The translations under genes were made by a program, and so were the position numbers. The notes beneath the pieces were generated by a model. The model was not told the DNA's origin. It saw only the letters and a list, made by a program, of their open reading frames with translations, and searched no databases. Shown here piece by piece: positions 1 to 64,000 of a stretch of 64,000 nucleotides of DNA (the stretch's first letter is position 1; every line of letters starts with the position of its first letter). Source of the DNA: Mesotoga sp. BH458_6_3_2_1 (GTDB taxonomy: Bacteria > Thermotogota > Thermotogae > Petrotogales > Kosmotogaceae); the NCBI RefSeq assembly GCF_003664995.1, contig NZ_JFHL01000018.1, positions 1 through 64,000 of the forward strand, given 5' to 3'.

Positions 1-86
1 TAATGTGGGAAGGACTCTCTTGCTACTTTCTCTTTGAACTTCTGAAGGGCTCTTTCGATGGAAGCTGGGTCCTTAACTTTTCTCAT
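1..86 (-). CDS. Truncated small basic protein, N-terminal 28 codons
   Basis: The gene runs off the left edge, so only the first 28 residues are visible, beginning MRKVKDPASIERALQKFKEK. The ATG at 86 has a strong AAAGGAGGT site a few bases upstream and a promoter further up. The SIERALQKFKEKVARES stretch faintly recalls the start of ribosomal protein bS21, but too little is present to assign a family. What is seen is a charged amphipathic helix; the function is unknown. Confidence 0.6.
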   Translation of the reverse strand, partial: MRKVKDPASIERALQKFKEKVARESFPH

Positions 87-126
87 TTCCGCACCTCCTT
101 TTATTAAACTCTAGTTCTACATTCAT

Positions 127-156
127 AATATATCACATAAAATAATGAAAAGTCAA
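127..156 (-). promoter_or_regulatory. Sigma-A-type promoter for the truncated gene
   Basis: On the minus strand TTGACT (151-156) is followed after 18 bases by TATATT (127-132). The surroundings are AT-rich. It lies about 40 bases upstream of the ATG at 86. Confidence 0.5.
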
Positions 157-480
157 GCACATAAATAAAAATATCTTCGATCACTATAATTATTTCTTCT
201 ATAAAAATAAGTATTTGTTTTATAGATCAATCAAATAGTGATTTTGACGGAATCAGGAAGTTCTTCTGGGAATAAACTGTAGAAGTCGATCAAAATATTG
301 TCTGAATGTACCGCTATTTGAATCGAAATACTGTGATTTTGCTTTGAGAATATGGAGTTGATATTCAATGAAAGCAGAAGGTGGTCCAGTAATCCAATTA
401 AACTCCAAAGTATGGAAATCATTTCACTTTCAAATGTATAATCAAGAAAGAAGGCGGGTGGTATATGGAATGATCGATTT
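157..480. other. AT-rich intergenic stretch
   Basis: No supported gene. A 94-codon minus-strand frame crosses 231-515 but has no good ribosome site and overlaps the methyltransferase start. No clear promoter or terminator was found apart from the one at 127-156. Confidence 0.4.
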
Positions 481-1134
481 ATGACGAGTAAGTGCATAAT
501 ATGTGGTTCCGCCACTCGAGAGATTCTTCACAAGAAATTTCAACTTGAATATCACTACTGCGACATGTGTGGCTTCATTTCAAAGGATGCGGAGAATCGA
601 ATCTCTCAGGAAGATGAGTTGAAGATATATAGGAAACACAATAACAGCATAGACGATCCCCGATATGTTGCCTATTTCAAGGATTTCATCGATTCTGCCG
701 TGATTGATTTCGTTTCTTGTGGAAGAAGCGGGCTTGATTTTGGAAGTGGTCCCTCACCTGTATTGGCAACGATTCTCGATAGAGATTATGGTTTTGATAT
801 GGATAGTTATGATCTGTTCTTCGCGCCAAACATGGTCTTCTCGGGAAAGAAGTATCATCTAATTACCTCAACAGAAGTATTCGAACACCTTGGTGATCCT
901 TTGGAGTATTTCAAACTGCTAGCAGGCTGTCTCAAAGACGATGGACTGCTTTCAATAATGACTCTTTTTCACCCTTTGGATGATGAAGAATTTCTTGACT
1001 GGTATTATATTAGAGATATGAGTCATATATCATTCTTTACCAGCAACACTATGAAGGTCATTTCAGAAATTTCTGGACTTGACTTAGTGTTTACGGATAA
1101 TAGGAGATATACCTCGTTCAGGCTGAAGAGATAA
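481..1134 (+). CDS. Class I SAM-dependent methyltransferase with N-terminal Cys motif
   Basis: A 217-residue protein. The N-terminus has CIICG at 5-9 and CDMCG about twenty residues later, a zinc-ribbon-like pair often found before a Methyltransf_23 domain. The SAM-binding part shows the glycine motif LDFGSGPSP (about 85-93), then an STEVFEHLGDP motif equal to the usual EVIEHL signature, then a GLLSIMT strand. This is the layout of small-molecule or cell-envelope methyltransferases; the substrate cannot be read from the sequence. The ATG at 481 has only a weak upstream ribosome site (AAGGCGGGTGG is rather far, about 20 bases away), so the start is less certain than the family. The gene stands alone. 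Confidence 0.75.
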   Translation: MTSKCIICGSATREILHKKFQLEYHYCDMCGFISKDAENRISQEDELKIYRKHNNSIDDPRYVAYFKDFIDSAVIDFVSCGRSGLDFGSGPSPVLATILDRDYGFDMDSYDLFFAPNMVFSGKKYHLITSTEVFEHLGDPLEYFKLLAGCLKDDGLLSIMTLFHPLDDEEFLDWYYIRDMSHISFFTSNTMKVISEISGLDLVFTDNRRYTSFRLKR

Positions 1135-1436
1135 CATCAATTCTTGGGCATCAAGTCATAAGTGAAAACAGACCCTCTATTTGAGGGCCCGCTTTTCAGT
1201 TTAGGAATTTCCGAACAGGGGTGGGGTCTAGGAAATTTGTCTTTGTATAATCAAGTCAAATAAGAGAAATGTCTCAAAAGAATGTGATTTTGCATACCAG
1301 TATCGATGTTCCTCGACCAATTCTAGTCTATCCAAGATGTATGTCAATTAACTCAGCGTGACCATTTATTAAGCATCTGTGTACTTCTTTTCTGCATGTA
1401 AAACCACAAGCTAAATGGTCGTAGCCGATTAAACAA
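1135..1436. other. Intergenic stretch with a weak hairpin
   Basis: No gene is visible. A short hairpin CCCTC-TATTT-GAGGG at 1173-1187, followed by CCCGCTTTTC, may end the methyltransferase transcript, but its T-run is short. The rest shows nothing recognisable. Confidence 0.4.
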
Positions 1437-2609
1437 TCAGCAGGATTTCCAGACATTGATTAACCTCTTCATGGCCTCTTCAACGATGGCTCTAGGACAT
1501 GCAAGATTTACTCTCATGAATCCTTCACCTTCGATGCCAAATATAGAGCCGTCTTCAAAACCAACCTTTGCCTTTTCATACAGCAAATTCTTGAGCTCTT
1601 CCACACTCATGCCTGTACCCCTAAAATCAATCCATGCAAGATACGTTCCTTCAAGCTCGGTGACCTTTACTTCCGGGAAGTTTGCTTTCAAGAAATCTCT
1701 CATGTACTCGAAGTTTCCACTGATGTATTCAAGCAATTCTTCAAGCCAGTGTTCTCCCTTGTTATAAGCTGTTTGAAGTGCGATTGTGCCAAAAACATTA
1801 GACATTCCGGCTCCGACAGAACTCAACATGTTCGAGTACTCACTTAGAAGTGTGCTAGAAGATGAAATCACCGCCGCCGAAGAAAGTCCCGCGAGATTGA
1901 AGGTCTTGCTTGGAGCTACACATGTAAGTGTGATAGAAGAAACCTCTTCAGATATCGTGGCGATCGGTATATGTCTGTTGTTACCAAGCACAAGGTCCGA
2001 ATGAATCTCATCAGAAATAATCTTGATGTTACTGCTCAAGCAGATCTCTCCGAGCTTTGAAAGTTCATCTCTTGTCCAAACTCTCCCTACCGGATTGTGG
2101 GGACTGCAGAGGATGATAATCTTTGTTCTCGAATCAATCTTCCTTTCCAGATCTTCGAAATCCATTGTGTATCTTCCGCCGGACTCAATCAAAGGGTTCA
2201 GAATCAACTGACGGCCCGTTTCTTCAACTGCTTTGAAGAAAGGATAATATACTGGTGTCTGCACAATGACCTTGTCTCCCGGATGAGTGAGTGCCATGAT
2301 GGCAATATGAACTGCCGGGACTACTCCGGGTGCATGTGAAATCCACTCTTTTTCTACTTCCCATCCATGCCTTCTAGAGAGCCAGCTCACAATAGATTCG
2401 TAGTAGCTGTCCGATCGTGCGGTATATCCGTAGATACCGTGTTTGGCCCTGGTTACAATCGCTTCTACGACTTCAGGTGGTGATTCAAAATCCATATCGG
2501 CTACCCACATCGGCAGGAGGTCATTTTTCCCAAAAAAGAGATCTGCATGGTCCCATTTGATACAATCCGTTCCTCTTCTTTCGATAATTTTATCAAAGTT
2601 GTACTTCAC
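1437..2609 (-). CDS. patB: PatB/MalY-type PLP aminotransferase or cystathionine beta-lyase
   Basis: A 390-residue fold-type I PLP enzyme of the MalY/PatB subfamily, whose members cleave cystathionine or transaminate amino acids. Visible marks are the N-terminal MWVADMDFESPP motif typical of this subfamily, SPHNPVGRVW around the middle (binds substrate carboxylate and PLP), the ISDEIHSDL aspartate motif that contacts the pyridine nitrogen, and APSKTFNLAGL with the Schiff-base lysine near residue 235. Length is normal. The start is a GTG at 2609 preceded by GGAGGAAAGCA. It faces away from the methyltransferase and is separated by about 95 bases from the upstream sugar genes on the same strand. 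Whether it acts mainly as beta-lyase or aminotransferase cannot be told from sequence. Confidence 0.85.
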   Translation of the reverse strand: MKYNFDKIIERRGTDCIKWDHADLFFGKNDLLPMWVADMDFESPPEVVEAIVTRAKHGIYGYTARSDSYYESIVSWLSRRHGWEVEKEWISHAPGVVPAVHIAIMALTHPGDKVIVQTPVYYPFFKAVEETGRQLILNPLIESGGRYTMDFEDLERKIDSRTKIIILCSPHNPVGRVWTRDELSKLGEICLSSNIKIISDEIHSDLVLGNNRHIPIATISEEVSSITLTCVAPSKTFNLAGLSSAAVISSSSTLLSEYSNMLSSVGAGMSNVFGTIALQTAYNKGEHWLEELLEYISGNFEYMRDFLKANFPEVKVTELEGTYLAWIDFRGTGMSVEELKNLLYEKAKVGFEDGSIFGIEGEGFMRVNLACPRAIVEEAMKRLINVWKSC

Positions 2610-2704
2610 TGCTTTCCTCCATCTTCAAAGTTGTGGGCATAACCCATAAGAAAATTTAACCTCAAAAGAGCGCCCGAAGAACGAAGAATCATGAGATATC
2701 ACAA

Positions 2705-4153
2705 TTACTCAATGAAAGGAATGTCGATTCCGGTAAAAAAACACTCTGGGATCTCCGGCTCGGGATGTTCGTGCCTAATCTTTTCCTTAATCTGATTAAG
2801 ATAGCCTTCGGCAGCTGATTTCCACGTATATTTTTCAGTGACGCGATCAACGCCCCTGGAACTCATCTCTTCCCAGAAATCGCTGCCGCTAAAGATAGCT
2901 CTCTTAATCCCACGAGCAATGTCTTCTGTTTCAAGCGGATCGACAAGTATTCCGTATTCTATGTTGTTTTCTCTCAGAGTTTCTACGGGGCCTCCGCTAG
3001 ACGTTGCCACTGCTGGCAGACCACAGGCCATCGCTTCAATCGGGGCGAGGCCAAAAGGTTCATAGAGAGAAGTTAGAGCGAATACCGATCTTCTCTTCGA
3101 TCCAATTCTGTATAGAGCGGCCAGTTGAAGCTGGTTCTCAATATCCATGAAGATGACTCTGTCCATTATTTCGTTTCTCGATATCTGATCTATGATTTCT
3201 CTAAGCACTGAGCGATCCGGTTCTTCAAGTGAACTGTATTCCTCGTATGGATCGTGCAGACCGCGAGTTACAATTACCAGGTTGCTTGTGCTGTTCAATT
3301 CTCTGTCTTTTGCGAATGCCCTTACCAATCCAATGTGATTCTTTTTTTGCTCAAGCCTGCTTGCCACAATAATCATGGGAAGTTGAAGTCGGGACAGATC
3401 TGAAAACCTTTCGACGGCTTTCCTGAATTTTCTTTCGATCATTCCATCTAGTTCGGTTGAGTTCGTAGTAAATATATCTGTATTGACTCCTGGAGGAACA
3501 ACAGAGTACCTTGAGTCGTTTCCAACGTCAGAGAAGTCCCTGTAGAGTCTATGACTGTACTGCTGAAACCTCTCCATAGATGTAGAAACGAAGTTGATTG
3601 CTGAATACTTCATTGCAATTCTTTCGGCCGCGATTCTGAAGGAGAAGTTGAACTCTCTTTCGATCTGGAGTCTGTCTGCTCCAGTTTGGAGTAGTTTATC
3701 AAGTTTTTGAGCACCAAGAGAGTGAGCCGTGAAGGAGTAAGGAATTCCAGTCTCCCTAAATAGCATTGCTCCAGTCAGCCCACCATCTCCGTAATGAGTT
3801 GTTACGAAATTCGGTAGTGTGCGTTCTGCATGGTAGAACTCTTTTATTCTTTTTGCGAACTCACCCAGATGGGGCCAGAGTTCTTCTTTCCTCAAAAAGC
3901 CTTCGGGGCCGAAGGGGATTCGAACGATTCTCAGGTTGTTTCTTCCCGGGTAAGAATCGAATTCATCGGAAAACTCCGGCCATCTATCATCGACTATCCT
4001 CCTTGTAACAATGTCACAATTGATTCCCATTTCCGACATGGCCGACGCGATCTCCTTCACATAGACTAATTGACCTCCAAAGTCGGGATGTGTTGTCCAG
4101 TAACTGTCGTTCCTGTCGAAATTCCCCTGGGGATTTATAAACGCAACTCTCAT
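2705..4153 (-). CDS. Sucrose-phosphate synthase-like GT4 glycosyltransferase
   Basis: A GT-B glycosyltransferase of 482 residues. The start FINPQGNFDRNDSYW followed by HPDFGGQLVYVKE is the N-terminal signature of the bacterial sucrose-phosphate synthase group (the Halothermothrix orenii enzyme is the structural reference I recall). Further marks are TTHYGDGG, HSLGAQKLDK, SRLEQKKNH and the donor-site E-x7-E motif in YEPFGLAPIEAMACGLP. It should transfer glucose from a nucleotide sugar to fructose 6-phosphate in the cytosol; mannosylfructose-phosphate synthase is a related alternative. No separate sucrose-phosphate phosphatase lies in the window. The likely start is the ATG at 4153, which overlaps the TGA of the upstream kinase (ATGA), so the two are translationally coupled; a TTG one codon earlier is less likely. 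Confidence 0.85.
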   Translation of the reverse strand: MRVAFINPQGNFDRNDSYWTTHPDFGGQLVYVKEIASAMSEMGINCDIVTRRIVDDRWPEFSDEFDSYPGRNNLRIVRIPFGPEGFLRKEELWPHLGEFAKRIKEFYHAERTLPNFVTTHYGDGGLTGAMLFRETGIPYSFTAHSLGAQKLDKLLQTGADRLQIEREFNFSFRIAAERIAMKYSAINFVSTSMERFQQYSHRLYRDFSDVGNDSRYSVVPPGVNTDIFTTNSTELDGMIERKFRKAVERFSDLSRLQLPMIIVASRLEQKKNHIGLVRAFAKDRELNSTSNLVIVTRGLHDPYEEYSSLEEPDRSVLREIIDQISRNEIMDRVIFMDIENQLQLAALYRIGSKRRSVFALTSLYEPFGLAPIEAMACGLPAVATSSGGPVETLRENNIEYGILVDPLETEDIARGIKRAIFSGSDFWEEMSSRGVDRVTEKYTWKSAAEGYLNQIKEKIRHEHPEPEIPECFFTGIDIPFIE

Positions 4154-5085
4154 CAATTATCACCCGCCTCGAAAATTGCCTTCAGCGCTTCCACAGAAGG
4201 CAATATTACATCTTTTCCCTCATGTTCGATTCTGAAAGCCGCACAGTAGTTCCCATAAACAGCTGATTCGAATACGTCCTTTCCATTAAGCAATCCGAAG
4301 AGAAGACCCGACCAAAAAGCGTCTCCTGCCCCTGTGATGTCTACGACTCTTCTAGCGCAAGGCGGAAGTGTTTCAATTCTTCTTCCGTCAGATATAATCG
4401 TGCCTTTGTGGCCGAGAGTCAGAACAACGTTCCTTGCTCCGGCCTCATGGAATCTGCCAATGTAATCCAAAGGTTTCCCGGGGCCGAAAATGTGATATGA
4501 GTCATCTTCGGAAGGCTTGACGATAAAGCAGTACCTCATAAACTCTTTAATGAAGGATTTGCCGTCTTGGTTTGTCTCCCACAGCACTTCTCTGTAATTA
4601 GGATCGAATGCAATCTTAATTCCCATTTTCAAAGCAAGAGCGATCAATTTCATGCAGACGGCTCTTGTTCTCTTCCTTGAGAGCGGCCATGATGTAAAAT
4701 AAATGAATTCGACACTGTTCAGAAAATTATGAATGTCTTCAGGTTCTTCGAGAAAACAGTCAGCCCCTCTAATTGCCATGAACTGAGGAGTCGATTGTGA
4801 CTTCGAAACAAACACAACCGAAGTATGAGCGTGAGGGTCCAGCTGGACAAATGAGGTGTAGATGCCTCTGGAGCGCAGATGTGTCAAATACGCTCTTCCA
4901 AAGAAATCGTCACCCAATCTTGAGAGAAGAGCTGTATCTACACCAAGATCGTTAAGATTCAAGACAAGGTTTCCCGGAGAACCCGCGAAGAATCTTCCAA
5001 AAGAAGATGCTTCGCCAAGATCCTTCACGACGCTGCTAGATATAAGGTCGATAAGCAGTTCGCCTACGACTGCGACTCTTGACAA
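4153..5085 (-). CDS. PfkB-family sugar kinase, probable fructokinase
   Basis: A 310-residue ribokinase-fold kinase. The N-terminal VAVVGELLIDLI strand, the FGRFFAGSPGN glycine motif and the C-terminal signature DITGAGDAFWSG, which carries the catalytic aspartate, are all present. It overlaps the sucrose-phosphate synthase gene by four bases, so the two are co-expressed. That context suggests a fructokinase supplying fructose 6-phosphate, but substrate choice within PfkB cannot be read directly. The start is taken as TTG at 5085: the GGAGG site lies inside the first codons of the longest frame, seven bases before this TTG. A longer frame from the ATG at 5106 would place the ribosome site inside the gene. 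Confidence 0.8.
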   Translation of the reverse strand: MSRVAVVGELLIDLISSSVVKDLGEASSFGRFFAGSPGNLVLNLNDLGVDTALLSRLGDDFFGRAYLTHLRSRGIYTSFVQLDPHAHTSVVFVSKSQSTPQFMAIRGADCFLEEPEDIHNFLNSVEFIYFTSWPLSRKRTRAVCMKLIALALKMGIKIAFDPNYREVLWETNQDGKSFIKEFMRYCFIVKPSEDDSYHIFGPGKPLDYIGRFHEAGARNVVLTLGHKGTIISDGRRIETLPPCARRVVDITGAGDAFWSGLLFGLLNGKDVFESAVYGNYCAAFRIEHEGKDVILPSVEALKAIFEAGDN

Positions 5086-5255
5086 TTCAATGCCTCCTTC
5101 AATCATAAGTCTATCATCACAAATGAAATTTCGAGTAACTGCTTCATAAACTGCCAGGGAGTTGACTTATAGAGGTTGTTCCTCAGCCGGCTAAGCAGTG
5201 TATAGTATAATTAAATTAACACTTAATACACATATTTGAGACGGGAGGTTAGTAA

Positions 5256-6962
5256 ATGTCCGAATCCACCATTGAAAAGCATAAAAGGAGATATATTGCT
5301 GAAGATCTTGATCTGTCTGTATGGGAGAATTTGGAGGGCGAGTTGAAGAAACTGGAAGAATTCGAAATTGCTGACGGGGATTCGCTCGAGGATTTTCTCA
5401 ACTATTGGAGTGAGCTCTTCATGATCCTTCAAGAGCAACTCGCGTGGAAATACATAGACATGACTAGATTTGCGGACAACGAAGATAAGAGACTCGAGTA
5501 CTCAAGGTTCTACGCAGAGGTCTACTCAAGATCTGAGCCTTACAAGATCAAATTAATGAATAAGTATCATTCCAGCCCCTTCAGAAATGATCTCGACAGC
5601 CACAGATATGAAAACTTCGATGCCATAGTGTCGAATACCGTGGAGCTCTTCAGAGAAGAGAATCTCGCCCTGGAGATTCAGGAGAAGAAGATGGCTTCTG
5701 AATATGCGGCCATTATTGGTTCTCTAACGGTTAATTATAGAGATCACGAGTATACTCTATCGCAGCTCTCTAAGTTTCAACTTGAGCCTGACCGTTCAGT
5801 TAGGGAAGAAGCGTGGCGGCTTTCCATGAGCAAGTTGAAAGAAGTGCACAAGAATCTGGAAGAACTCTTTGACAGACTTCTGGCGGTCAGAGTACCACAA
5901 GCCGAAAATGCGGGATTTAGAAGTTACAGGGACTATATGCACCTGAAGAAGAACAGGTTCGTCTACTCGGTTGACGATGTCATTAGGTTTCATGAATCGG
6001 TGGAAAAAATTGTTGTACCATTCGTTGCTGAACTCAACGAAAAAAGAAGGAAACAGCTTGGACTGCAGAAGTTGAGACCCTGGGACTTGAGTGTTGAGCC
6101 CTCTGGAAAAGTACTAAAACCCTTCAGAACGATGGAGGAATTTGTTCAAAAGGCAATAAGAATTCTTGAGAAAGTTGACCCCGAGTTCGGCAGAAATCTA
6201 TTCAAGATGAAGGAAAATGGTTTGCTTGATCTTGAAAACCGAAAGGGGAAGGCTCCCGGTGGTTACAATTACCCGCTTGACGAAACCGGTGCCCCCTTCA
6301 TTTTTATGAATGCAACGGGAACGCCGGCAAATGTACGGACTATACTTCATGAATCGGGCCACGCAATGCATTCATTTGCAACCGTTAATGAGAAGTTGAT
6401 TGCCTACAGACATGCAACACATGAAGCTGCTGAACTTGCTTCAATGTCGATGGAGCTTCTGACGATGGATTACTGGGATGAATATTACTCGGCCGATGAG
6501 GTTAGGATTGCCAGACTGGAGGAGTTAACTGGCACTTTGAGTTTCCTGCCTTGGTGTATGGTTGTCGACTCTTTCCAGCAGTGGATATATACGAATCCAG
6601 ATCACTCTTCTAAAGAAAGGGATAGGAAATTTGCGGAGATTTTTGATCGTTTCAACACCGGTGTTGAGTGGACAGATCTGGAAGATTTGAAGGAAATTCG
6701 ATGGCTCCTTCAGCCTCACATATTTACGAACCCATTCTACTATATTGAGTACGGCATAGCTCAACTAGGAGCACTTGCGATCTACAAGAACTACCGGGAG
6801 CGGGGTCCTAAAGCCATCGAAGAGTATAAGAGGTTTCTTTCCATGGGTTACTCAAGGCCCCTCGATGAGTTATTCAAAAGCGCCGGAATAGAATTTGATT
6901 TCTCGGAGAAACACCTGTCGGAACTCATTCATTTTGTCGGGAGCGAGCTAGTCTCTCAGTAA
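5256..6962 (+). CDS. pepF: Oligoendopeptidase F, M3 family
   Basis: A 568-residue M3 metallopeptidase that cuts short peptides in the cytosol. The zinc motif is HESGHAMHSF (HExxH), followed about 25 residues later by HEAAELASMSMELL, which supplies the third zinc ligand. The GGYNYPL and PFIFMNATGT stretches before it are also typical of PepF. Length matches the family. The ATG at 5256 has GGGAGGT nine bases upstream. A TATAAT box lies at 5206-5211. It is transcribed away from the sucrose genes. In this window it belongs to a broad peptide-degrading set with peptidase T and the M24 and M28 enzymes. Confidence 0.92.
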   Translation: MSESTIEKHKRRYIAEDLDLSVWENLEGELKKLEEFEIADGDSLEDFLNYWSELFMILQEQLAWKYIDMTRFADNEDKRLEYSRFYAEVYSRSEPYKIKLMNKYHSSPFRNDLDSHRYENFDAIVSNTVELFREENLALEIQEKKMASEYAAIIGSLTVNYRDHEYTLSQLSKFQLEPDRSVREEAWRLSMSKLKEVHKNLEELFDRLLAVRVPQAENAGFRSYRDYMHLKKNRFVYSVDDVIRFHESVEKIVVPFVAELNEKRRKQLGLQKLRPWDLSVEPSGKVLKPFRTMEEFVQKAIRILEKVDPEFGRNLFKMKENGLLDLENRKGKAPGGYNYPLDETGAPFIFMNATGTPANVRTILHESGHAMHSFATVNEKLIAYRHATHEAAELASMSMELLTMDYWDEYYSADEVRIARLEELTGTLSFLPWCMVVDSFQQWIYTNPDHSSKERDRKFAEIFDRFNTGVEWTDLEDLKEIRWLLQPHIFTNPFYYIEYGIAQLGALAIYKNYRERGPKAIEEYKRFLSMGYSRPLDELFKSAGIEFDFSEKHLSELIHFVGSELVSQ

Positions 6963-7051
6963 ATGGTTCTGTGCTTTTGCAATAATAGACACTTGCCTCT
7001 GGTAGCTCGGCCATCAACGACCGCGTTAAAATTGGCCGAGGAGGTGTTTCT

Positions 7052-8842
7052 ATGAAGAGATTGATCTTTGTGATTTTGCTGCTAATTATTCCCTTAGTTG
7101 GAATGGCACAAGTTGAAGAATTGAAGGCCAAGCTGGCAGAGAATCCTCTGGATTTCGAGAGCCTGCAGGCCCTCTTGAAAATCTATGATGAAGATTATGA
7201 CTTAGAGAGCTATGGAACAATCTTGAAAGAGGTAGTTTCGTCGGTAGATGAAATACCCGAAACCATGTATCAAGTGATCAAAGAAGGAATAGAGAAACTT
7301 ATCGACAACTACTACTCAGACTATGCCGAGGAGATATCGGAAAGGCTGTATGATCTTGAACCAAAACGAGATTCACTATTACTCTACTTGAAAACAATGA
7401 ACAGCAACTGGAGCCTGTCGGAAGAGATAGTTAGAGAAGCCGTAGGTAGACTTGGAGAAAATCAAGTCGAAGCCTATGTCTTTCTGCACGATGAGTCTGT
7501 CGAGCTTTATCCAGCTGAACTGCAGTTAATAGTATCAAGAATTCTGGTAGAGGATTTTGGAGAAACAGATTATCTTATACCTTATATTGTTGGATTGTTG
7601 GATGACTACGATTTTTCAACGGCGAGAAGCCTTTTGGACGAGAACTCAGAACTGCTTCATTCAGAGCCCATGTTTTATTACCTCAATGGAATTCTAGATC
7701 TGGAGGGCGGCTACTACGAAGATGCCGTCGATTGGTTTCTACAGGGCAAAGCTTTTGATGATGGATCGGATATTCATGAGGCGTTGTCCTTGATCTACTA
7801 TGTTTATATTCCGGAGCATGTAAGCGCATTATTCAGCGCCATCGTTCTTGCTGATGATGAAGCGTCGCTAACCTCAAACATCCAGGAGTTTATGGTCAAC
7901 TATGAAGAACTTCCCTGGATCTTATCCTGGATTTCGAGAGTGCCGGAACCTAAGAAATTGGTAGAGATACTTTCCGAGGAAGAGGCAGTAATTTCATACA
8001 ACTCAGTAAATTTCGATATGGAAAAGATTAGTATAGGGTTCTACGATGTTGCGGGAGTACTTCAGGGTAATGTAGCCAACGCAATTTATGGGCAGTTTTT
8101 GGATGCTAGAACCTATGTTTATATCTCCGAAAACATGGAAGGAGTTTTTGTAGAAGGAGAAAGAAAGGCAAGATTTGATGGATTTGACGTCTACTCGCTC
8201 TCACCTGATAGGAGCAGGTTTTTGATTATGGATACCTGGGGAGAGACTATCTCTATGGTAAATAACGATATGAGTATTCTGTGGTCAATACCTGCGGAGT
8301 ATTCAATGATTCCGGTTGCCTGGTCCCCTGATGGATCCAGAATTGCAATATCTACTGGCTGGGATATCTACTCAATAATAGATGTGGAATCGGGAGAGGT
8401 TATCGAAGCGCTCGAGAGCTACTATGATCTTGTTTTCTTGTCTGATGAAGAAGTGTACGCAATTGATTATGATGGAGATATCGTAAGACTTGAAGACGAG
8501 TCTACTTTGGATACAAATTCCCCGGCCTTATGGGCCGGATTCGGAGATAATGACAAGATAATCTACTTTGAATACCCCGAAGAATACATGGATTTCTCCT
8601 ATGATTCACTCCACGTTTTTGATCTAAATACAGGCGAAGACAAAATTGTCTCTGACAGGGCTTTATTCATGGATGCTCCGGTGCCTTCTTTAAAGATAGA
8701 AGGAAGTCTCCTTTACTTCACCGAGACAGATCTTGAAGGTCTGCACCGGATAGTCGTACTTGATTACACAACAAATGAGGTTCTCTTCGAGAGCTCTCCC
8801 AGCAGGGATGTTTTGATTTTTCCAGATGTAAGACCTGAATAG
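7052..8842 (+). CDS. Exported protein with helical repeat region and beta-propeller-like C-terminus
   Basis: A 596-residue protein with a clear signal peptide (basic MKR, hydrophobic core up to about residue 18, cleavage near GMAQ). Residues 20-310 are helical and acidic with TPR-like spacing. The second half contains WSPDGSRIAIS and SPDRSRFLIMDT, blades of the WD40/TolB-like propeller type. No catalytic residues were recognised. It probably works outside the cytoplasmic membrane, perhaps as a scaffold, but the family is not known to me. The ATG is preceded by GAGGAGGTG. It stands about 90 bases after pepF and ends in a strong terminator, so it may be read with pepF or alone. Confidence 0.7.
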   Translation: MKRLIFVILLLIIPLVGMAQVEELKAKLAENPLDFESLQALLKIYDEDYDLESYGTILKEVVSSVDEIPETMYQVIKEGIEKLIDNYYSDYAEEISERLYDLEPKRDSLLLYLKTMNSNWSLSEEIVREAVGRLGENQVEAYVFLHDESVELYPAELQLIVSRILVEDFGETDYLIPYIVGLLDDYDFSTARSLLDENSELLHSEPMFYYLNGILDLEGGYYEDAVDWFLQGKAFDDGSDIHEALSLIYYVYIPEHVSALFSAIVLADDEASLTSNIQEFMVNYEELPWILSWISRVPEPKKLVEILSEEEAVISYNSVNFDMEKISIGFYDVAGVLQGNVANAIYGQFLDARTYVYISENMEGVFVEGERKARFDGFDVYSLSPDRSRFLIMDTWGETISMVNNDMSILWSIPAEYSMIPVAWSPDGSRIAISTGWDIYSIIDVESGEVIEALESYYDLVFLSDEEVYAIDYDGDIVRLEDESTLDTNSPALWAGFGDNDKIIYFEYPEEYMDFSYDSLHVFDLNTGEDKIVSDRALFMDAPVPSLKIEGSLLYFTETDLEGLHRIVVLDYTTNEVLFESSPSRDVLIFPDVRPE

Positions 8843-8845
8843 AAT

Positions 8846-8876
8846 CGAAAATGCCGGCGTAGAGCCGGCATTTTCG
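8846..8876. terminator. Bidirectional intrinsic terminator
   Basis: A perfect 13-base stem (8846-8858 with 8864-8876) around a GTAGA loop. The stem begins and ends in A/T runs, so it can stop transcripts from both sides. It sits just after the stop of the exported protein and just before the stop of the convergent PfkB kinase. Confidence 0.9.
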
Positions 8877-8906
8877 CTTGTTATGTGATACAGATCTTGC
8901 ATGTAC

Positions 8907-9830
8907 TCACGATAATTGCTCCGAAGCTTCACTCTTTTCTTTGAAGAGTAGATCAAGATGATCCTTAGTTATCAGTTCCGAAGACACCCCTTTCTTTGAG
9001 CAACAATACCGGGCCGCTATCTGACCTCTCAGAACAGATTCTCTTATTGAATACCCATCGAAAAAATAACTGGACAGGAATCCTGCTGCGAGACTGTCGC
9101 CTGCACCATTTGTGTCAACGACTGGCTCGGCTAGTTCAACAGGATCGAAATATTCGATCCCTTTATCATTGCCTACGACACAACCTTTATTTCCCAATCC
9201 ACAGATTACGACTCTATCGCTTCGGATCTCTAGGTATTTTTCGATAAGGAAGGAGGGATCGCTAAAGTTTGTTGAAGAAAAGAATAGTACATCGGCCTCT
9301 CTAACGTAATCTTCTCTGTAGGAATCATCTGGATCTATGACATCTTGAATATCTATCGACAGAGTGAGCCCGGCTTTCTTTAGAGGCCTAAGTAGATTTC
9401 TAGTCCAGTTGACGATGTTAATGTGAGCCAGCTTTGTTCCAGAGAGATAGGATAAAACAGCTTCTGTGTCGACTTCAAGGATCATAGACCCCTTTCCGTC
9501 ATAGAAATTCTTTCGTCCCCCGTCCTTGTACATAAGATTTACGCTTCTCTTTGTTCCCAATGGATCGATTCCCAACAGAGATATATCGATACCCTGATCT
9601 AAGAACACCTCTCGAATGTGCTCTCCAAAATAGTCTTCTCCCACATAACCTATGAAACAGATTCTGTGGCCAAGTCTTCTGAGACTCTGGGATGAATATC
9701 CTCCGGCTTGCCCAATACAGTCGAGATTCTCTCCGAAACTGGTCTCTACCGAGAAATCAACCTCGTTTCCCGATAGATAGACGTTTGTATCGATTCCAAT
9801 AGCTCCGATTACAGCAGCATCGAAAACCAT
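8907..9830 (-). CDS. PfkB-family carbohydrate kinase
   Basis: A 307-residue ribokinase-like kinase. Visible are IGAIGIDTNVYL at the start, the GQAGGYSSQS glycine stretch, GYVGEDYFGEH, and the C-terminal NGAGDSLAAGFL signature with the catalytic aspartate. The substrate is not evident; it is only distantly like the kinase at 4153-5085. It starts six bases after iorB, so it is the last gene of the osmC-iorA-iorB-pfkB run. It has no strong ribosome site of its own and probably depends on translation from iorB. Why a sugar kinase is joined to an indolepyruvate oxidoreductase is unclear. Confidence 0.82.
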   Translation of the reverse strand: MVFDAAVIGAIGIDTNVYLSGNEVDFSVETSFGENLDCIGQAGGYSSQSLRRLGHRICFIGYVGEDYFGEHIREVFLDQGIDISLLGIDPLGTKRSVNLMYKDGGRKNFYDGKGSMILEVDTEAVLSYLSGTKLAHINIVNWTRNLLRPLKKAGLTLSIDIQDVIDPDDSYREDYVREADVLFFSSTNFSDPSFLIEKYLEIRSDRVVICGLGNKGCVVGNDKGIEYFDPVELAEPVVDTNGAGDSLAAGFLSSYFFDGYSIRESVLRGQIAARYCCSKKGVSSELITKDHLDLLFKEKSEASEQLS

Positions 9831-9836
9831 ATTGGA

Positions 9837-10418
9837 TTACTCTCGTCTGGAAAGCCTTCTGAAAAGCTCAAGGTTCTTCGTCAGTAGATCTCCATCCATA
9901 AGGTCCGAGAGAGAACGCTCATAATGATCAACTGAAACTCCTGGAATAAGACCGTCACGGGCTATTCTTCCCATTAACACTACATTTTGCATTCGGGCAT
10001 CCTTCAAATCCTCTTCAAGTTCCCGAATCGCCCTTACATCTCTCTTGCGAGATTCTCTTTCGATATCCTCATTCTTGATCTCTCTCGCCTTTCTCAGTCT
10101 TACATCTAGTGGCTGCCAGACGGTGTCATAGTATACAAGAGTTCCCTTTTCTTTCAAGTAATCCACCATACCCCTAAGAGCCTCATGACGTTCAAGGGCT
10201 ATTACCATATCGGCAGTATGCTTCATTATCAGAACGGAGTTAACGCTGCTCCCAATTCTGAGGTGAGAAGAAACCATCCCACCTCTCTGTGCCAATCCAT
10301 GGGTGTCGGCACCAATAGCTCTTTGTCCGGAGTGATCAACTGCTCTAAGCAATGCCTCGCTTAGCAATCCTATTCCCTGACCACCAACTCCAGTGATGTA
10401 AATATCAAATTTCTTCAT
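9837..10418 (-). CDS. iorB: Indolepyruvate ferredoxin oxidoreductase, beta subunit
   Basis: A 193-residue gamma-type subunit of a 2-oxoacid:ferredoxin oxidoreductase. The start FDIYITGVGGQGIGLLSEAL is the family glycine motif, followed by HGLAQRGGMVSSHLR, which is typical of IorB. It works with IorA to oxidise arylpyruvates from aromatic amino acids to aryl-acyl-CoA, passing electrons to ferredoxin. A longer frame reaches back to 10529 but lies inside iorA. The ATG at 10418 follows the iorA stop by 13 bases and has AAGGATGTGAG before it, so it is the chosen start. Confidence 0.88.
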   Translation of the reverse strand: MKKFDIYITGVGGQGIGLLSEALLRAVDHSGQRAIGADTHGLAQRGGMVSSHLRIGSSVNSVLIMKHTADMVIALERHEALRGMVDYLKEKGTLVYYDTVWQPLDVRLRKAREIKNEDIERESRKRDVRAIRELEEDLKDARMQNVVLMGRIARDGLIPGVSVDHYERSLSDLMDGDLLTKNLELFRRLSRRE

Positions 10419-10431
10419 TATCTCACATCCT

Positions 10432-12300
10432 TCACTTGTCATCGGGGACAATTGCTTCTGATGGGCACGTCTGAATACACGATCTGTCTCCGATGCAGAG
10501 ATCTTTTTGAACCCATATTGATCCATCATCGGCTATCTGGTAGCTTGGGCATGCGAAGTCACTGACACAAACAAGTTTTCGATTGCATTTCTCGCTTACC
10601 CGGACAGGGTTCGGAAGAGGTCGGCCCTTTCTCCGAAGTTCACGTGAAAATTTCAGCATACAGGGATGCTTCGCGATGATCACCTTGAATCCCTCTTCTT
10701 CAAGAGCTTCTTCAACGAATCGAGTTAACTTTGACTGGTTGTAAGTATCGACTTCTCGGATATTCTCTACTCCAAGTCCCTCTAGGACCTGTCTTACAGG
10801 GATTTTTTGGGTCACCTCTCTAAAATTACGGCCGACAGCCGGGTGATCTTGATGACCCGTCATGGCTGTTGTGCCATTTTCCATAATTATCAGAGTGAAA
10901 TTGTGCTTGTTGAAAATAGCGTTTATTATTCCCGGCAATCCTGCGTGGAAGAAAGTTGAATCTCCGAGAAAAGCCACAACTCTTCTAGAATTGTTGAACA
11001 GGGAAAGGCCAGAAGCCGTGCCACTTGAATGACCCATGCAGAGTAGCACTTGGCCAATTTTGTAAGGCTCCAGGTAACCCAGCGTGTGACATCCGATATC
11101 TGCTACTGTGATGTCGGAGTCTTTCAGCGCTTTCTTTATTGAATGGAATGCGGATCGGTGGCCGCAACCAGGGCACATTTGTGCCGGTCTTGGTGTCAGT
11201 TCAACTCCTTTAATTCTTGGTTTGGAAGGTTCAACAAGATCTTGCCAGGTCTTTGACAGGACTTCTTCAACCTTATCAGGAGTGTATTCTCCGATCCAAT
11301 CTTCAAGGTCCAACTTCCCGATGATTTTAGTCTTCAGTCCGTTGTCATAAGCAATGGCTTTGGCTTCTTTCTCAATAAGATTGTCAAGCTCTTCAAGTAT
11401 TTTGACCTCTTCATGAGAAGAGAGAAAATCTACAATTTCCTTTTCCGGAAGTGGGTGAACAATTCCCAATTTAAGGATGTCGGGTCGTGTATCCGACGAG
11501 CCGATAACGTCTAGAAGTGATAGGTAGGGAGCCCCAGCTGTTATTATTCCTCTTGAAGTGTCAGTGCCTTCTATGACTCTGTTCAAACAAGAAGCTTGGG
11601 CCATTCTTCTAAATTCTTCGAGTTTTTTCAGTGCTCTTCGTTTCATTTTCAGAGCATCGGCTGTAATTGGAACATACGGCCCGTTTTCAACTCCGAATTT
11701 CGGCTTATTATCTCGGTCATGAGTATTCAGCTTTCCAAACGATACCCTTTCTTTGGCATGACACACGTGAGTCGAAAGCCTCACAATAATCGGCATGTGC
11801 AAATTTTGCGAAAGTCTCGATGCTTCGAGAAACATCGAGTAGGCTTCGGAAGGAGTTGAGGGTTCCAGAACTGGTACGTAGGAAAGATGAGCTATATGAC
11901 GATTGTCTTGTTCATTCTGGGATGAATTTGCCCCGGGATCATCACCAAGCACAACAACCATGCCTCCGATGAGTTCCATCAGAGAAAGTTGAACGAAAGT
12001 ATCGGCTGCCACGTTTAGTCCGACGCTCTTGAAGAACACACACGAAAGATGACCATTGATAGAAGCTCCAAAGGCAACCTCTGTGGCAACCTTCTCGTTT
12101 ACTGAAAATTCGAAGTACATTGGATTTCTTTCCGCGGGGATCGAAGCTATTGCAGCTGCAATCTCTGGAGTGGGAGAGCCGGGGTATGATGTAACCGCCC
12201 TGACTCCCGCTTCCAGCATACCTCTCACAACCGCGGTGTTTCCCATCATAATTTCTGAACCGCTATTTGGAGACAAGAGCATCTCACCCATTTTCTTCAT
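10432..12300 (-). CDS. iorA: Indolepyruvate ferredoxin oxidoreductase, alpha subunit
   Basis: A 622-residue subunit. The N-terminal part is a pyruvate-oxidoreductase domain (GNTAVVRGMLEAGV, SYPGSPTPEI). The middle carries the TPP part with CPGCGHRSAFHSI and GDSTFFHAGLPGIINA. The C-terminus is a ferredoxin-like tail, but its cysteines are unusual: CIGDRSCIQTCP in place of a full CxxCxxCxxxCP, and a further loose set (C-x5-C-x5-CP) just before it. Together with IorB it degrades transaminated aromatic amino acids anaerobically in the cytosol. The ATG has AGAGGTGGG upstream. It follows osmC after 32 bases. Confidence 0.9.
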   Translation of the reverse strand: MKKMGEMLLSPNSGSEIMMGNTAVVRGMLEAGVRAVTSYPGSPTPEIAAAIASIPAERNPMYFEFSVNEKVATEVAFGASINGHLSCVFFKSVGLNVAADTFVQLSLMELIGGMVVVLGDDPGANSSQNEQDNRHIAHLSYVPVLEPSTPSEAYSMFLEASRLSQNLHMPIIVRLSTHVCHAKERVSFGKLNTHDRDNKPKFGVENGPYVPITADALKMKRRALKKLEEFRRMAQASCLNRVIEGTDTSRGIITAGAPYLSLLDVIGSSDTRPDILKLGIVHPLPEKEIVDFLSSHEEVKILEELDNLIEKEAKAIAYDNGLKTKIIGKLDLEDWIGEYTPDKVEEVLSKTWQDLVEPSKPRIKGVELTPRPAQMCPGCGHRSAFHSIKKALKDSDITVADIGCHTLGYLEPYKIGQVLLCMGHSSGTASGLSLFNNSRRVVAFLGDSTFFHAGLPGIINAIFNKHNFTLIIMENGTTAMTGHQDHPAVGRNFREVTQKIPVRQVLEGLGVENIREVDTYNQSKLTRFVEEALEEEGFKVIIAKHPCMLKFSRELRRKGRPLPNPVRVSEKCNRKLVCVSDFACPSYQIADDGSIWVQKDLCIGDRSCIQTCPSEAIVPDDK

Positions 12301-12332
12301 AAGATCCCACCTCTCGACAAGATTGTCGCTTA

Positions 12333-12731
12333 TCAGTCAAAACTCACTTCCCAGACTATTTCTGCCACGCTGGAAACGGTTTTGTATACTGAACAGTATT
12401 TTGTTGCAAGCTCAAAAGACTTCTCAACTGAACTTCTGTGAGATAGATCTACTCCCTTTATCCCGACCTTTATCTCGCATAGCTTGAGAGTGGTAGGGAC
12501 TTGTTCTCTCTTTTCTCCCCATACTTCAATATCTGCAGCAGTGAAGTCAATTCTCTTTTTGTTAAGAATATCAAGGAATGTAGCATGTAAGCACGATACC
12601 AAACTCATTAGCAGCAGGTCGTAAGGTGCCGCACCGTCTGAACCGATTTTCACTTTGTAGTCGAAATCCGTTATTCCTGTCCCGGTGAAGCCTTCTGTGA
12701 ACTTGACCTTCACATGAACTTTACTTCCCAT
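12333..12731 (-). CDS. OsmC/Ohr-family peroxidase-like protein
   Basis: A 132-residue OsmC-type protein. The two reactive cysteines of the family are present, in VSCLHATFLDIL and ATKYCSVYKTV. The SDGAAPYDLLLMSL stretch before the first cysteine is also characteristic. Members reduce organic hydroperoxides with thiols. The start is the ATG at 12731, which directly follows AAAGGAGGTACAAA; a frame beginning at 12785 would include that ribosome site and is unlikely. It is the first gene of the leftward run with iorA, iorB and a PfkB kinase, so it may protect the oxygen-sensitive oxidoreductase. That last point is inference. Confidence 0.85.
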   Translation of the reverse strand: MGSKVHVKVKFTEGFTGTGITDFDYKVKIGSDGAAPYDLLLMSLVSCLHATFLDILNKKRIDFTAADIEVWGEKREQVPTTLKLCEIKVGIKGVDLSHRSSVEKSFELATKYCSVYKTVSSVAEIVWEVSFD

Positions 12732-12979
12732 TTTGTACCTCCTTTGGTTAAGATGCACTATATTGAGTAAACCAACATCATCCAAAATAGCCGTCAGCTG
12801 GAAAAGACCAAAACAGAAGAGCTGCAGTCTATATCTATTTCAGATGGCCTTACCAAACTGCGAGCGAATTGCCTAATGATAATCAATCTTAACATTCAGC
12901 TGTCCAGAAGAAATTGTACACTGGCTAACCTAGCACATTGCTGGAAGTCAAAGGTAAAATACTCTCAGGGAGGTGCCTT

Positions 12980-13948
12980 ATGAGTCTCGGTGCGCTGTTC
13001 AATTCATATCTATATCATGGCAATTCTCTGAAGAAGCGCTTCTTTGAGGGGTGGTATTTCAAGTTTGTTGACAAGAGAAAAGAAAAGTCCTTTGCAGTAA
13101 TTCCAGGCGTCTCAACAGGTTCCTCAAAAAACGAATCGCATTCTTTTATCCAGTTCCTTTCAGGTAACAGAAATGAATCAGGAAATTTCACTTATCCCTT
13201 CAAGGATTTTCATTCGGACACAAAGCGATTCGCAGTCGAAATCGTAGATAACTACTTTTCAACAGAAAGAGTGAGTCTCAATATGAAGAATGAGAAAGTC
13301 AAGATCGCTGGAGAGATCAAGATAATACACCCTTACCTCTGGCCCGTAAGATTCTACTCCCCGGGAATTATGGGCCCGTTTTCATTTGCTCCTTTCATGG
13401 AGTGCTATCACGGTGTCGTCAGCATGGACCACTCTCTGGAGGGAGAAGTTGAAGTGAGTGGAGAAGTAATAAATCTATATGGCGGAAAGGGTTATATAGA
13501 GAAGGATTGGGGAAGATCCTTTCCAGAAGCATGGGTCTGGATGCAGAGCAACAACTTCGATCATGCCAGGACGTCGTTTATGTTATCCATAGCAACGATT
13601 CCTTGGTTAGGGAGAAGTTTTACTGGTTGTCTGTGTGCCTTTCTTTGTAAAGGAGAGCTTTACAGATTCACTACCTATAAGGGAGCAAGAATCAACAGAG
13701 TTGATACATCCGGTGATAGGATTTCAGTTGAGTTGAAGCAGAGAGAATTTACGATACATGTGGATGCCAGGAAGACTTCTGGTGCGCAGCTTATTTCGCC
13801 GGTACAGGGTAGTATGAGTGGCAAGATCGACGAGTCGTTGACATCCGAGATTCATCTGAAAGTATACGAAGGCAACACACTTCTCTTTGAAGGTACCGGG
13901 ACCAATTCTGGACTGGAAGCTGTAGGAAAACTGAAGCTAAAGGATTAG
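12980..13948 (+). CDS. Tocopherol cyclase-like protein
   Basis: A 322-residue protein resembling the tocopherol cyclase-like family (PF14249). Supporting marks are KRFFEGWYFKFVD near the start, SFIQFL, GPFSFAPFMECYHG in the middle and KGYIEKDWGRSFPEAWVWMQ, all recalled as conserved in these lipocalin-like beta proteins. Bacterial members have no demonstrated cyclase role, and no tocopherol pathway is expected here, so function is open. The ATG at 12980 follows CAGGGAGGTGCC; an upstream in-frame TTG at 12938 lacks a ribosome site. It stands alone on the plus strand. Confidence 0.75.
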   Translation: MSLGALFNSYLYHGNSLKKRFFEGWYFKFVDKRKEKSFAVIPGVSTGSSKNESHSFIQFLSGNRNESGNFTYPFKDFHSDTKRFAVEIVDNYFSTERVSLNMKNEKVKIAGEIKIIHPYLWPVRFYSPGIMGPFSFAPFMECYHGVVSMDHSLEGEVEVSGEVINLYGGKGYIEKDWGRSFPEAWVWMQSNNFDHARTSFMLSIATIPWLGRSFTGCLCAFLCKGELYRFTTYKGARINRVDTSGDRISVELKQREFTIHVDARKTSGAQLISPVQGSMSGKIDESLTSEIHLKVYEGNTLLFEGTGTNSGLEAVGKLKLKD

Positions 13949-14130
13949 TTTACAGGAATAAACATCTATTTTGGTTGATTTGAAGACAATTGTCAGACTA
14001 AGATTTGACTTCGTCGATGCCAGAAATTTTCTACGAAAAATACGACCCACTTCAAAGATGAAGGACATCCTTTTTATTGAGGATGCCCTTCTTAAGATGG
14101 TCTTTATTACAAAACTTTTCAAGATTGCCA

Positions 14131-14961
14131 TTAGCCACTTCTCTTCAGCACACCCTTTCTCTTCGCCCATGATTCCATTCTTCTGAAGAAAAGAAGACCT
14201 GACGGGAGGAGAAGAGCACCAAGAAAGATTAAGGGCCAAACATCATTACTCATCTCGGGCATGCTCTTACCTTCAAGAATCGATGCGCGCATGCCTCTCA
14301 ACGCGTAAGTAGCGGGAGATAGCTTTCCGACCTGTTGCATCCAAAATGGCAGAACGTCGATTTCATAGTAGACTCCCGAGAACATCAGAAGCAAGGCTTG
14401 AAAAATGTGCACAACCTGCACTCCCTTTTCCGGAGAAATTAATGGCAACACTGCAGCAACTATTCCCAATCCTACAAATGAGAAGCTTGATACTGCAAGA
14501 ATTCCAGCTGCTGACAGGAGATTGGCACTACTCAGGTCCAGATCAAAGAAGACCGAGACAACTAGCAGAATGAGTCCACTTCTCAGGATTCCATAGAGAA
14601 TGGCGTAGCCGCAAGTACTCAGTAGATGCGTTGCCCTCCTAACAGGTGCCATAAACGTGTACTCGATTGTCTCTTCCCATCTTTCCCAGGCGACGGTCTC
14701 TGCAACTATTTCGAAGAGAATAGAGAGATATCCCCAGAGTATGGAACCAAGTAACATATAGAGGATCAAATAGCTCGTGTTAAGCTTAGTTCCAGAAAAC
14801 GACTCGACTCCCTTTCCGATGAAACCCATTGTCACCGAGTTTGCCATAGTGTAGACAAAGAAAACAACTTCCCATTTCCAGTATCTCTTGGTGAAATTGA
14901 AATTGCGTTCGATAAAGGCCCAGGAGGCGCGAAGCTCTCGGGCCAGCGCCTTTCCACTCAT
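14131..14961 (-). CDS. ABC-2 type exporter permease
   Basis: A 276-residue membrane protein with about six predicted membrane segments, beginning around residue 30. The ETVAWERWEETIEYTFMAPV stretch and the C-terminal SGVYYEIDVLPFW loop are typical of ABC-2 permeases of the drug, peptide or polysaccharide export class. Its start overlaps the end of the ATPase gene by four bases (ATGA), so it is the second half of one exporter. It is the last gene of the transcript starting near 16360. The cargo is not stated by sequence; the mini-ORFs upstream make peptide export an attractive guess. Confidence 0.88.
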   Translation of the reverse strand: MSGKALARELRASWAFIERNFNFTKRYWKWEVVFFVYTMANSVTMGFIGKGVESFSGTKLNTSYLILYMLLGSILWGYLSILFEIVAETVAWERWEETIEYTFMAPVRRATHLLSTCGYAILYGILRSGLILLVVSVFFDLDLSSANLLSAAGILAVSSFSFVGLGIVAAVLPLISPEKGVQVVHIFQALLLMFSGVYYEIDVLPFWMQQVGKLSPATYALRGMRASILEGKSMPEMSNDVWPLIFLGALLLPSGLLFFRRMESWAKRKGVLKRSG

Positions 14962-15752
14962 GCCGATTCTACCTCCTGATACTCTGCCTCCTCGATACTC
15001 ATACCTGTAAACTCCAGAAAAACATCTTCAAAGCTTGGATTATCGACCTTTCCAAGAAGCTGTTTTTTCAATTCGGCCGGTCGCCCCGAAGCAACGATTC
15101 TTCCAAGATGAATGATAGCCACGTAATCGCAAAGCTTCTCAGCTTCATCCATATCGTGTGTTGTCAGAAGCATAGTTGTATTCATTGTTTGTTTGACATC
15201 TCTAATCATATTCTGAACATCCCTCTTCGCTCTGGGATCGAGACCTGTGGTTGGCTCGTCGAGCAAGAGCATTCTTGGTTCTGTCATGAAGGCTCTCACG
15301 ATTGCCACCTTCTGTTGCATTCCTCTCGAGAAATCTTCGAGCGGATCCTTGAGCCTCTTCAGATCCAGGCCGAATTTCTCGGAGAGAAAGTTTATCTTCT
15401 TCAATGCTTCACGTCTCGGTATTCCGTAAAGGCCCGCAGAAAAACTGAGGTTCTCTACGGCAGACAGCTTTCTAAAGAAGCTAGCCTCTACCGAGACCCT
15501 GTTTATCATTCTTTGAATGGCCACGGAATCGCTGACCGAATCGAATCCGAAAATGGATATACTTCCCCTATCGGGTATCAAGAGTGTTGAGGCGATCCTA
15601 ATGAAGGTCGACTTTCCCGAACCGTTGGGACCGAGAAGACCGTATATCTCTCCTTCCTTTATTCTCAAACTGACTCCTTTTAGTGCTCTTACTTCTTTTC
15701 GATTCTTCTTGAAAGTCTTCACAATATTATTGGCAAGCAAAGCGTCTGCCAT
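14958..15752 (-). CDS. ABC-2 type exporter ATP-binding protein
   Basis: A 264-residue ATPase with Walker A GPNGSGKST, signature DFSRGMQQK, Walker B MLLLDEPTTGLD and the H-loop TTHDMDEAE. This is the CcmA/DrrA-type exporter group. The GTG/ATG region is clear: ATG at 15752 has GAAGGTGAG just before it. It forms an operon with the permease at 14131-14961, overlapping it by four bases, and is preceded within 12 bases by the mini-ORF ending at 15765. The ATPase itself is ordinary; its leader is not. Confidence 0.92.
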   Translation of the reverse strand: MADALLANNIVKTFKKNRKEVRALKGVSLRIKEGEIYGLLGPNGSGKSTFIRIASTLLIPDRGSISIFGFDSVSDSVAIQRMINRVSVEASFFRKLSAVENLSFSAGLYGIPRREALKKINFLSEKFGLDLKRLKDPLEDFSRGMQQKVAIVRAFMTEPRMLLLDEPTTGLDPRAKRDVQNMIRDVKQTMNTTMLLTTHDMDEAEKLCDYVAIIHLGRIVASGRPAELKKQLLGKVDNPSFEDVFLEFTGMSIEEAEYQEVESA

Positions 15753-15764
15753 TTTCTCACCTTC

Positions 15765-15866
15765 TTAAAGATAATGAGGTCTGCTGAATTTGCTTTCAAT
15801 TTCCACTTTCTGTCTTTCAACTAGTCCGTCTATAAAAACGTTTCTTGAACCTCGTAATCTCTTCAT
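15765..15866 (-). CDS. Mini-ORF 4 of 4, 33 residues, next to the ABC ATPase
   Basis: Reads MKRLRGSRNVFIDGLVERQK then 13 more residues ending SRPHYL. The ATG at 15866 has AAAAGGAG seven bases upstream and the stop lies 12 bases before the ATPase start, where a fresh ribosome site occurs. It is basic at the start and has no clear membrane segment. No family recognised. It is the closest of four consecutive small frames, all with good ribosome sites. Confidence 0.5.
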   Translation of the reverse strand: MKRLRGSRNVFIDGLVERQKVEIESKFSRPHYL

Positions 15867-15891
15867 TATGATTCTCCTTTTGTAAGCTGTT

Positions 15892-15996
15892 TCACTTCGG
15901 GAAGTCCATGAAACTTTCCGGTCTGTAAATGAAGGGTGGAAGTGCTGCGATGTCGTTTTCTCTCTTCTTTCTCGGCGAACTTATTACTATAAACAT
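15892..15996 (-). CDS. Mini-ORF 3 of 4, 34 residues
   Basis: Starts MFIVISSPRKKREND and ends ESFMDFPK. The ATG at 15996 follows CAAGGGGGTAAAT. A short hydrophobic start, then a KKRE patch, then an aromatic and proline-rich tail (LPPFIYRPESF). It ends 25 bases before mini-ORF 4. No family recognised. A 91-codon TTG frame overlaps it in another register, so it needs experimental support. Confidence 0.45.
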   Translation of the reverse strand: MFIVISSPRKKRENDIAALPPFIYRPESFMDFPK

Positions 15997-16049
15997 ATTT
16001 ACCCCCTTGATCTTCCGGAGAACATGGCCCCTTATGATGATCGAGGCTT

Positions 16050-16145
16050 TCAGTGGTTGTTGCGCCCAGTTCCCCTCTCTTTCGGTGTCTCCAACTCTTC
16101 TCTTTGATTTCTCGTATTCCTTTCATCAGATACTCTTTCAAACAT
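16050..16145 (-). CDS. Mini-ORF 2 of 4, 31 residues
   Basis: Starts MFERVSDERNTRNQREELET and is extremely hydrophilic, ending GTGRNNH. The ATG at 16145 follows TGGGAGGTGAGCAGA, a strong site. It begins 22 bases after the terminator's T-run, so it is reached only when transcription reads through. An alternative TTG start four bases later opens a different 91-codon frame ending at 15866. Confidence 0.4.
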   Translation of the reverse strand: MFERVSDERNTRNQREELETPKERGTGRNNH

Positions 16146-16166
16146 TCTGCTCACCTCCCAATAGCC

Positions 16167-16204
16167 AAAAAAAAGGACCGTGGCTTCTACTCGCCACGGT
16201 CCTT
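16167..16204 (-). terminator. Internal terminator or attenuator upstream of the ABC exporter
   Basis: On the minus strand a ten-base perfect stem GGACCGTGGC (read from 16202) and its partner (16175-16184), loop of eight, then eight T residues (16167-16174). It lies between mini-ORFs 1 and 2. GCCACG in codons 23-25 of mini-ORF 1 is complementary to CGTGGC of the first arm, so an alternative pairing is possible. Confidence 0.85.
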
Positions 16205-16219
16205 CATACTTCCTTATCG

Positions 16220-16327
16220 TTATACGATCTTATACCTCACACGACGGAAGAAGGCGTGGCACAGTACGGCATCACCGGATACCCGGTTAAGATAAACGGT
16301 TGCCGGAACTCTCGTTCTAATGGTCAT
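16220..16327 (-). CDS. Mini-ORF 1 of 4, 35-residue leader peptide
   Basis: Starts MTIRTRVPATVYLNRVSGDA and ends RRVRYKIV, with six or more arginines and a single Cys-His pair. The ATG at 16327 follows GGAAGGAGGCATAGTTTG, one of the strongest ribosome sites in the window, about 35 bases downstream of a near-consensus promoter. Fifteen bases after its stop is an intrinsic terminator. That layout (promoter, short frame, terminator, then structural genes) is that of a leader peptide controlling an operon. Confidence 0.55.
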   Translation of the reverse strand: MTIRTRVPATVYLNRVSGDAVLCHAFFRRVRYKIV

Positions 16328-16368
16328 CAAACTATGCCTCCTTCCAAATAAGTCTCTATCGCTGGAAA

Positions 16369-16396
16369 ATTATAGCACAATGAACAAGCAATTCAA
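16369..16396 (-). promoter_or_regulatory. Strong promoter of the mini-ORF/ABC exporter operon
   Basis: Minus-strand TTGAAT (16391-16396), 16-base spacer, TATAAT (16369-16374). The -10 box is a perfect consensus. It is 42 bases upstream of the mini-ORF 1 start. Confidence 0.75.
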
Positions 16397-16581
16397 AGCA
16401 TTTTGTCTAAGATTTTCTAAAGTCAATCTTAATTTTGACAACCTTATTTTGTCATGTGCTAAATAATTGTAGATGGAGCTACGAATCTTGAATCATAGAA
16501 AGGTAGAAAACTTCGTGGACTCAAAAAGGTACTTCAGTCCTTCTAGAACGACTGCGAACGAAAAGGGATAAGGGAAGATCC

Positions 16582-18429
16582 TTACTTGAACAGCCGGTAG
16601 ACAAGTTCGCTGTTGTGATCAATTACATCGTCAGTAAAAGGATCCCCGGGGAATAGGAAAACACTGCCCAGCCCGTATTCATGATCTATTGACTCTCCCT
16701 GCAGATCTGATAGCCCATCAAATAGAATTCCATCAAGTTCAGTTTCTTCGCCTGTTATTGTATCCTCGTACCTGTAAGGAATACCCATTTCTTCGATAAG
16801 TCTGTTGTATGTAGCTAGAACATCACTGCTGATTTCATCGCCGCTCCCAGTTATGATGAGTGTTCCCCCGTTCAAAACAAACTGCTTAATTATCTCGGCC
16901 TGTTGGGGCATGAGCATCTTAAGTCGTTCAAAACTTCCGCCAGCTCCGGGCAGTGGAATTATGAGAACATCGATTGTATTCAGTTCACCTTCCTTAAAAA
17001 TCCTGTCGGCAGTCGAATACTTGTGACCACTTCCCTCAAGAGCCGCCTCCAATTTGCCTCTACTATCACTGGCATAGTTGACGTGACTTTTATCAAGTAA
17101 AACATTCAATGAATCCTCGCTCCTTATGTTAAGTTTGATGCTTGAGTATGGGACGGAATCAAGAAAGAAGGAGATGACTCCATCGTGCGCTTCTACTGTG
17201 TGCTGTGTATTCACAATCTTAGATTCGAATTCCTCCAGCATGACTGTCTCACTATATATTTCACCGCTTAGATTGGTTATTTGAATCAATGAGGAAGCTT
17301 CTTCGGAGGAGAGGTTCGAGATTTGGAAAGAGAGTGTCAGGCCTTCTCCTGGCTTAACGCTCTCTGGGTAAGCGCTAGGATTGTAGAGGTGCACAGGGTT
17401 TGATCTTTGAAACCAAATGGGTGAAGATACCGCTTCCTCGCCGTCGCTTCCCTTAACGTAAATGAAGAAATACTGGAACCCGGTTTCAATATTCGCTCGG
17501 ATGCTGAGATCTAACTCATGGCTGTCGACCAGGAACTGTGCAAATATCCCATCCCGAGAAAAAATCTTCACTGTCTCCAGAGGATCGTAAGCAGTGTCTT
17601 CGATTAGAATTCTCAGATCCACTTGATCGACGTCATAAACAACATCTCCCATAAACGCTTCTTCGGTAGAGAAGTGAATCTTAATGTTCTTATCTTCAGT
17701 TGCATATGTTCTTCTTTTCATAAATGCTTCCAGTATGGTTTTTTCGCTTAGATCAGTAGCATAGACGGCTGTTCTTGAATCGTTTGCTCCTCCCCAGTTG
17801 GGTTTGTGATTGTCCTGACCGAGAGTCGCACCAATGTGCCATCCCTTTCCCAGTGCATCAATGTAGGCTGAGAACATCTCATCGACAATCGTGTCGTTTT
17901 CCCACCAATTTCCATTGCCAACTTCAATCATATTCATATAGAGATCTGCTTGTGGGGAATACTGGAATTCCTTGAAGTTGTCTCCGAAATCTCTCACAGG
18001 ATGGTTGAACTGGCCGACCGCACCGTGCTCTATTATCCAGTCATACAGGTCCCAGAGATCCGACTTGACTCTATCCGTCCAGTCACTTGTGCCGTACACG
18101 TTTATATGTCCAGTACCGGTTGCTGTCCATTCAAAACCCGCGAATGCAGCAAAGAGCTGAGATGAGGCTTCCTTCGCAGCCTCTATTGTTGCAACCAATT
18201 TGTCCCTCCCGTCCGGGAGCTTCTGAGCAAAATAGTAGGCATGATCGGTAATTGCAAGAAAGTCAAGATTGGGTACTTCTTTGGCGAATGAGTAGGCTTC
18301 TTCCGGGAAACCCGTGCCGTCTGAGTAAGAAGTGTGAGAATGGGGATTTCCAAAGTAGAGATTGAGTTCGCTGCCCATCAAGACAGTCGATGCTAAAGTG
18401 AGCAACACAATGATGGCAAAGCTTTTCAT
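16582..18429 (-). CDS. Exported PHP-domain metallohydrolase (CehA/McbA-like)
   Basis: A 615-residue protein with signal peptide MKSFAIIVLLTLASTVLMGS. Residues about 27-250 form a PHP metal-binding domain: NPHSHTSYSDGTGF, FLAITDHAYYF, NHPVRDFGDN and GQDNHKPNWGG supply the histidines and aspartates. The middle is beta-rich. The last part resembles a glutamine-amidotransferase-like fold (DVLIIPLPGAGG, LNGGTLIITGSGDE). Related proteins are secreted phosphoesterases or similar hydrolases, substrate unknown. It lies upstream of the exporter promoter on the same strand and has its own ribosome site (GGGTGATTTT before the ATG). Confidence 0.8.
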   Translation of the reverse strand: MKSFAIIVLLTLASTVLMGSELNLYFGNPHSHTSYSDGTGFPEEAYSFAKEVPNLDFLAITDHAYYFAQKLPDGRDKLVATIEAAKEASSQLFAAFAGFEWTATGTGHINVYGTSDWTDRVKSDLWDLYDWIIEHGAVGQFNHPVRDFGDNFKEFQYSPQADLYMNMIEVGNGNWWENDTIVDEMFSAYIDALGKGWHIGATLGQDNHKPNWGGANDSRTAVYATDLSEKTILEAFMKRRTYATEDKNIKIHFSTEEAFMGDVVYDVDQVDLRILIEDTAYDPLETVKIFSRDGIFAQFLVDSHELDLSIRANIETGFQYFFIYVKGSDGEEAVSSPIWFQRSNPVHLYNPSAYPESVKPGEGLTLSFQISNLSSEEASSLIQITNLSGEIYSETVMLEEFESKIVNTQHTVEAHDGVISFFLDSVPYSSIKLNIRSEDSLNVLLDKSHVNYASDSRGKLEAALEGSGHKYSTADRIFKEGELNTIDVLIIPLPGAGGSFERLKMLMPQQAEIIKQFVLNGGTLIITGSGDEISSDVLATYNRLIEEMGIPYRYEDTITGEETELDGILFDGLSDLQGESIDHEYGLGSVFLFPGDPFTDDVIDHNSELVYRLFK

Positions 18430-18533
18430 AAAATCACCCTTTCCTTCGTCTCATATTTGTAAACACTGAATTTTGAGGCATTGGCAAGATCTAATCGATC
18501 CAAATACCCTTAATGCCATTATCCAGCTCTTCC

Positions 18534-19559
18534 TTAATCGCTTTTTCTACGTTCACCCAGGTAGAGCCTGCTCTGGAACATCTTCGAGAAGTCCGTCCAC
18601 TTGCTTTCGTTTGAAGTCATCAACGCATGAGTTTCAAAATTGTCAAGCCTTGAGTCAAGATTGTCACAGAGCCAAATTATTATTGATTCACGGGTCTTCG
18701 GGGTTACAGGTGAACCGAACTGTACTTCTCCATGATGACTGAGCACTATGTGAATCAACTTCCTCCTGGTTTCCTCTGGAAAGCCTTCGATACTGGAAAT
18801 CTCCATATCAATCAGTCTTGCTCCAATGGAGATATGTTCCTCCAAGTAACCGTCATCAGAGTAATCAAATTCGAAAGCTTCAGTGGTATAGGTTTTTACC
18901 TTTCCAAAGTCATGAAAGAGTCCACCAATTACAACGAGGTCTCTGTCGATGTTTGCGCCGGAATCTGATACCTCTGTCAATGCAAGTGCATATCTCACCA
19001 CAGAGAGGCTATGTTCTGCAAGACCACCGATTCTGGCATGATGATACATCTTTGCCGCAGGAGCTTTGAAGAAGCCTGGACAGACCCCGTCATCTGAAAT
19101 GAGCCGCTTGGCAAGAGTTTTCATATAGTAGTCTTCTACTGACTCTATGAGTGCCGAGACTTCAGACTTAATTCTTTCGAGGTCTTTGACGACGGGCAGT
19201 AACTGCGAAATCGAATCGGAACTGTAGCTTTCCATCTCGTCTATTGAGAAAAGCCTTCTAATTTTGATACTTAATCCGAATCTATCATCTACTAGATAGT
19301 CCGCAAGGGCCACATTACCGGCAACCGGTTCCAGGCATCCCGATTCACTAATCCATGCTTTTGCTTCCTTTCTATTCTTGGAATCTCCAACTACACAATC
19401 ATAGTAAGGGCCCCTGTTCCCCTCGACCTTCTTGGCACCAAATATGAAGAAGAAGCCTTGCTTCAAATTGACGAAATTCTCGACCCTGTCAGAAGAAGGA
19501 TCATACTCCCTCAGGATTTCGGAAAGGACCGGATAACTGCCACTCTTCCCTTCAATCAT
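18534..19559 (-). CDS. YhaM-like 3'-5' exoribonuclease, HD domain
   Basis: A 341-residue protein. The N-terminal 100 residues look like an OB-fold. The HD metal motif is in HHARIGGLAEHSLSV, with FHDFGKVKTY giving the HD pair, HISIGARLID next, and LSHHGEVQFGSP. This order is that of YhaM/CBF1 exonucleases that trim RNA and sometimes ssDNA in the cytosol. Length fits. The ATG is preceded by GAGGAGAATTACA. It is followed on the same strand by the PHP gene after about 100 bases, and preceded by a small decarboxylase-associated gene. Confidence 0.82.
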   Translation of the reverse strand: MIEGKSGSYPVLSEILREYDPSSDRVENFVNLKQGFFFIFGAKKVEGNRGPYYDCVVGDSKNRKEAKAWISESGCLEPVAGNVALADYLVDDRFGLSIKIRRLFSIDEMESYSSDSISQLLPVVKDLERIKSEVSALIESVEDYYMKTLAKRLISDDGVCPGFFKAPAAKMYHHARIGGLAEHSLSVVRYALALTEVSDSGANIDRDLVVIGGLFHDFGKVKTYTTEAFEFDYSDDGYLEEHISIGARLIDMEISSIEGFPEETRRKLIHIVLSHHGEVQFGSPVTPKTRESIIIWLCDNLDSRLDNFETHALMTSNESKWTDFSKMFQSRLYLGERRKSD

Positions 19560-19619
19560 TGTAATTCTCCTCGATGGAGTTTTTGAAGTCTTTATAGTCG
19601 AGCATCTTAATAGAGAAAC

Positions 19620-19751
19620 CTACTCCTCATTCCTTCTTGAGGCAGACTTCATAAGCAATTTTATCATTATGAAGAAAGCGATCGTAGCCAGAAATGTTGT
19701 TGGATAACCTTCAATGAAAATCATGATACTCTTCGAAACGGCTTCGCTCAT
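19620..19751 (-). CDS. 43-residue single-span membrane protein next to the decarboxylase beta subunit
   Basis: The frame reads MSEAVSKSIMIFIEGYPTTF, continues with a hydrophobic stretch (LATIAFFIMIKLLM) and ends in a basic/acidic tail SASRRNEE. The ATG at 19751 follows AAAGGAGCTTCAACG. It starts 18 bases after the stop of the beta subunit. The position and topology recall the small gamma subunit of sodium-pumping decarboxylases (one N-terminal helix, short cytosolic tail), but it is about half the usual length and lacks the proline- and histidine-rich end. Short enough to be missed by ordinary gene callers. Confidence 0.7.
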   Translation of the reverse strand: MSEAVSKSIMIFIEGYPTTFLATIAFFIMIKLLMKSASRRNEE

Positions 19752-19769
19752 CGTTGAAGCTCCTTTCAT

Positions 19770-20864
19770 CTATAGAAAAAGTGCGAGTACTATACTGCCA
19801 GCCAGAACAGAACCAATCTGTCCGGCAACGTTTGCACCAGTTGCATACATTATCAGGAAGTTATTTGGATCTTCTTCAAGTCCCATCCTGTGAACAACCC
19901 TGGCGGACATCGGAAAGGCAGATATTCCAGCTGCGCCTATCATGGGATTTATCTTCTGTTTTCTAAAGAGGTTGAATGTTTTTGCAAAGAGAATCCCGCC
20001 CATGGTATCGAGTATGAAAGCAACGAGTCCCATGAGAAGAATCAACAGAGTCCTTTGATTTAGAAACGCGCTTGCCGTCATCGTCGAGCCAATAGCGATC
20101 CCCAAAAAGAGAGTGATGATGTTGGAAAGCTCATTCTGGGCAGCATTACTAAGTTTGTTAAGGACTCCGGATTCTCTTATCAAATTCCCGAACATGAGCA
20201 TTCCGATCAATGCAACGCTTACTGGAGCAATAATTCCGGCAAGAAGTGTAACGAGTATTGGAAACAGTATCCTGACATACTTGGGAACTTTCTCGGTTCT
20301 ATTATCCATTCTGATCCTTCTTTCTTCTTTCGTAGTAAGCAACTTGATTATAGGTGGTTGAACAACAGGCACCAGAGCCATGTATGAGTATGCGGCGACT
20401 GAGATCGGTCCGAGCATGTGAATGGCAAGTCTACTTGCGACATATATGGATGTGGGGCCATCCGCAGTGCCAATGATACCGATGGATATTGCCTCTCTGA
20501 TATCGAATCCAAGTAAAGCTGCTACGATTATAGTAAGAAAGATTCCTAGCTGTGCCGCTGCTCCGTAAAAGAACATCACGGGCTTTTGAAGTAGAGGTCC
20601 GAAATCTATCATTGCTCCTATTCCAATGAAGATCAGAGCAGGGAATAGTTCATTTGCTATTCCGGCTTCATAGAGAATTGTAAGGACACCGTGCTCTCCG
20701 ATGGCCGATGATCCCGGAATATTCGTGAGAATCGCTCCGAAGCCTATCGGCAAGAGCAGCATCGGTTCATATTGCTTCTTAATTGCCAGGAATATTAGAA
20801 CTCCTCCTATTGCAAACATAATGAGATTTCCCGCGGGGACCAAAAAATTCGATAGCAAATTCAT
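19770..20864 (-). CDS. Sodium-translocating decarboxylase beta subunit
   Basis: A membrane protein of about 364 residues with many transmembrane segments. GIIGTADGPTSIYV is the conserved aspartate-containing motif of GcdB/OadB/MmdB, and TGANVAGQIGSVLAGSIV closes the protein. In the full complex it couples decarboxylation of biotin-bound carboxylate to sodium export. No alpha or biotin-carrier subunit is in the window. The start is ATG at 20864, with GGGAGGCAGCA eight bases upstream; a GTG one codon earlier is also possible. It forms an operon with the 43-residue gene at 19620. Confidence 0.88.
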   Translation of the reverse strand: MNLLSNFLVPAGNLIMFAIGGVLIFLAIKKQYEPMLLLPIGFGAILTNIPGSSAIGEHGVLTILYEAGIANELFPALIFIGIGAMIDFGPLLQKPVMFFYGAAAQLGIFLTIIVAALLGFDIREAISIGIIGTADGPTSIYVASRLAIHMLGPISVAAYSYMALVPVVQPPIIKLLTTKEERRIRMDNRTEKVPKYVRILFPILVTLLAGIIAPVSVALIGMLMFGNLIRESGVLNKLSNAAQNELSNIITLFLGIAIGSTMTASAFLNQRTLLILLMGLVAFILDTMGGILFAKTFNLFRKQKINPMIGAAGISAFPMSARVVHRMGLEEDPNNFLIMYATGANVAGQIGSVLAGSIVLALFL

Positions 20865-21088
20865 CACTGCTGCCTCCCAGATTTTAAGTCATCTCTCGAA
20901 TGCAAAGAATCGAAAAACACTACGGATTCGGAACCGCTTCATCACATTCAATATTAATACAACCCGTAGCCCTTTTGATCAGAACGAAAAGGTTTTCACG
21001 CTTCCTTTCGAGACTTCCCAGGTAAACTTGATAGCTCCAATGATATGGTAGGATTTGTCTGTTGAGATGAACTGAGGAGGGAAATACT

Positions 21089-22420
21089 TTGGCAGCAGGT
21101 TTTCCTGAAGACTTTCTATGGGGTGTTGCAACGGCAGCTTATCAGATTGAAGGAGCCGATCTTGAAGAAGGTAAAGGTCCGTCGATTTGGTCGGATTTTT
21201 CCCACAAGCCCGGGAGGATAGATTTCGGGGAAAGTGGCGATGTTGCTTGTGACCATTATCACAGATTCACAGAAGATATTGATCTCATGACTGAACTTGG
21301 ACTGAATTCTTATCGATTCTCCATATCCTGGCCGAGAGTACTTCCAAAGGGGAGTGGCACGACAAATCAAAAAGGTATTGATTTCTACGATAAACTGGTC
21401 GACAAACTTCTGGAAAGAGAAATACAACCTATTGTCACTCTGTATCACTGGGATCTTCCTCTAGATTTGCAGGCTAGATTCGGTGGATGGGAGTGCAGAG
21501 ATATCAGTAATTACTTTGCCGATTACTCAAGTCTGATGTTTTACAGATTGGGTGACAGAGTTAAGTACTGGATCACTTTGAATGAACCTTACTGCTCTTC
21601 TCACGTGAGCTATCTTTGGGGTGAACATGCTCCCGGAAAGAGAGACCTGAAAATGTCACTTTCTGTCGCTCACAATCTCCTGCTTTCTCACGGTGAAGCA
21701 GTGAGACGTTTCAGAGAAGACGTCAAAGATGGCCTGATCGGTCTTACAAATGTCTCCACTTTTGTTGAGCCCGTGACGGATTCTAAAGAAGATCTCCGTG
21801 CTACAAAAATCTATGATCAATTCGTGAACGGTTGGTTCTTTGAAACTCCACTGACTGGTGAATATCCCTCTGAACTCTTTGCGCTCTTCGAAAATGCTGG
21901 ACTGACACCAAATATCGAAAGCGAAGATATGGAAATCATATCGGTACCCTTCGACTTCTGGGGAGTGAATTATTACACAAGAAACCTAGTTAGAAGAGAA
22001 GAATCAAGCATACTAGGCACCGAAGTCGTTCAAGGAGAACTACCGAAGAGCGAGATGGGCTGGGAGATCTATCCGGAGGGGCTTGAAGCTTTTCTTTTCA
22101 AGGCCTACAAGCAGTACGGCAAGAAACCAATATACATTACCGAGAACGGCATTGCGTGCAAAGATAAGTTGTTGAATGGCTCCGTTGATGATCATCGTAG
22201 AATTGAGTATCTGAGACAGCATTTCTCCGCTGCTCTTAATGCAATAAAGGGAGGAGTGGATTTGAAAGGTTATTTTGTCTGGACCTTGATGGATAATTTT
22301 GAATGGGCGCGTGGTTTTTCCAAGAGATTTGGCCTGGTGTATGTGGATTATAATAATGATTTGAGACGTATTCCAAAGAAGAGCTTTGAATACTTCAGGG
22401 ATTTCATTAGAACTATGTGA
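21089..22420 (+). CDS. bglA: GH1 family beta-glucosidase
   Basis: A 443-residue glycoside hydrolase family 1 enzyme. The start FPEDFLWGVATAAYQIEGA is the classical GH1 N-terminus. The acid/base glutamate is in TLNEPYCSSH and the nucleophile in YITENGIA. DNFEWARGFSKRFGLVYVDY near the end binds the sugar. It hydrolyses beta-linked di- and oligosaccharides; there is no signal peptide, so it acts in the cytosol. The start is TTG at 21089 with GAGGAGGGAAATAC before it. It is a single gene, divergent from the decarboxylase. Confidence 0.94.
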   Translation: MAAGFPEDFLWGVATAAYQIEGADLEEGKGPSIWSDFSHKPGRIDFGESGDVACDHYHRFTEDIDLMTELGLNSYRFSISWPRVLPKGSGTTNQKGIDFYDKLVDKLLEREIQPIVTLYHWDLPLDLQARFGGWECRDISNYFADYSSLMFYRLGDRVKYWITLNEPYCSSHVSYLWGEHAPGKRDLKMSLSVAHNLLLSHGEAVRRFREDVKDGLIGLTNVSTFVEPVTDSKEDLRATKIYDQFVNGWFFETPLTGEYPSELFALFENAGLTPNIESEDMEIISVPFDFWGVNYYTRNLVRREESSILGTEVVQGELPKSEMGWEIYPEGLEAFLFKAYKQYGKKPIYITENGIACKDKLLNGSVDDHRRIEYLRQHFSAALNAIKGGVDLKGYFVWTLMDNFEWARGFSKRFGLVYVDYNNDLRRIPKKSFEYFRDFIRTM

Positions 22421-22556
22421 AACAGATTTCGAATGAATAGTGGGCGTTGTCGAGTTGTTTAATTTGTTGGCCATAGGAAGCCTTTCTGAACGGATTGGCG
22501 AAAACAGGGGTCATATGGAAGCGTAAGAGAGACCTTTTTGACAGGGGGTTTGCCAA

Positions 22557-23417
22557 ATGATTGGAGTCATAGTCGATTCTGGATGTGATCTTCCCGAATC
22601 AATGAAAGCAGGTAATGACGTAAGAGTCATTCCATTGAAGATAATCCTCGATGGTAAGGAATATAGAGACAACATTGATATCACTGCTTCAGATCTTCTT
22701 CAGTACATGGAAGATAAGTTTCCAAAGACATCACTTCCAAGACAATCGGAAATCGGAGAGGCTTTTGACAGCCTTTACGAAAAGGGATTCAGGGAGTTCC
22801 TATATATTGGAATTTCCAGTGGCCTAAGTGGGACTCTTGGTCAAGTGAAGACTTTTGTCAGAGACTTCTCCGAAAGGCACTCCGATGTAAACGTTGAGGT
22901 AGTAGACTCGAAGAACATTTCGATTGGTTCAGGGCTGCTTGCTATGAAGGGGATAGATCTGGTCCGGCGAGGGTTGGCCTTTGAAGAGGTAGTGAGCGAG
23001 ATCCGCGATTCTGTGAGTAAATCCAAGGTCTTCTTCTGCATACCTGTTCTAAAGTTTCTTAAGGCCGGAGGACGAATTGGAAAGGTTACCGCAACAATCG
23101 GGGATTTTCTCGATCTGAAGCCTGTAATAACCGTTGGCGAAGATGGGATCTATCACAGTGTTTCAAAAGAAAGAGGCATGAAGAGAGCCGTTAAAGCTTC
23201 GGTAAAGAAGCTCTTGCATTTCATTGAGGGCAAAAAATTGCTGCACATTGCCGCTTATACATCGGACAAAAGTGAGAAGACTAGAGAATTTTTCAATATG
23301 GCTGTAGGCGAGATTGAGGCAGCAGGAATAAGTGAGATAATTACTGGACAGATCTCTCAATCTCTTGTTTGTCACACAGGGCCCGGCTTAATTGGTGTTG
23401 CTGCAATCTTTGAGTAA
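22557..23417 (+). CDS. DegV family fatty-acid binding protein
   Basis: A 286-residue DegV protein. It begins IGVIVDSGCDLPES, has SLPRQSEIGEAF, then GISSGLSGTL, and closes with a GPGLIGVAAI lipid-head-binding motif. DegV proteins bind fatty acids and in some Gram-positives hand them to a fatty acid kinase (FakB). No FakA is nearby. The ATG follows CAGGGGGTTTGCCAA. It ends in the A-run of a hairpin whose T-run reads from the opposite strand, so its own 3' end is unclear. Confidence 0.88.
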   Translation: MIGVIVDSGCDLPESMKAGNDVRVIPLKIILDGKEYRDNIDITASDLLQYMEDKFPKTSLPRQSEIGEAFDSLYEKGFREFLYIGISSGLSGTLGQVKTFVRDFSERHSDVNVEVVDSKNISIGSGLLAMKGIDLVRRGLAFEEVVSEIRDSVSKSKVFFCIPVLKFLKAGGRIGKVTATIGDFLDLKPVITVGEDGIYHSVSKERGMKRAVKASVKKLLHFIEGKKLLHIAAYTSDKSEKTREFFNMAVGEIEAAGISEIITGQISQSLVCHTGPGLIGVAAIFE

Positions 23418-23442
23418 AAAAAAGCCGCCATTGTGGCGGCTT
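23416..23442 (-). terminator. Terminator between DegV gene and small RNA region
   Basis: Stem AAGCCGCC/GGCGGCTT, loop of five, eight A residues at 23416-23423 giving a T-run on the minus strand. On the plus strand only two T residues follow, so it is mainly a minus-strand signal. Confidence 0.85.
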
Positions 23443-23589
23443 AAATCGGGATATTCCAGGGGGTTTCAACATGCCTGTCCTTCATCCATACTTGGGGGGT
23501 AATGGGGGACTTGCATATCGGTACTCATGTGCTTTGTCTTTTTTAATGACCGTTCGAGCTTTTGGGGTTTCAGGGTTTCTTATCTATTT
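23416..23589 (-). ncRNA. Candidate small RNA with C-rich motifs
   Basis: A minus-strand unit of about 170 bases, bounded by a consensus promoter (23596-23624) and a hairpin with eight T residues (stem 23422-23429 with 23435-23442). It holds no good gene; the longest frame with ATG is 20 codons (23466-23528) with a weak ribosome site. The transcript carries several C-runs (ACCCUG, ACCCC, UCCCCCA, ACCCCCC, ACCCCCU) that are complementary to G-rich ribosome sites. Such C-rich patches occur in Gram-positive regulatory RNAs. A 41-codon plus-strand frame overlaps it (23471-23596) and is an alternative reading. Confidence 0.5.
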
Positions 23590-23595
23590 GATTTA

Positions 23596-23624
23596 ATTCT
23601 ACCCAAAGAAGTCGGGTTTGTCAA
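23596..23624 (-). promoter_or_regulatory. Near-perfect promoter driving the candidate small RNA
   Basis: Minus-strand TTGACA (23619-23624), exactly 17 bases, TAGAAT (23596-23601). The first box is a perfect consensus. No gene on the minus strand follows it before the terminator at 23416-23442. Confidence 0.75.
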
Positions 23625-23798
23625 CATAGTGGAGCAGGATTGTCGGCTTTTATTTGTAAACATTTAGTTAACTTGAAGTCCTGCTGATTCCTGAATTGAT
23701 TCTCCCCGAATGAAACCTTTTCTGGTGAACGTTTTTATTTGAAACTTTGCAAATGGAGAATGCCTGTTCCAATATATTCATAGCCGGAGATGTATTAA

Positions 23799-25160
23799 TT
23801 GGATAAAAATAGTCAAACGAGGGTCCTGTCGGTTTTTGAGGGTGCTATCTATAATGGTTTCTTCTTGATTACTCAGGGCTTCCTTGGGACCGGGCTTGCT
23901 CTCGAATTTGGAGCCTCTGAACCGGTTATAGCTTTGATCGGAGTTCTTCCATCTGTCTCACAATTTGTTCAGCTGATTGCTCCTTCAATTCTGAGAGCCG
24001 CGGGAAGCAGAAAGCGAGCAATGATGATCTGTGCTTCTGCAGGAAGATTATCTACGGCATTCATTCCGGTCACACTTGCTTTAGGAATAAACAGACAGTC
24101 TCTTCTGCTAGTAATTCTTTCTTTCTTTTCGCTTTCTGCAAGTCTTGCAGGCAATTTCTGGGTATCAATCATTAGAGATGTTGTCCCCTCTATAGGCTCT
24201 GCCAAGTTTTTCAGCATGAGAAACGTGACATTCACAATTACAAATATGCTTATAACGCTTCTGTACTCGTTCATTCTTGATTCATTTCCTGGGAAAACGG
24301 GATTTCTAGCCATCACTACTCTTGGAGTTATCAGCGCGGTAATAAGCTTATTATTGCTGGGTTTCCATTACGATCCTCCACATGAAATAAGCTACGGAAG
24401 AGGCTTATTCAAGGCTGTTGTGAGAGACAAGAAGTTTATGCCATATCTGCGCTTCTATTCTTTCTGGAGTCTCTCGATAGCAATCACTTCACCGTTTTTC
24501 GCTTATCATGAGCTGGTCAATATGAAGCTAGACTATTCCTTTCTCAGTTTACTTAACGTCTTTAGTTCGCTTCTAACGATGTTATTCTATCTATTGTGGG
24601 GAAAGATGGCTGATAAAATCGGAGGGCAGGCAGTTCTAGAGTTCGGAGTCTTTGGAGCGTTTTTGAAAACCTCACTGTGGTTGTTTATGGACAGTGGAAC
24701 GGTATATCTTTTGTACATCGACACGTTGATTGGGACTGCTTCGTGGAGTGCTATAAACCTGTGTCTATTTACTACCATGCTTGAGCTCCTAAGAGGAGTA
24801 GATGTGCAGTCTTATTATGCATTGCTCTCATTCGCGAATGGCACCTCCGCTCTTGCAGGTTCACTTATGGGCGGATTTCTAGCATCATATTTGAACAGAT
24901 ATAGCTGGACTTTCAGCGGTCATCAATTCTTTGGAATTCAGATCCTTTTTCTTGTTACCTTCATTCTAAGAGGAATTTCTCTGATACTCTTAAAAAGAGT
25001 TAAGACTAGAAAAGTGGTATCTGTGTCCGGAATGGTTTTCAATTCTGCAGCCGTATTAGCCAATCGATTTGCGGCAAGACCGAGAGAGTTGATAGAAGTT
25101 CTCATACATAAGAACAAGTCAAGACAGAGAAAGGAGAATAATGATGGAAAGACTGATTAA
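23799..25160 (+). CDS. MFS-type membrane transporter
   Basis: A 453-residue protein with around twelve hydrophobic segments, an interhelix loop with RAAGSRKRAMM after segment two (the MFS motif A position) and a symmetrical second half with LWGKMADKIGGQAV. Substrate unknown. The likely start is TTG at 23799 after CCGGAGATGT. The last 20 bases overlap the start of pepT, so they are coupled; an importer or exporter of peptides or amino acids would suit, but this is inference. About 210 bases lie between it and the small-RNA promoter. Confidence 0.75.
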   Translation: MDKNSQTRVLSVFEGAIYNGFFLITQGFLGTGLALEFGASEPVIALIGVLPSVSQFVQLIAPSILRAAGSRKRAMMICASAGRLSTAFIPVTLALGINRQSLLLVILSFFSLSASLAGNFWVSIIRDVVPSIGSAKFFSMRNVTFTITNMLITLLYSFILDSFPGKTGFLAITTLGVISAVISLLLLGFHYDPPHEISYGRGLFKAVVRDKKFMPYLRFYSFWSLSIAITSPFFAYHELVNMKLDYSFLSLLNVFSSLLTMLFYLLWGKMADKIGGQAVLEFGVFGAFLKTSLWLFMDSGTVYLLYIDTLIGTASWSAINLCLFTTMLELLRGVDVQSYYALLSFANGTSALAGSLMGGFLASYLNRYSWTFSGHQFFGIQILFLVTFILRGISLILLKRVKTRKVVSVSGMVFNSAAVLANRFAARPRELIEVLIHKNKSRQRKENNDGKTD

Positions 25161-26397
25161 GAGATTTCTAGAGTATGTGTCTGTAGAAACTACTTCCAGT
25201 TTCGAATCTAAGACATTCCCTTCGACTAATACTCAACTGGAACTCGCAAAAATTCTTAGAGCAGAGATGGAGTCAATAGGATTGAAAGAGGTTGTTCTGG
25301 ATGATTATGGCTACGTAATGGGGACCTTGCCATCAAATATCGAATCAGACGTTCCCGTTATTGGATTTATAGCCCACATGGATACCAGCCCCGATATGAG
25401 CGGGAAGGACATCAAACCTTCGATTATTGACTATCAAGGAGGAAAGATACCGATCAACGAAGAGAAGAATATCTTTATTGATCCTGATCTCTATCCTGAG
25501 ATGTGTGACTACGTTGGGGAGAGGCTTATTGTAACGGATGGGACTACTCTGCTTGGTGCCGATGACAAAGCAGGAGTCGCGGAAATTATAACCGCTATGG
25601 AGTACTTGATCTCAAATCCCGAAATCAAGCACGGAAAGATAAGAATTGCATTTACGCCGGATGAGGAGGTTGGAAAAGGGACAGAGCATTTCGATGTAGA
25701 GAAATTTGGAGCCGATTACGCTTATACCGTTGATGGAGGGGCTCTTGGAGAACTTCAGTACGAGACATTCAACGCAGCCAGTGTCGAAGTTGTTGTCAAA
25801 GGATTGAATATTCATCCAGGAAGCGCTAAAGGTAGGATGAAGAATTCTCTTCTGATTGCATGCGAGTTCAACGGCATGCTGCCTTCAAACGAGGTACCGG
25901 CTGTAACCGAGCAGCGGGAAGGTTTCTTTCATCTGGGAAGCATAAAAGGATCAGTGGAGGAGACAGTCCTCAAGTACATAATCCGAGATCATTCGAAAGA
26001 GAAGTTCGAAAAGAAGAAGAAGTTGGTTGTGGAAATAGCGGCTTTCCTGAATTCGAAGTACGGAGAAGACACGATAGCTTTCAATATGAAAGATTCCTAT
26101 TGCAATATGAAAGAGAAGATCGAAGAAGAGATGATCGTAGTAGAGATTGCCAAGAGGGCCATGGAGAGTCTCTCAATAGAGCCAAGAATAGAGCCTGTAA
26201 GAGGAGGAACAGACGGAGCTCGTCTTTCTTTTATGGGACTTCCGACGCCTAATATCTTCACTGGGGGTCATAATTTTCATGGAAGATACGAATACATTCC
26301 TACCAGTTCAATGGACAAGGCAGTTAAGGTGATTGTCAAGATCGCGGAGCTTTTCTCTAGAGAGGAAAACTGGAGAAGCCGAAAATCAACCTTATGA
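25141..26397 (+). CDS. pepT: Peptidase T, M20 family tripeptidase
   Basis: A 418-residue zinc peptidase removing N-terminal residues from tripeptides. Metal and catalytic residues are seen in GFIAHMDTSPD (His, Asp), LLGADDKAGV (bridging Asp), FTPDEEVGKG (catalytic Glu pair), YTVDGG (Asp) and TGGHNFHG (last His). The full PepT length is present. The starts ATG 25141 or 25144 both follow AAAGGAGAATA; the gene overlaps the end of the MFS gene by 20 bases. Cytosolic. It is part of the peptide-use theme of this window. Confidence 0.94.
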   Translation: MMERLIKRFLEYVSVETTSSFESKTFPSTNTQLELAKILRAEMESIGLKEVVLDDYGYVMGTLPSNIESDVPVIGFIAHMDTSPDMSGKDIKPSIIDYQGGKIPINEEKNIFIDPDLYPEMCDYVGERLIVTDGTTLLGADDKAGVAEIITAMEYLISNPEIKHGKIRIAFTPDEEVGKGTEHFDVEKFGADYAYTVDGGALGELQYETFNAASVEVVVKGLNIHPGSAKGRMKNSLLIACEFNGMLPSNEVPAVTEQREGFFHLGSIKGSVEETVLKYIIRDHSKEKFEKKKKLVVEIAAFLNSKYGEDTIAFNMKDSYCNMKEKIEEEMIVVEIAKRAMESLSIEPRIEPVRGGTDGARLSFMGLPTPNIFTGGHNFHGRYEYIPTSSMDKAVKVIVKIAELFSREENWRSRKSTL

Positions 26398-26634
26398 AGA
26401 GCAGTGGTGGGAGTTCAAGAATGGCGGCGCGCTGATTGGTTGCCTTAACCCATAATAACTCTACAGTATTTTTTGTAAATAGTCTTATCGCGATTTCCCG
26501 TATCTTGGTCAAAGATGCAAAATTAATAGTAATTCGCACAATCTATGTGGATTTTGCGAACTTTTTTGGTTCTTAAGGTAGAGAGATCTTCGACCGAGGA
26601 ATTTGCTAATCTTTTTGGTTTTTGGAGGTGAAGA

Positions 26635-28287
26635 ATGTCAACAGGGTCCAGATTCATAAGGGGAAAAATCGGAAGAGGCAATCCCCTCTTCTCAATGTCT
26701 AGGGTAACAATAGAAACTGCCTTCTACGGAAATAATGTTGTGCCGGTCTTTTCGCCAAGTGAAGCATACAAGCTGGCTAAAAGCTCTCCAGGTACCATAG
26801 TCACAGATCTTCCAGTTTACAGACCTGAGAAAATTGGACTTGAATCCGACTCAAAAGTGCTTCTCTTCAACGATGGTGCCGTGACGGGAAGATGCGCATC
26901 CGCGAGAAGAATTATTGGAGAACCTGGAGTAAATGAAGCAGAATATGGAGCTAAGATTAGAGAAGCGATCTACAACACCAGGAGACAGAAAATGTATCAT
27001 GCGCAGGCTTATATAGGGCTCGACAGAGATTTCATGGTCAAGGCCCACCTACTTGTTCCCGAAACTCATGAGAACCTGATCTACAATTGGTTGTTGAATT
27101 TCCAGCCTATAAACGAGTGCTACAATGAAATGTATGAGTCTTCGGAAAGATGCGAAAATGAAGGAGACATCTTTGTTTTTTCCAATCCAGATTGGCAACA
27201 TCCCGACCACCCTTTGGGTCTTTCATTCTTCGATCCGGAGCACAACTGCGCAGCTATTCTTGGGATGAGGTACTTTGGTGAATTCAAGAAAGGAACCCTA
27301 ACCCTAGCGTGGGGATGCGCTAACAGACAGGGTTTTGCGGCCTGTCATGGTGGGCAGAAGAGGTACAATCTGAAGGATAGGAAATTTGTTGTGGGATTCT
27401 TTGGCCTCTCCGGGTCAGGAAAATCCACTCTGACGCATGCTAAACATGGAGAAAAGTATGACGTAACGGTCTTACATGACGATGCGTTCGTGATATCTTC
27501 TTCCGATGGGTCCTCCGTGGCGTTAGAACCTTCCTACTTTGACAAGACTTCGGATTATCCTTTGAGCAGCGAAGATAACAAATTCCTTCTGTCTGTTCAG
27601 AATGTCGGGGCCACCCAGGACGATGAGGGAAAAATTGTTATTGTGACTGAAGATCTTCGCAACGGTAATGGACGGGCAATCAAATCAAAGCTTTGGTCTC
27701 CAAATAGAGTAGACAAATTTGACGAGCCTGTGGACGCTATTATCTGGTTGATGAAGGACCCATCAATTCCTCCTGTAATAAAGGTTAAAGATCCCGTTTT
27801 AGCATCAGCCATGGGTGCTACTCTAGCAACAAAGAGAACCTCTGCCGAGCGGTTGGCACCGGGAGTTGATCCCGATGCACTTGTTATTGAGCCTTATGCC
27901 AATCCGTTCAGAACATATCCACTATCTGACGATTTTAACCGTTATCTTGAACTGTTCGACAGAAGAAATATTGAATGTTACATATTCAATACGGGACACT
28001 TCGGTCAAACTAAGGTTCCGAAAGAGCTTACACTCCGAATTCTTGAGTCAATTGTCGAGAACCGCGCTGAATTCGTTCCCTGGGAACCGTTCCAGAAACT
28101 TGAGGTAATGGAGATCGAGGGTTTTCAGCCCGATTTATCTGACGAGGATTACAAGAAGCTTGTCAGAGACAGACTGGTTGACAGGTTGAACTTCCTTCGC
28201 GCAAGAGAAGTGGATAGAGGAGGTTTCGACAGAGTACCTCAAGAAGCAGCGGATTCAATTTCATCACTAATTGACAAACTTAAGTAG
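26635..28287 (+). CDS. pckA: Phosphoenolpyruvate carboxykinase, ATP type
   Basis: A 550-residue kinase-fold enzyme. The P-loop GLSGSGKSTLTH, the metal-binding HDDAF that follows, and TKRTSAERLAPG with the adenine-binding arginine region match ATP-dependent PEP carboxykinase, as does the NTGHFGQ stretch. It interconverts oxaloacetate and PEP with ATP/ADP. The ATG follows TTTGGAGGTGAAGA. About 240 bases of AT-rich DNA lie upstream. It ends in its own terminator (28304-28326). A decarboxylase beta subunit elsewhere in the window also uses oxaloacetate-type acids, which may be a loose metabolic link. Confidence 0.9.
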   Translation: MSTGSRFIRGKIGRGNPLFSMSRVTIETAFYGNNVVPVFSPSEAYKLAKSSPGTIVTDLPVYRPEKIGLESDSKVLLFNDGAVTGRCASARRIIGEPGVNEAEYGAKIREAIYNTRRQKMYHAQAYIGLDRDFMVKAHLLVPETHENLIYNWLLNFQPINECYNEMYESSERCENEGDIFVFSNPDWQHPDHPLGLSFFDPEHNCAAILGMRYFGEFKKGTLTLAWGCANRQGFAACHGGQKRYNLKDRKFVVGFFGLSGSGKSTLTHAKHGEKYDVTVLHDDAFVISSSDGSSVALEPSYFDKTSDYPLSSEDNKFLLSVQNVGATQDDEGKIVIVTEDLRNGNGRAIKSKLWSPNRVDKFDEPVDAIIWLMKDPSIPPVIKVKDPVLASAMGATLATKRTSAERLAPGVDPDALVIEPYANPFRTYPLSDDFNRYLELFDRRNIECYIFNTGHFGQTKVPKELTLRILESIVENRAEFVPWEPFQKLEVMEIEGFQPDLSDEDYKKLVRDRLVDRLNFLRAREVDRGGFDRVPQEAADSISSLIDKLK

Positions 28288-28303
28288 TCATAATAGCTAT
28301 CGA

Positions 28304-28326
28304 GGCCGCCATTAGGCGGTCTTTTT
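28304..28326 (+). terminator. Terminator of pckA
   Basis: Stem GGCCGCC (28304-28310) with GGCGGTC (28315-28321), loop ATTA, five T residues. One G-T pair. Confidence 0.85.
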
Positions 28327-28356
28327 ATTATCAAAGAAGAAAAAAGGTTGGTCTTC

Positions 28357-28497
28357 AAAAAAAGGATTCCTGACTGGCGTCAGGAATCGAAGGGGGAATT
28401 GCTACGAAACGAGGAGTTGTCCGGATTGCGGCTAACTGTACTATGTCATCGAGTACATTATGAACACATTGTGACTGAAGTTAACCGTCAACCTTTC
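28357..28497 (-). ncRNA. Second candidate small RNA
   Basis: About 140 bases between a promoter (28504-28532) and a hairpin with seven T residues, both on the minus strand, in a gene-free gap between two plus-strand genes. The terminator stem is ATTCCTGAC/GTCAGGAAT (28366-28374 with 28379-28387), loop of four, T-run at 28357-28363. No frame longer than a handful of codons begins with ATG. A UUCCCCCUU patch precedes the hairpin, again complementary to ribosome sites. Confidence 0.45.
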
Positions 28498-28503
28498 AGA
28501 GAT

Positions 28504-28532
28504 ATTATACAATTTATTCTCAAAGAAACCAA
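28504..28532 (-). promoter_or_regulatory. Promoter of the second candidate small RNA
   Basis: Minus-strand TTGGTT (28527-28532), 17 bases, TATAAT (28504-28509). The -10 is perfect and the -35 is moderate. Confidence 0.55.
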
Positions 28533-28752
28533 ATCGTATTTGTTATGTAAATGGATGTGCAAATTGAGTCACGCTTGATTGGCATGATTGGCATTGATCT
28601 ATATTCATATTTCGAAATGTTATGTTATAAGGCACAAGGACTGTGAGATGCAGAATCAGTGAAATCCGATAGACAACATAGCTGTTACCTTCTTAGCTTA
28701 ATATGGTTTTGAGAAAATCTTGTCTTCAATTCGCTTGGCGGGAGGTATACGT

Positions 28753-29961
28753 TTGAGGGTTCTAGTAACTGGTGCAAGAATGTGGTACGCAATTAATACC
28801 ATAAGGATTCTAGCTAAAGGTGGCCATGAAGTGTTCGCCGCCGACAGCAGAAAGTTAAGTGCGGGGCTTTATTCAAGGTACCTCAAAGGTAAGTTTGTCT
28901 ATCCTTCTGTAAGTGAGAATGGCGAAGCTTTCGTTCGTTGCGTTTTGGAAAAGATAGAGGAAATGGAAATTGACGTTTTGTGTCCAACGTTTGAAGAGGG
29001 CTTTGTATTGAGCAAGCATTCAGATTTGCTGCAGGGGCGAGTCAAGATGATGATTCCTTCTTATGAGCATATTAGGCTGCTACACGACAAATTATCCATG
29101 ACCAGTTACGCCAGGTCTCTCGGGATAAGCGTTCCTAGGACGATGCTTCTGGAGAACTTTGAACCTGCTGACAGCAGCTTCCCGGTAGTGATAAAACCTA
29201 GAAATCTTCGCTCTGCTGAAGGCGTTTCAAAAGTCAACTCACATGATGAATTCATCAAATATTCGAAGGACCTTGATGGTGACAAGTATCTTGTCCAGGA
29301 GTGGAAGCATCCCTACCAAATATGTACAACTGGTTTAGCTTACAATGGTCAACTCATAGGAAACATCATCTATCACAATTTGAGAGAGTATCCGGAATCA
29401 GGTGGAATAGGCACTTGCAGAATCTCGATAGAGTGTGAAGAGGTGCTTGGCAATGTAAAGAAGATTGTCAGTGATCTCAACTATTCAGGGTTTATATCAA
29501 TGGATTTTCTACATGACAGAGATAGCAATGGATACTATCTTGTAGACGTCAATCCCAGAATGAGTCCCGGATTACTGGTGGCGTACACTTCTGGATTAGA
29601 TATGGTAAGCGCCTATATCGATTTGGTGATCAGAAACAAGGTTGTCCGACTATCCCCTTTGAAAATCGGGAACGGAACCTATACGACCGCTATGGAGATT
29701 GGCTGGTTTTTCAGCACGCTGTTTAAAGGGAAGTTCGGTAATCTGAAAGGCTTCTTCAGAAGTAGAAAGAGACTTAAGGATGATTCCTGGGACGTGCGCG
29801 ATCAAGCACCTTTTTTCGTCATGCTCATGGCAATGTTAAATACAGCCATTTTCGGGCCTCTAAAGGGAGGTCAGACGAAGAGTTTTTCTCTTGGAGCAAC
29901 CTGTGATATTGAGAGTCTCGATGAAGAAGAGAATTTAAATGAGAAAAGGCAAGTAGTGTGA
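28753..29961 (+). CDS. ATP-grasp domain protein
   Basis: A 402-residue protein. The start MRVLVTGARMWYAINTIRIL is a nucleotide-binding N-domain of the carbamoyl-phosphate synthase/ATP-grasp kind. The ATP-grasp core shows FPVVIKPRNLRSAEGVS, KYLVQEW and YYLVDVNPRMSPGL (metal-binding Asp/Asn). It should ligate a carboxylate to an amine or thiol using ATP; the substrate is unknown. The chosen start is TTG at 28753, seven bases after GGGAGG; a frame starting at 28720 contains that site. The last 60 residues lack recognisable features. It stands alone after the gap holding the second small RNA. Confidence 0.72.
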   Translation: MRVLVTGARMWYAINTIRILAKGGHEVFAADSRKLSAGLYSRYLKGKFVYPSVSENGEAFVRCVLEKIEEMEIDVLCPTFEEGFVLSKHSDLLQGRVKMMIPSYEHIRLLHDKLSMTSYARSLGISVPRTMLLENFEPADSSFPVVIKPRNLRSAEGVSKVNSHDEFIKYSKDLDGDKYLVQEWKHPYQICTTGLAYNGQLIGNIIYHNLREYPESGGIGTCRISIECEEVLGNVKKIVSDLNYSGFISMDFLHDRDSNGYYLVDVNPRMSPGLLVAYTSGLDMVSAYIDLVIRNKVVRLSPLKIGNGTYTTAMEIGWFFSTLFKGKFGNLKGFFRSRKRLKDDSWDVRDQAPFFVMLMAMLNTAIFGPLKGGQTKSFSLGATCDIESLDEEENLNEKRQVV

Positions 29962-29980
29962 CCGGCAATCGATAGACCAG

Positions 29981-30007
29981 AAAAACGCTGCCCTTGCAAG
30001 GACAGCG
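29981..30007 (-). terminator. Terminator for the radical SAM transcript
   Basis: Stem CGCTG..CAGCG with an inner CCTT/AAGG part (29986-30007), then five T residues on the minus strand (29981-29985). Confidence 0.65.
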
Positions 30008-30014
30008 AAGCGGT

Positions 30015-30065
30015 CTAAGGGTTAACTCGAAGATATTTTACCACATAAGTCACCTCTTCAGCCAT
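30015..30065 (-). CDS. Possible 16-codon mini-ORF downstream of the radical SAM gene
   Basis: ATG at 30065 follows AAAGGACTTCTCACA and encodes MAEEVTYVVKYLRVNP, stopping eight bases before the terminator stem. It is on the same strand as the radical SAM gene, about 108 bases downstream. Very short frames arise by chance, so support is weak. Confidence 0.2.
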   Translation of the reverse strand: MAEEVTYVVKYLRVNP

Positions 30066-30172
30066 TGTGAGAAGTCCTTTCTGAAGAAGCCATCTTTTAG
30101 TTTGCAGAAAAAAGTATTTTCGTTGTATACAGTTTGCAGCGATTTACGAGTTTCTTGGAAAGCGATCGTATG

Positions 30173-31045
30173 CTAAAATAGCGTTCGTTGTGAGTCAAGA
30201 TCAGGGCAAACAATTGGTTCTCCAAATGAAAGAAGTCTGATGCCAAGCAAGTTAGCTTTAGTCTTGATAAAGTTCTTTAGCTCACGGGATTTTGGGGAGC
30301 TACAGGAATACATGTCTCCGTATGTTTTTCTATATATTTCGGTCAGGCCGGGAAAGTACTGATCGAGTTTCTTGTAGTAATACTCTCTCTGTCTATCTCT
30401 CAAAGTCATTCCAGTTGAAGCATACACGAAGCTTGCACCTGCATCTTTTGCAGTTGTAAGTATAGCTGAAAGATTGTCCTCATCATCTTCAATAAACGGT
30501 AGGATTGGCGTCATAGCAATTCCCACATGGATACCCCCATCAACAAGAGCTTGGATAGCTGCAATCCTTCTGGAAGGTGAAGGTGCCGCTGCTTCAATCT
30601 TGTTTGCTAACATTTCATCAGTTGTAGTGAGCGTGAATACCACCGAGCAGTATCGCTCAGAAATGTCTTTCAGTAAATCCAGATCTCTCGCTATCAGGTC
30701 GCTCTTTGTGGTTATTTGCACCCCGAACCCACAGTCACGAATTACCTCGAGAGATCTTTTCGTAATCTCTAGCTCTTCTTCTGCCGGCAAATAGGGATCG
30801 CTCATTGATCCCGTGTAAATTATGCCCTTCTTTCTCTTTCTTTTCATTTCTGTCTCCAAGAGTTCTACAGCATTTGACTTGTAGGCGACGTCTTCGAAAT
30901 CATCTATTCCATAGCACAGGCTGCGAGAATCGCAGTAGATACATGCGTGTTGACAACCACGATACGGATTGTAAGTGAATCTCTTATAGCTGGTGGATCG
31001 CTCCCGAAAAGGTGAAATGATCGTCTTAGCAATAATCTCCCTCAT
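30173..31045 (-). CDS. SPL-family radical SAM protein
   Basis: A 290-residue radical SAM enzyme. The iron-sulfur motif is C31-x3-C35-x2-C38 in YRGCQHACIYCDSR. It continues with GSMSDPYLPAEE, ITTKSDLIARDLDLL and HVGIAMTPILPFI, matching the SplB-like or Rv2578c-like group. Members are annotated as DNA repair-related by similarity to spore photoproduct lyase, but function outside spore formers is not known. The ATG has AGGGAGATTATT upstream. It is divergent from the GNAT gene at 31085 with 39 bases between starts, so the two promoters share that region. Confidence 0.82.
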   Translation of the reverse strand: MREIIAKTIISPFRERSTSYKRFTYNPYRGCQHACIYCDSRSLCYGIDDFEDVAYKSNAVELLETEMKRKRKKGIIYTGSMSDPYLPAEEELEITKRSLEVIRDCGFGVQITTKSDLIARDLDLLKDISERYCSVVFTLTTTDEMLANKIEAAAPSPSRRIAAIQALVDGGIHVGIAMTPILPFIEDDEDNLSAILTTAKDAGASFVYASTGMTLRDRQREYYYKKLDQYFPGLTEIYRKTYGDMYSCSSPKSRELKNFIKTKANLLGIRLLSFGEPIVCPDLDSQRTLF

Positions 31046-31084
31046 ATAATGATAATACTTTACCAGATATCAACGGAGGTTCAG

Positions 31085-31498
31085 ATGGAGATTCGAAACG
31101 GTGATTATACAGTGACCGACAATAAAGAGATGGTTAGTAGAGATCTAGTTAAGCGATATATTCTCGATAGTTCATACTGGGGGAAGAATCGAACTGAGGA
31201 GCAGATTGATAGATCTATCGATAGTTCACTGTGTTTCTCTCTGCTTATGAATATTGAACAGATTGGATTTGCGAGAGTGATAAGCGACTTTGCTACTATA
31301 TACTATCTTGCAGACGTGTTTGTATTGGAAGAATTCAGAGGAAATGGTCTTGGAAAATGGTTGGTAGAATGTGTTCTGGCCCACGAAAAACTGAGAGGAC
31401 TTAGGGGAATGCTAAATACAAAGGATGCGCACTCACTATATGAGAGATTCGGCTTTAATGTTGCTGAACCTCAAAGTACTATGATCAGGCTTCCTTAG
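31085..31498 (+). CDS. GNAT family N-acetyltransferase
   Basis: A 137-residue acetyltransferase. YLADVFVLEEFRGNGLGKWLVE is the acetyl-CoA-binding core (V-x-E-x-R-G-x-G-x-G), followed by GMLNTKDAHSLYERFGF. Substrate unknown. The ATG at 31085 follows AACGGAGGTTCAG; an earlier in-frame codon at 31049 would include that site. Divergent from the radical SAM gene. After it comes a gene-poor stretch of nearly 600 bases. Confidence 0.85.
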   Translation: MEIRNGDYTVTDNKEMVSRDLVKRYILDSSYWGKNRTEEQIDRSIDSSLCFSLLMNIEQIGFARVISDFATIYYLADVFVLEEFRGNGLGKWLVECVLAHEKLRGLRGMLNTKDAHSLYERFGFNVAEPQSTMIRLP

Positions 31499-32091
31499 AA
31501 GTTTTGCGTTTCAATTATGAATCATGCTGACGATGCTGGTCAAACAGGGTTTTTGAGCGGCCGCTATCATTTCACGAGTATCTTTCCTCCAAAAATCCCT
31601 CGTTCCGGAGAACGACCTACCTCTGACGATCAAGGTGGGTTCAAAACCGTTCAGCGTTTTCTAGACAAGCGGTTCTTTTCCCGCAAAGCAAAGACTGGCC
31701 ACCGAAGGTGATTGCCCTGCACCAGCAAATAAGTATTATCCGTTCTGTTTCCTTCTACCCGGTCTTGTTAACCCGTGTTTCCTAACCCACTCTTTTAACC
31801 CGATCCTTTGTTGCCCCGCGGAGCGGAGCCGTCCTACGTCAGCAGGCCGGCTTACAAATCGTGTCCCGCCTAGCTGGTGTCTTGATCTTCATACCTCTAT
31901 CCTCGGTCCTCTTGAATCTGTCCAGCCTATTTCTCAATTTGTTGGTAGGGACCCTGGATCTAGTGTTATTCCCTTATCTGCTATAATGATTTTTGTAGAA
32001 CGTGCTTGAAAAACGTGTTCATTTTCGGATAGAGTTGTTTGTTGTTTTCTGCAAAGAAATTAGACTAGCAGCCCTTTTGGGAGTGATTTAT
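31499..32091. other. Gene-free, C-rich intergenic island with short repeats
   Basis: No frame looks coding. The stretch 31560-31960 is richer in C and in GC than its neighbours. TTAACCCG (31768-31775), CTAACCCA (31782-31789) and TTAACCCG (31795-31802) recur every 13-14 bases. Around 31815-31830 there is a GC-rich inverted part (CCGCGGAGCGG). TGCTATAAT (about 31979-31987) is an extended -10 box for the next gene. Confidence 0.5.
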
Positions 32092-32526
32092 ATGGGATTT
32101 TTCGAAGGTGCAACCATGGTAATCTTTATCTTTTCTTATGTCCTGTGGGCGGGTGGAGGGTTGCTTGTTTCAGTGTTTATGTTGCCCATGCGTGACCCCA
32201 GAACGGAAGCTCAGGTGCAGGGTTATCTCTATACTTTTTGGGAGACCATAAGAATTTCTGCGATAGCAATAACGTTGGTTGTCGTAGGCGCCGCGATCTC
32301 GATAATATTTATTAATTCGGCTTCGGTTATGTGGAGTCTGATTTTCTTCATTTCTGTGGCTATAACTTCTTTTCTCTGGTATGGTGCTGACAGGGTTATG
32401 AGAAAAGGAGCCAGTGATCCCAGATCTATCATTGAAGTTGATAAGCGGAATTTCGAAAGATATCTGGTCTTCGCCGATCTCTTTATAGGCCTTTCAATAG
32501 TATCGGCAGCTTTTCTAGTACTATGA
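32092..32526 (+). CDS. Small four-helix membrane protein
   Basis: A 144-residue protein with about four hydrophobic segments (from FIFSYVLWAGGGLL, SAIAITLVVVGAAISIIF, SLIFFISVAI and LSIVSAAFLVL). No family recognised. The ATG at 32092 follows TTGGGAGTGATTTAT; the longer frame from 32002 has no ribosome site. An extended -10 box lies about 105 bases upstream. Its stop overlaps the stop of the convergent ABC-F gene by six bases. Confidence 0.65.
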   Translation: MGFFEGATMVIFIFSYVLWAGGGLLVSVFMLPMRDPRTEAQVQGYLYTFWETIRISAIAITLVVVGAAISIIFINSASVMWSLIFFISVAITSFLWYGADRVMRKGASDPRSIIEVDKRNFERYLVFADLFIGLSIVSAAFLVL

Positions 32527-34338
32527 TTGCTCTTCCAACAATATTGAGAGTTCCTGAAGATCCCTCTGCAAAATCTCTCTTTCTTCAATTATCTCCAGAA
32601 GTCTTTCTTCTGCCTGCTCTACGTTCCGCTGGAGTTGTTGTAGCTTCTCATAGTCAGTCGCATACAGGCCCATCTTAAGTTGGGCACTTTCTACATCCTT
32701 TGACAAATTCTGCTCCTCGTCAATCAGTTGTTGAAGCTTTTCGACGATTGTTTTCTTTTTGTTGGAGAGTTTCCGCTTCTCCTGAAAACTGAGCCTAGCC
32801 TCTTCATTGCCCGATGAGTCGACGTCTCTTTGGTTCCTCCTAAGATACTCTCCCACTGAGGATACAAATCTTAACTTCTGTCTGTCTATCATTAAAAAGC
32901 GATCACACACGTTTTGAACAAACTCTCTGTCGTGGGAAACAAGGATTATGCAGCCTTCGTATTCCTTCAATACTTCTTCGAGACTCTCAATCGACCAGAT
33001 ATCGAGATTGTTTGTCGGCTCATCCATGACCAGAACGTTTGGTCGAGAGAGAATTAGTTTAGCCAGGGCCAGCTTAGTTCTTTCTCCCCCGCTTAATGAT
33101 GAAATCGGTTTGAATACATCATCACCAGGGAATCCGAACCTTCCTATATACTTTCTTACTTCGTAATCGGGTTGACCACGCATCATTTGCCAAATCTCGG
33201 TGATCACATCATTCGAAGAATTAAGATCCTCGGTCAGCTGCGAAAGATAACCCCAACGAACGTTGTGCCCCCATGTAACCTCTCCTACGTACCCCTCAAG
33301 ATTCTCTGTTATTATCTTCAGCAGGGTTGTCTTCCCGCTACCGTTAGGACCCAGAAGGCCGATCTTGGTTCGTCTGTGAATTTCTGCAGAAGAACTACTG
33401 AAGAGTTTCCTATTTCCAAAGCCGAATGACAGTCCTTCGATCTTCAAGACCGAATAACCTGTCCTATCTGGCTGAGGAAGCCTGAACTTGGTCGGTCTCA
33501 TCTCTTCATCTGGAATATCTACTGATTCTAACTGCTCTTTAAGCCTGTCTCTTTGCTTTTCTTTGTTGATTGCCTGCTTTATGAATTTTTCCTGGCCCCA
33601 GAGTCTGTAGCGTTTTGCAACGGCGTCCAGTCTTTCGATTTCCTTCAGGAGATTCTCTCTTGTTCTTAAGCCACTTTTGACCATAATCTCTCTATCTGAC
33701 TGGTACTTGTCATAGGTTCCGGTGAAATCCCATAGTGAGCCACCATTCAACTCCCAGAATCTGTTCCCGATGTTTCTGATAAGATATCTGTCATGAGTTA
33801 CTACAAGCAAAGCGCCTTTATAGTTTTTCAAGAAATTCACAAGCCACTCTGTCGATTCAAGATCGAGATGATTTGTGGGTTCATCCAGTAACAGAAGATC
33901 GTAGTCGACAAGGAAGAGCTTTCCAAGAGAAATTCTTGTTAGTTCTCCTCCACTAAAGGTTTCGAGACGCCTATCCCAGTCTTGTTCAGAGAATTCAAGT
34001 CCCACCAGGATGCTTCTAACTCTTCTTTCATAGGAATAGTATTCCTCCGTGTCGGGAAGAATGCTGGATTTATCCTGCATATAATAGTCCATAAGACTCA
34101 ATTGTCCATCTGGGATTCTGCTTTGAATCTGATATCCAATCCGCACACTTGTGGAGTGAAAGGTCTCTCCTTCAGTCGGCAGGAGATCACCAGAAATTAT
34201 TCTCATGAGAGTTGATTTTCCGCTGCCGTTCTTACCAAGAAGGATTATCTTGTCTTTCTTGTCGATCGAGGTTGAGACTTCGTCGAACAGAAAGTCCTGG
34301 CCATAATCATGTCCTACCTTACTCAAAGTTATCAGCAT
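32521..34338 (-). CDS. ABC-F family ATPase
   Basis: A 605-residue protein with two ABC domains and no membrane part. Domain one: GKNGSGKSTLMRI, FSGGELTRISLGK, LLLDEPTNHLD. Domain two: GPNGSGKTTLLKI, LSGGERTKLALAK, VLVMDEPTNNLD. Between them is the charged linker (KQAINKEKQRDRLKEQ) and at the end a coiled coil of roughly 90 residues (KKKTIVEKLQQLIDEEQN). ABC-F proteins act on the ribosome as translation factors or drug-protection factors. The C-terminal coiled coil points to the Uup-like branch. It stands alone on its strand. Confidence 0.9.
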   Translation of the reverse strand: MLITLSKVGHDYGQDFLFDEVSTSIDKKDKIILLGKNGSGKSTLMRIISGDLLPTEGETFHSTSVRIGYQIQSRIPDGQLSLMDYYMQDKSSILPDTEEYYSYERRVRSILVGLEFSEQDWDRRLETFSGGELTRISLGKLFLVDYDLLLLDEPTNHLDLESTEWLVNFLKNYKGALLVVTHDRYLIRNIGNRFWELNGGSLWDFTGTYDKYQSDREIMVKSGLRTRENLLKEIERLDAVAKRYRLWGQEKFIKQAINKEKQRDRLKEQLESVDIPDEEMRPTKFRLPQPDRTGYSVLKIEGLSFGFGNRKLFSSSSAEIHRRTKIGLLGPNGSGKTTLLKIITENLEGYVGEVTWGHNVRWGYLSQLTEDLNSSNDVITEIWQMMRGQPDYEVRKYIGRFGFPGDDVFKPISSLSGGERTKLALAKLILSRPNVLVMDEPTNNLDIWSIESLEEVLKEYEGCIILVSHDREFVQNVCDRFLMIDRQKLRFVSSVGEYLRRNQRDVDSSGNEEARLSFQEKRKLSNKKKTIVEKLQQLIDEEQNLSKDVESAQLKMGLYATDYEKLQQLQRNVEQAEERLLEIIEEREILQRDLQELSILLEEQS

Positions 34339-34479
34339 AGAGCTCCCTTTCTCATTCTCATTCAGTCACAATGATACATCATCTGAGACTATTTTGAAGA
34401 AGGGACTTTCTGATAGAGATCACGCTTGGTGGACATGTGCTATCTTTGATTATGTGAAATAATCGGGTGGTGCATTAGT

Positions 34480-35064
34480 TTGAAGCTCTGGCTTCCTTTT
34501 CTTATTGTTCTTACAGCATTTCTGGCGATATCATACATTTGGGGATTCAATTTCTTCAGAAGCCCAGATCAAGTCTTTCTGCAATATGAGAAGGCGATGC
34601 TGGATTATGCTACTCAGATTCGTCTTCAACAACAGGCCGGTTCACGGGTCGGTCTTAGCGGTCACGAAATCGCTCTTCTCAGAGAGATGGCAATTGTCGA
34701 GCTTGAGGGAGATATGAAGAACCTAATTCTAGATTTTCGGAGAGATTGGTCGGTAATGCAGCGCCATTACATCCAGTATGCGCGCCTTTCCAATAACTGG
34801 TTTGAAAATGGGCTGTCTGGTTCGATATATACTCAAGATGATCCGGAGTACAGTGAATATCTTGAACAGTACGAGCTACAGGATGACCCTGAGAGTTACT
34901 GTGTGATATTCATTCCAAAATCGTCTGATCAAAGCGTTTTTAGCGAGTTCAGAGGAGCACGAATATACTTTCTACAGAGAACAATATGGGGTTACAAGAT
35001 CGAATGGGGCAGATCTTTGATAGATTTGATTCTCGGTATGGATATTTCATCTGTATCAGTGTGA
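34480..35064 (+). CDS. Membrane-anchored protein of unknown function
   Basis: A 194-residue protein. The first 25 residues form one hydrophobic segment (LWLPFLIVLTAFLAISYIW) and serve as signal or anchor; the rest is soluble and helical, then beta-rich near the end (CVIFIPKSS, IYFLQRTIWGYKIEWG). The start is TTG at 34480 with a weak GGGTGGTG ahead. No family recognised. Its neighbour downstream is also of unknown function. Confidence 0.6.
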   Translation: MKLWLPFLIVLTAFLAISYIWGFNFFRSPDQVFLQYEKAMLDYATQIRLQQQAGSRVGLSGHEIALLREMAIVELEGDMKNLILDFRRDWSVMQRHYIQYARLSNNWFENGLSGSIYTQDDPEYSEYLEQYELQDDPESYCVIFIPKSSDQSVFSEFRGARIYFLQRTIWGYKIEWGRSLIDLILGMDISSVSV

Positions 35065-35265
35065 AATGTAGTAGTCTTTCAAGTTAGACTTTTGACTGCA
35101 TAGAAGATGTTTTGATATGAGTAACCGTTTGTAGCTATATAATCTCTTTGATGACGATAGTCATCGCTCTGAGCACTTTTCAAACAGGAGTTCTCGTTTT
35201 TTATGTGGAGTTTTCTGGTATCCTTTTATTGAAAGTATTTCATTCAGTTGTTGCCGGAGGAAATG

Positions 35266-36564
35266 ATGTTATTGAAAAGAGTGAGTGAAAGAAGAAGGGA
35301 AAAGAAGATATCAAAGACAGAAGGAAGAATTTCGAAATCTCAGAATGACAAAGAAAAGGAAAGACTTCTGAAAGAACTGGGTCACCTAAAAGAAGAAAAC
35401 GGGGATTTCGGTGGTGCCATAAGGGCAATAATAGAGAGACTCAAGATTTCCACGAGTAACGAGACGTTTGAAGAACTAATCGATATTTGTGGAAAGGCAG
35501 ATGACTCAATAAGGCGTGCTTTTTCAAAGGAAATTGCTCGATTTGCAGGAGAATTCGATGATTACCATTGGAAAAGAATGGTTTTGGAGTATTCAAGCGA
35601 GGATTCTAACCCGGCTATAGATTTGGTTCTAGACTGCTACAGAGCGTCTCATAGATTGATCTTCGCGCGAGCAGCCCTCGAGAAGATTGAAGAAGCCCTT
35701 ATAGGTGAAAGTGGAGAAGCGCTCTCTAAAATGAAAGAGATCTATGTGACGGTAATTACTGAGGCAGGTGAGATCTCAAGGGAAGATCAATTGGATCTTC
35801 TTCTAAGAGCTATTCACTTTACCCGCTCGACGATCGGTGACGAGATGATGTACCTGGATTTTGCAATCAAGTATATAATCCTTTCTTCAGTGGAGAGAGA
35901 TTCAGCCGAAGTTGTCAGCGATCTGGTTGAGAGAATTGACAGATATATCGTTCTTTTTGTAGGAAAAGAGGAGTTGTTGCTGGACAAACTGGATGCCATC
36001 TTGCCGAAGATTCAAGAGGTTGAAGGAAGAAGACTTCTGCTTAAGAAAATGAGGGATATCGCCCGGCTGGTTTCCGACAAGAGATATGAGAAGTACGCAG
36101 ATAGTTCCGACGAGGCCAATGATATTGAGGCGTTGAAGAAGAACTGTACCTCGTCCGAATTGAAGGCTAAGACAAAGGATGCAAACAAGGCGGATCTTCA
36201 AATCCTAGTAGGAGATTACGAAAGACTTATCGAAGCCCTTCAATCACCCGAAGAGAAGCTCGTTTACATAAGGAAATTGGGAACTCTGTTCAGGGACCGT
36301 CTCGAAGAGTACTACAGAGCGCTTGATGTCTTTGAAGAAGGGTTGAAGTTGAAGAGCGATGACATATCTCTTTGGCTTGTGAAGGGAATGACTCTGGAGA
36401 AGATTGCAAGAAACGAGAGTGATCCCGATAAAGCGTCGATCTTCTGGAAAAAGGCATATGATCACTATCATACAATTGCAGAGACTTTCGAAGAGCAAGA
36501 GGTGAAGCTTACCGCTATTGAGAAATGTGCGATGATACATGCGGAAAGATTGACCGGCGTTTAG
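35266..36564 (+). CDS. Cytosolic helical-repeat protein of unknown function
   Basis: About 432 residues, very rich in Glu, Lys and Arg. It is helical throughout; the last 110 residues show a TPR-like rhythm (YYRALDVFEEGLKLKSDDIS). There is no signal peptide. The likely start is ATG at 35266 (or 35263), just after CCGGAGGAA; the longest frame begins with TTG at 35248. A small hairpin GATGAC-GATA-GTCATC lies about 95 bases upstream. No family recognised. Confidence 0.6.
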   Translation: MLLKRVSERRREKKISKTEGRISKSQNDKEKERLLKELGHLKEENGDFGGAIRAIIERLKISTSNETFEELIDICGKADDSIRRAFSKEIARFAGEFDDYHWKRMVLEYSSEDSNPAIDLVLDCYRASHRLIFARAALEKIEEALIGESGEALSKMKEIYVTVITEAGEISREDQLDLLLRAIHFTRSTIGDEMMYLDFAIKYIILSSVERDSAEVVSDLVERIDRYIVLFVGKEELLLDKLDAILPKIQEVEGRRLLLKKMRDIARLVSDKRYEKYADSSDEANDIEALKKNCTSSELKAKTKDANKADLQILVGDYERLIEALQSPEEKLVYIRKLGTLFRDRLEEYYRALDVFEEGLKLKSDDISLWLVKGMTLEKIARNESDPDKASIFWKKAYDHYHTIAETFEEQEVKLTAIEKCAMIHAERLTGV

Positions 36565-36773
36565 GTTAATAGTAACTCTACCGGTCGTCATGTTTCGGGG
36601 GGCGACTTTAGATTCTCCGAAAGAGTAGTTGTGCTCAACGGTTAAGAAAGGGAATGGGAAGAATCAAATCTTTTGTCTTCACTGCATAGGATGCTCCGGT
36701 CGTTATAATGGACATGTATGAAGAAAGTGAGGTGCAATACAGCAGTAGATAAGCGCAAATGGGAACCAGCAAC

Positions 36774-37345
36774 TCTCATTCGAGGAGCTGTTTCTTCTGA
36801 GGCTGATGTGAGGGAAGTTGCGCACTTTTTGTGAGGAAGTCAGGTCAATCATCATTTTGATTAACAATGCCGCCATCGGTTGGACCGAACGCTTCTTGAA
36901 AGGGTATCGATGACTGGGAAAAAGTAATTGACGTCAATCTTACCGCTCATAGTTGATTATTAGATGTTGTGTTCCTTATCTTTTGGCTTCTGAACGCTCT
37001 AGCATATTTTACAGTGCCCCGACAAGAGTGTTAGCCGAAGAATGATTTACGAAACCAAATTGGGCTTCAAAGGGTGGCCTTTTAGTCTTAAAGCATTCAT
37101 CGTCAGTTAGTTTGTGACCAAGGATAAGGTCAGATGCCGTGAGTCCTTGCTGGATTGATGTCTCATTTCATGACAATAGGTCAGTATTAAGATTTTCCGG
37201 GTTAAGGGATAACGTGCACAATCAGCATGCTCAAGATAGGAAGATGCGGCAGAAATCGATCTCATTCAAAATGGTGATTAAGCCTCTTTTGTCGCAGGTG
37301 AGAATTTTGCCATGGCTGGACCAGAAAGATGACTTATGCTGAATA
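36774..37345 (+). pseudogene. Decayed short-chain dehydrogenase/reductase (SDR)
   Basis: Reading across three frames recovers the SDR pattern in order: VSSEADVREVAHF (beta3-alpha region, 36780s), ILINNAAIGWTERF (the NNAG motif, 36855), DDWEKVIDVNLTAH (36910), TRVLAEE..NWASKGGLLVL (37020-37090, the YxxxK region with the catalytic Tyr lost), AVSPCWIDVS (37135) and FVAGENFAMAG (near 37290). Stops and frameshifts separate the parts, and the N-terminal Rossmann part is missing. It fills the whole gap between its neighbours, so it is a degraded gene, not spacer. Confidence 0.75.
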
Positions 37346-37358
37346 GGAGTGGATTGGC

Positions 37359-39056
37359 TTGAGCAAAAGACTGGATGGAAGAAAGGTCAAGTCTCTCATT
37401 GAAATGCTCTCAGGGTATCATAGGATGAGGGGAAGTAAGGACTACAGCGAATCAATGTATTCCCTGAAGGGCTACCTTCTTCGCGCCGGATTTCCGAAGG
37501 AGAGATTTCATGTATTCGAGTATCCTGCCGACGGAGTTACCAAAACGGGAAACATTCTTTCTACACTAGCTTGGGAACCAGTATATGGAGAACTCTGGCT
37601 GGAAGCGCCCGAAAGGGTTTTCGTAACTTCCACGGCGGTGACGAAAGTCTCCCTTGTTTCTGGAAGTGGAAGCAGTGATGGTTGGGAAACGTTACCTCTT
37701 GCAATATATAATGGCAAGGGTAACTACTCGGGGAAAGCAGTTCTTGCCAACGATGATCCAGTGAAGGTCTTTCAAAATGCGGTGGTCGAGGGCGGAGCGA
37801 GATGTCTTGTGTTGTGCCATATGAGAAAGGCCTTTGAGGAAATTGGCCGCAGTTTGAACGATTTGCCTCAAATGACCAATTACTTGACAATTCCTTATGA
37901 CAGGAAGTCTGCCGATCTAAATGCTGTAGCCTTTTCCGTCACCAAGGAAAAGTTCGACATACTCCTTAATCACGCGAAAAACGGGAATGCGGCTGTAGGA
38001 TGTAGAGTCGAAACTAAGATGACTGAAGGTAATTTTGAGGTACTCCAGATAGATGCTACCGGTTTCAAAGAAGGTCCGGACGTGCTGATAACCGCTCATT
38101 TGTGTCATCCTTCGCCTGGGGCTGATGATAATGCAAGTGGCGCGGCTCTTGCCACGGAAATAGCAAGAATTCTTAATGATGAGAAATTCCCTTTTTCTGT
38201 GAAGATTGCTCTTGTTCCCGAGTATCTGGGTAGTGTTCCCTACGCGCTTCAGCTTAAGGAAGAGAACAGGCTTCCAATGTATACAATAAATCTCGACATG
38301 GTTGGTGCCGATCAGGATAAGACCGGTTCGACTTTTATCCTTTCTGAAGTACCGCCCTATCTTCCGCAGAGATGGGGGCGAATCCTTGAACTCAATATCA
38401 AAAAACTATTACCTTCAAACTCAGGATATCCACTGAAGAGATTCGGAGAGATCCCCTTCATGGCAGGATCCGATCACTGTGCCTTCACTACTCTTGGAAT
38501 ACCTTCTCCGTTCATGGGTCATCTTCCTGATAGATTTTATCACTCCGATTTTGATACACCCCAGATGATGGATGAAGCAGAACTTGAATGGGTAGGACTA
38601 TCGGCTCTCAATACTCTGGATCAGTTAGTCAAGCCGGATCCTGATTTGCTTCTAGAAGTTAAGGGAAAGATGATTGGTGAGCTTTATCGTATTCTGAAAA
38701 TGGTAGCCGGCAGAGAGGGAAGTGACGATTTATTCGATCTTCTAATCTCGAATTACGAGGGGGAGGTACTGAGAAGGAGCTTCAACGATTCAGGCAATTT
38801 GCCTTCGTTGAGTCCGCTGGAGCCTGCTTTTGAAAGTTCTCTAGGTCTTGAATGGATCAAGACGTTTCCTCAGAATCTCAAAGATGAACTTGGGATAGAT
38901 TTCGCAAGTATCGCAGACTTCACTGTAGGGGGTGCTGCTGTAATTGGAGGAAGAGAGGCAGTTGAGCTCCTCGCCAGTATACATTATAGAGTCGAAATAG
39001 AGAAAGTGAGAGTGCTTACTGGCTGGATGATAGAGAGAGGGTTATTGAGATCATGA
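37359..39056 (+). CDS. M28-like aminopeptidase with C-terminal winged helix (DUF4910-type)
   Basis: A 565-residue protein. The zinc-binding part reads TAHLCHPSPGADDNASGAA (His, Asp), EYLGSVPYA, NLDMVGADQ and GSDHCAFTTLGIPS, in the order of M28 peptidases of the DUF4910/aminopeptidase-like group. The last 60 residues (FTVGGAAVIGGREAVELL to GLLRS) look like a winged-helix. There is no signal peptide. The start is TTG at 37359 with AGGAG about nine bases before. The next gene starts inside its stop codon (ATGA), so the two are coupled. Confidence 0.82.
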   Translation: MSKRLDGRKVKSLIEMLSGYHRMRGSKDYSESMYSLKGYLLRAGFPKERFHVFEYPADGVTKTGNILSTLAWEPVYGELWLEAPERVFVTSTAVTKVSLVSGSGSSDGWETLPLAIYNGKGNYSGKAVLANDDPVKVFQNAVVEGGARCLVLCHMRKAFEEIGRSLNDLPQMTNYLTIPYDRKSADLNAVAFSVTKEKFDILLNHAKNGNAAVGCRVETKMTEGNFEVLQIDATGFKEGPDVLITAHLCHPSPGADDNASGAALATEIARILNDEKFPFSVKIALVPEYLGSVPYALQLKEENRLPMYTINLDMVGADQDKTGSTFILSEVPPYLPQRWGRILELNIKKLLPSNSGYPLKRFGEIPFMAGSDHCAFTTLGIPSPFMGHLPDRFYHSDFDTPQMMDEAELEWVGLSALNTLDQLVKPDPDLLLEVKGKMIGELYRILKMVAGREGSDDLFDLLISNYEGEVLRRSFNDSGNLPSLSPLEPAFESSLGLEWIKTFPQNLKDELGIDFASIADFTVGGAAVIGGREAVELLASIHYRVEIEKVRVLTGWMIERGLLRS

Positions 39057-39748
39057 GCTTGAGGCGAATATGCCTAATACTCCTCCTTTTGTCAATTACA
39101 GCGTTTTCTTCCGCGAAATTTGAGCTCAAGGTTGAAAGCGGTGTTTCAATGCCATGGAACGGCTCTCTTGAAATAGGAGGTTCGGAAAGCACAGAGCTTC
39201 TTGAGAGAAATAGCTTCCGTGCATACTTTGTGCCGACTGTGGGATATAGGTTTTCTCAAGAACATTTGATTGAGTTCAGCCTATCTCACTTCACTGTAAA
39301 CAGCTCGTTTGAAGCAACAGGCACGGAAGTTCCCTTTAGATATGAATCTGCGTTCAGGCAGGATGCTATTTCACTTACTTACCGTTACATTCTGCCTGAC
39401 CTGGATCGTTTCTCTCTTCAACTGGGTGTTCAGGGAAGGCTATCATTTAAGCGGATCACTCTTTCGGGTTCAAGAGAATACGATCACAAGCTGACGGATT
39501 TCTCTTTTGGGCCCGCGGCCGATATTAACCTTAAGATGAACGATCGGGTCTTCGTCGGTCTGGAGATATCGACGGGACTTGGAAAAGGGAATGGATTCGT
39601 TGATATTTTCGCAGGACTTCACTTCGTAGGTCCGTTCTACTACATTAGAGTTGGTTCCAGATACTGGTCTGTCACGAATTCTTTCGACAAAAATCGACTG
39701 TCTCTTTCTTTTGTAAATTTTGGTGCTCAGTTTAGCTCCAGCTTTTAG
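39053..39748 (+). CDS. Exported beta-barrel-like envelope protein
   Basis: A 231-residue protein with signal peptide MSLRRICLILLLLSITAFSS and alternating hydrophobic strands, for example YRFSQEHLIEFSLSHF and FYYIRVGSRYWS, ending with a C-terminal Phe (FSSSF). That is the pattern of outer-membrane barrels, and Thermotogota have an outer sheath (toga). Its ATG overlaps the peptidase stop. Its stop codon overlaps that of xpt on the other strand (39745-39748). Family not recognised. Confidence 0.68.
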   Translation: MSLRRICLILLLLSITAFSSAKFELKVESGVSMPWNGSLEIGGSESTELLERNSFRAYFVPTVGYRFSQEHLIEFSLSHFTVNSSFEATGTEVPFRYESAFRQDAISLTYRYILPDLDRFSLQLGVQGRLSFKRITLSGSREYDHKLTDFSFGPAADINLKMNDRVFVGLEISTGLGKGNGFVDIFAGLHFVGPFYYIRVGSRYWSVTNSFDKNRLSLSFVNFGAQFSSSF

Positions 39749-40350
39749 ATTTCATTTTCCACAAAGGAAAGCGGGTCGAGTGAAGAGATCTTGACTATTC
39801 CAAGAATCGGAACGCCGAACTTTTCAAGTAATGACCGACCCTCTTCAAAGGTCTTTTCAATTAGTGCTGCAAAGCCTACAAGAGAAGCTCCTGTCTTGTT
39901 CGAAAGTCTTGCCAGAGCCTCTATTGTTTTACCGCTTGCAAGAAAGTCATCAACAATGATTACTCTGTCCTCACTTCCCAGATAATCCAGAGAGATGTTC
40001 AGTTCGACGATCCCGCCTTTAGTGTGTGAAGGGGCGGATTCGCTCAAATATCTTTGCATTGTTATCGGTCTCCTTTTTCTCGCGAATACCAGCTGAGCTC
40101 CCAGGCTGATGGCAGCCATTAAGGCGGGAGCAATTCCCGAACTCTCAGCAGTCAAAACCTTTGTCACTCCGCAGCTTCCGAAATAGTCGGCAATCAATTC
40201 ACCTGCGCTCTTCATAAGCAGAGGGTCAATCTGATGATTCAAAAAGGAATCCACCTTTAGTATACCGTTATCCATAACTGTACCTCTGTTCTTAACGGCT
40301 TCTTCGAGGGAGGAGAGAATCTCTTTTCTGGAAAGAATTAGTTCACCCAT
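39745..40350 (-). CDS. xpt: Xanthine phosphoribosyltransferase
   Basis: A 201-residue type I phosphoribosyltransferase. The stretch LKVDSFLNHQIDPLLM is a signature of Xpt, followed by AESSGIAPALMAA, and the PRPP-binding loop VIIVDDFLASGKT. It converts xanthine and PRPP to XMP in purine salvage. The ATG at 40350 follows CTGGAGGTTGATCA. No purine riboswitch is evident upstream. It is convergent with the envelope protein gene, overlapping stops by three bases. Confidence 0.92.
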   Translation of the reverse strand: MGELILSRKEILSSLEEAVKNRGTVMDNGILKVDSFLNHQIDPLLMKSAGELIADYFGSCGVTKVLTAESSGIAPALMAAISLGAQLVFARKRRPITMQRYLSESAPSHTKGGIVELNISLDYLGSEDRVIIVDDFLASGKTIEALARLSNKTGASLVGFAALIEKTFEEGRSLLEKFGVPILGIVKISSLDPLSFVENEI

Positions 40351-40621
40351 TGATCAACCTCCAGCAACTATATGGTACTATGATCAACTATTTCTATATC
40401 CGTTTCTTGAAGATGAAATTCCTTTTGTGTAAGATATATTCAGTTGACAATCAGAAAAGAGTGGCCAACGTTGGAAGGTTCTGGAAACTGAAGAAAACAT
40501 GGGATCTCATTTCCGATACTTCAGGAAACAGTGGCGGTGAGACATTTGTTTGTTAAGGTTTTCACAGCCGTACAATGAAATGTATAATAGAGCGTGCAGA
40601 ATTAATGTAGGAGGTGGTCTA

Positions 40622-41143
40622 GTGAAGAGGAAGATAGCGGTAATACTGATTTCGTTCTTGATCGTTGCCACAGCTTCTTTTGGAAGTTACTTCAATGCCA
40701 ACAACGTTGGAGGCTCAGTAATCTATTTTCCATTCCTTTTCGGAATGTTCTCAGTGAATGGGTACTACAGAATGGGTTTCGAAGTCTTCAATGCTTCTCG
40801 AACCGGGAATTTGAGTTTCACTCCTACTATGCTATACGTTGGTCCTACTCTCTCATATTCCGGTGCGCTCGGACAGATCTCCGGTCTAGAAGCGGGACTT
40901 GATGCTCGAATCCTTACAGGGGTTGAGAATCTCTCCTTTAACCTGTTTGGCAGAAGATTCATGCTTGCGCTTGGGTTGAGAGGGCAGGCCATGTACTCTT
41001 TCTTCAAGCCAACCGAGAAATTCAAGACGAGGCTCTCTCCGGAGATTAGCTTCATTGATGTAACCAGGATGACAGATAGGTTTAAGTTTTCCTTGTTCTT
41101 CTGGCCAATTCCAGTACTTCTTGGATTCGATATGTATTTCTAA
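40622..41143 (+). CDS. Exported barrel-like protein
   Basis: A 173-residue protein starting at GTG 40622 after TAGGAGGTGGTCTA. The signal peptide is KRKIAVILISFLIVATASFG; what follows is rich in aromatic and alternating hydrophobic residues (SVNGYYRMGFEVFN, FKFSLFFWPIPVLLGFDMYF) and ends with Phe, as outer-membrane barrels do. The longer frame from 40550 would remove the signal peptide from the N-terminus. A TATAAT box lies at about 40580. Family not recognised. Confidence 0.68.
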   Translation: MKRKIAVILISFLIVATASFGSYFNANNVGGSVIYFPFLFGMFSVNGYYRMGFEVFNASRTGNLSFTPTMLYVGPTLSYSGALGQISGLEAGLDARILTGVENLSFNLFGRRFMLALGLRGQAMYSFFKPTEKFKTRLSPEISFIDVTRMTDRFKFSLFFWPIPVLLGFDMYF

Positions 41144-41146
41144 AGG

Positions 41147-41170
41147 AAAAGCCCCGTTAAGGGGGCTTTT
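41147..41170. terminator. Bidirectional terminator between barrel protein and desulforedoxin
   Basis: Stem AAAAGCCCC (41147-41155) with GGGGCTTTT (41162-41170). The stem ends in A/T runs so works for both convergent genes. Confidence 0.85.
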
Positions 41171-41171
41171 C

Positions 41172-41297
41172 TTATTTTTGTACGAGCTTCATAGGCTCAC
41201 CACAGCAGACCAACTCTCCGCCGCCTGCTTCCTTAACTTCAACCACATTTCCACATATCTCACATCTGTAAACCTCACCAATGTTCTTAACCTTCAT
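41172..41297 (-). CDS. Desulforedoxin-like iron protein, 41 residues
   Basis: A small frame reading [20 protein letters not shown], then [17 protein letters not shown]. Cys12-x2-Cys15 and the adjacent Cys31-Cys32 are the four ligands of desulforedoxin (the N-terminal domain of desulfoferrodoxin). It binds one iron and carries electrons, often in oxygen or superoxide defence. The ATG at 41297 follows AAGGAGAGTGGAATC. It is a stand-alone domain, with no superoxide reductase domain attached or nearby. Short enough to be overlooked by automatic callers. Confidence 0.9.
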
Positions 41298-41370
41298 GAT
41301 TCCACTCTCCTTTTTTGAAATGAAAACCTTGTTGTCTAATCCACAGTCAAATCACTTGGAGGTGCAGACA

Positions 41371-41805
41371 ATGGAAAGAGTATTTTTCGCAGTTCTTTTC
41401 ACCTTGTTTATTGTAGCCGCTGCAAACGCGCTTTATCAGCAGCCTCAAGCCACTTTCACTAACAACATGCAAAACGGAACCCTTGTCTATGGTGATAGTG
41501 CAATGCTAAGCTGGGACATCGTTGTCAGGAATAACAATGTTGCACTGAGCAACATTGATATATGGATTTCTAACAAAGATTCTGGGGCAAGAGTCGGTCT
41601 AAAATCATCTCCGTTCATTGAACCTGTCAGCTACAATCTCTACCTTGGGACATCTCCGACTCCTCAACTTTACGGGACAACGAGTTCAAATAGCTTCTTC
41701 ATTGATAGGCTCTCACCTGACACAGTCTATTACTGGCAGATCGTGGCAATTGACAGCACAGGAAATAAATATCATGGTCCTATATGGTATTTTGAAACGA
41801 GATGA
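41371..41805 (+). CDS. Small exported protein with fibronectin-III-like fold
   Basis: A 144-residue protein starting at ATG 41371 after TTGGAGGTGCAGACA. The signal peptide ends near AAANA. The rest is beta-rich; LSPDTVYYWQIVAIDSTGN followed by GPIWYFET is the typical strand F-G part of a fibronectin type III domain. It is a single such domain, probably in the cell envelope; ligand unknown. The stop codon directly abuts the stop codon of the convergent dehydrogenase. Confidence 0.72.
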   Translation: MERVFFAVLFTLFIVAAANALYQQPQATFTNNMQNGTLVYGDSAMLSWDIVVRNNNVALSNIDIWISNKDSGARVGLKSSPFIEPVSYNLYLGTSPTPQLYGTTSSNSFFIDRLSPDTVYYWQIVAIDSTGNKYHGPIWYFETR

Positions 41806-42759
41806 TCATACCACTGGGTTTGGAGGTTCCTTTCCTTCGAGAACAGCGGCCACATTTCGTCCTACCATTATTGCCATCTCAGTTCTTGCTTCCTTCGTGG
41901 CAGATCCAATATGCGGAAGAAGAACTACGTTGCCGAGATCAATCAACTCCTGAGGTACTTCAGGTTCCTCTTCGTAAACATCAAGACCTGCAGCGGCTAA
42001 TCTGCCACTCCTGAGAGACTCTATCAGAGCAGCCTCATTTACAATAGGTCCCCTTGCCGTATTTATCAGAACAGCTCCGGTTTTTATCATAGAGAGTCTC
42101 TTTTCGTTTAACAAGTGATATGTCTCTCTTGTCAGTGGGACATGAAGAGATATGAAATCAGAGCTTCTTAGCAACTCTTCAAGGCTTAAGTACCTTACGT
42201 TAAACTTCTCTTCCTCACTCGGCAGCAGTGGTTTCCTGTTGCAATATGCAATATTCATTCCAAATGCCTTTGCTCTTTCTGCAACCGCCTTTCCGATTCT
42301 TCCGAGGCCAATTATTCCCAAAGTCTTTCCAGAAAGAGAGGGACCGGTGAACAAATCCGGTTTCCACCCAACAAATCTGTGTTCTCTGACAAACCTGTCA
42401 GCTTCCACAATTCTTCTGCTGACGGCCAGCATTAATGACAACGTCAAGTCCGCCGTGGCATCGGTGAGTACTTCAGGTGTGTTCGTTACTCGTATTCCTC
42501 TCTTACGGGCTTCGTCGATGTCGATGTTGTTGTATCCGACAGCGTAATTTGCTATTACCTTAAGTTTTGGAAGTGATTCGAAAACCTCAGCGTCAATCTT
42601 ATCTGATAGCAACGTCACAAGTCCTGCCGCATCTTTAGCTTTCTGAATAATCTCCTCTTTTTGAAGGAACCTATCCTCCGTGTTCACTTCAACATCGAAC
42701 CTCTTTAGTAGAAGCATACCTTCATCAGGGATCTTGTAAGTGAAGAAGATTTTGTCCAT
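41806..42759 (-). CDS. D-2-hydroxyacid dehydrogenase, glyoxylate reductase-like
   Basis: A 317-residue NAD(P)-dependent enzyme. LGIIGLGRIGKAVA is the nucleotide-binding motif; NTARGPIVN holds the catalytic Arg region, LDVYEEEP the Glu, and LLPHIGSAT the catalytic His. The whole sequence looks like archaeal and Thermotogal glyoxylate/hydroxypyruvate reductases rather than serine-pathway SerA, as it lacks an ACT domain. The ATG follows GTAGGAGGTGCTTA. It lies 56 bases after clpC with no terminator between, so it may be read with the stress cluster. Confidence 0.88.
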   Translation of the reverse strand: MDKIFFTYKIPDEGMLLLKRFDVEVNTEDRFLQKEEIIQKAKDAAGLVTLLSDKIDAEVFESLPKLKVIANYAVGYNNIDIDEARKRGIRVTNTPEVLTDATADLTLSLMLAVSRRIVEADRFVREHRFVGWKPDLFTGPSLSGKTLGIIGLGRIGKAVAERAKAFGMNIAYCNRKPLLPSEEEKFNVRYLSLEELLRSSDFISLHVPLTRETYHLLNEKRLSMIKTGAVLINTARGPIVNEAALIESLRSGRLAAAGLDVYEEEPEVPQELIDLGNVVLLPHIGSATKEARTEMAIMVGRNVAAVLEGKEPPNPVV

Positions 42760-42815
42760 TAAGCACCTCCTACGAAAATGATAACATCATTGCCGACAAC
42801 GAGGATCGGAAGAAG

Positions 42816-45209
42816 CTACCTCTCTGATCCTTTTTCGGCTCTTATTAAAATTTCCGAGTTATCTGAATCAATTATCACTTTCATTCCTTCCTCCAGAGAT
42901 CCGTCGATTATCATATCGGCAATCGGACCCTCTACGGATTTCTCAATCAACCTTCGAACCGGTCTGGCACCGTATTCCCTGTCATAACCTTCTTTTGCTA
43001 GATACCCAAGTGCTTCCTGGCTGATTTCGACAGAGATTCTCTGTTCTGAAAGCCTTCTCTCCATTTCCGATATCCTCATTTTGACGATACCTTCCATAGC
43101 TCTGCCATCTAGAGGTCGGAAAAGCACAACGGAATCCAATCTGTTAATGAATTCAGGTCTAAAAGCGCTACGCAGACCTTCTTCCACAACTGCATGAACT
43201 TGCTCCTTATCCGCTATTGTAGCTATTTGTTCCGAGGCTACATTGCTGGTCATGATTACAATTGTGTTTGAAAATGATACTGTCTTTCCCTTTCCATCAG
43301 TGAGGCGTCCATCATCCATTATTTGGAGCAGCACATTATGTACTTCTTTATGTGCCTTTTCAACCTCATCGAGAAGTATGACTGAGTAAGGCCTCCTCCT
43401 AACTGCTTCGGTTAGTTGACCTCCTTCTTCGTATCCAACATAGCCGGGAGGTGCACCGATAAGCCTGGAGACGGCGTGTTTCTCCATGTATTCTGACATA
43501 TCGATCCTGATCATCGCATCTTCGCTGCCGAAAAGGATGAAGGCGAGGCTCTTAGCAAGCTCAGTTTTTCCGACTCCGGTCGGTCCCACAAACAAGAAGG
43601 AACCCCACGGTCGGTGAGGAGCATTTAATCCAGCTCTAGCGCGTCTTATTGTTTGAGAGACAGTTTTTACTGCCTCTTCCTGGTCCATGAATCTCTCATG
43701 GATTATTGACTCAAGATCGCGAAGCTTTTCACGCTCGGATTGAAGCATCTTTCCGGCTGGAATTCCCGTCCACTGTTCAACTATAGAAGCTACCACAGCA
43801 GGCGTCACGGCCTTTCCAAACGACTCATCAGATTCCCATTTCCTTTTCTCTTCCTGAAAGTCTTCATTCTTTCTCTCAGCCTCCATCTTCAGCTCTGCAG
43901 CAGCCTGATACTCTCCCTTTTCAGCAAGTGAGGTTATCTGAGAGTCTAGATCCTTGATCTGGCGATCAAGAAGTCTTAGCTTTTCAGGCATGTAACCCGT
44001 TCGAAGTCTCACAAATGAAGCCGCTTCGTCAACAAGATCTATTGCTTTGTCTGGAAGATAACGGTCTGTTATGTACTTTACGCTAAGGTCGACGGCTGTC
44101 CTTAGAGCATCATCTTCGATTTTTATTTCGTGATGCTTCTCGTAAGTGGATTTCAGTCCTTCCAGAATTTCATAGGTTTCCTCAGGGGTCGGTTGATCGA
44201 CCATTACTGGCTGGAAACGTCTTTCAAGAGCTCTGTCCTTCTCTATATACTTTCTGTATTCATCAAGAGTGGTTGCACCGATACATTGCAGTTCGCCTCT
44301 GGCAAGAGCCGGCTTCAAGAGATTAGCTGCATCCATTGATCCTTCGGCTGAGCCGGCTCCTACAACGCTATGGATCTCATCGATGAACAGGATCACTTCA
44401 CCAGAGAGCCTTCTCACTGAATCGATGATGTCCTTCATTCTCTCTTCAAATTCTCCTCTGAATTTCGTTCCGGCGACCAATCTACCCATATCCAGAGCCA
44501 GAACGCTCTTGTCATTCAAGTATTCGGGGATGTCGCCACTCACAATACGTTGAGCCAAACCTTCTACAATTGCAGTTTTCCCAACTCCTGGTTCTCCAAC
44601 GAGAGCGGGATTGTTCTTGGTTTTTCTCCCAACAATCTGTATTACCCTTCTGACTTCATCCTCTCTACCTATAACGGGCATAAGCTTGCCTTCCTTTGCA
44701 AGCTGAGTAAGGTCGATTGTGAACTTCTTCAAGGAAGAAAGATTCTCATCCTCTTCTGCGCCGCTTTTTGTTCGGCCTTTGAGAATCAACGTATATATGT
44801 TATCCAGATTGATGCCGTATTTAGCCAGGAGTCTGCTCGCAACAGCAGAGGTCTCCCGTACCATAGCCAGAAGTATGTGCTCGGTTCCAGTTTTCGAATC
44901 ATGCATTCTTCTCGCTTCACTTCGGGCATTCTCAAGGATGTGCCTGGCCTCCGGGGTAATATATATCTGGTTTGTCGACTCGCGGCTACTTCCGTAACGA
45001 CCGATGACTTCTTCAACATCTTTCTTCAGAGAGTCTATGCTGATATTCTTCTCGTTCAGTATTTCGATGGCGATATTATCCCCGTCCTCGAGCATGGAAA
45101 GAAGAATGTGCTCCGATGCAAGTTGATTCTGCCTGTATCTCATCAGGATGTCTTGAACATCCATGAGGATTTTCTTTGCCTTCTCGGTGTACTCTTCATA
45201 GTTGATCAT
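42816..45209 (-). CDS. clpC: Clp ATPase, ClpC/ClpB type
   Basis: A two-domain AAA+ unfoldase of about 797 residues. The N-terminal double Clp_N repeat is at 1-145. First [16 protein letters not shown] and [15 protein letters not shown] short coiled middle region (residues 400-460) is closer to ClpC (UVR-like) than to the long arm of ClpB. Second [27 protein letters not shown]. It feeds proteins to ClpP or frees aggregates. The likely start is the second ATG (45209), seven bases from GGAGG; the first (45212) is close behind. A terminator hairpin abuts its ribosome site. Confidence 0.9.
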
Positions 45210-45221
45210 CATTACACCTCC

Positions 45222-45246
45222 AAAAAAAGGGCGCCCGAAAGCGCCC
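45222..45246 (-). terminator. Terminator abutting the clpC ribosome site
   Basis: Stem GGGCGC/GCGCCC (45229-45234 with 45241-45246), loop of six, seven T residues at 45222-45228 on the minus strand. The T-run is followed without a gap by GGAGGTG, the clpC ribosome site. It can act as an attenuator between hsp20 and clpC. Confidence 0.8.
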
Positions 45247-45266
45247 TCTTAGTTTCTCTCCAAACG

Positions 45267-45716
45267 TTAATCGATCTTCACTTGAATAGCTTCTTTCTTA
45301 ACTTCTTCTTTTTTAGGAAGCTCGAGTTTTAGGACACCGTCTTCGTATTTCGCCTTGACATCATCACTATTAACGTACTCAGGAAGCCTAAATATTCTCT
45401 GGAATGCTCCGCTATATCTCTCGTAGCGGTGGTAGTCTCTTTCCTTTTCCTCTCTTTCAAGCTTCTTCTCGCCTTTGATTGAGAGAACATCTTCTTCTAC
45501 CTTGATTTCGAGTTCATCCTTCTTGATTCCAGGGATGTCCATTTCGATAAAAACTGAGTTGTCCCTTTCGTAGATGTCAACTTCAGGACTAAACATCGAT
45601 GATTCTCTCGACTGGCTGTTCAGCCCTTTGAAGGCATCGTTAAAGAGTCTGTCCATCTCTCTTTGAATCTCCTCAAAAGGTCTGAAAAGATCGCTCCCTC
45701 TTCTGATTGCCAACAT
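45267..45716 (-). CDS. Small heat-shock protein, Hsp20/alpha-crystallin family
   Basis: A 149-residue chaperone. The alpha-crystallin domain runs from about 45 to 135 (VDIYERDNSVFIEMDIPGIK, GAFQRIFRLPEYVN, YEDGVLKLELPK) and the tail AIQVKID has the I-x-V docking motif. It holds unfolded proteins for DnaK and Clp. The start is ATG 45716 after GGAGGTGTTAAT; a longer frame to 45875 overlaps dnaK and is not real. It lies 37 bases after dnaK on the same strand. Confidence 0.92.
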   Translation of the reverse strand: MLAIRRGSDLFRPFEEIQREMDRLFNDAFKGLNSQSRESSMFSPEVDIYERDNSVFIEMDIPGIKKDELEIKVEEDVLSIKGEKKLEREEKERDYHRYERYSGAFQRIFRLPEYVNSDDVKAKYEDGVLKLELPKKEEVKKEAIQVKID

Positions 45717-45753
45717 ATTAACACCTCCATTCTTTGGATCTCTATGATTTCTA

Positions 45754-47598
45754 TTATTTACTGTCTTCCGGCGGTATATACTCGGTACCACTGTCACTGT
45801 CATTATTATCACCTTCCTGTGAAACTCCGTCTGCAGGAGTTTGAGCCTGTGCTTTCTGGTAAACACTCTGTCCAACTCTCATGCTTTCCTTCTGAAGCTG
45901 ATCAAACAGGAGCTTAACCCTCTGCATGTTGTCTTCGTTTAGTGCGTCCCTTAGGTCTTTCACGAGGCCTTCAAGTTTACCCCTGTCTTCTGATGAAATC
46001 TTGTCGCCGCTTTCACTTAGGAGTTTGTCGATGCTATATGCGAGTTGGTCAGCCTGATTTTTCAGCTCAATTTCCTGTTTCCTTTGTTTGTCCTGCTCTT
46101 CGTATTTCTTTGCTTCCTCTACTACTCTCTTTATATCGTCTTCCGACATCTTCTGTCTTCCACTGACAACCATTGATTGTTCTCTATTGGTGCCCAGGTC
46201 TTTTGCGGAAACATGAACTATGCCGTCGCTGTCTATATCGAAGGTTACTTCGATCTGAGGAATTCCCCTTGGAGCGGGCGCTATTCCTGTCAACTTGAAA
46301 CTTCCGAGTGACATATTGTCTCGCGCCATAGTTCTTTCTCCCTGATAGACCGCCACTTCGACTTCTGTCTGGCCGTCTGCAGCAGTTGTGAAGACTTTGG
46401 ATCTCTTCACGGGTACGGTAGAGTTCCTTTCAATTATCGGTTCCATCAAACCGCCCATGACCTCAACTCCAAGGGTCAAAGGTGTGACGTCAACGAGTAC
46501 CAGATCACTTTCGACACTACCGGAGAGAATTCCGCTTTGCAATGCCGCCCCAATCGCTACGGCTTCGTCGGGATTTATATTCTTGTTTGCATCTTTACCG
46601 AAGATCGACTTGATGAAAGTCTGAACCATCGGTATTCTCGTTGAACCTCCAACGAGAAGCACTTCATCAATCTCCTTTGGAGTAAGCTTTGCATCGCTCA
46701 TCGCTCTTTCTATCTGTTCTCTGGTACCTTCAACAAGATCCTTTATAAGAGACTCCAATGTCGATCTGGTTATCTTCATCTCGAGATGCAATGGCCCATC
46801 AGCAGTTGCAGTTATGAAAGGCAGAGAAATCTCCGTTTCAAACTTTGAAGAAAGCTCTATCTTAGCTCTTTCTGCGGCATCCTTCAGTCTCTGGAAAGCC
46901 TGCTTGTCTTTTCTAAGATCGACGTTGTTCTTCTTTCTGAAGTCTTCCGCTATATGATCTATCAACCTCTGATCGAAGTCATCTCCACCGAGGTGGTTGT
47001 TGCCCGAGGTTGACAAAACCTCGACCACACCGTCTCCTATATCTAGAACGGAAACATCGAAAGTTCCTCCGCCCAAATCGTACACAATGATCTTCTTATC
47101 TCCGCGTTTCATGTCGATCCCGTAAGCTACGGCAGCTGCCGTCGGTTCGTTGATAATCCTCTGGACTTCTAGCCCGGCAATAATACCTGCCTCTTTCGTG
47201 GCCTGTCTCTGAGCATCGTTAAAGTATGCGGGACAAGTAATAACTGCCTGCGTTATCTTTCCTCCAAGGTAGGCCTCAGCGTCGGTCTTCATCTTCTTCA
47301 GAATATAGGCACTGATTTCCTGAGGAGAGTACTCCTTGTCATCAATCTTGACTGTGAAATCAGATCCAATCTTCCTCTTAATTGATCGTACCGTTCTATC
47401 AGCGTTCAATATTGTTTGCCTCTTCGCAGGTTCGCCAACAATGATCTCGCCTGTCTTGCTGAATGAAACTATCGAAGGGGTAGTCCTGTTACCTTCTGCA
47501 TTTGGAATAACCTCGACGTTGCCGTCAGGCTTAACCCATGAAATAACCGAATTTGTAGTTCCAAGGTCGATACCAACTGTGTATTCTTTGCTAGCCAT
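45754..47598 (-). CDS. dnaK: Chaperone DnaK (Hsp70)
   Basis: A 614-residue Hsp70. Visible are [12 protein letters not shown], the [14 protein letters not shown] phosphate motif, [10 protein letters not shown], and the substrate domain with [15 protein letters not shown]. Short insertions typical of Gram-negatives are present (NTKDAERAK-like region about 240). The last 40 residues are Gln/Ala/Asp-rich. The ATG follows AAGGAGGGAATTAA, with a consensus promoter upstream (47640-47668). No CIRCE operator is seen. It leads the run dnaK-hsp20-clpC. Confidence 0.97.
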
Positions 47599-47639
47599 TT
47601 AATTCCCTCCTTGACCACCAACTATCCATCTACAGTACT

Positions 47640-47668
47640 ATTATAGGCAAGAGAAATTGAGCTGTCAA
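47640..47668 (-). promoter_or_regulatory. Consensus promoter of the dnaK cluster
   Basis: Minus-strand TTGACA (47663-47668), 17 bases, TATAAT (47640-47645). Perfect matches to the vegetative consensus. No inverted repeat of CIRCE type overlaps it. Confidence 0.85.
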
Positions 47669-47874
47669 CAAGAAGAGTTTGTAATTTGATACATGCATAA
47701 TTCATTACCATAGCCACCTTAAAAAAAATAAATAATACTGCAAATAAATCGTATAGCGTTCTTAGTCCGCGACTGATAAAGGAATTACTTTTTTGGCCAG
47801 ATGCCATCAGGGGTTTTCCAGCAGCTTGTTTCAACTGCGCCTTCTATTGAAGAACTTCACTTCAAAGGGAATTC

Positions 47875-49074
47875 TTAGTCAATGAAGTTTTGGTTTCCTT
47901 TCAGAATCTCTTCAAGAAATTCAAGAGATGTTGATTCAATAAAGGAAGGATGTTCCTTAAGTATGGCGGGGTATTTGAGACCTGAGCCCGTCAGAACAAC
48001 GACAACTAAAGCTTTTCTCACATCGATCTCTTCCCGCAGCTTGGAAATGGCTGCATAAGCAACGGCGCTTGCAGGCTGCACGAAGAGCCCGTTGTTTGCA
48101 AGGCTTTTTTGGGCTTTCAAGATACTTGATTCATCAATTGCTACAGTTGCTCCACCATTTCTTTTGAGCATTCTCAAGACCGCATTTCCGCTCGGAGGGA
48201 AGGGGTTCTCAATTGCATGAGCTATGGTTTTTGGATTATGAAATCTGGTTATTGTGGATGCGCGAGATGAAAAAGCGAGATCAATCGGTGAGCAACCTGC
48301 TGCCTGCGCAACTATCATTCGCGGTATACTGACTGACAATTTCGAATCCCTCAACTCTCGGAAGCCCTTTTCAATTCCCCTTACATTGCCTCCAGAGCTA
48401 GTGGGAACAATTACAAAGTCCGGAACCCTTTCTCCTAACTGAATAAAAATCTCGAAAGCAATCGTTTTCGATCCTTCAACCCTCATCGGAACGTCGGAAT
48501 TTGCAAAGTAGATTCCGCTATTCTTTCCGGCTTCTAGAGAATCATAGTAGAGCTGGCCATAATCACCTGTAACCTTGATTATTCTGGAACCATATATCGA
48601 AATTGGAGAGACCTTCTCATCTGGAATCGAATCGGAAACAAGGATCGTGGTTTTCAATCCCGCTCTCTTTCCGTAGGCAGCAACTGAAGCTGCCATGTTT
48701 CCGGTGGATACAGTTCCAATATGGTTGTAGCCTCTGCGAATCGCATCGAGGACTGCCAGATAGCTTCCCCTATCCTTGAATGACCATGTTGGATTGATAG
48801 ATTCGTTTTTGGCGTACAGCTCCATCCCTGAAGAGTCCTTGTCATCGAGTCTGGTCAGGGGGGTGAATCCCTCGCCCAAAGAGAGGAAGTTTTTGTCTTC
48901 CAATCCAGGAAGGAGATCTGAGAAACTCTCCAAAATACCTGATCGATGGAACTGTATTTTCACAGTCCTTTTCATCTCAATGACTACTTCAAGAGGTTCT
49001 CCACATTCGCAGCGAAAACACTCGTCTGAATACTCCTTTCCACAAGCGGTGCATATTAGTCTTGATGATTTCAT
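47875..49074 (-). CDS. thrC: Threonine synthase
   Basis: A 399-residue PLP enzyme making threonine from O-phosphohomoserine. The N-terminal zinc-ribbon (ICTACGKEYSDECFRCECGE) is usual for the long form. SWTFKDRGS-type motif appears as TWSFKDRGS with the PLP lysine; SSGGNVRGIEKGF binds phosphate, and VVLTGSGLKYP closes. Length normal. The ATG follows GAAAGGAGCGAAACA. It starts 13 bases after the GNAT gene's stop, so the two are one transcript. A gene-poor 275-base gap lies between it and the dnaK promoter. Confidence 0.93.
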   Translation of the reverse strand: MKSSRLICTACGKEYSDECFRCECGEPLEVVIEMKRTVKIQFHRSGILESFSDLLPGLEDKNFLSLGEGFTPLTRLDDKDSSGMELYAKNESINPTWSFKDRGSYLAVLDAIRRGYNHIGTVSTGNMAASVAAYGKRAGLKTTILVSDSIPDEKVSPISIYGSRIIKVTGDYGQLYYDSLEAGKNSGIYFANSDVPMRVEGSKTIAFEIFIQLGERVPDFVIVPTSSGGNVRGIEKGFRELRDSKLSVSIPRMIVAQAAGCSPIDLAFSSRASTITRFHNPKTIAHAIENPFPPSGNAVLRMLKRNGGATVAIDESSILKAQKSLANNGLFVQPASAVAYAAISKLREEIDVRKALVVVVLTGSGLKYPAILKEHPSFIESTSLEFLEEILKGNQNFID

Positions 49075-49087
49075 TGTTTCGCTCCTT

Positions 49088-49936
49088 TCAAGTGTCTATC
49101 TGATAGATACTGTATTCAAGTATTTCTTTGAACCCGAGTTTCCTGGCAATCGAGAGCGAAGGGCTATTCGCCGAGTCGCAATGCCAGTCAACTGTCAGCC
49201 CGTTCGATAAGAATTCATTTATACATTCTTTTGAAACAGCCATACCGAACCCCTGATTTCTGGATTCTTCGACTGTCTCCAGACCTACCTCAATTCTATC
49301 GGCAGATCTGTACACGCCGATGCACCAACTTAGTATCGTACCTTTCTTGACTACTGCGTAACCACCGCTATTACCTAGGAAGGACTCCTCGTCTTTCCAA
49401 AAAGAGTATATCCAGCCCTCAAGCGCCTTGGTATTAGTCAGTCCCATCTCAAGCAATTCTCTGGTTATTCTTCGAGGAGCATTATCATTGTTGCGATTTC
49501 CACTTTTCATGTCCTTCGATGAACGCATCTGAAATAGAGATCTTCTTACCTGCCTGGGACCCAAACCGATTAGGATGTTTCCAAGTCTTTCATACATGAT
49601 TGGAGCTGAATAAAAATTCAGATGAGGAATTCCAAAACCTCTTGCCAGCATCATAAGAGTTTTAGAAAAGAGATCGCGCAAGGGAATGAGCAAATTATCT
49701 TCAATCCTGCCTCCAACCAGAACCGAATCACAGCAGTTCCAGATTACATAGATCTTTGGCTCTTCGGGATTATCGACGTACACGATTCCCTTTGTATAAA
49801 GTTCTGTTACAGACAAGGACATGAGATTCTGGCCGAGTTCCTCAGCGATAGTCTCAATTCCCTGGAGTTTTTTCGGTTCCATATTATGCAACAGCGCTAT
49901 CTCCTCCGATTTTGGTTCCTCAATTTTACTCTGCAT
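49088..49936 (-). CDS. GNAT-type acetyltransferase
   Basis: About 282 residues. The C-terminal 130 residues form a GNAT domain: GLETVEESRNQGFGMAVSKECI is the acetyl-CoA loop and SPSLSIARKLGFKE the following helix. The N-terminal half is unlike known families. It looks like the GNAT_acetyltran group (PF12746). Start uncertain: ATG 49936 (weak ribosome site) and ATG 49882 (GGAGGAGATAGC further up) are both possible, while the longest frame would begin with TTG in the ribosome site of the opposite gene. It precedes thrC in an operon. Confidence 0.75.
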   Translation of the reverse strand: MQSKIEEPKSEEIALLHNMEPKKLQGIETIAEELGQNLMSLSVTELYTKGIVYVDNPEEPKIYVIWNCCDSVLVGGRIEDNLLIPLRDLFSKTLMMLARGFGIPHLNFYSAPIMYERLGNILIGLGPRQVRRSLFQMRSSKDMKSGNRNNDNAPRRITRELLEMGLTNTKALEGWIYSFWKDEESFLGNSGGYAVVKKGTILSWCIGVYRSADRIEVGLETVEESRNQGFGMAVSKECINEFLSNGLTVDWHCDSANSPSLSIARKLGFKEILEYSIYQIDT

Positions 49937-50015
49937 CTCATTGGCAAAGCAAGAGAGTTGCACTGTTCTTTGTTTTGCACAATATACGTGATAGATTATC
50001 TCAGGAGGTGATAAA

Positions 50016-50243
50016 TTGGAAATCAAAGGATTTATTGAGATTGACGGGATTACCTACAGGCTTATTAGTCGTCAGAAGAGCTCATGCAAGAGACTGCGAA
50101 TTAGAAGCAAAGGTCCGGTAGGTGTTCATCTGGGGACTGAAGAGAGCTTTTTGGAGAAGAATGCGGATTATCTGAAGAAGCTTCTCGAAAGCTCGGAAGT
50201 CGATATCCCCATTGGAAAGGATAACGGAGGAGCCGATGAATAG
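50016..50243 (+). CDS. Small 75-residue protein coupled to an M24 peptidase
   Basis: Begins at TTG 50016 after CAGGAGGTGATAAA, a strong site. The part SCKRLRIRSKGPVGVHLG recalls the first strands of the YgjP-like (M48-type) metallopeptidase domain, but the HExxH part is absent and the frame ends early. Its last eight bases overlap the start of the M24 peptidase gene. Function not known; a truncated gene or a small regulator are both possible. Confidence 0.55.
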   Translation: MEIKGFIEIDGITYRLISRQKSSCKRLRIRSKGPVGVHLGTEESFLEKNADYLKKLLESSEVDIPIGKDNGGADE

Positions 50244-51486
50244 ATTTGCGGATCAGTACGGAGAGATAGGTGCCAATATGCCCTCTGAGGAAGAGAGAAT
50301 AAGTGAACATAACGAAGTTCTGCTTGATAGACTGGATAATATCATGCCAGGTCTTCTTCAAGAAGAGAATTTCGACGCCTGGTTGGTTATCGGAAGGGAA
50401 AATAACGAAGATCCCATAATAAGCACGCTTCTTCCCGGCTCGTTCTACGGGGCCAGCAGGATAACAGCGTTTCTCTTGACAGAAGACAAGAGATTCGTGC
50501 TATCTCCTTATGGAAGCAAGATGGAAGACTTCTACGAAAGCGCATGGAGAGTCGAAGACGGAGATATTCTCAAGTCTATTGCAACGCTGCTTGAAGATCT
50601 GAGAATTGAGAGTCTTGGAATAGACTTCTCGGAAGATTTCGCAGTGGCCGACGGAATAACTCATTCTCTGTTCGAGTCGCTAAGAAATCAGCTAAGCGGT
50701 AAAGTGAATCTGGTGAGTGCCGAGAACATCGCAATCAATTGGCTGCAAACCAGAACAGACAGGGAGATTGAGATATACAGGCATCTCGACAGAATTGCGC
50801 ACATAATAATCTGGAATGCTTTTTCTAGAGAGAATATATCGTCCGGTATGACGACAACTCGAGATGTTGAGTTTCTGCTAAAGCGACTTGCAGTAGATAT
50901 TGGATTGAAAACATGGTTTGGGCCGGATGTTGACTTTCAAAGGCGCGGTGTGGAGGACCCTAGAAGTACAGGAGTAATAGAGGAGGGAGATCTTCTACAC
51001 TGTGATTTTGGTTTTGTCTTCAATGGCCTGGCGACAGATACACAGCAAATGTTTTACCTGAAAAGGGAAGGTCAAAGTAGCGTTTTGGAAGAGCTGCAAG
51101 ATGTCATTTTCAGGACGAACGAGGTTCAGGACATTCTGGCACGAAATTTCATAGAGGGTATCAGCGGTAACGAGCTGTTAAGAATGTCATTGAAGGACGC
51201 AGCAGAAAAAGGTCTCGATGCGACGATCTATTCGCATCCTGTTGGTTATCATGGACACGGCGCGGGGCCAATCATAGGACTGTGGAATAATCAGAAAGGG
51301 ATTAAGGGTACGGGAGATCTTAAAATCAGGGATTCGACTTGCTTTGCCATGGAGTTGAACAACAGAACTCCGGTGGCTTCTTGGAGTGGCCAGTCGGTTT
51401 ATGGATTCTTGGAGGAGACTGTCGCTTTCAGAGACGGCGAGATTGACTATTTAGATGGAAGACAGAAAGAACTTTTTCTAATATAG
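50236..51486 (+). CDS. M24 family peptidase, Xaa-Pro aminopeptidase-like
   Basis: A 416-residue metallopeptidase with pita-bread fold. Metal ligands are visible: LLHCDFGFVFNGLATDTQQ (two Asp), HPVGYHGHGAGP (His), FAMELNNR (Glu), GFLEETVAF (Glu). The N-terminal half is a creatinase-like domain. It should remove N-terminal residues next to proline or act on dipeptides. The ATG at 50236 has AACGGAGGAGCCG before it and overlaps the previous stop. It lies 12 bases before the inhibitor gene, forming a three-gene run. Confidence 0.88.
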   Translation: MNRFADQYGEIGANMPSEEERISEHNEVLLDRLDNIMPGLLQEENFDAWLVIGRENNEDPIISTLLPGSFYGASRITAFLLTEDKRFVLSPYGSKMEDFYESAWRVEDGDILKSIATLLEDLRIESLGIDFSEDFAVADGITHSLFESLRNQLSGKVNLVSAENIAINWLQTRTDREIEIYRHLDRIAHIIIWNAFSRENISSGMTTTRDVEFLLKRLAVDIGLKTWFGPDVDFQRRGVEDPRSTGVIEEGDLLHCDFGFVFNGLATDTQQMFYLKREGQSSVLEELQDVIFRTNEVQDILARNFIEGISGNELLRMSLKDAAEKGLDATIYSHPVGYHGHGAGPIIGLWNNQKGIKGTGDLKIRDSTCFAMELNNRTPVASWSGQSVYGFLEETVAFRDGEIDYLDGRQKELFLI

Positions 51487-51498
51487 GAGGTGGGTATC

Positions 51499-52173
51499 AT
51501 GAAGAAATCACTAGTAGCAATTTGTTATATCGCATTGATAATTACTTCTGGGTTTGCATTTGAGCTGAAAGAGTCAGCCAACTCAATGAGTGTAACTGAT
51601 CTTGCCATACTCGAGGTTCAAGAAAATCCTTCCACGGGTTATCTCTGGCATATTTTCGCAGAGCCTACAGGTGTGCTGAGAAATTTCCTTGAAGAGCACA
51701 ACACACCCAGTATGATGCCAGGAGCTCCCTCCGTCAAAGGCTGGATAATGACTGCAGCAAAAGAGGGGAAGGCGTTGATCACCTTAAGACTCTTCAGGGA
51801 GTGGGAAGGAGATAAGCACTCGATAGACTTCAGGGCATTGACTGTTAATGTAGCTGGTGAGGAAAAAGGCCAGGTTGATTTCAATATTCTGATGAACGAG
51901 GTTTCTCCCGGCTCAACCTTCACTGTTACTCTGGAAGAGAATGCTAGCACAGGATACTCATGGCAGTATCAGATTCTTGGAGAGGCTGTCATTGAAATCG
52001 ATAAGAGAGTCCTGGCCGACGAGAGTGGAAAAGTCGGAGCCCCTTCAAAAGTCACCTGGACTTTCCAGGCGGCAGATGATGGGAATTCGGCAATTGTTTT
52101 TAGATATTTTAGATCGTGGGAAGGTGAGAAATCAGCGGTAGATTATAAAGCCTACAATGTCTGTGTGCAATGA
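51499..52173 (+). CDS. Exported chagasin-type (I42) cysteine protease inhibitor, two domains
   Basis: A 224-residue protein. The signal peptide MKKSLVAICYIALIITSGFA is clear. Two similar domains follow. Domain one shows ENPSTGYLWH (the NPTTGY loop), GAPSVKGW, and TLRLFREWEG (the RPW loop). Domain two shows ENASTGYSWQ, GAPSKVTWTF and FRYFRSWEG. These three loops bind papain-type protease active sites in known chagasins. Here the middle loop lacks the usual double glycine. The ATG follows ATAGGAGGTGGGTATC. It sits in a peptidase operon, but the usual target would be a C1 protease, none of which is seen here. Confidence 0.88.
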   Translation: MKKSLVAICYIALIITSGFAFELKESANSMSVTDLAILEVQENPSTGYLWHIFAEPTGVLRNFLEEHNTPSMMPGAPSVKGWIMTAAKEGKALITLRLFREWEGDKHSIDFRALTVNVAGEEKGQVDFNILMNEVSPGSTFTVTLEENASTGYSWQYQILGEAVIEIDKRVLADESGKVGAPSKVTWTFQAADDGNSAIVFRYFRSWEGEKSAVDYKAYNVCVQ

Positions 52174-52222
52174 ACCCTGGTATTTTTCTGCGGCTGTATA
52201 ATATAACTGAGGTGATCCTTGG

Positions 52223-53989
52223 TTGACTATTATGGGAGGTAAGCTGCAAGTATATCTGACATCAGTTTTGATAATAGTTGTTTCGGCAGTAGTATTTTCA
52301 ATGCACTCTTTTCAGCCAGTCAGGCTGCTGGCAGTACTGAGCGAAATGGTCATTATTGGGGTTTCGCTCGTTGCGGCTTACCTTCTCGGGAACAGGGAGC
52401 TTCATAGGGGAATACCTCTTGGACTGATTCTGCTGTCACTTTCGACATACTTCGATCTACTTGAAGCGCTTACCGGAATGAATTACTACGAGTTCATTTC
52501 CGTGGCTCTCTTAGTCGTGGGTTTTCCAATTCTTCTGGCAAGTTCAATTTATCATATTAGGGAGCGAAAGAGAAGAATCTCCGAATTCAGCGCAGTATTG
52601 AGTAACTCGTTGGACGGTATTCTTCTGCTGGATCTATCTGAAAATATTCTTTATCCGAACAAAACCGCTTGTGATCTACTGGGATTCAACGAAGGCCAAC
52701 TGAAGATGAAGAAGATTTCGGACTTTCTTTCTGAAGAAGGCGCGAAAAAATTCAGAGAAGCAAGATCTGCTCTATTCGCGGGCCAGAATCTATCAGCATT
52801 TGAAGTCGAGCTGATTACGTCCGGCGAATCACCGATCGTTGCCGAGATTAGTCTGGTGATTGGAAGGAATGCAAATGAAGATCCTGATTCGATAATACTG
52901 ACCTTCAAAGACGTAACGCATATTAGAAGAATCGAATCGGCTCTTGTTGAGCAGAACAGATTCCAGAAAGTTCTCAACGAGTTAATTACGGAAGTGCTAG
53001 AAAGTGATTTCGATGAGGAGTCCTACAAGTACTTCCTAATGAAGTGCGTTCGTTCTTTTCCCAGAGCCGATGCAGCAGCCTTCTTGCTTAGAGAAGATGA
53101 CAACCGCTTCCACTTCGTAGCCACCTACAACTATGATTTTGAAGAACTTAAGCCGATCTCTTTTGCTCCAGAGGAGCTCATTCAGAAGAGCAGCGATGAG
53201 GTGGTGATCATAAAGGATTACAGCGTCGACTATAAAATGGACAGTGAGCGATTGAAGAGGATCATCAAGGGAGGAAGGTTATTGGAGATCAAGAGCACAC
53301 TCTCTATTCCAATAAAGATAGATGGCGAGGTCAAGATGTACTTCAATCTCGACAGCCTTAGTTCTGCAAATGCCTTCGATGATGAGGAAATTATGAATAC
53401 CGCTATGGGATTTGGGAAGGCAATATCGGTTCTTCTCTGGAGAATTAACACGGTAAACGAGCTTAGAAGACAAAGGGAGTTAATGGAAAGACTGTCGATG
53501 GAAGATCATCTGACAGGTCTTCCGAATCGCAGGGCCTTCTTCGATTCCGCAATGAGGCAAATTGAGCTCTCAAAACGGAACGGGGAAGAAATGGCTATCC
53601 TGTATCTCGATCTCAATGATTTTAAAGGAGTCAATGACACTCTAGGCCATGACTTTGGAGACGCGCTTCTCAAGAGCATTGCAAAACGTCTAACTACGAT
53701 CTGTCGCAGAAGCGATTTGACTGCAAGAATGGGTGGCGATGAATTCGTTTTCATTTTGCCTTCTACTGGAAGAGAAGGGGCAATAGAGGCAGAAGCAAAG
53801 GTGCACGAAGCCTTCGGTGAACCCTTCTCTGTCAAAGGAAGACGCGTGAAATTGACTGCCAGTGTAGGTTTAGCAGTTTATCCAGAAAACGGTAAATCAA
53901 TAAGAGAATTGCTGATTGTTGCCGATGAAAAGATGTACGAGAATAAAGAGATTCTTTCGAAGAAACTGAAGAAGGCAACGATAGTTTGA
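52223..53989 (+). CDS. Membrane diguanylate cyclase with PAS, GAF and GGDEF domains
   Basis: A 588-residue sensor. The first 110 residues hold about four membrane helices. A PAS domain lies around 125-235 (LDGILLLDLSENILYPN), a GAF-like domain around 245-415 (SFPRADAAAFLLRED), and the GGDEF domain at about 425-580, with MEDHLTGLPNRRAFF, LDLNDFKGVND and the intact MGGDEFVF loop. RRSD five residues before GGDEF is the RxxD inhibitory site for c-di-GMP. It should make c-di-GMP in response to a signal. The start TTG at 52223 follows AGGTGATCCT. It has no EAL partner in the window. Confidence 0.88.
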   Translation: MTIMGGKLQVYLTSVLIIVVSAVVFSMHSFQPVRLLAVLSEMVIIGVSLVAAYLLGNRELHRGIPLGLILLSLSTYFDLLEALTGMNYYEFISVALLVVGFPILLASSIYHIRERKRRISEFSAVLSNSLDGILLLDLSENILYPNKTACDLLGFNEGQLKMKKISDFLSEEGAKKFREARSALFAGQNLSAFEVELITSGESPIVAEISLVIGRNANEDPDSIILTFKDVTHIRRIESALVEQNRFQKVLNELITEVLESDFDEESYKYFLMKCVRSFPRADAAAFLLREDDNRFHFVATYNYDFEELKPISFAPEELIQKSSDEVVIIKDYSVDYKMDSERLKRIIKGGRLLEIKSTLSIPIKIDGEVKMYFNLDSLSSANAFDDEEIMNTAMGFGKAISVLLWRINTVNELRRQRELMERLSMEDHLTGLPNRRAFFDSAMRQIELSKRNGEEMAILYLDLNDFKGVNDTLGHDFGDALLKSIAKRLTTICRRSDLTARMGGDEFVFILPSTGREGAIEAEAKVHEAFGEPFSVKGRRVKLTASVGLAVYPENGKSIRELLIVADEKMYENKEILSKKLKKATIV

Positions 53990-54225
53990 AGTACCGTGAG
54001 TCAGATGCTCAGCAGTGAAACGCAGCTCTTAATCGCTTTCACTGTAGATCTTCAGTTAGTGATAGTTAACTTTCATAACAAGAGTGGAATTAGCTGCTAC
54101 TTATTGCCTGATTCATGCTACGATTGTTTGTCAGAGCTAACACATGGCAAAGTTCTTCTTAACTCGAAGCCCTCATGTTCACTGGATCATGCGAAATGTC
54201 TTTCTTTCATCGCGAGGAGGTATTT

Positions 54226-57200
54226 ATGAAGACCAAACTGTTTGTTCTTATACTCTTATTTGCAGCACTGATAATTATGCTTACGGGGTGTCCAACCCCT
54301 ACCAAATTCACATTGACAGTCAGAACTACGCCTGAAAGTGGATTGAGCATTAGTATAGCCGGCGTAAGTTATGATTCGCCTAAAACGGTTACTCTCAATG
54401 GAGGTACTTCAACGGATATTGGTGTCACCGCTCTTCAAGAGAAAGATAGATCTGGCCAGGTAACAGGACCGGATACTCGTTTCACTTTCATTCAGTGGAA
54501 CGACACAATCACAAACAACCCTAGAACGATAACTCTCACCACCAATATGACATACACGGCAGATATGAAGCTCGAATACAAAGTGACCACATCGACCAGT
54601 CCTGCAGGGGGAGCCGTTGCTGGGGCCGGTTGGTACACTGCTGGAGCAGTTAAGAGTTTCACCGCGCCTGTAAGAGCCGGTTATACCTTCAGTCACTGGC
54701 TTGTAAACGGTACAGATTCGGGTTCCTCGATCACTCTTGGCGTTACAATTAACGAGCCCAAGAATATTGTCGCCGTTTACACTGCTAATCAGGTTCCCTG
54801 CAATTTAACTGTTACCACTGCTCCCGATCTTGCGCTGGATATTAGAATTGATGGAACATTGTTCACGTCTCCTAAAGGAATGATAGTGAACAGTGGTGCC
54901 ACAAAGCAGATCTCTGTTGTAACTCCTCAGCAAAAGGATATATCTCCATGGCTGACAGGAATAGATTCGAGATACGAGTTCAGTAATTGGAATGATGCCA
55001 ATACTCTGAATCCCAGAAATGTGACAGTCAACTCTGACATCACATACACTGCAAACATGGATACTGAGTATCGCATCACTGTTGATTCCTCACCATCAGA
55101 AGTCTCTGGAGTTGCGGATTTTTGGACAGAAGAGGGCACTGAATGGCTGTTCGACTTCAGCGGTGATACTGGTCCTTACAACTTCAGCCATTGGTATGTG
55201 AATGGTCAAGATGTTGGAAGTGCACGTCCACTAGAGTTATATGTGGACAAACCATATCATGTTACTGCAGTCTTTGCACAGCAGCAGGCACAATACACTC
55301 TTACGGTGACTACATCTCCGGAAAGCGGATTGAACATCAGTATAGGTGGTACTAACTACAATTCACCGAAAACAGTGACTCTAAACAGCGGAACTACAAG
55401 TGATATTGGAGTCACCTCTCCTCAAGAAAAGGAGAAGTCGGCTCAGGTAGCAGGAACGGACGCTCGTTTCACTTTTATTCACTGGAGCGACACGGTCACC
55501 AGCAACCCGAGAACTATAACCCTCAATTCCGATATGACTTACACAGCAGAGATGAAGGTAGAGTACAAGGTGACCACATCTACAAATCCTGCAGGAGGAA
55601 CCGTTGAAGGAGCCGGCTGGTACATGGCAGGTACAGTGAAGAATTTCACTGCGCCGGTGAGAACGGGGTACACATTCTCTCACTGGGTAATCAACGGAAC
55701 AAACCTGGGCGATGATAATCCCATATCGGTGAATATCAACTCGCCGAAAAACATTGTTGCAAACTATACAGCAGAATCTACAACGAAGAACATCTACGGT
55801 ACCGTTACCCCTTATACCGGTAACATAAAGACCTCGAGTCTTGATGAAACAGAGATACTCTCCAATACAGAAATAAGGACCACGTATGACAAACCGGAAT
55901 TCATCGAGAATGAATATCTGATGAAGGTAGAATCATTCGAGGAAACAGAGAGATCATTCTCCACCGCCTCTCTTCCCGAGATCCAGATAATTGGCAGGAT
56001 AGAAGACTACTACGGTGAACTCAAGTACTTACATGTTAAAACAACCGCCAGTGAAAAAGAGTTGAAAGGATTGCCTGGAGTCGTCCGGGTGTCTAGAAAC
56101 AGCACTTTCTACGCGCTTGAAACGACCCCTAACGACACCTTCTACCCGATTCAATGGAACTATCCCCTGATGAATATGCCTCAGGCCTGGGATTACACTG
56201 TCGGTTCAAGAAGCGTAGTTGTTGCGGTGATCGATTCGGGATTCAGCACCAATCATCCAGATCTCGCGGGGATTTTTGAGTCCGGTTATAACTTCATAGA
56301 CAACAACACGAATGTCTCGGAACCAAACACTTCCGAAGACAGCCACGGTACTCACGTCGTTGGAACAATCGCTGCACTCACAAACAACGGTATCGGAGTA
56401 TCGGGAGTTACATGGGGAGGATTCGGAATTACCTTGATTCCAATCAGGGGAATCAAAGACGCAGCGGCACTTATGAACAGCATTATCTACGCAGTCGATC
56501 ATGGAGCGAAGATTATAAACATGAGCCTCGGAGGAGCTTCGGACAGCCCTGCAGTATATGATGCGGTGGGATACGCAGAAAGAAATGGAGTAGTGATAGT
56601 TGCTGCGGCGGGAAACAACGGAAATGGAGATATACTTTATCCTGCGCGCTATTCAGAGACTATAGCGGTCGGGGCTGTTTGGGAAGATGAAGGCACGATA
56701 ACAAGGTCGAGTTACTCCTGTTTTGGTCCTGAACTCGATGTAGTTGCGCCCGGAGGGTACATGCAATCGGGTACTGACCCAAATGGAATCTACAGCACCG
56801 GCTGGACTCCTGCAGAAAACACATATATGTACATGCAGGGGACCTCGATGGCCACTCCGCATGTTACAGGCCTTGTGGCTCTTCTCATGGGATCCGGCTT
56901 AACTGATCCAGACGATATTAGAAGCGTGTTGCGCAACACCGCGGTCGATCTGGGAACACCGGGCAGAGACGACTACTACGGATGGGGGCTTGTAGATGCA
57001 GAAGCAGCACTTGACGCCATAACCTCGCCGCAGGAGTTCAAAGTCTACTTGAGAAATCCCTCTACAAGCTCCAACATTGCTAGCACCAGCCTCTCTGATT
57101 CAGGATCGTATCACTTCAGCAATGTGAGCCTTTCTCAAGTGAAGGTATATGCCTGGAGAGACATGGATGAGAGCGGAACGATCAATACCGGAGATCTCCT

Positions 57201-57315
57201 CGGATACTACAACTATTCCGGAGGCGTTCCTAATCTTGCCAACGCACAGACAATAACCCTCTCCGGCGGCGACAACTGGATTGACTTCCAGTTCGCCCCG
57301 ATAATTGGAGATTGA
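54226..57315 (+). CDS. Large subtilisin-like serine protease (S8) lipoprotein
   Basis: A 1029-residue protein. The start is ATG 54226 after GAGGAGGTATTT; the signal ends in LTGC, a lipobox, so it is anchored on the outside. Residues about 25-530 hold three repeated beta modules resembling divergent InlB B-repeats, each with TLTVTT at the start and TFSHW or similar later. A propeptide-like part follows. The S8 domain has Asp670 (AVIDSGFSTNHPDL), His707 (DSHGTHVVGT) and Ser874 (GTSMATPHVTG). A beta tail closes the protein. It should digest external proteins for the peptidases of this window. Confidence 0.92.
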   Translation: MKTKLFVLILLFAALIIMLTGCPTPTKFTLTVRTTPESGLSISIAGVSYDSPKTVTLNGGTSTDIGVTALQEKDRSGQVTGPDTRFTFIQWNDTITNNPRTITLTTNMTYTADMKLEYKVTTSTSPAGGAVAGAGWYTAGAVKSFTAPVRAGYTFSHWLVNGTDSGSSITLGVTINEPKNIVAVYTANQVPCNLTVTTAPDLALDIRIDGTLFTSPKGMIVNSGATKQISVVTPQQKDISPWLTGIDSRYEFSNWNDANTLNPRNVTVNSDITYTANMDTEYRITVDSSPSEVSGVADFWTEEGTEWLFDFSGDTGPYNFSHWYVNGQDVGSARPLELYVDKPYHVTAVFAQQQAQYTLTVTTSPESGLNISIGGTNYNSPKTVTLNSGTTSDIGVTSPQEKEKSAQVAGTDARFTFIHWSDTVTSNPRTITLNSDMTYTAEMKVEYKVTTSTNPAGGTVEGAGWYMAGTVKNFTAPVRTGYTFSHWVINGTNLGDDNPISVNINSPKNIVANYTAESTTKNIYGTVTPYTGNIKTSSLDETEILSNTEIRTTYDKPEFIENEYLMKVESFEETERSFSTASLPEIQIIGRIEDYYGELKYLHVKTTASEKELKGLPGVVRVSRNSTFYALETTPNDTFYPIQWNYPLMNMPQAWDYTVGSRSVVVAVIDSGFSTNHPDLAGIFESGYNFIDNNTNVSEPNTSEDSHGTHVVGTIAALTNNGIGVSGVTWGGFGITLIPIRGIKDAAALMNSIIYAVDHGAKIINMSLGGASDSPAVYDAVGYAERNGVVIVAAAGNNGNGDILYPARYSETIAVGAVWEDEGTITRSSYSCFGPELDVVAPGGYMQSGTDPNGIYSTGWTPAENTYMYMQGTSMATPHVTGLVALLMGSGLTDPDDIRSVLRNTAVDLGTPGRDDYYGWGLVDAEAALDAITSPQEFKVYLRNPSTSSNIASTSLSDSGSYHFSNVSLSQVKVYAWRDMDESGTINTGDLLGYYNYSGGVPNLANAQTITLSGGDNWIDFQFAPIIGD
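54301..55780 (+). repeat. Three in-frame repeat modules in the S8 protease
   Basis: Modules begin near 54304, 54804 and 55291, each about 490 bases. Modules one and three are strongly alike (SPKTVTL, FTAPVR.GYTFSHW, NSPKNIVA) while the middle one has diverged. The pattern suggests an old triplication with a later exchange or constraint between the outer two. Confidence 0.7.
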
Positions 57316-57395
57316 TCCGGTAAGAATGATGAGTCTTTCAGGCATCTGATTCAGGAGCCTCACAACTAAAATTACTGAATGTGCGAAAGGAATTG

Positions 57396-57424
57396 AAAAG
57401 GAACGCAACCTCTGCGTTCCTTTT
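57396..57424 (+). terminator. Terminator after the S8 protease gene
   Basis: Twelve-base stem AAAAGGAACGCA (57396-57407) with TGCGTTCCTTTT (57413-57424), loop of five, then further pyrimidine-rich sequence. Confidence 0.85.
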
Positions 57425-57816
57425 CCTCTTTGTTGCAATCTTTCTATCTGTCTTTCGTGACAGACTCGGTTTTTTACGTTACGTTAACCCATAACCTATT
57501 GATTCTGAGCTTAAAAAGCCGATAACACAAGTTGAGGAGGCTATGAATTCATTTGACAAAAGAAGGGAGACTCAGTAGCTATGGACGATGTCGTTCACCC
57601 TTCATAGAAGAAGAATATCGACATAGCACTTTTTCATCCTCTCGGTTCAATTCTTCGTCTCAGCAGTAATCAAATGACACTTTGTAAGCAATGGCGCTAA
57701 TACGTACAAAAGACCAATGAGCATTAAGAACTAAAGCCCGATTAAGAGGAACGCAGTTGTCTTAGGTACCCTTTAGCGACATGGTTTTAATCGGGCTTCC
57801 TATAAGAGAACAAGGC
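57425..57816. other. Gene-free stretch with a long inverted repeat
   Basis: No coding frame looks real. A perfect 12-base inverted repeat AAGCCCGATTAA (57734-57745) and its mate (57787-57798) encloses 41 bases with a GGTACC core and GTC/GAC arms. It may end the VWA gene on the minus strand, though the T-run after it is short. A ten-codon frame with a GAGGAGG site at 57535-57543 is probably chance. Confidence 0.5.
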
Positions 57817-59925
57817 CTACTTCAGAATTTTGTCCAGCTCTTCAACGCTCTCTATTCCTTCTTCTGAAATTTCGAAAAGGATTCCGTCGAAGATGAATTT
57901 GACTTTCTCTCCGAGAGCAAAAACCTTTTCAACCCATTCGCTTCTGTCAGCTAATTCAAAATATGCTTTGCTGTAAGCAACAAGGCTTATCGGTTCAAGT
58001 GTATTGACCTTTTCGTCGTCCTGAATCCATGTCTCCTCTTCAAGAGCAAATCCTACGCTGTCAACAAACTTGTAGTCAGAGGCTTCACCTTCGACAAACT
58101 GATCTTGTTCCATCTCGGCAACAGACTTTGCAGCCATTACGGCATCTGCAGCGGGGGCTCCGCTAAAACCGCCCCTATCTCCCACAGTAGAGGTCTGTAC
58201 TCGCTCAGGTGCAATCAGGTAGGAGGTAAACTCGTTGATTATGTTGAATTTCTTCGAAAGAGAAATAATCTCCTGTTTCACTTCTTCTTTTGCTGCTTCC
58301 GAGAGAGAGGAATCATACCTGTAGATATTTGCAAGATGGGCGATTCTCTTCTGTGCCCATATCTTTGCGATGAATGGGTTGACAGGATTCTTTGAAACTC
58401 TGAATAGATACTCGTATCTGTATCTCTCCGCGCCTCTTGTGCCTTCGACGATTACTTTTAGATCGCCCTCTTCAAAGTAAATGCCGGAGAGTCTTAGAGC
58501 CTGTCCTGAGAAGAGAGAGTGCGGCCCAGTCGGAAGAACCTTTACAACCTCCGATCCTTCAATGGCTATACTCACATTTTCCAGAGCCGGCGTCTCGATC
58601 GTTCTATATAGATCGGTAACTTTTCCCTCTATGTTTTCGCCTTCGACGATATAACTCACTCTTCCGGCATTTTCCTGGACCAGTCTGTCCAGCAGTTCGG
58701 CCACGACGCCTGTTCCTACTCCGAAAGAAAACAGGTGGACATTTCTGGCTCTAGCTTCGGGAGTTGCATCGTTGATTATCTTCCCTGTATCTATAATTCC
58801 TTCGGTGGGAGCACCATCTGTGAGAAAGAGGATCACTTTGAATCTTCCCTGGTCGTCTTTGCTGAACATGTCTATGCTCGTTTGAAGAGCATCATAGATA
58901 TTTGTCATTCCATCTGCCTGAATGCGCCTCACATTCTCTATCCAAACAGCCCTTTCCGATGCATCAAGCAGGCCTCCCGTGAGATTGTGGACATGGCCAT
59001 CGAAAGTCACAATCGCAAATCGGTCACCGGAGCGAAGCATCTGAAGGACCTGCTCCAGAGCTCTTTTTGCCTGCTCTATCTTCTCTCCGTACATCGAGCC
59101 AGAAATGTCGAGAACGAAGACAACATCCTTGGGAATGATTGTTTCTTCTTGCAGTCTGGGAATAATTGTGAGAAGGAAGTATCCTTCATTCATGGCGTTA
59201 TCCCAATGGGTGGCAAGGGATGAAGGGATCTCGTCTTCCGATGATGTTAGAACTAGGGCCACGTCCGAACCTGGCATGAAATCCTTTGCGTCAAAGATGT
59301 AATCTCTGCCCGATGGGCTTATGATCTCTTTGAATGGGTGAGTCGGTGAATAGACCTCTGCAATCTCAAATGGAACCGAAACTCTGATGCTGACGGTTCC
59401 TATCGGTGCAGAGAGAAAGCTATCAATCTTTAAGGGATAGACCATCGAATAGGAATTTGAAGAAATCTCAAGTGGTTGACTGTATTGGATCAGGAACTGG
59501 CGTTTCTCTCCCGGTTCAAAGGGATATATGCTCATTCGGATCAGTTGAGTTCCAACGTATTCGAGCAATGCCGGGTCCTTCATTTTTGCGACAATTTCCT
59601 GATAGATTTCTCGTGCCTGATCGGCTGGCAGCACTTCTCCCTTGAGAACCTGATCTCCAATCTTCATAGTAAAGTCGCTAATCACGGCCGAAGAGGGTAT
59701 TGGAAAGAGATAAACCGCTTCAAGCAATCTCTTAGATGTGTTCTCAAACTCCTCCTCGATAACCACAGTTGCAATTCCATTTTCGACTTTTATATGAACA
59801 TTGTGAGTGTTCATAACAAATCCGCCTAGATCCCTTTCAACTGGATATGGCGGAACCACAACTCCGTTTGAAAAGACAGTTGCACTAGCCAAAACGAAAA
59901 GAACCATTGCCCCAAAACCCTTCAT
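57817..59925 (-). CDS. Exported VIT/VWA domain protein
   Basis: A 702-residue protein with signal peptide ending near VFSNG. Residues about 30-160 form a VIT domain (NTHNVHIKVENGIATVVIEE). The von Willebrand A domain begins with DVVFVLDISGSMYGEK; DISGS is the DxSxS metal site, and VILFLTDGAPTEG another ligand. It resembles the inter-alpha-trypsin inhibitor heavy chain architecture found in many bacteria. It probably binds proteins or metals at the surface. No cleavage or sortase signal at the end. Single gene on the minus strand. Confidence 0.88.
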   Translation of the reverse strand: MKGFGAMVLFVLASATVFSNGVVVPPYPVERDLGGFVMNTHNVHIKVENGIATVVIEEEFENTSKRLLEAVYLFPIPSSAVISDFTMKIGDQVLKGEVLPADQAREIYQEIVAKMKDPALLEYVGTQLIRMSIYPFEPGEKRQFLIQYSQPLEISSNSYSMVYPLKIDSFLSAPIGTVSIRVSVPFEIAEVYSPTHPFKEIISPSGRDYIFDAKDFMPGSDVALVLTSSEDEIPSSLATHWDNAMNEGYFLLTIIPRLQEETIIPKDVVFVLDISGSMYGEKIEQAKRALEQVLQMLRSGDRFAIVTFDGHVHNLTGGLLDASERAVWIENVRRIQADGMTNIYDALQTSIDMFSKDDQGRFKVILFLTDGAPTEGIIDTGKIINDATPEARARNVHLFSFGVGTGVVAELLDRLVQENAGRVSYIVEGENIEGKVTDLYRTIETPALENVSIAIEGSEVVKVLPTGPHSLFSGQALRLSGIYFEEGDLKVIVEGTRGAERYRYEYLFRVSKNPVNPFIAKIWAQKRIAHLANIYRYDSSLSEAAKEEVKQEIISLSKKFNIINEFTSYLIAPERVQTSTVGDRGGFSGAPAADAVMAAKSVAEMEQDQFVEGEASDYKFVDSVGFALEEETWIQDDEKVNTLEPISLVAYSKAYFELADRSEWVEKVFALGEKVKFIFDGILFEISEEGIESVEELDKILK

Positions 59926-60078
59926 TCTATCGCCCCCTCTTTTTCCTCAATGGTTATGACATGAGAGAGGGCTACAAAGTTTGGTACATCAATGCGATTC
60001 AATATCTGAGAATCCATCAATAGCTTATTATTGGCTCAAAATAGATTTGAAAGTGCTTTTTATCTTCGCCAATAAAAA

Positions 60079-60101
60079 CCCGGAGATCGAAGATCTCCGG
60101 G
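60079..60101 (-). terminator. Terminator of the sugar ABC transport operon
   Basis: Stem CCCGGAGATC/GATCTCCGGG (60079-60088 with 60092-60101), then five T residues on the minus strand. It lies 24 bases after the stop of the binding-protein gene. Confidence 0.85.
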
Positions 60102-60124
60102 AATCTCTTACTGATCCAAAAAAC

Positions 60125-61087
60125 CTAGAATATTGAATCAGGTTCGTAGTAAAGTTCAGCGTTATCAGCTGTAATCAGTTCGGCAGCGAGGATTATTCTT
60201 GAAGGAATCTGCTGTTGATAGAAGCCTTCGAGAGGCTGGCCCCTCATTGCGAATACAGCCATCGAAATACCGGTAGCGATCATAGACGGTGGATATGTAA
60301 CGTCTGCCTTTACGAGAGGGTCATTGTCGATGATCTTCTTTATCATTTCCTTTGATCCTGCGCCACCAAGGAAGAGCTTAATATCATTTCTTCCAGATTC
60401 CCTGTAGGCTTGAAGAACTCCAACAAGAACGTCATCATCCTGCGCCCAAACAGCGTCGATCTTAGGATACTTTTGAAGGTAGTTTTCCATAATTTCAAGT
60501 CCACGCGCGGTATCCCAGTAAGCCGGCTGAGAATCCAGGATCTTAATATCAGGATACTTTGCTATTACTTCATTAAACGCATCTACTCTTTCGCTGTTGA
60601 TTACGCATGGAATACCTTCAAGAACAACTATATCGCCCTTGTAATTTAAAGCCTGTGCTAACCATTCACCAGATACTCTTCCAAGACCGGGATTGTCACC
60701 GGCAACATAAACGTTTTCGACAGGCTTGGTGAGGCCTCTGTCAACGGAGACAATAAATACCCCGCTGTTGTAAGCTTTCTCAACTACCGGTGTGAGTGGC
60801 TCGGAATCATGAGCAAGAATTACAAGAGCATCGATGCCCTTTACCATGAGGTCTTCAACATCTCCAACCTGTTTCGCGGGAGAATCAGCAGTGACTAGGA
60901 AGAACTCAACATCGGGATCCTTCTCGTTCCAGTCTTTTATTGCTCTCTGTGCCCACCATACTATTCCACCTGTCCAGCCGTGATCTGCACTTGGGATGGC
61001 GACACCAATCTTAATCTTCTCGGCGGCCACTGCAAAAGCCGAGAGTACAAACACAACAAGAATCATGAGAACTAATGCCTTTTTCAC
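60125..61087 (-). CDS. Sugar ABC transporter substrate-binding protein, RbsB-like
   Basis: A 320-residue periplasmic-binding protein of the ribose/xylose class. Signal peptide ends near FAVAA. Then KIGVAIPSADHGWTGG, ILAHDSEPLTPVVEKA, GVFIVSVDRGL and VWAQDDDVLVGVL are typical of the family. The start is GTG 61087 after AGGAGGTGTTTTTT. Which sugar is not clear. It is the third gene of the ATPase-permease-binding protein run and ends in a strong terminator. Confidence 0.9.
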   Translation of the reverse strand: MKKALVLMILVVFVLSAFAVAAEKIKIGVAIPSADHGWTGGIVWWAQRAIKDWNEKDPDVEFFLVTADSPAKQVGDVEDLMVKGIDALVILAHDSEPLTPVVEKAYNSGVFIVSVDRGLTKPVENVYVAGDNPGLGRVSGEWLAQALNYKGDIVVLEGIPCVINSERVDAFNEVIAKYPDIKILDSQPAYWDTARGLEIMENYLQKYPKIDAVWAQDDDVLVGVLQAYRESGRNDIKLFLGGAGSKEMIKKIIDNDPLVKADVTYPPSMIATGISMAVFAMRGQPLEGFYQQQIPSRIILAAELITADNAELYYEPDSIF

Positions 61088-61123
61088 AAAAAACACCTCC
61101 TATTTCCTTTGGCCCCAACGGGG

Positions 61124-62098
61124 TTATTGAGCTCTCTTTCTCTGTATCAAAACCGCACCAATTATGACTACTCCCTTGACTGTTCCTTGCAGATAAGGTG
61201 AGACTCCCAGCATATTCAGCATGTTGTTGATTATTCCTAGAGTGATCGCTCCGATTACTGTTCCCAAGATCGAGCCTGACCCACCCGTCATTGGTGTCCC
61301 ACCGATTATGACTGCAGCGATAGCATCCAGTTCATAGTTTAGACCACCATTTGTAGAACTCATAGAATTCAGCCTTGCGGATAGAAAAACGGCCGAGAAT
61401 CCAACGGTAATTCCGACGGCAACGTACGAGATAAATCTCGTTAGATTGACTTTTATCGCTGAGTATTTTGCAACTTTTGGATTGGAGCCAACGGCACAGA
61501 GGTATCTTCCATAGCGAGTCTTATTGAGTATAATTGCGAACACGACTGCGAGACTTATGAATACAACGACTGGATTAGGTATTCCCAGCACTCTTCCCAT
61601 TCCTAGATCGGGAAAGAGTCTGCTTTCCGATCTGAAGACACCTGCGCTTCCGATATACAACGCCATTGATCGGAATATGGCCATAGTGCCCAGGGTGGCA
61701 ATGAAAGGGGCAATCTTTCCGAGAGTAACCATCAATCCATTAAGTGCACCCAGGCCTGCGCCAAAGAGCAAACCGACGAGAAGCGCCAAGAGTATTGCCC
61801 ATGCTTCCCCCCCTGCACCAAATACCCCAACAAGCCAATTAAGTGCAAGAATCACGACTCCACCTACCAGAGCAACCATCGACCCAACTGAAAGATCTAT
61901 TCCTCCGGAGATGATAACGAACGTCATTCCAAGCGCTATGATTCCTGTATAAGAAACCTGCCTCAAAATATTTAGAAGATTCTGAGTCTGAAGAAAATAC
62001 GGGCTGGCGAAAGCGGATATCACGAATAGAATCGCAAGAGCTATTAACGGACCAAACTTCTCGTATTCGAATCGTCTACCAACATTTTCTCTTGCCAT
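61124..62098 (-). CDS. Sugar ABC transporter permease, RbsC-like
   Basis: A 324-residue membrane protein with about nine to ten helices. GMTFVIISGGIDLSVGSMVAL is the signature of RbsC/XylH permeases, as is GGTPMTGGSGSILGTVIGA. It forms the channel with the RbsA-like ATPase. It starts directly after the ATPase stop (62098/62099) and is followed by the binding protein after 36 bases. Probably one operon. Confidence 0.93.
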   Translation of the reverse strand: MARENVGRRFEYEKFGPLIALAILFVISAFASPYFLQTQNLLNILRQVSYTGIIALGMTFVIISGGIDLSVGSMVALVGGVVILALNWLVGVFGAGGEAWAILLALLVGLLFGAGLGALNGLMVTLGKIAPFIATLGTMAIFRSMALYIGSAGVFRSESRLFPDLGMGRVLGIPNPVVVFISLAVVFAIILNKTRYGRYLCAVGSNPKVAKYSAIKVNLTRFISYVAVGITVGFSAVFLSARLNSMSSTNGGLNYELDAIAAVIIGGTPMTGGSGSILGTVIGAITLGIINNMLNMLGVSPYLQGTVKGVVIIGAVLIQRKRAQ

Positions 62099-63592
62099 CT
62101 AAGCAACCCCCTTGAGTCCAGTGGCGTGAAGCATTATCTCCTCTTCATTAATATGCTCTCCTTCAAGAATTCCCGTAATCCTTCCTTCTTTCATAACGAT
62201 CACGCGATTACACATGCCTATGATTTCTTCAAGTTCAGAGGATATTAGAATACAGGATACACCTTCCATAACTAGCTCGTTCATGAATCTGTAAATTTCT
62301 CTTTTCGCGTTGACGTCAATTCCTCTCGTCGGTTCATCAAAGATGAATATTTCAGGCTCCGGATCGAGGGATTTGGCAAGAGACACTTTCTGCTGATTAC
62401 CACCGCTGAAGAACTCCAGCCTCGTCTTCAGAGAGGCTGCCCTGATGTTGAATTTGTCGACGTACTTCTTTGTCTTCTCCTTCTCCAACTTGTTGTTGAT
62501 CAGTATCTTAGAGTAGGCAGGCAGTGAAATAAGGGTGGTGTTCTTTATCATGTCGAACGAAGTGAGGACTCCACTTCCCTGGCGGTCTTCAGACAAGTAA
62601 GCTATTTTGTTCTTCACGGCATCGATGGGAGACTTAATCTCGACGGATTTTCCGTTGATGCTGATCTTGCCAGAGTCTTTCTTCCTGATGCCAATGATCG
62701 TCTCGGCAAGCTCTGTCCTTCCAGCGCCCACCAGACCAGCAAAGCCAAGAATCTCGCCTTTGCGAAGGCCGAAGGAAATGTCTTCCAGAAGGCCATGTGA
62801 AGTAACATTTTCAACTTGAAAAACAATCTCTTCAGATGGCGAAACCTTCTCTGGAAAGACCTGGCTCAGTTCACGACCAACCATCCTCCTTGCCATTTCT
62901 TCTTCATCTGCCTCGTCAGTTTGGCTGATGCTAATCGTCTTTCCATCTCTCAGAACCATAACCCTATCACAGATCTCCCTAACTTCCTTAAGTTTGTGAG
63001 ATATGTAGATAATCGTGACGCCGCTCTCCTTGAGATTCCTCATTAGGTCAAAAAGGGTCTCAATCTCATTTAGAGTTAGGACTGTTGTCGGTTCATCCAT
63101 TATCAGGAGCTTAGAATCAAAAGCAATTGCCTTAGCTATTTCAACCATCTGTTTTTGGGCTACGCTTAGCCTTTCAATTTTTTCCTCGGGATGTATTGAT
63201 TTCTTGAGCTCCTCCAGAAGTGAGACGGTCCTCTTCTTCATCTCTCTCTTTTTGAGGAAGCCTTTGCGCGTAATCTCACTGCCTAGAAAGATGTTTTCAT
63301 AGACGTTGAGTTCGTTGATCAGATTGAATTCCTGCGGAATCATGGAGATGCCTATCACTTTTGCATGCAAGGGGTCCTTGATATCTACTTCATTACCCTC
63401 AAAGAAGACTTTTCCCTCTGTAGGTGTGTAGATTCCACTGAGAATCTTGACAAGCGTAGACTTGCCGGCGCCATTTTCCCCGATTATCCCGAAGATTTCT
63501 CCTTTGTTTATTTCGATGTCAATATTGTCGAGAACTCTAACCCCTGAGAATTCCTTTGAAATTCCTTGGGTCTTTATCAGGGTATCACCCAT
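62099..63592 (-). CDS. Sugar ABC transporter ATPase, RbsA-like with two ABC domains
   Basis: A 497-residue double ATPase. First domain: GENGAGKSTLVKILSG, LSVAQKQMVEIAKA, LLIMDEPTTVLT. Second domain: FAGLVGAGRTELAE (degenerate Walker A, as in this family), FSGGNQQKVSLAKSL, FIFDEPTRGIDVNA. The start is ATG 63592 after GAGGAGTGACCTA. It lies next to a sugar isomerase-like gene upstream that overlaps its 5' leader, so the operon starts outside the window. Confidence 0.93.
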   Translation of the reverse strand: MGDTLIKTQGISKEFSGVRVLDNIDIEINKGEIFGIIGENGAGKSTLVKILSGIYTPTEGKVFFEGNEVDIKDPLHAKVIGISMIPQEFNLINELNVYENIFLGSEITRKGFLKKREMKKRTVSLLEELKKSIHPEEKIERLSVAQKQMVEIAKAIAFDSKLLIMDEPTTVLTLNEIETLFDLMRNLKESGVTIIYISHKLKEVREICDRVMVLRDGKTISISQTDEADEEEMARRMVGRELSQVFPEKVSPSEEIVFQVENVTSHGLLEDISFGLRKGEILGFAGLVGAGRTELAETIIGIRKKDSGKISINGKSVEIKSPIDAVKNKIAYLSEDRQGSGVLTSFDMIKNTTLISLPAYSKILINNKLEKEKTKKYVDKFNIRAASLKTRLEFFSGGNQQKVSLAKSLDPEPEIFIFDEPTRGIDVNAKREIYRFMNELVMEGVSCILISSELEEIIGMCNRVIVMKEGRITGILEGEHINEEEIMLHATGLKGVA

Positions 63593-63603
63593 TAGGTCAC
63601 TCC

Positions 63604-64000
63604 TCAACTTTTCATTGCATCGTCAAAAGCGACGTTTGAAGGCTCAAAGTCAACTTTCCTCACAAAATCAGCTGCTTCTTTCGCTCCGAATTCTCTTTCC
63701 ATTCCGCTGTCTTCCCATTCTACTGATAAGGGACCGCTATAACCTATGTCATTCAGTTCTCTAATGATCTCTTCAAAATCAACGTCACCGTGACCGAGTG
63801 ACCTGAAGTTCCATCCGCGTCTAGTGTCACCGAAGGTCATCATCGATCCAAGTATCCCTGCCCTTCCGTCTAGTGTCACTGCAGCGTCCTTCATGTGTAC
63901 ATGATAGATTCTTTCAGCGAAGTCCCTTACGAAAAGGTGGGGTTTGACTCCCTGCCAGATGAGGTGGCTTGGATCAAAATTGAAGCCAAGCGTCTTTCTG
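63604..64000 (-). CDS. Sugar phosphate isomerase/epimerase, 5' end outside window
   Basis: The visible part is about 131 residues and runs off the right edge. LGFNFDPSHLIWQG, RIYHVHMKDA and GYSGPLSVEWED (metal-binding Asp, His and Glu) are characteristic of the AP-endonuclease-2/xylose isomerase-like TIM-barrel family. The frame is open to 64000, so the ATG at 63894 is internal. It is upstream of the ribose-type transporter on the same strand, so it probably acts on the imported sugar or polyol, for instance an inositol-like or ketose substrate. Confidence 0.85.
   Translation of the reverse strand, partial: RKTLGFNFDPSHLIWQGVKPHLFVRDFAERIYHVHMKDAAVTLDGRAGILGSMMTFGDTRRGWNFRSLGHGDVDFEEIIRELNDIGYSGPLSVEWEDSGMEREFGAKEAADFVRKVDFEPSNVAFDDAMKS

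Follow-up and report, generated by a model that had tools for sequence, protein, structure and literature searches.

A predicted ribosome-mediated transcription attenuator ahead of an ABC-2 exporter in Mesotoga, with counterparts in several phyla

Four short ATG frames stand in a row ahead of an ABC ATPase gene in a 64,000-nucleotide stretch of the Mesotoga sp. BH458_6_3_2_1 genome (contig NZ_JFHL01000018.1, positions 1–64,000; hereafter the window), and they raise the question of whether the row consists of peptide genes served by the exporter behind it or of elements of another kind. The frames lie on the minus strand, with starts at 16327, 16145, 15996 and 15866 and lengths of 35, 31, 34 and 33 codons. 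These coordinates and codon counts, and the good ribosome site of each of the consecutive frames, agree with an initial annotation of the region, which also placed a near-consensus promoter before the row and an ABC-2 exporter downstream of it; both are present (Table 1). The TATAAT box of the promoter and its TG extension are maintained in Mesotoga-like relatives, with TATAAC in one. The same annotation held that four such frames hardly arise by chance, and the shuffles support this: under fixed rules (an ATG start, a length of 25–50 codons, pairing with the anti-SD at -8.5 kcal/mol or stronger, and no overlap), the 620-base stretch yields four frames, while 1890 of 2000 dinucleotide shuffles yield none, 110 yield one and none yields more. 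A 91-codon TTG frame had been named as possibly the only conserved one; in the nearest relative (G002) it is cut down to 36 codons, and scans of the remaining Mesotoga-like relatives did not show it, so that it is not a conserved frame. What had been overlooked is an intrinsic terminator between mini-ORF1 and mini-ORF2 (16205–16172; 13 pairs, -25 kcal/mol, 8-T tail). This hairpin splits the row into two parts of different nature.

Table 1. Features of the exporter locus in the window; the RNA strands and their pairings are predicted, and triplets of numbers are changes at first/second/third codon positions
Feature	Position	Strand	Remarks
Sigma-70-like promoter, TG-extended -10 box	16369..16396	-	TTGAAT-16-TATAAT
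Strand A, GGAAGGAGGCATAGT, ribosome site of mini-ORF1, anti-antiterminator strand	16331..16345	-	pairs with B
Mini-ORF1, leader peptide MTIRTRVPATVYLNRVSGDAVLCHAFFRRVRYKIV, R-T-R at codons 4–6	16220..16327	-	frame in 21 Thermotogae orthologs
Strand B, ACTGTGCCACGCCTTCT, last third of mini-ORF1	16249..16265	-	pairs with A or C
Strand C, GAAGGACCGTGGC, terminator 5' arm	16193..16205	-	pairs with B (antiterminator) or D
Strand D and U-tract, terminator 3' arm (16184–16172) plus T8	16167..16184	-	terminator fold
Mini-ORF2, 31 codons, strong ribosome site	16050..16145	-	39/34/40, coding constraint unproven in lineage
Mini-ORF3, 34 codons, conserved LPPFI motif, coding	15892..15996	-	39/28/62, p=0.0004
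Mini-ORF4, 33 codons, conserved peptide ending IES+FSRPHYL, coding	15765..15866	-	10/18/46, p=4e-7
ABC ATPase, DrrA-like, under DrrA cut-off	14958..15752	-	NCBIfam 239.2 vs 312.45 bits
ABC-2 permease, Wzm/KpsM/ABCG-type fold	14131..14961	-	best NCBIfam match DrrB, 40 vs 223.05 bits

The first part has the arrangement of an attenuator. Mini-ORF1, a frame read from the sequence, is a short leader with a ribosome site after the promoter, and the intrinsic terminator lies between it and the target gene. Three alternative helices, A:B, B:C and C:D, form in silico in the leader RNA of the window, and comparisons among genomes provide evidence that they are maintained. First, the four strands of other Thermotogae families are divergent in sequence but keep their complementarity; examples are GCATATACCCC/GGGGGTTGTGC at L105, GTCCACGGCC/GGCCGTGGAT at L104 and GTTCACCGCTC/GGGCTGTGAAC at L111, each with a matching ribosome-site strand. 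Second, strands pair better with their own partners than with partners swapped between genomes, averaging -24.9 versus -17.8 kcal/mol for A:B and -17.1 versus -13.3 kcal/mol for B:C. Third, B:C pairing over 36 leaders exceeds that of shuffles with a combined p of about 1e-8; the window's own B:C is only modestly ahead, and 7% of shuffles reach it. Among the 13 closest leaders, standard pairs fill 96% of pair cells for C:D, 96% for B:C and 85% for A:B, compared with 24–68% when the partner is slid; variation in this close set is mostly one-sided, so the covariation claim is carried by the class-wide comparison. Pairing of the ribosome site with the body of its own frame is consistently above shuffles for mini-ORF1 only. 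Parsimony changes in mini-ORF1 number 25, 24 and 30 at the three codon positions, and this lack of a third-position excess is expected if the RNA pairing, and not the peptide, is what is kept. On this sequence evidence mini-ORF1 is a regulatory leader that appears to be held at the RNA level. A search of Rfam gave no family match in the window.

Folding with a ribosome on the leader indicates how the choice between helices could be made. RNA up to the terminator loop was taken, a ribosome footprint was placed at varied codons, and only the RNA downstream of the footprint was folded. In the window, the predicted pairing of strand C with upstream RNA is 0.81 with the ribosome at codons 1–17 and 0.18 with the ribosome at the stop codon, and a similar drop is predicted for most of 45 leaders from several phyla. 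The antiterminator, mutually exclusive with the terminator, is thus predicted to be reached from an early and not from a late ribosome position, so that early arrest would favor read-through and completion of the leader would favor termination. In normal translation, ribosomes would cover strand B at the time when C and D are transcribed; the terminator would form and the exporter would stay off. A ribosome arrested at or just after the start codon would leave B exposed to pair with C, no terminator would form, and the operon would be read through. Such arrest could be caused by start-codon blockers, or by macrolides at the Arg-X-Arg of codons 4–6. When the leader is untranslated, A:B pairing may limit read-through; equilibrium folding of the untranslated window transcript finds that A:B does not suppress B:C (0.81), so it is the covariation that points to this role of A:B.

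The reading we favor, with a probability of roughly 0.7, is that mini-ORF1 and the hairpin constitute a ribosome-mediated transcription attenuator of an ABC-2 exporter likely to handle a drug or toxin, and that mini-ORFs 3 and 4 are not part of the sensor. The locus would probably be an exporter operon inducible by stalled ribosomes, with induction by antibiotics; a ribosome-targeting antibiotic would be the most likely natural inducer, and a drug or toxin the most likely cargo.

The leader-terminator unit follows this exporter well beyond Mesotoga. A permease search identifies 25 clear orthologs among 103 genomes of the class Thermotogae, of which 23 have upstream regions that could be judged (contig ends truncate those of G010 and G056). 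Ahead of the ABC gene, 21 of these 23 have a short ORF, itself with a good ribosome site, and a terminator; this unit is missing in two, G057 and G059. A permease-profile scan of GTDB genomes, with phyla assigned by record title, reveals relatives in Chloroflexota, Caldisericota, Acetothermia/Bipolaricaulota, Armatimonadota, Bacillota and others. The same rule set detects leader and terminator ahead of the exporter for 28 of the 54 non-Thermotogota orthologs, compared with none on the 54 opposite strands and none upstream of 15 paralogous ABC ATPases. The attenuator was also considered as a repeated genomic element and rejected as such, as DNA searches and a covariance model built from the closest leaders each give one strong locus per genome. 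Its distribution is unusually wide and tied to a single gene. A stalled-ribosome switch is thus predicted to be conserved across Thermotogota and several other phyla, a further case of the leader-peptide attenuator type, and no report of the leader in Thermotogota or Chloroflexota was found in searches of an open-access library of papers. This link of one exporter family to an attenuator across Thermotogota, Caldisericota, Chloroflexota and others points to long-standing ribosome-arrest control of an environmental exporter. At some loci, of Chloroflexota type and some others (L136, L144, L150, L165, L169, L172, L173, L180 and L189), tandem double terminator hairpins, often both with a GCCGTGGGC-type stem, occupy the gap between leader and exporter, an arrangement that suggests double attenuation.

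The leader peptides carry a further clue to what may stall the ribosome. Ribosomes with a bound macrolide or ketolide arrest at Arg/Lys-X-Arg/Lys, a motif on which ErmDL relies (PMC8298421); the same motif is used by the B. subtilis yxjB/tlrB leader (PMC6851288). At the place of codons 4–6, R-X-R/K with a variable X is present in six of eight Mesotoga-like leaders and in three more leaders of related genera, the Mesotoga-like G001 and G006 having R-A-Y instead. Of 26 dissimilar leaders in a strict set, 14 have the motif within residues 2–17, against 7.1 expected (p=0.0016), and the spacings ++, +XX+ and +XXX+ show no enrichment in the same set. Its frequency in mini-ORFs 2–4 is not significant (p=0.10), so the signal is not a product of basic composition alone. 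The excess is seen outside Thermotogota (10 of 15 versus 3.4 expected) and not within it (4 of 11 versus 3.7), and the drug hypothesis thus has good support in the system taken together but is only compatible with the data in the window's own lineage. In the model, drugs that stop ribosomes at the start codon would open the switch equally well.

The exporter genes resemble DrrAB-type ABC-2 drug exporters (TIGR01188, TIGR01247), their top NCBIfam matches, in the pairing of an ATPase gene with an ABC-2 permease gene. However, both proteins score far under the family cut-offs (239 vs 312 and 40 vs 223), and membership in the DrrAB daunorubicin-type exporters was rejected on these scores. A sequence search found no solved structure for the permease; its predicted model (pLDDT 85) has a fold that matches Wzm, KpsM, TarG and ABCG-type exporters. 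This modeled fold would not settle the substrate, as polysaccharide and lipid exporters are resembled too. A role of the ATPase in a defense system was also considered and dropped, the defense-system library giving generic ATPase matches only.

Two of these properties leave room for an attenuator that senses the general state of translation, such as a shortage of amino acids or charged tRNA or slow initiation, and not a drug, with an exporter that handles an endogenous compound: the arrest motif is unenriched within Thermotogota, and the exporter fold is like that of polysaccharide and lipid exporters besides ABCG. Moreover, the folding model has the switch open on an early stall of any kind. 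However, the leader lacks a run of one amino acid's codons and has an exporter rather than a biosynthetic gene as its target, the grounds on which a trp/his-type amino-acid operon attenuator was rejected, and Arg-X-Arg is clearly enriched in the same system in other phyla. We consider general sensing unlikely and prefer a drug-responsive attenuator, for which the switch itself offers a ready assay: finding what opens it may reveal the cargo of the exporter.

The part of the row past the terminator behaves as genes in two of its three frames. Parsimony changes counted by codon position within the genus show a third-position excess in mini-ORFs 3 and 4, which are thus real small genes in Mesotoga. 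The initial annotation had looked to conservation of the frames among relatives, and this stands for mini-ORFs 3 and 4; for mini-ORF2 coding constraint is not demonstrated, and its status as a gene is doubtful. The C-terminal VFGPYC(F/V)WL of mini-ORF2 is kept in the branch of G008, G003 and G007. Library searches match none of the mini-ORF peptides to a known family, as had been anticipated, and a sequence search with mini-ORF4 gives a match at its own locus only. Judged by eye, mini-ORF4 has possible distant relatives in other Kosmotogaceae-like genera.

The distance from terminator to ABC start is 128–798 bases in the Kosmotogaceae-like family, with a mini-ORF row, usually of three, and 17–35 bases in other Thermotogae families, with no mini-ORF in eight leader-bearing genomes (among L103–L112). 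A second Kosmotogaceae-like genus has a similarly spaced row with largely different peptides, and two Caldiserica-like loci (L119 and L122) also have mini-ORFs. Upstream of the ABC gene at L098 (G013), three successive mini-ORFs share a C-terminal SDF..Y..Q motif and look like duplicates of one another. Mini-ORFs 3 and 4, and probably mini-ORF2, would be made mainly on read-through, as an addition of the Kosmotogaceae-like lineage that is not the sensor. A part for mini-ORFs 2–4 in the same stress response as the exporter is a possibility, and the constrained mini-ORFs 3 and 4 are candidate unannotated small proteins made under translation stress. It is more speculative, and on balance doubtful, that they and their counterparts in related genera form a novel group of very small proteins that are produced only on ribosome stalling and act on the ribosome or the exporter within a single stress response, and that the attenuator is an ancient multi-phylum stalled-ribosome switch dedicated to this ABC-2 family.

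Mini-ORFs 2–4 could instead be further regulatory leaders, acting as translational relays or coupling ORFs and not as genes for functional peptides, a view that draws on the separate ribosome site of each frame and on their spacing along the read-through transcript. The chance of this appears small, since pairing of their ribosome sites with their own bodies, or of a body with the next ribosome site, is mostly no better than in shuffles, the row yielded no further terminator, and mini-ORFs 3 and 4 keep their amino acids while third positions change. The narrower idea that they are repeats of the attenuator was rejected on the shuffle comparison of ribosome site-body pairing. The proposal of the initial annotation, that the four frames are one row of signals, bacteriocins or immunity peptides secreted by the ABC-2 exporter, draws on the coding constraint of mini-ORFs 3 and 4 directly before the exporter and on the recurrence of similarly spaced rows in the second genus, but it is quite improbable: mini-ORF1 is accounted for as an attenuator leader, orthologs with roughly 54–73% identical permeases occur without mini-ORFs in other Thermotogae families, so that no role as cargo is required, the ABC protein shows neither a peptidase nor a maturation domain, the peptides match no known family, and inspection of these charged peptides by eye revealed neither a signal sequence nor a double-glycine leader.

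Most known cases of resistance genes under a leader-peptide attenuator come from Bacillota, Actinomycetota and enterobacteria. One such attenuator controls BmrCD of B. subtilis, a type IV heterodimer and not a DrrAB-like ABC-2 pair. The bmrB-bmrCD attenuator governs an ABC drug exporter, named an MDR-ABC transporter (PMC4191407), and shares with the Mesotoga locus a translated leader ORF, a choice among terminator, antiterminator and anti-antiterminator, an ABC exporter as target, and opening of the operon by a stalled ribosome, which is predicted here. Unlike in the window, where the terminator follows the leader, the bmrB terminator lies inside the leader ORF (PMC4191407); further differences are that strand A of the window is the leader's own ribosome site and that extra mini-ORFs follow in one lineage. 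The yxjB (tlrB) leader likewise has an R-X-R arrest motif, and its stalled ribosome prevents termination before a resistance gene, but the target is a 23S rRNA methyltransferase, the R-Y-R is at the leader end, and translational control and a NusG pause are added (PMC6851288). ErmDL has an early Arg-X-Arg in a short leader, at residues 6–8 as against 4–6 in the window, but ermD is under a translational attenuator in which mRNA refolding controls a methyltransferase, not an exporter (PMC8298421). In Escherichia coli, the toiL-topAI uORF is likewise a sensor of ribosomes arrested at or beyond the start codon, but it acts through a hidden ribosome site and Rho, and the target is a toxin-antitoxin operon (PMC12121999).

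The exporter genes are interrupted in two relatives. At G004:C17 (L113), the ATPase match is split between frames with a TGA, and the leader and mini-ORFs of G004 are intact; permease matches in G004 and G010 (G010:C132) are split as well, with internal stops. The interrupted ABC genes of both genomes reflect recent gene decay or assembly errors. In the window, the gene upstream of the locus (16582–18429, minus strand) is classed by NCBIfam as that of a CehA/McbA-type metallohydrolase and matches nothing in Pfam, and the convergent downstream neighbor (12938–13948, plus strand) matches Pfam Tocopherol_cycl, which is unexpected in an anaerobic Thermotogota genome.
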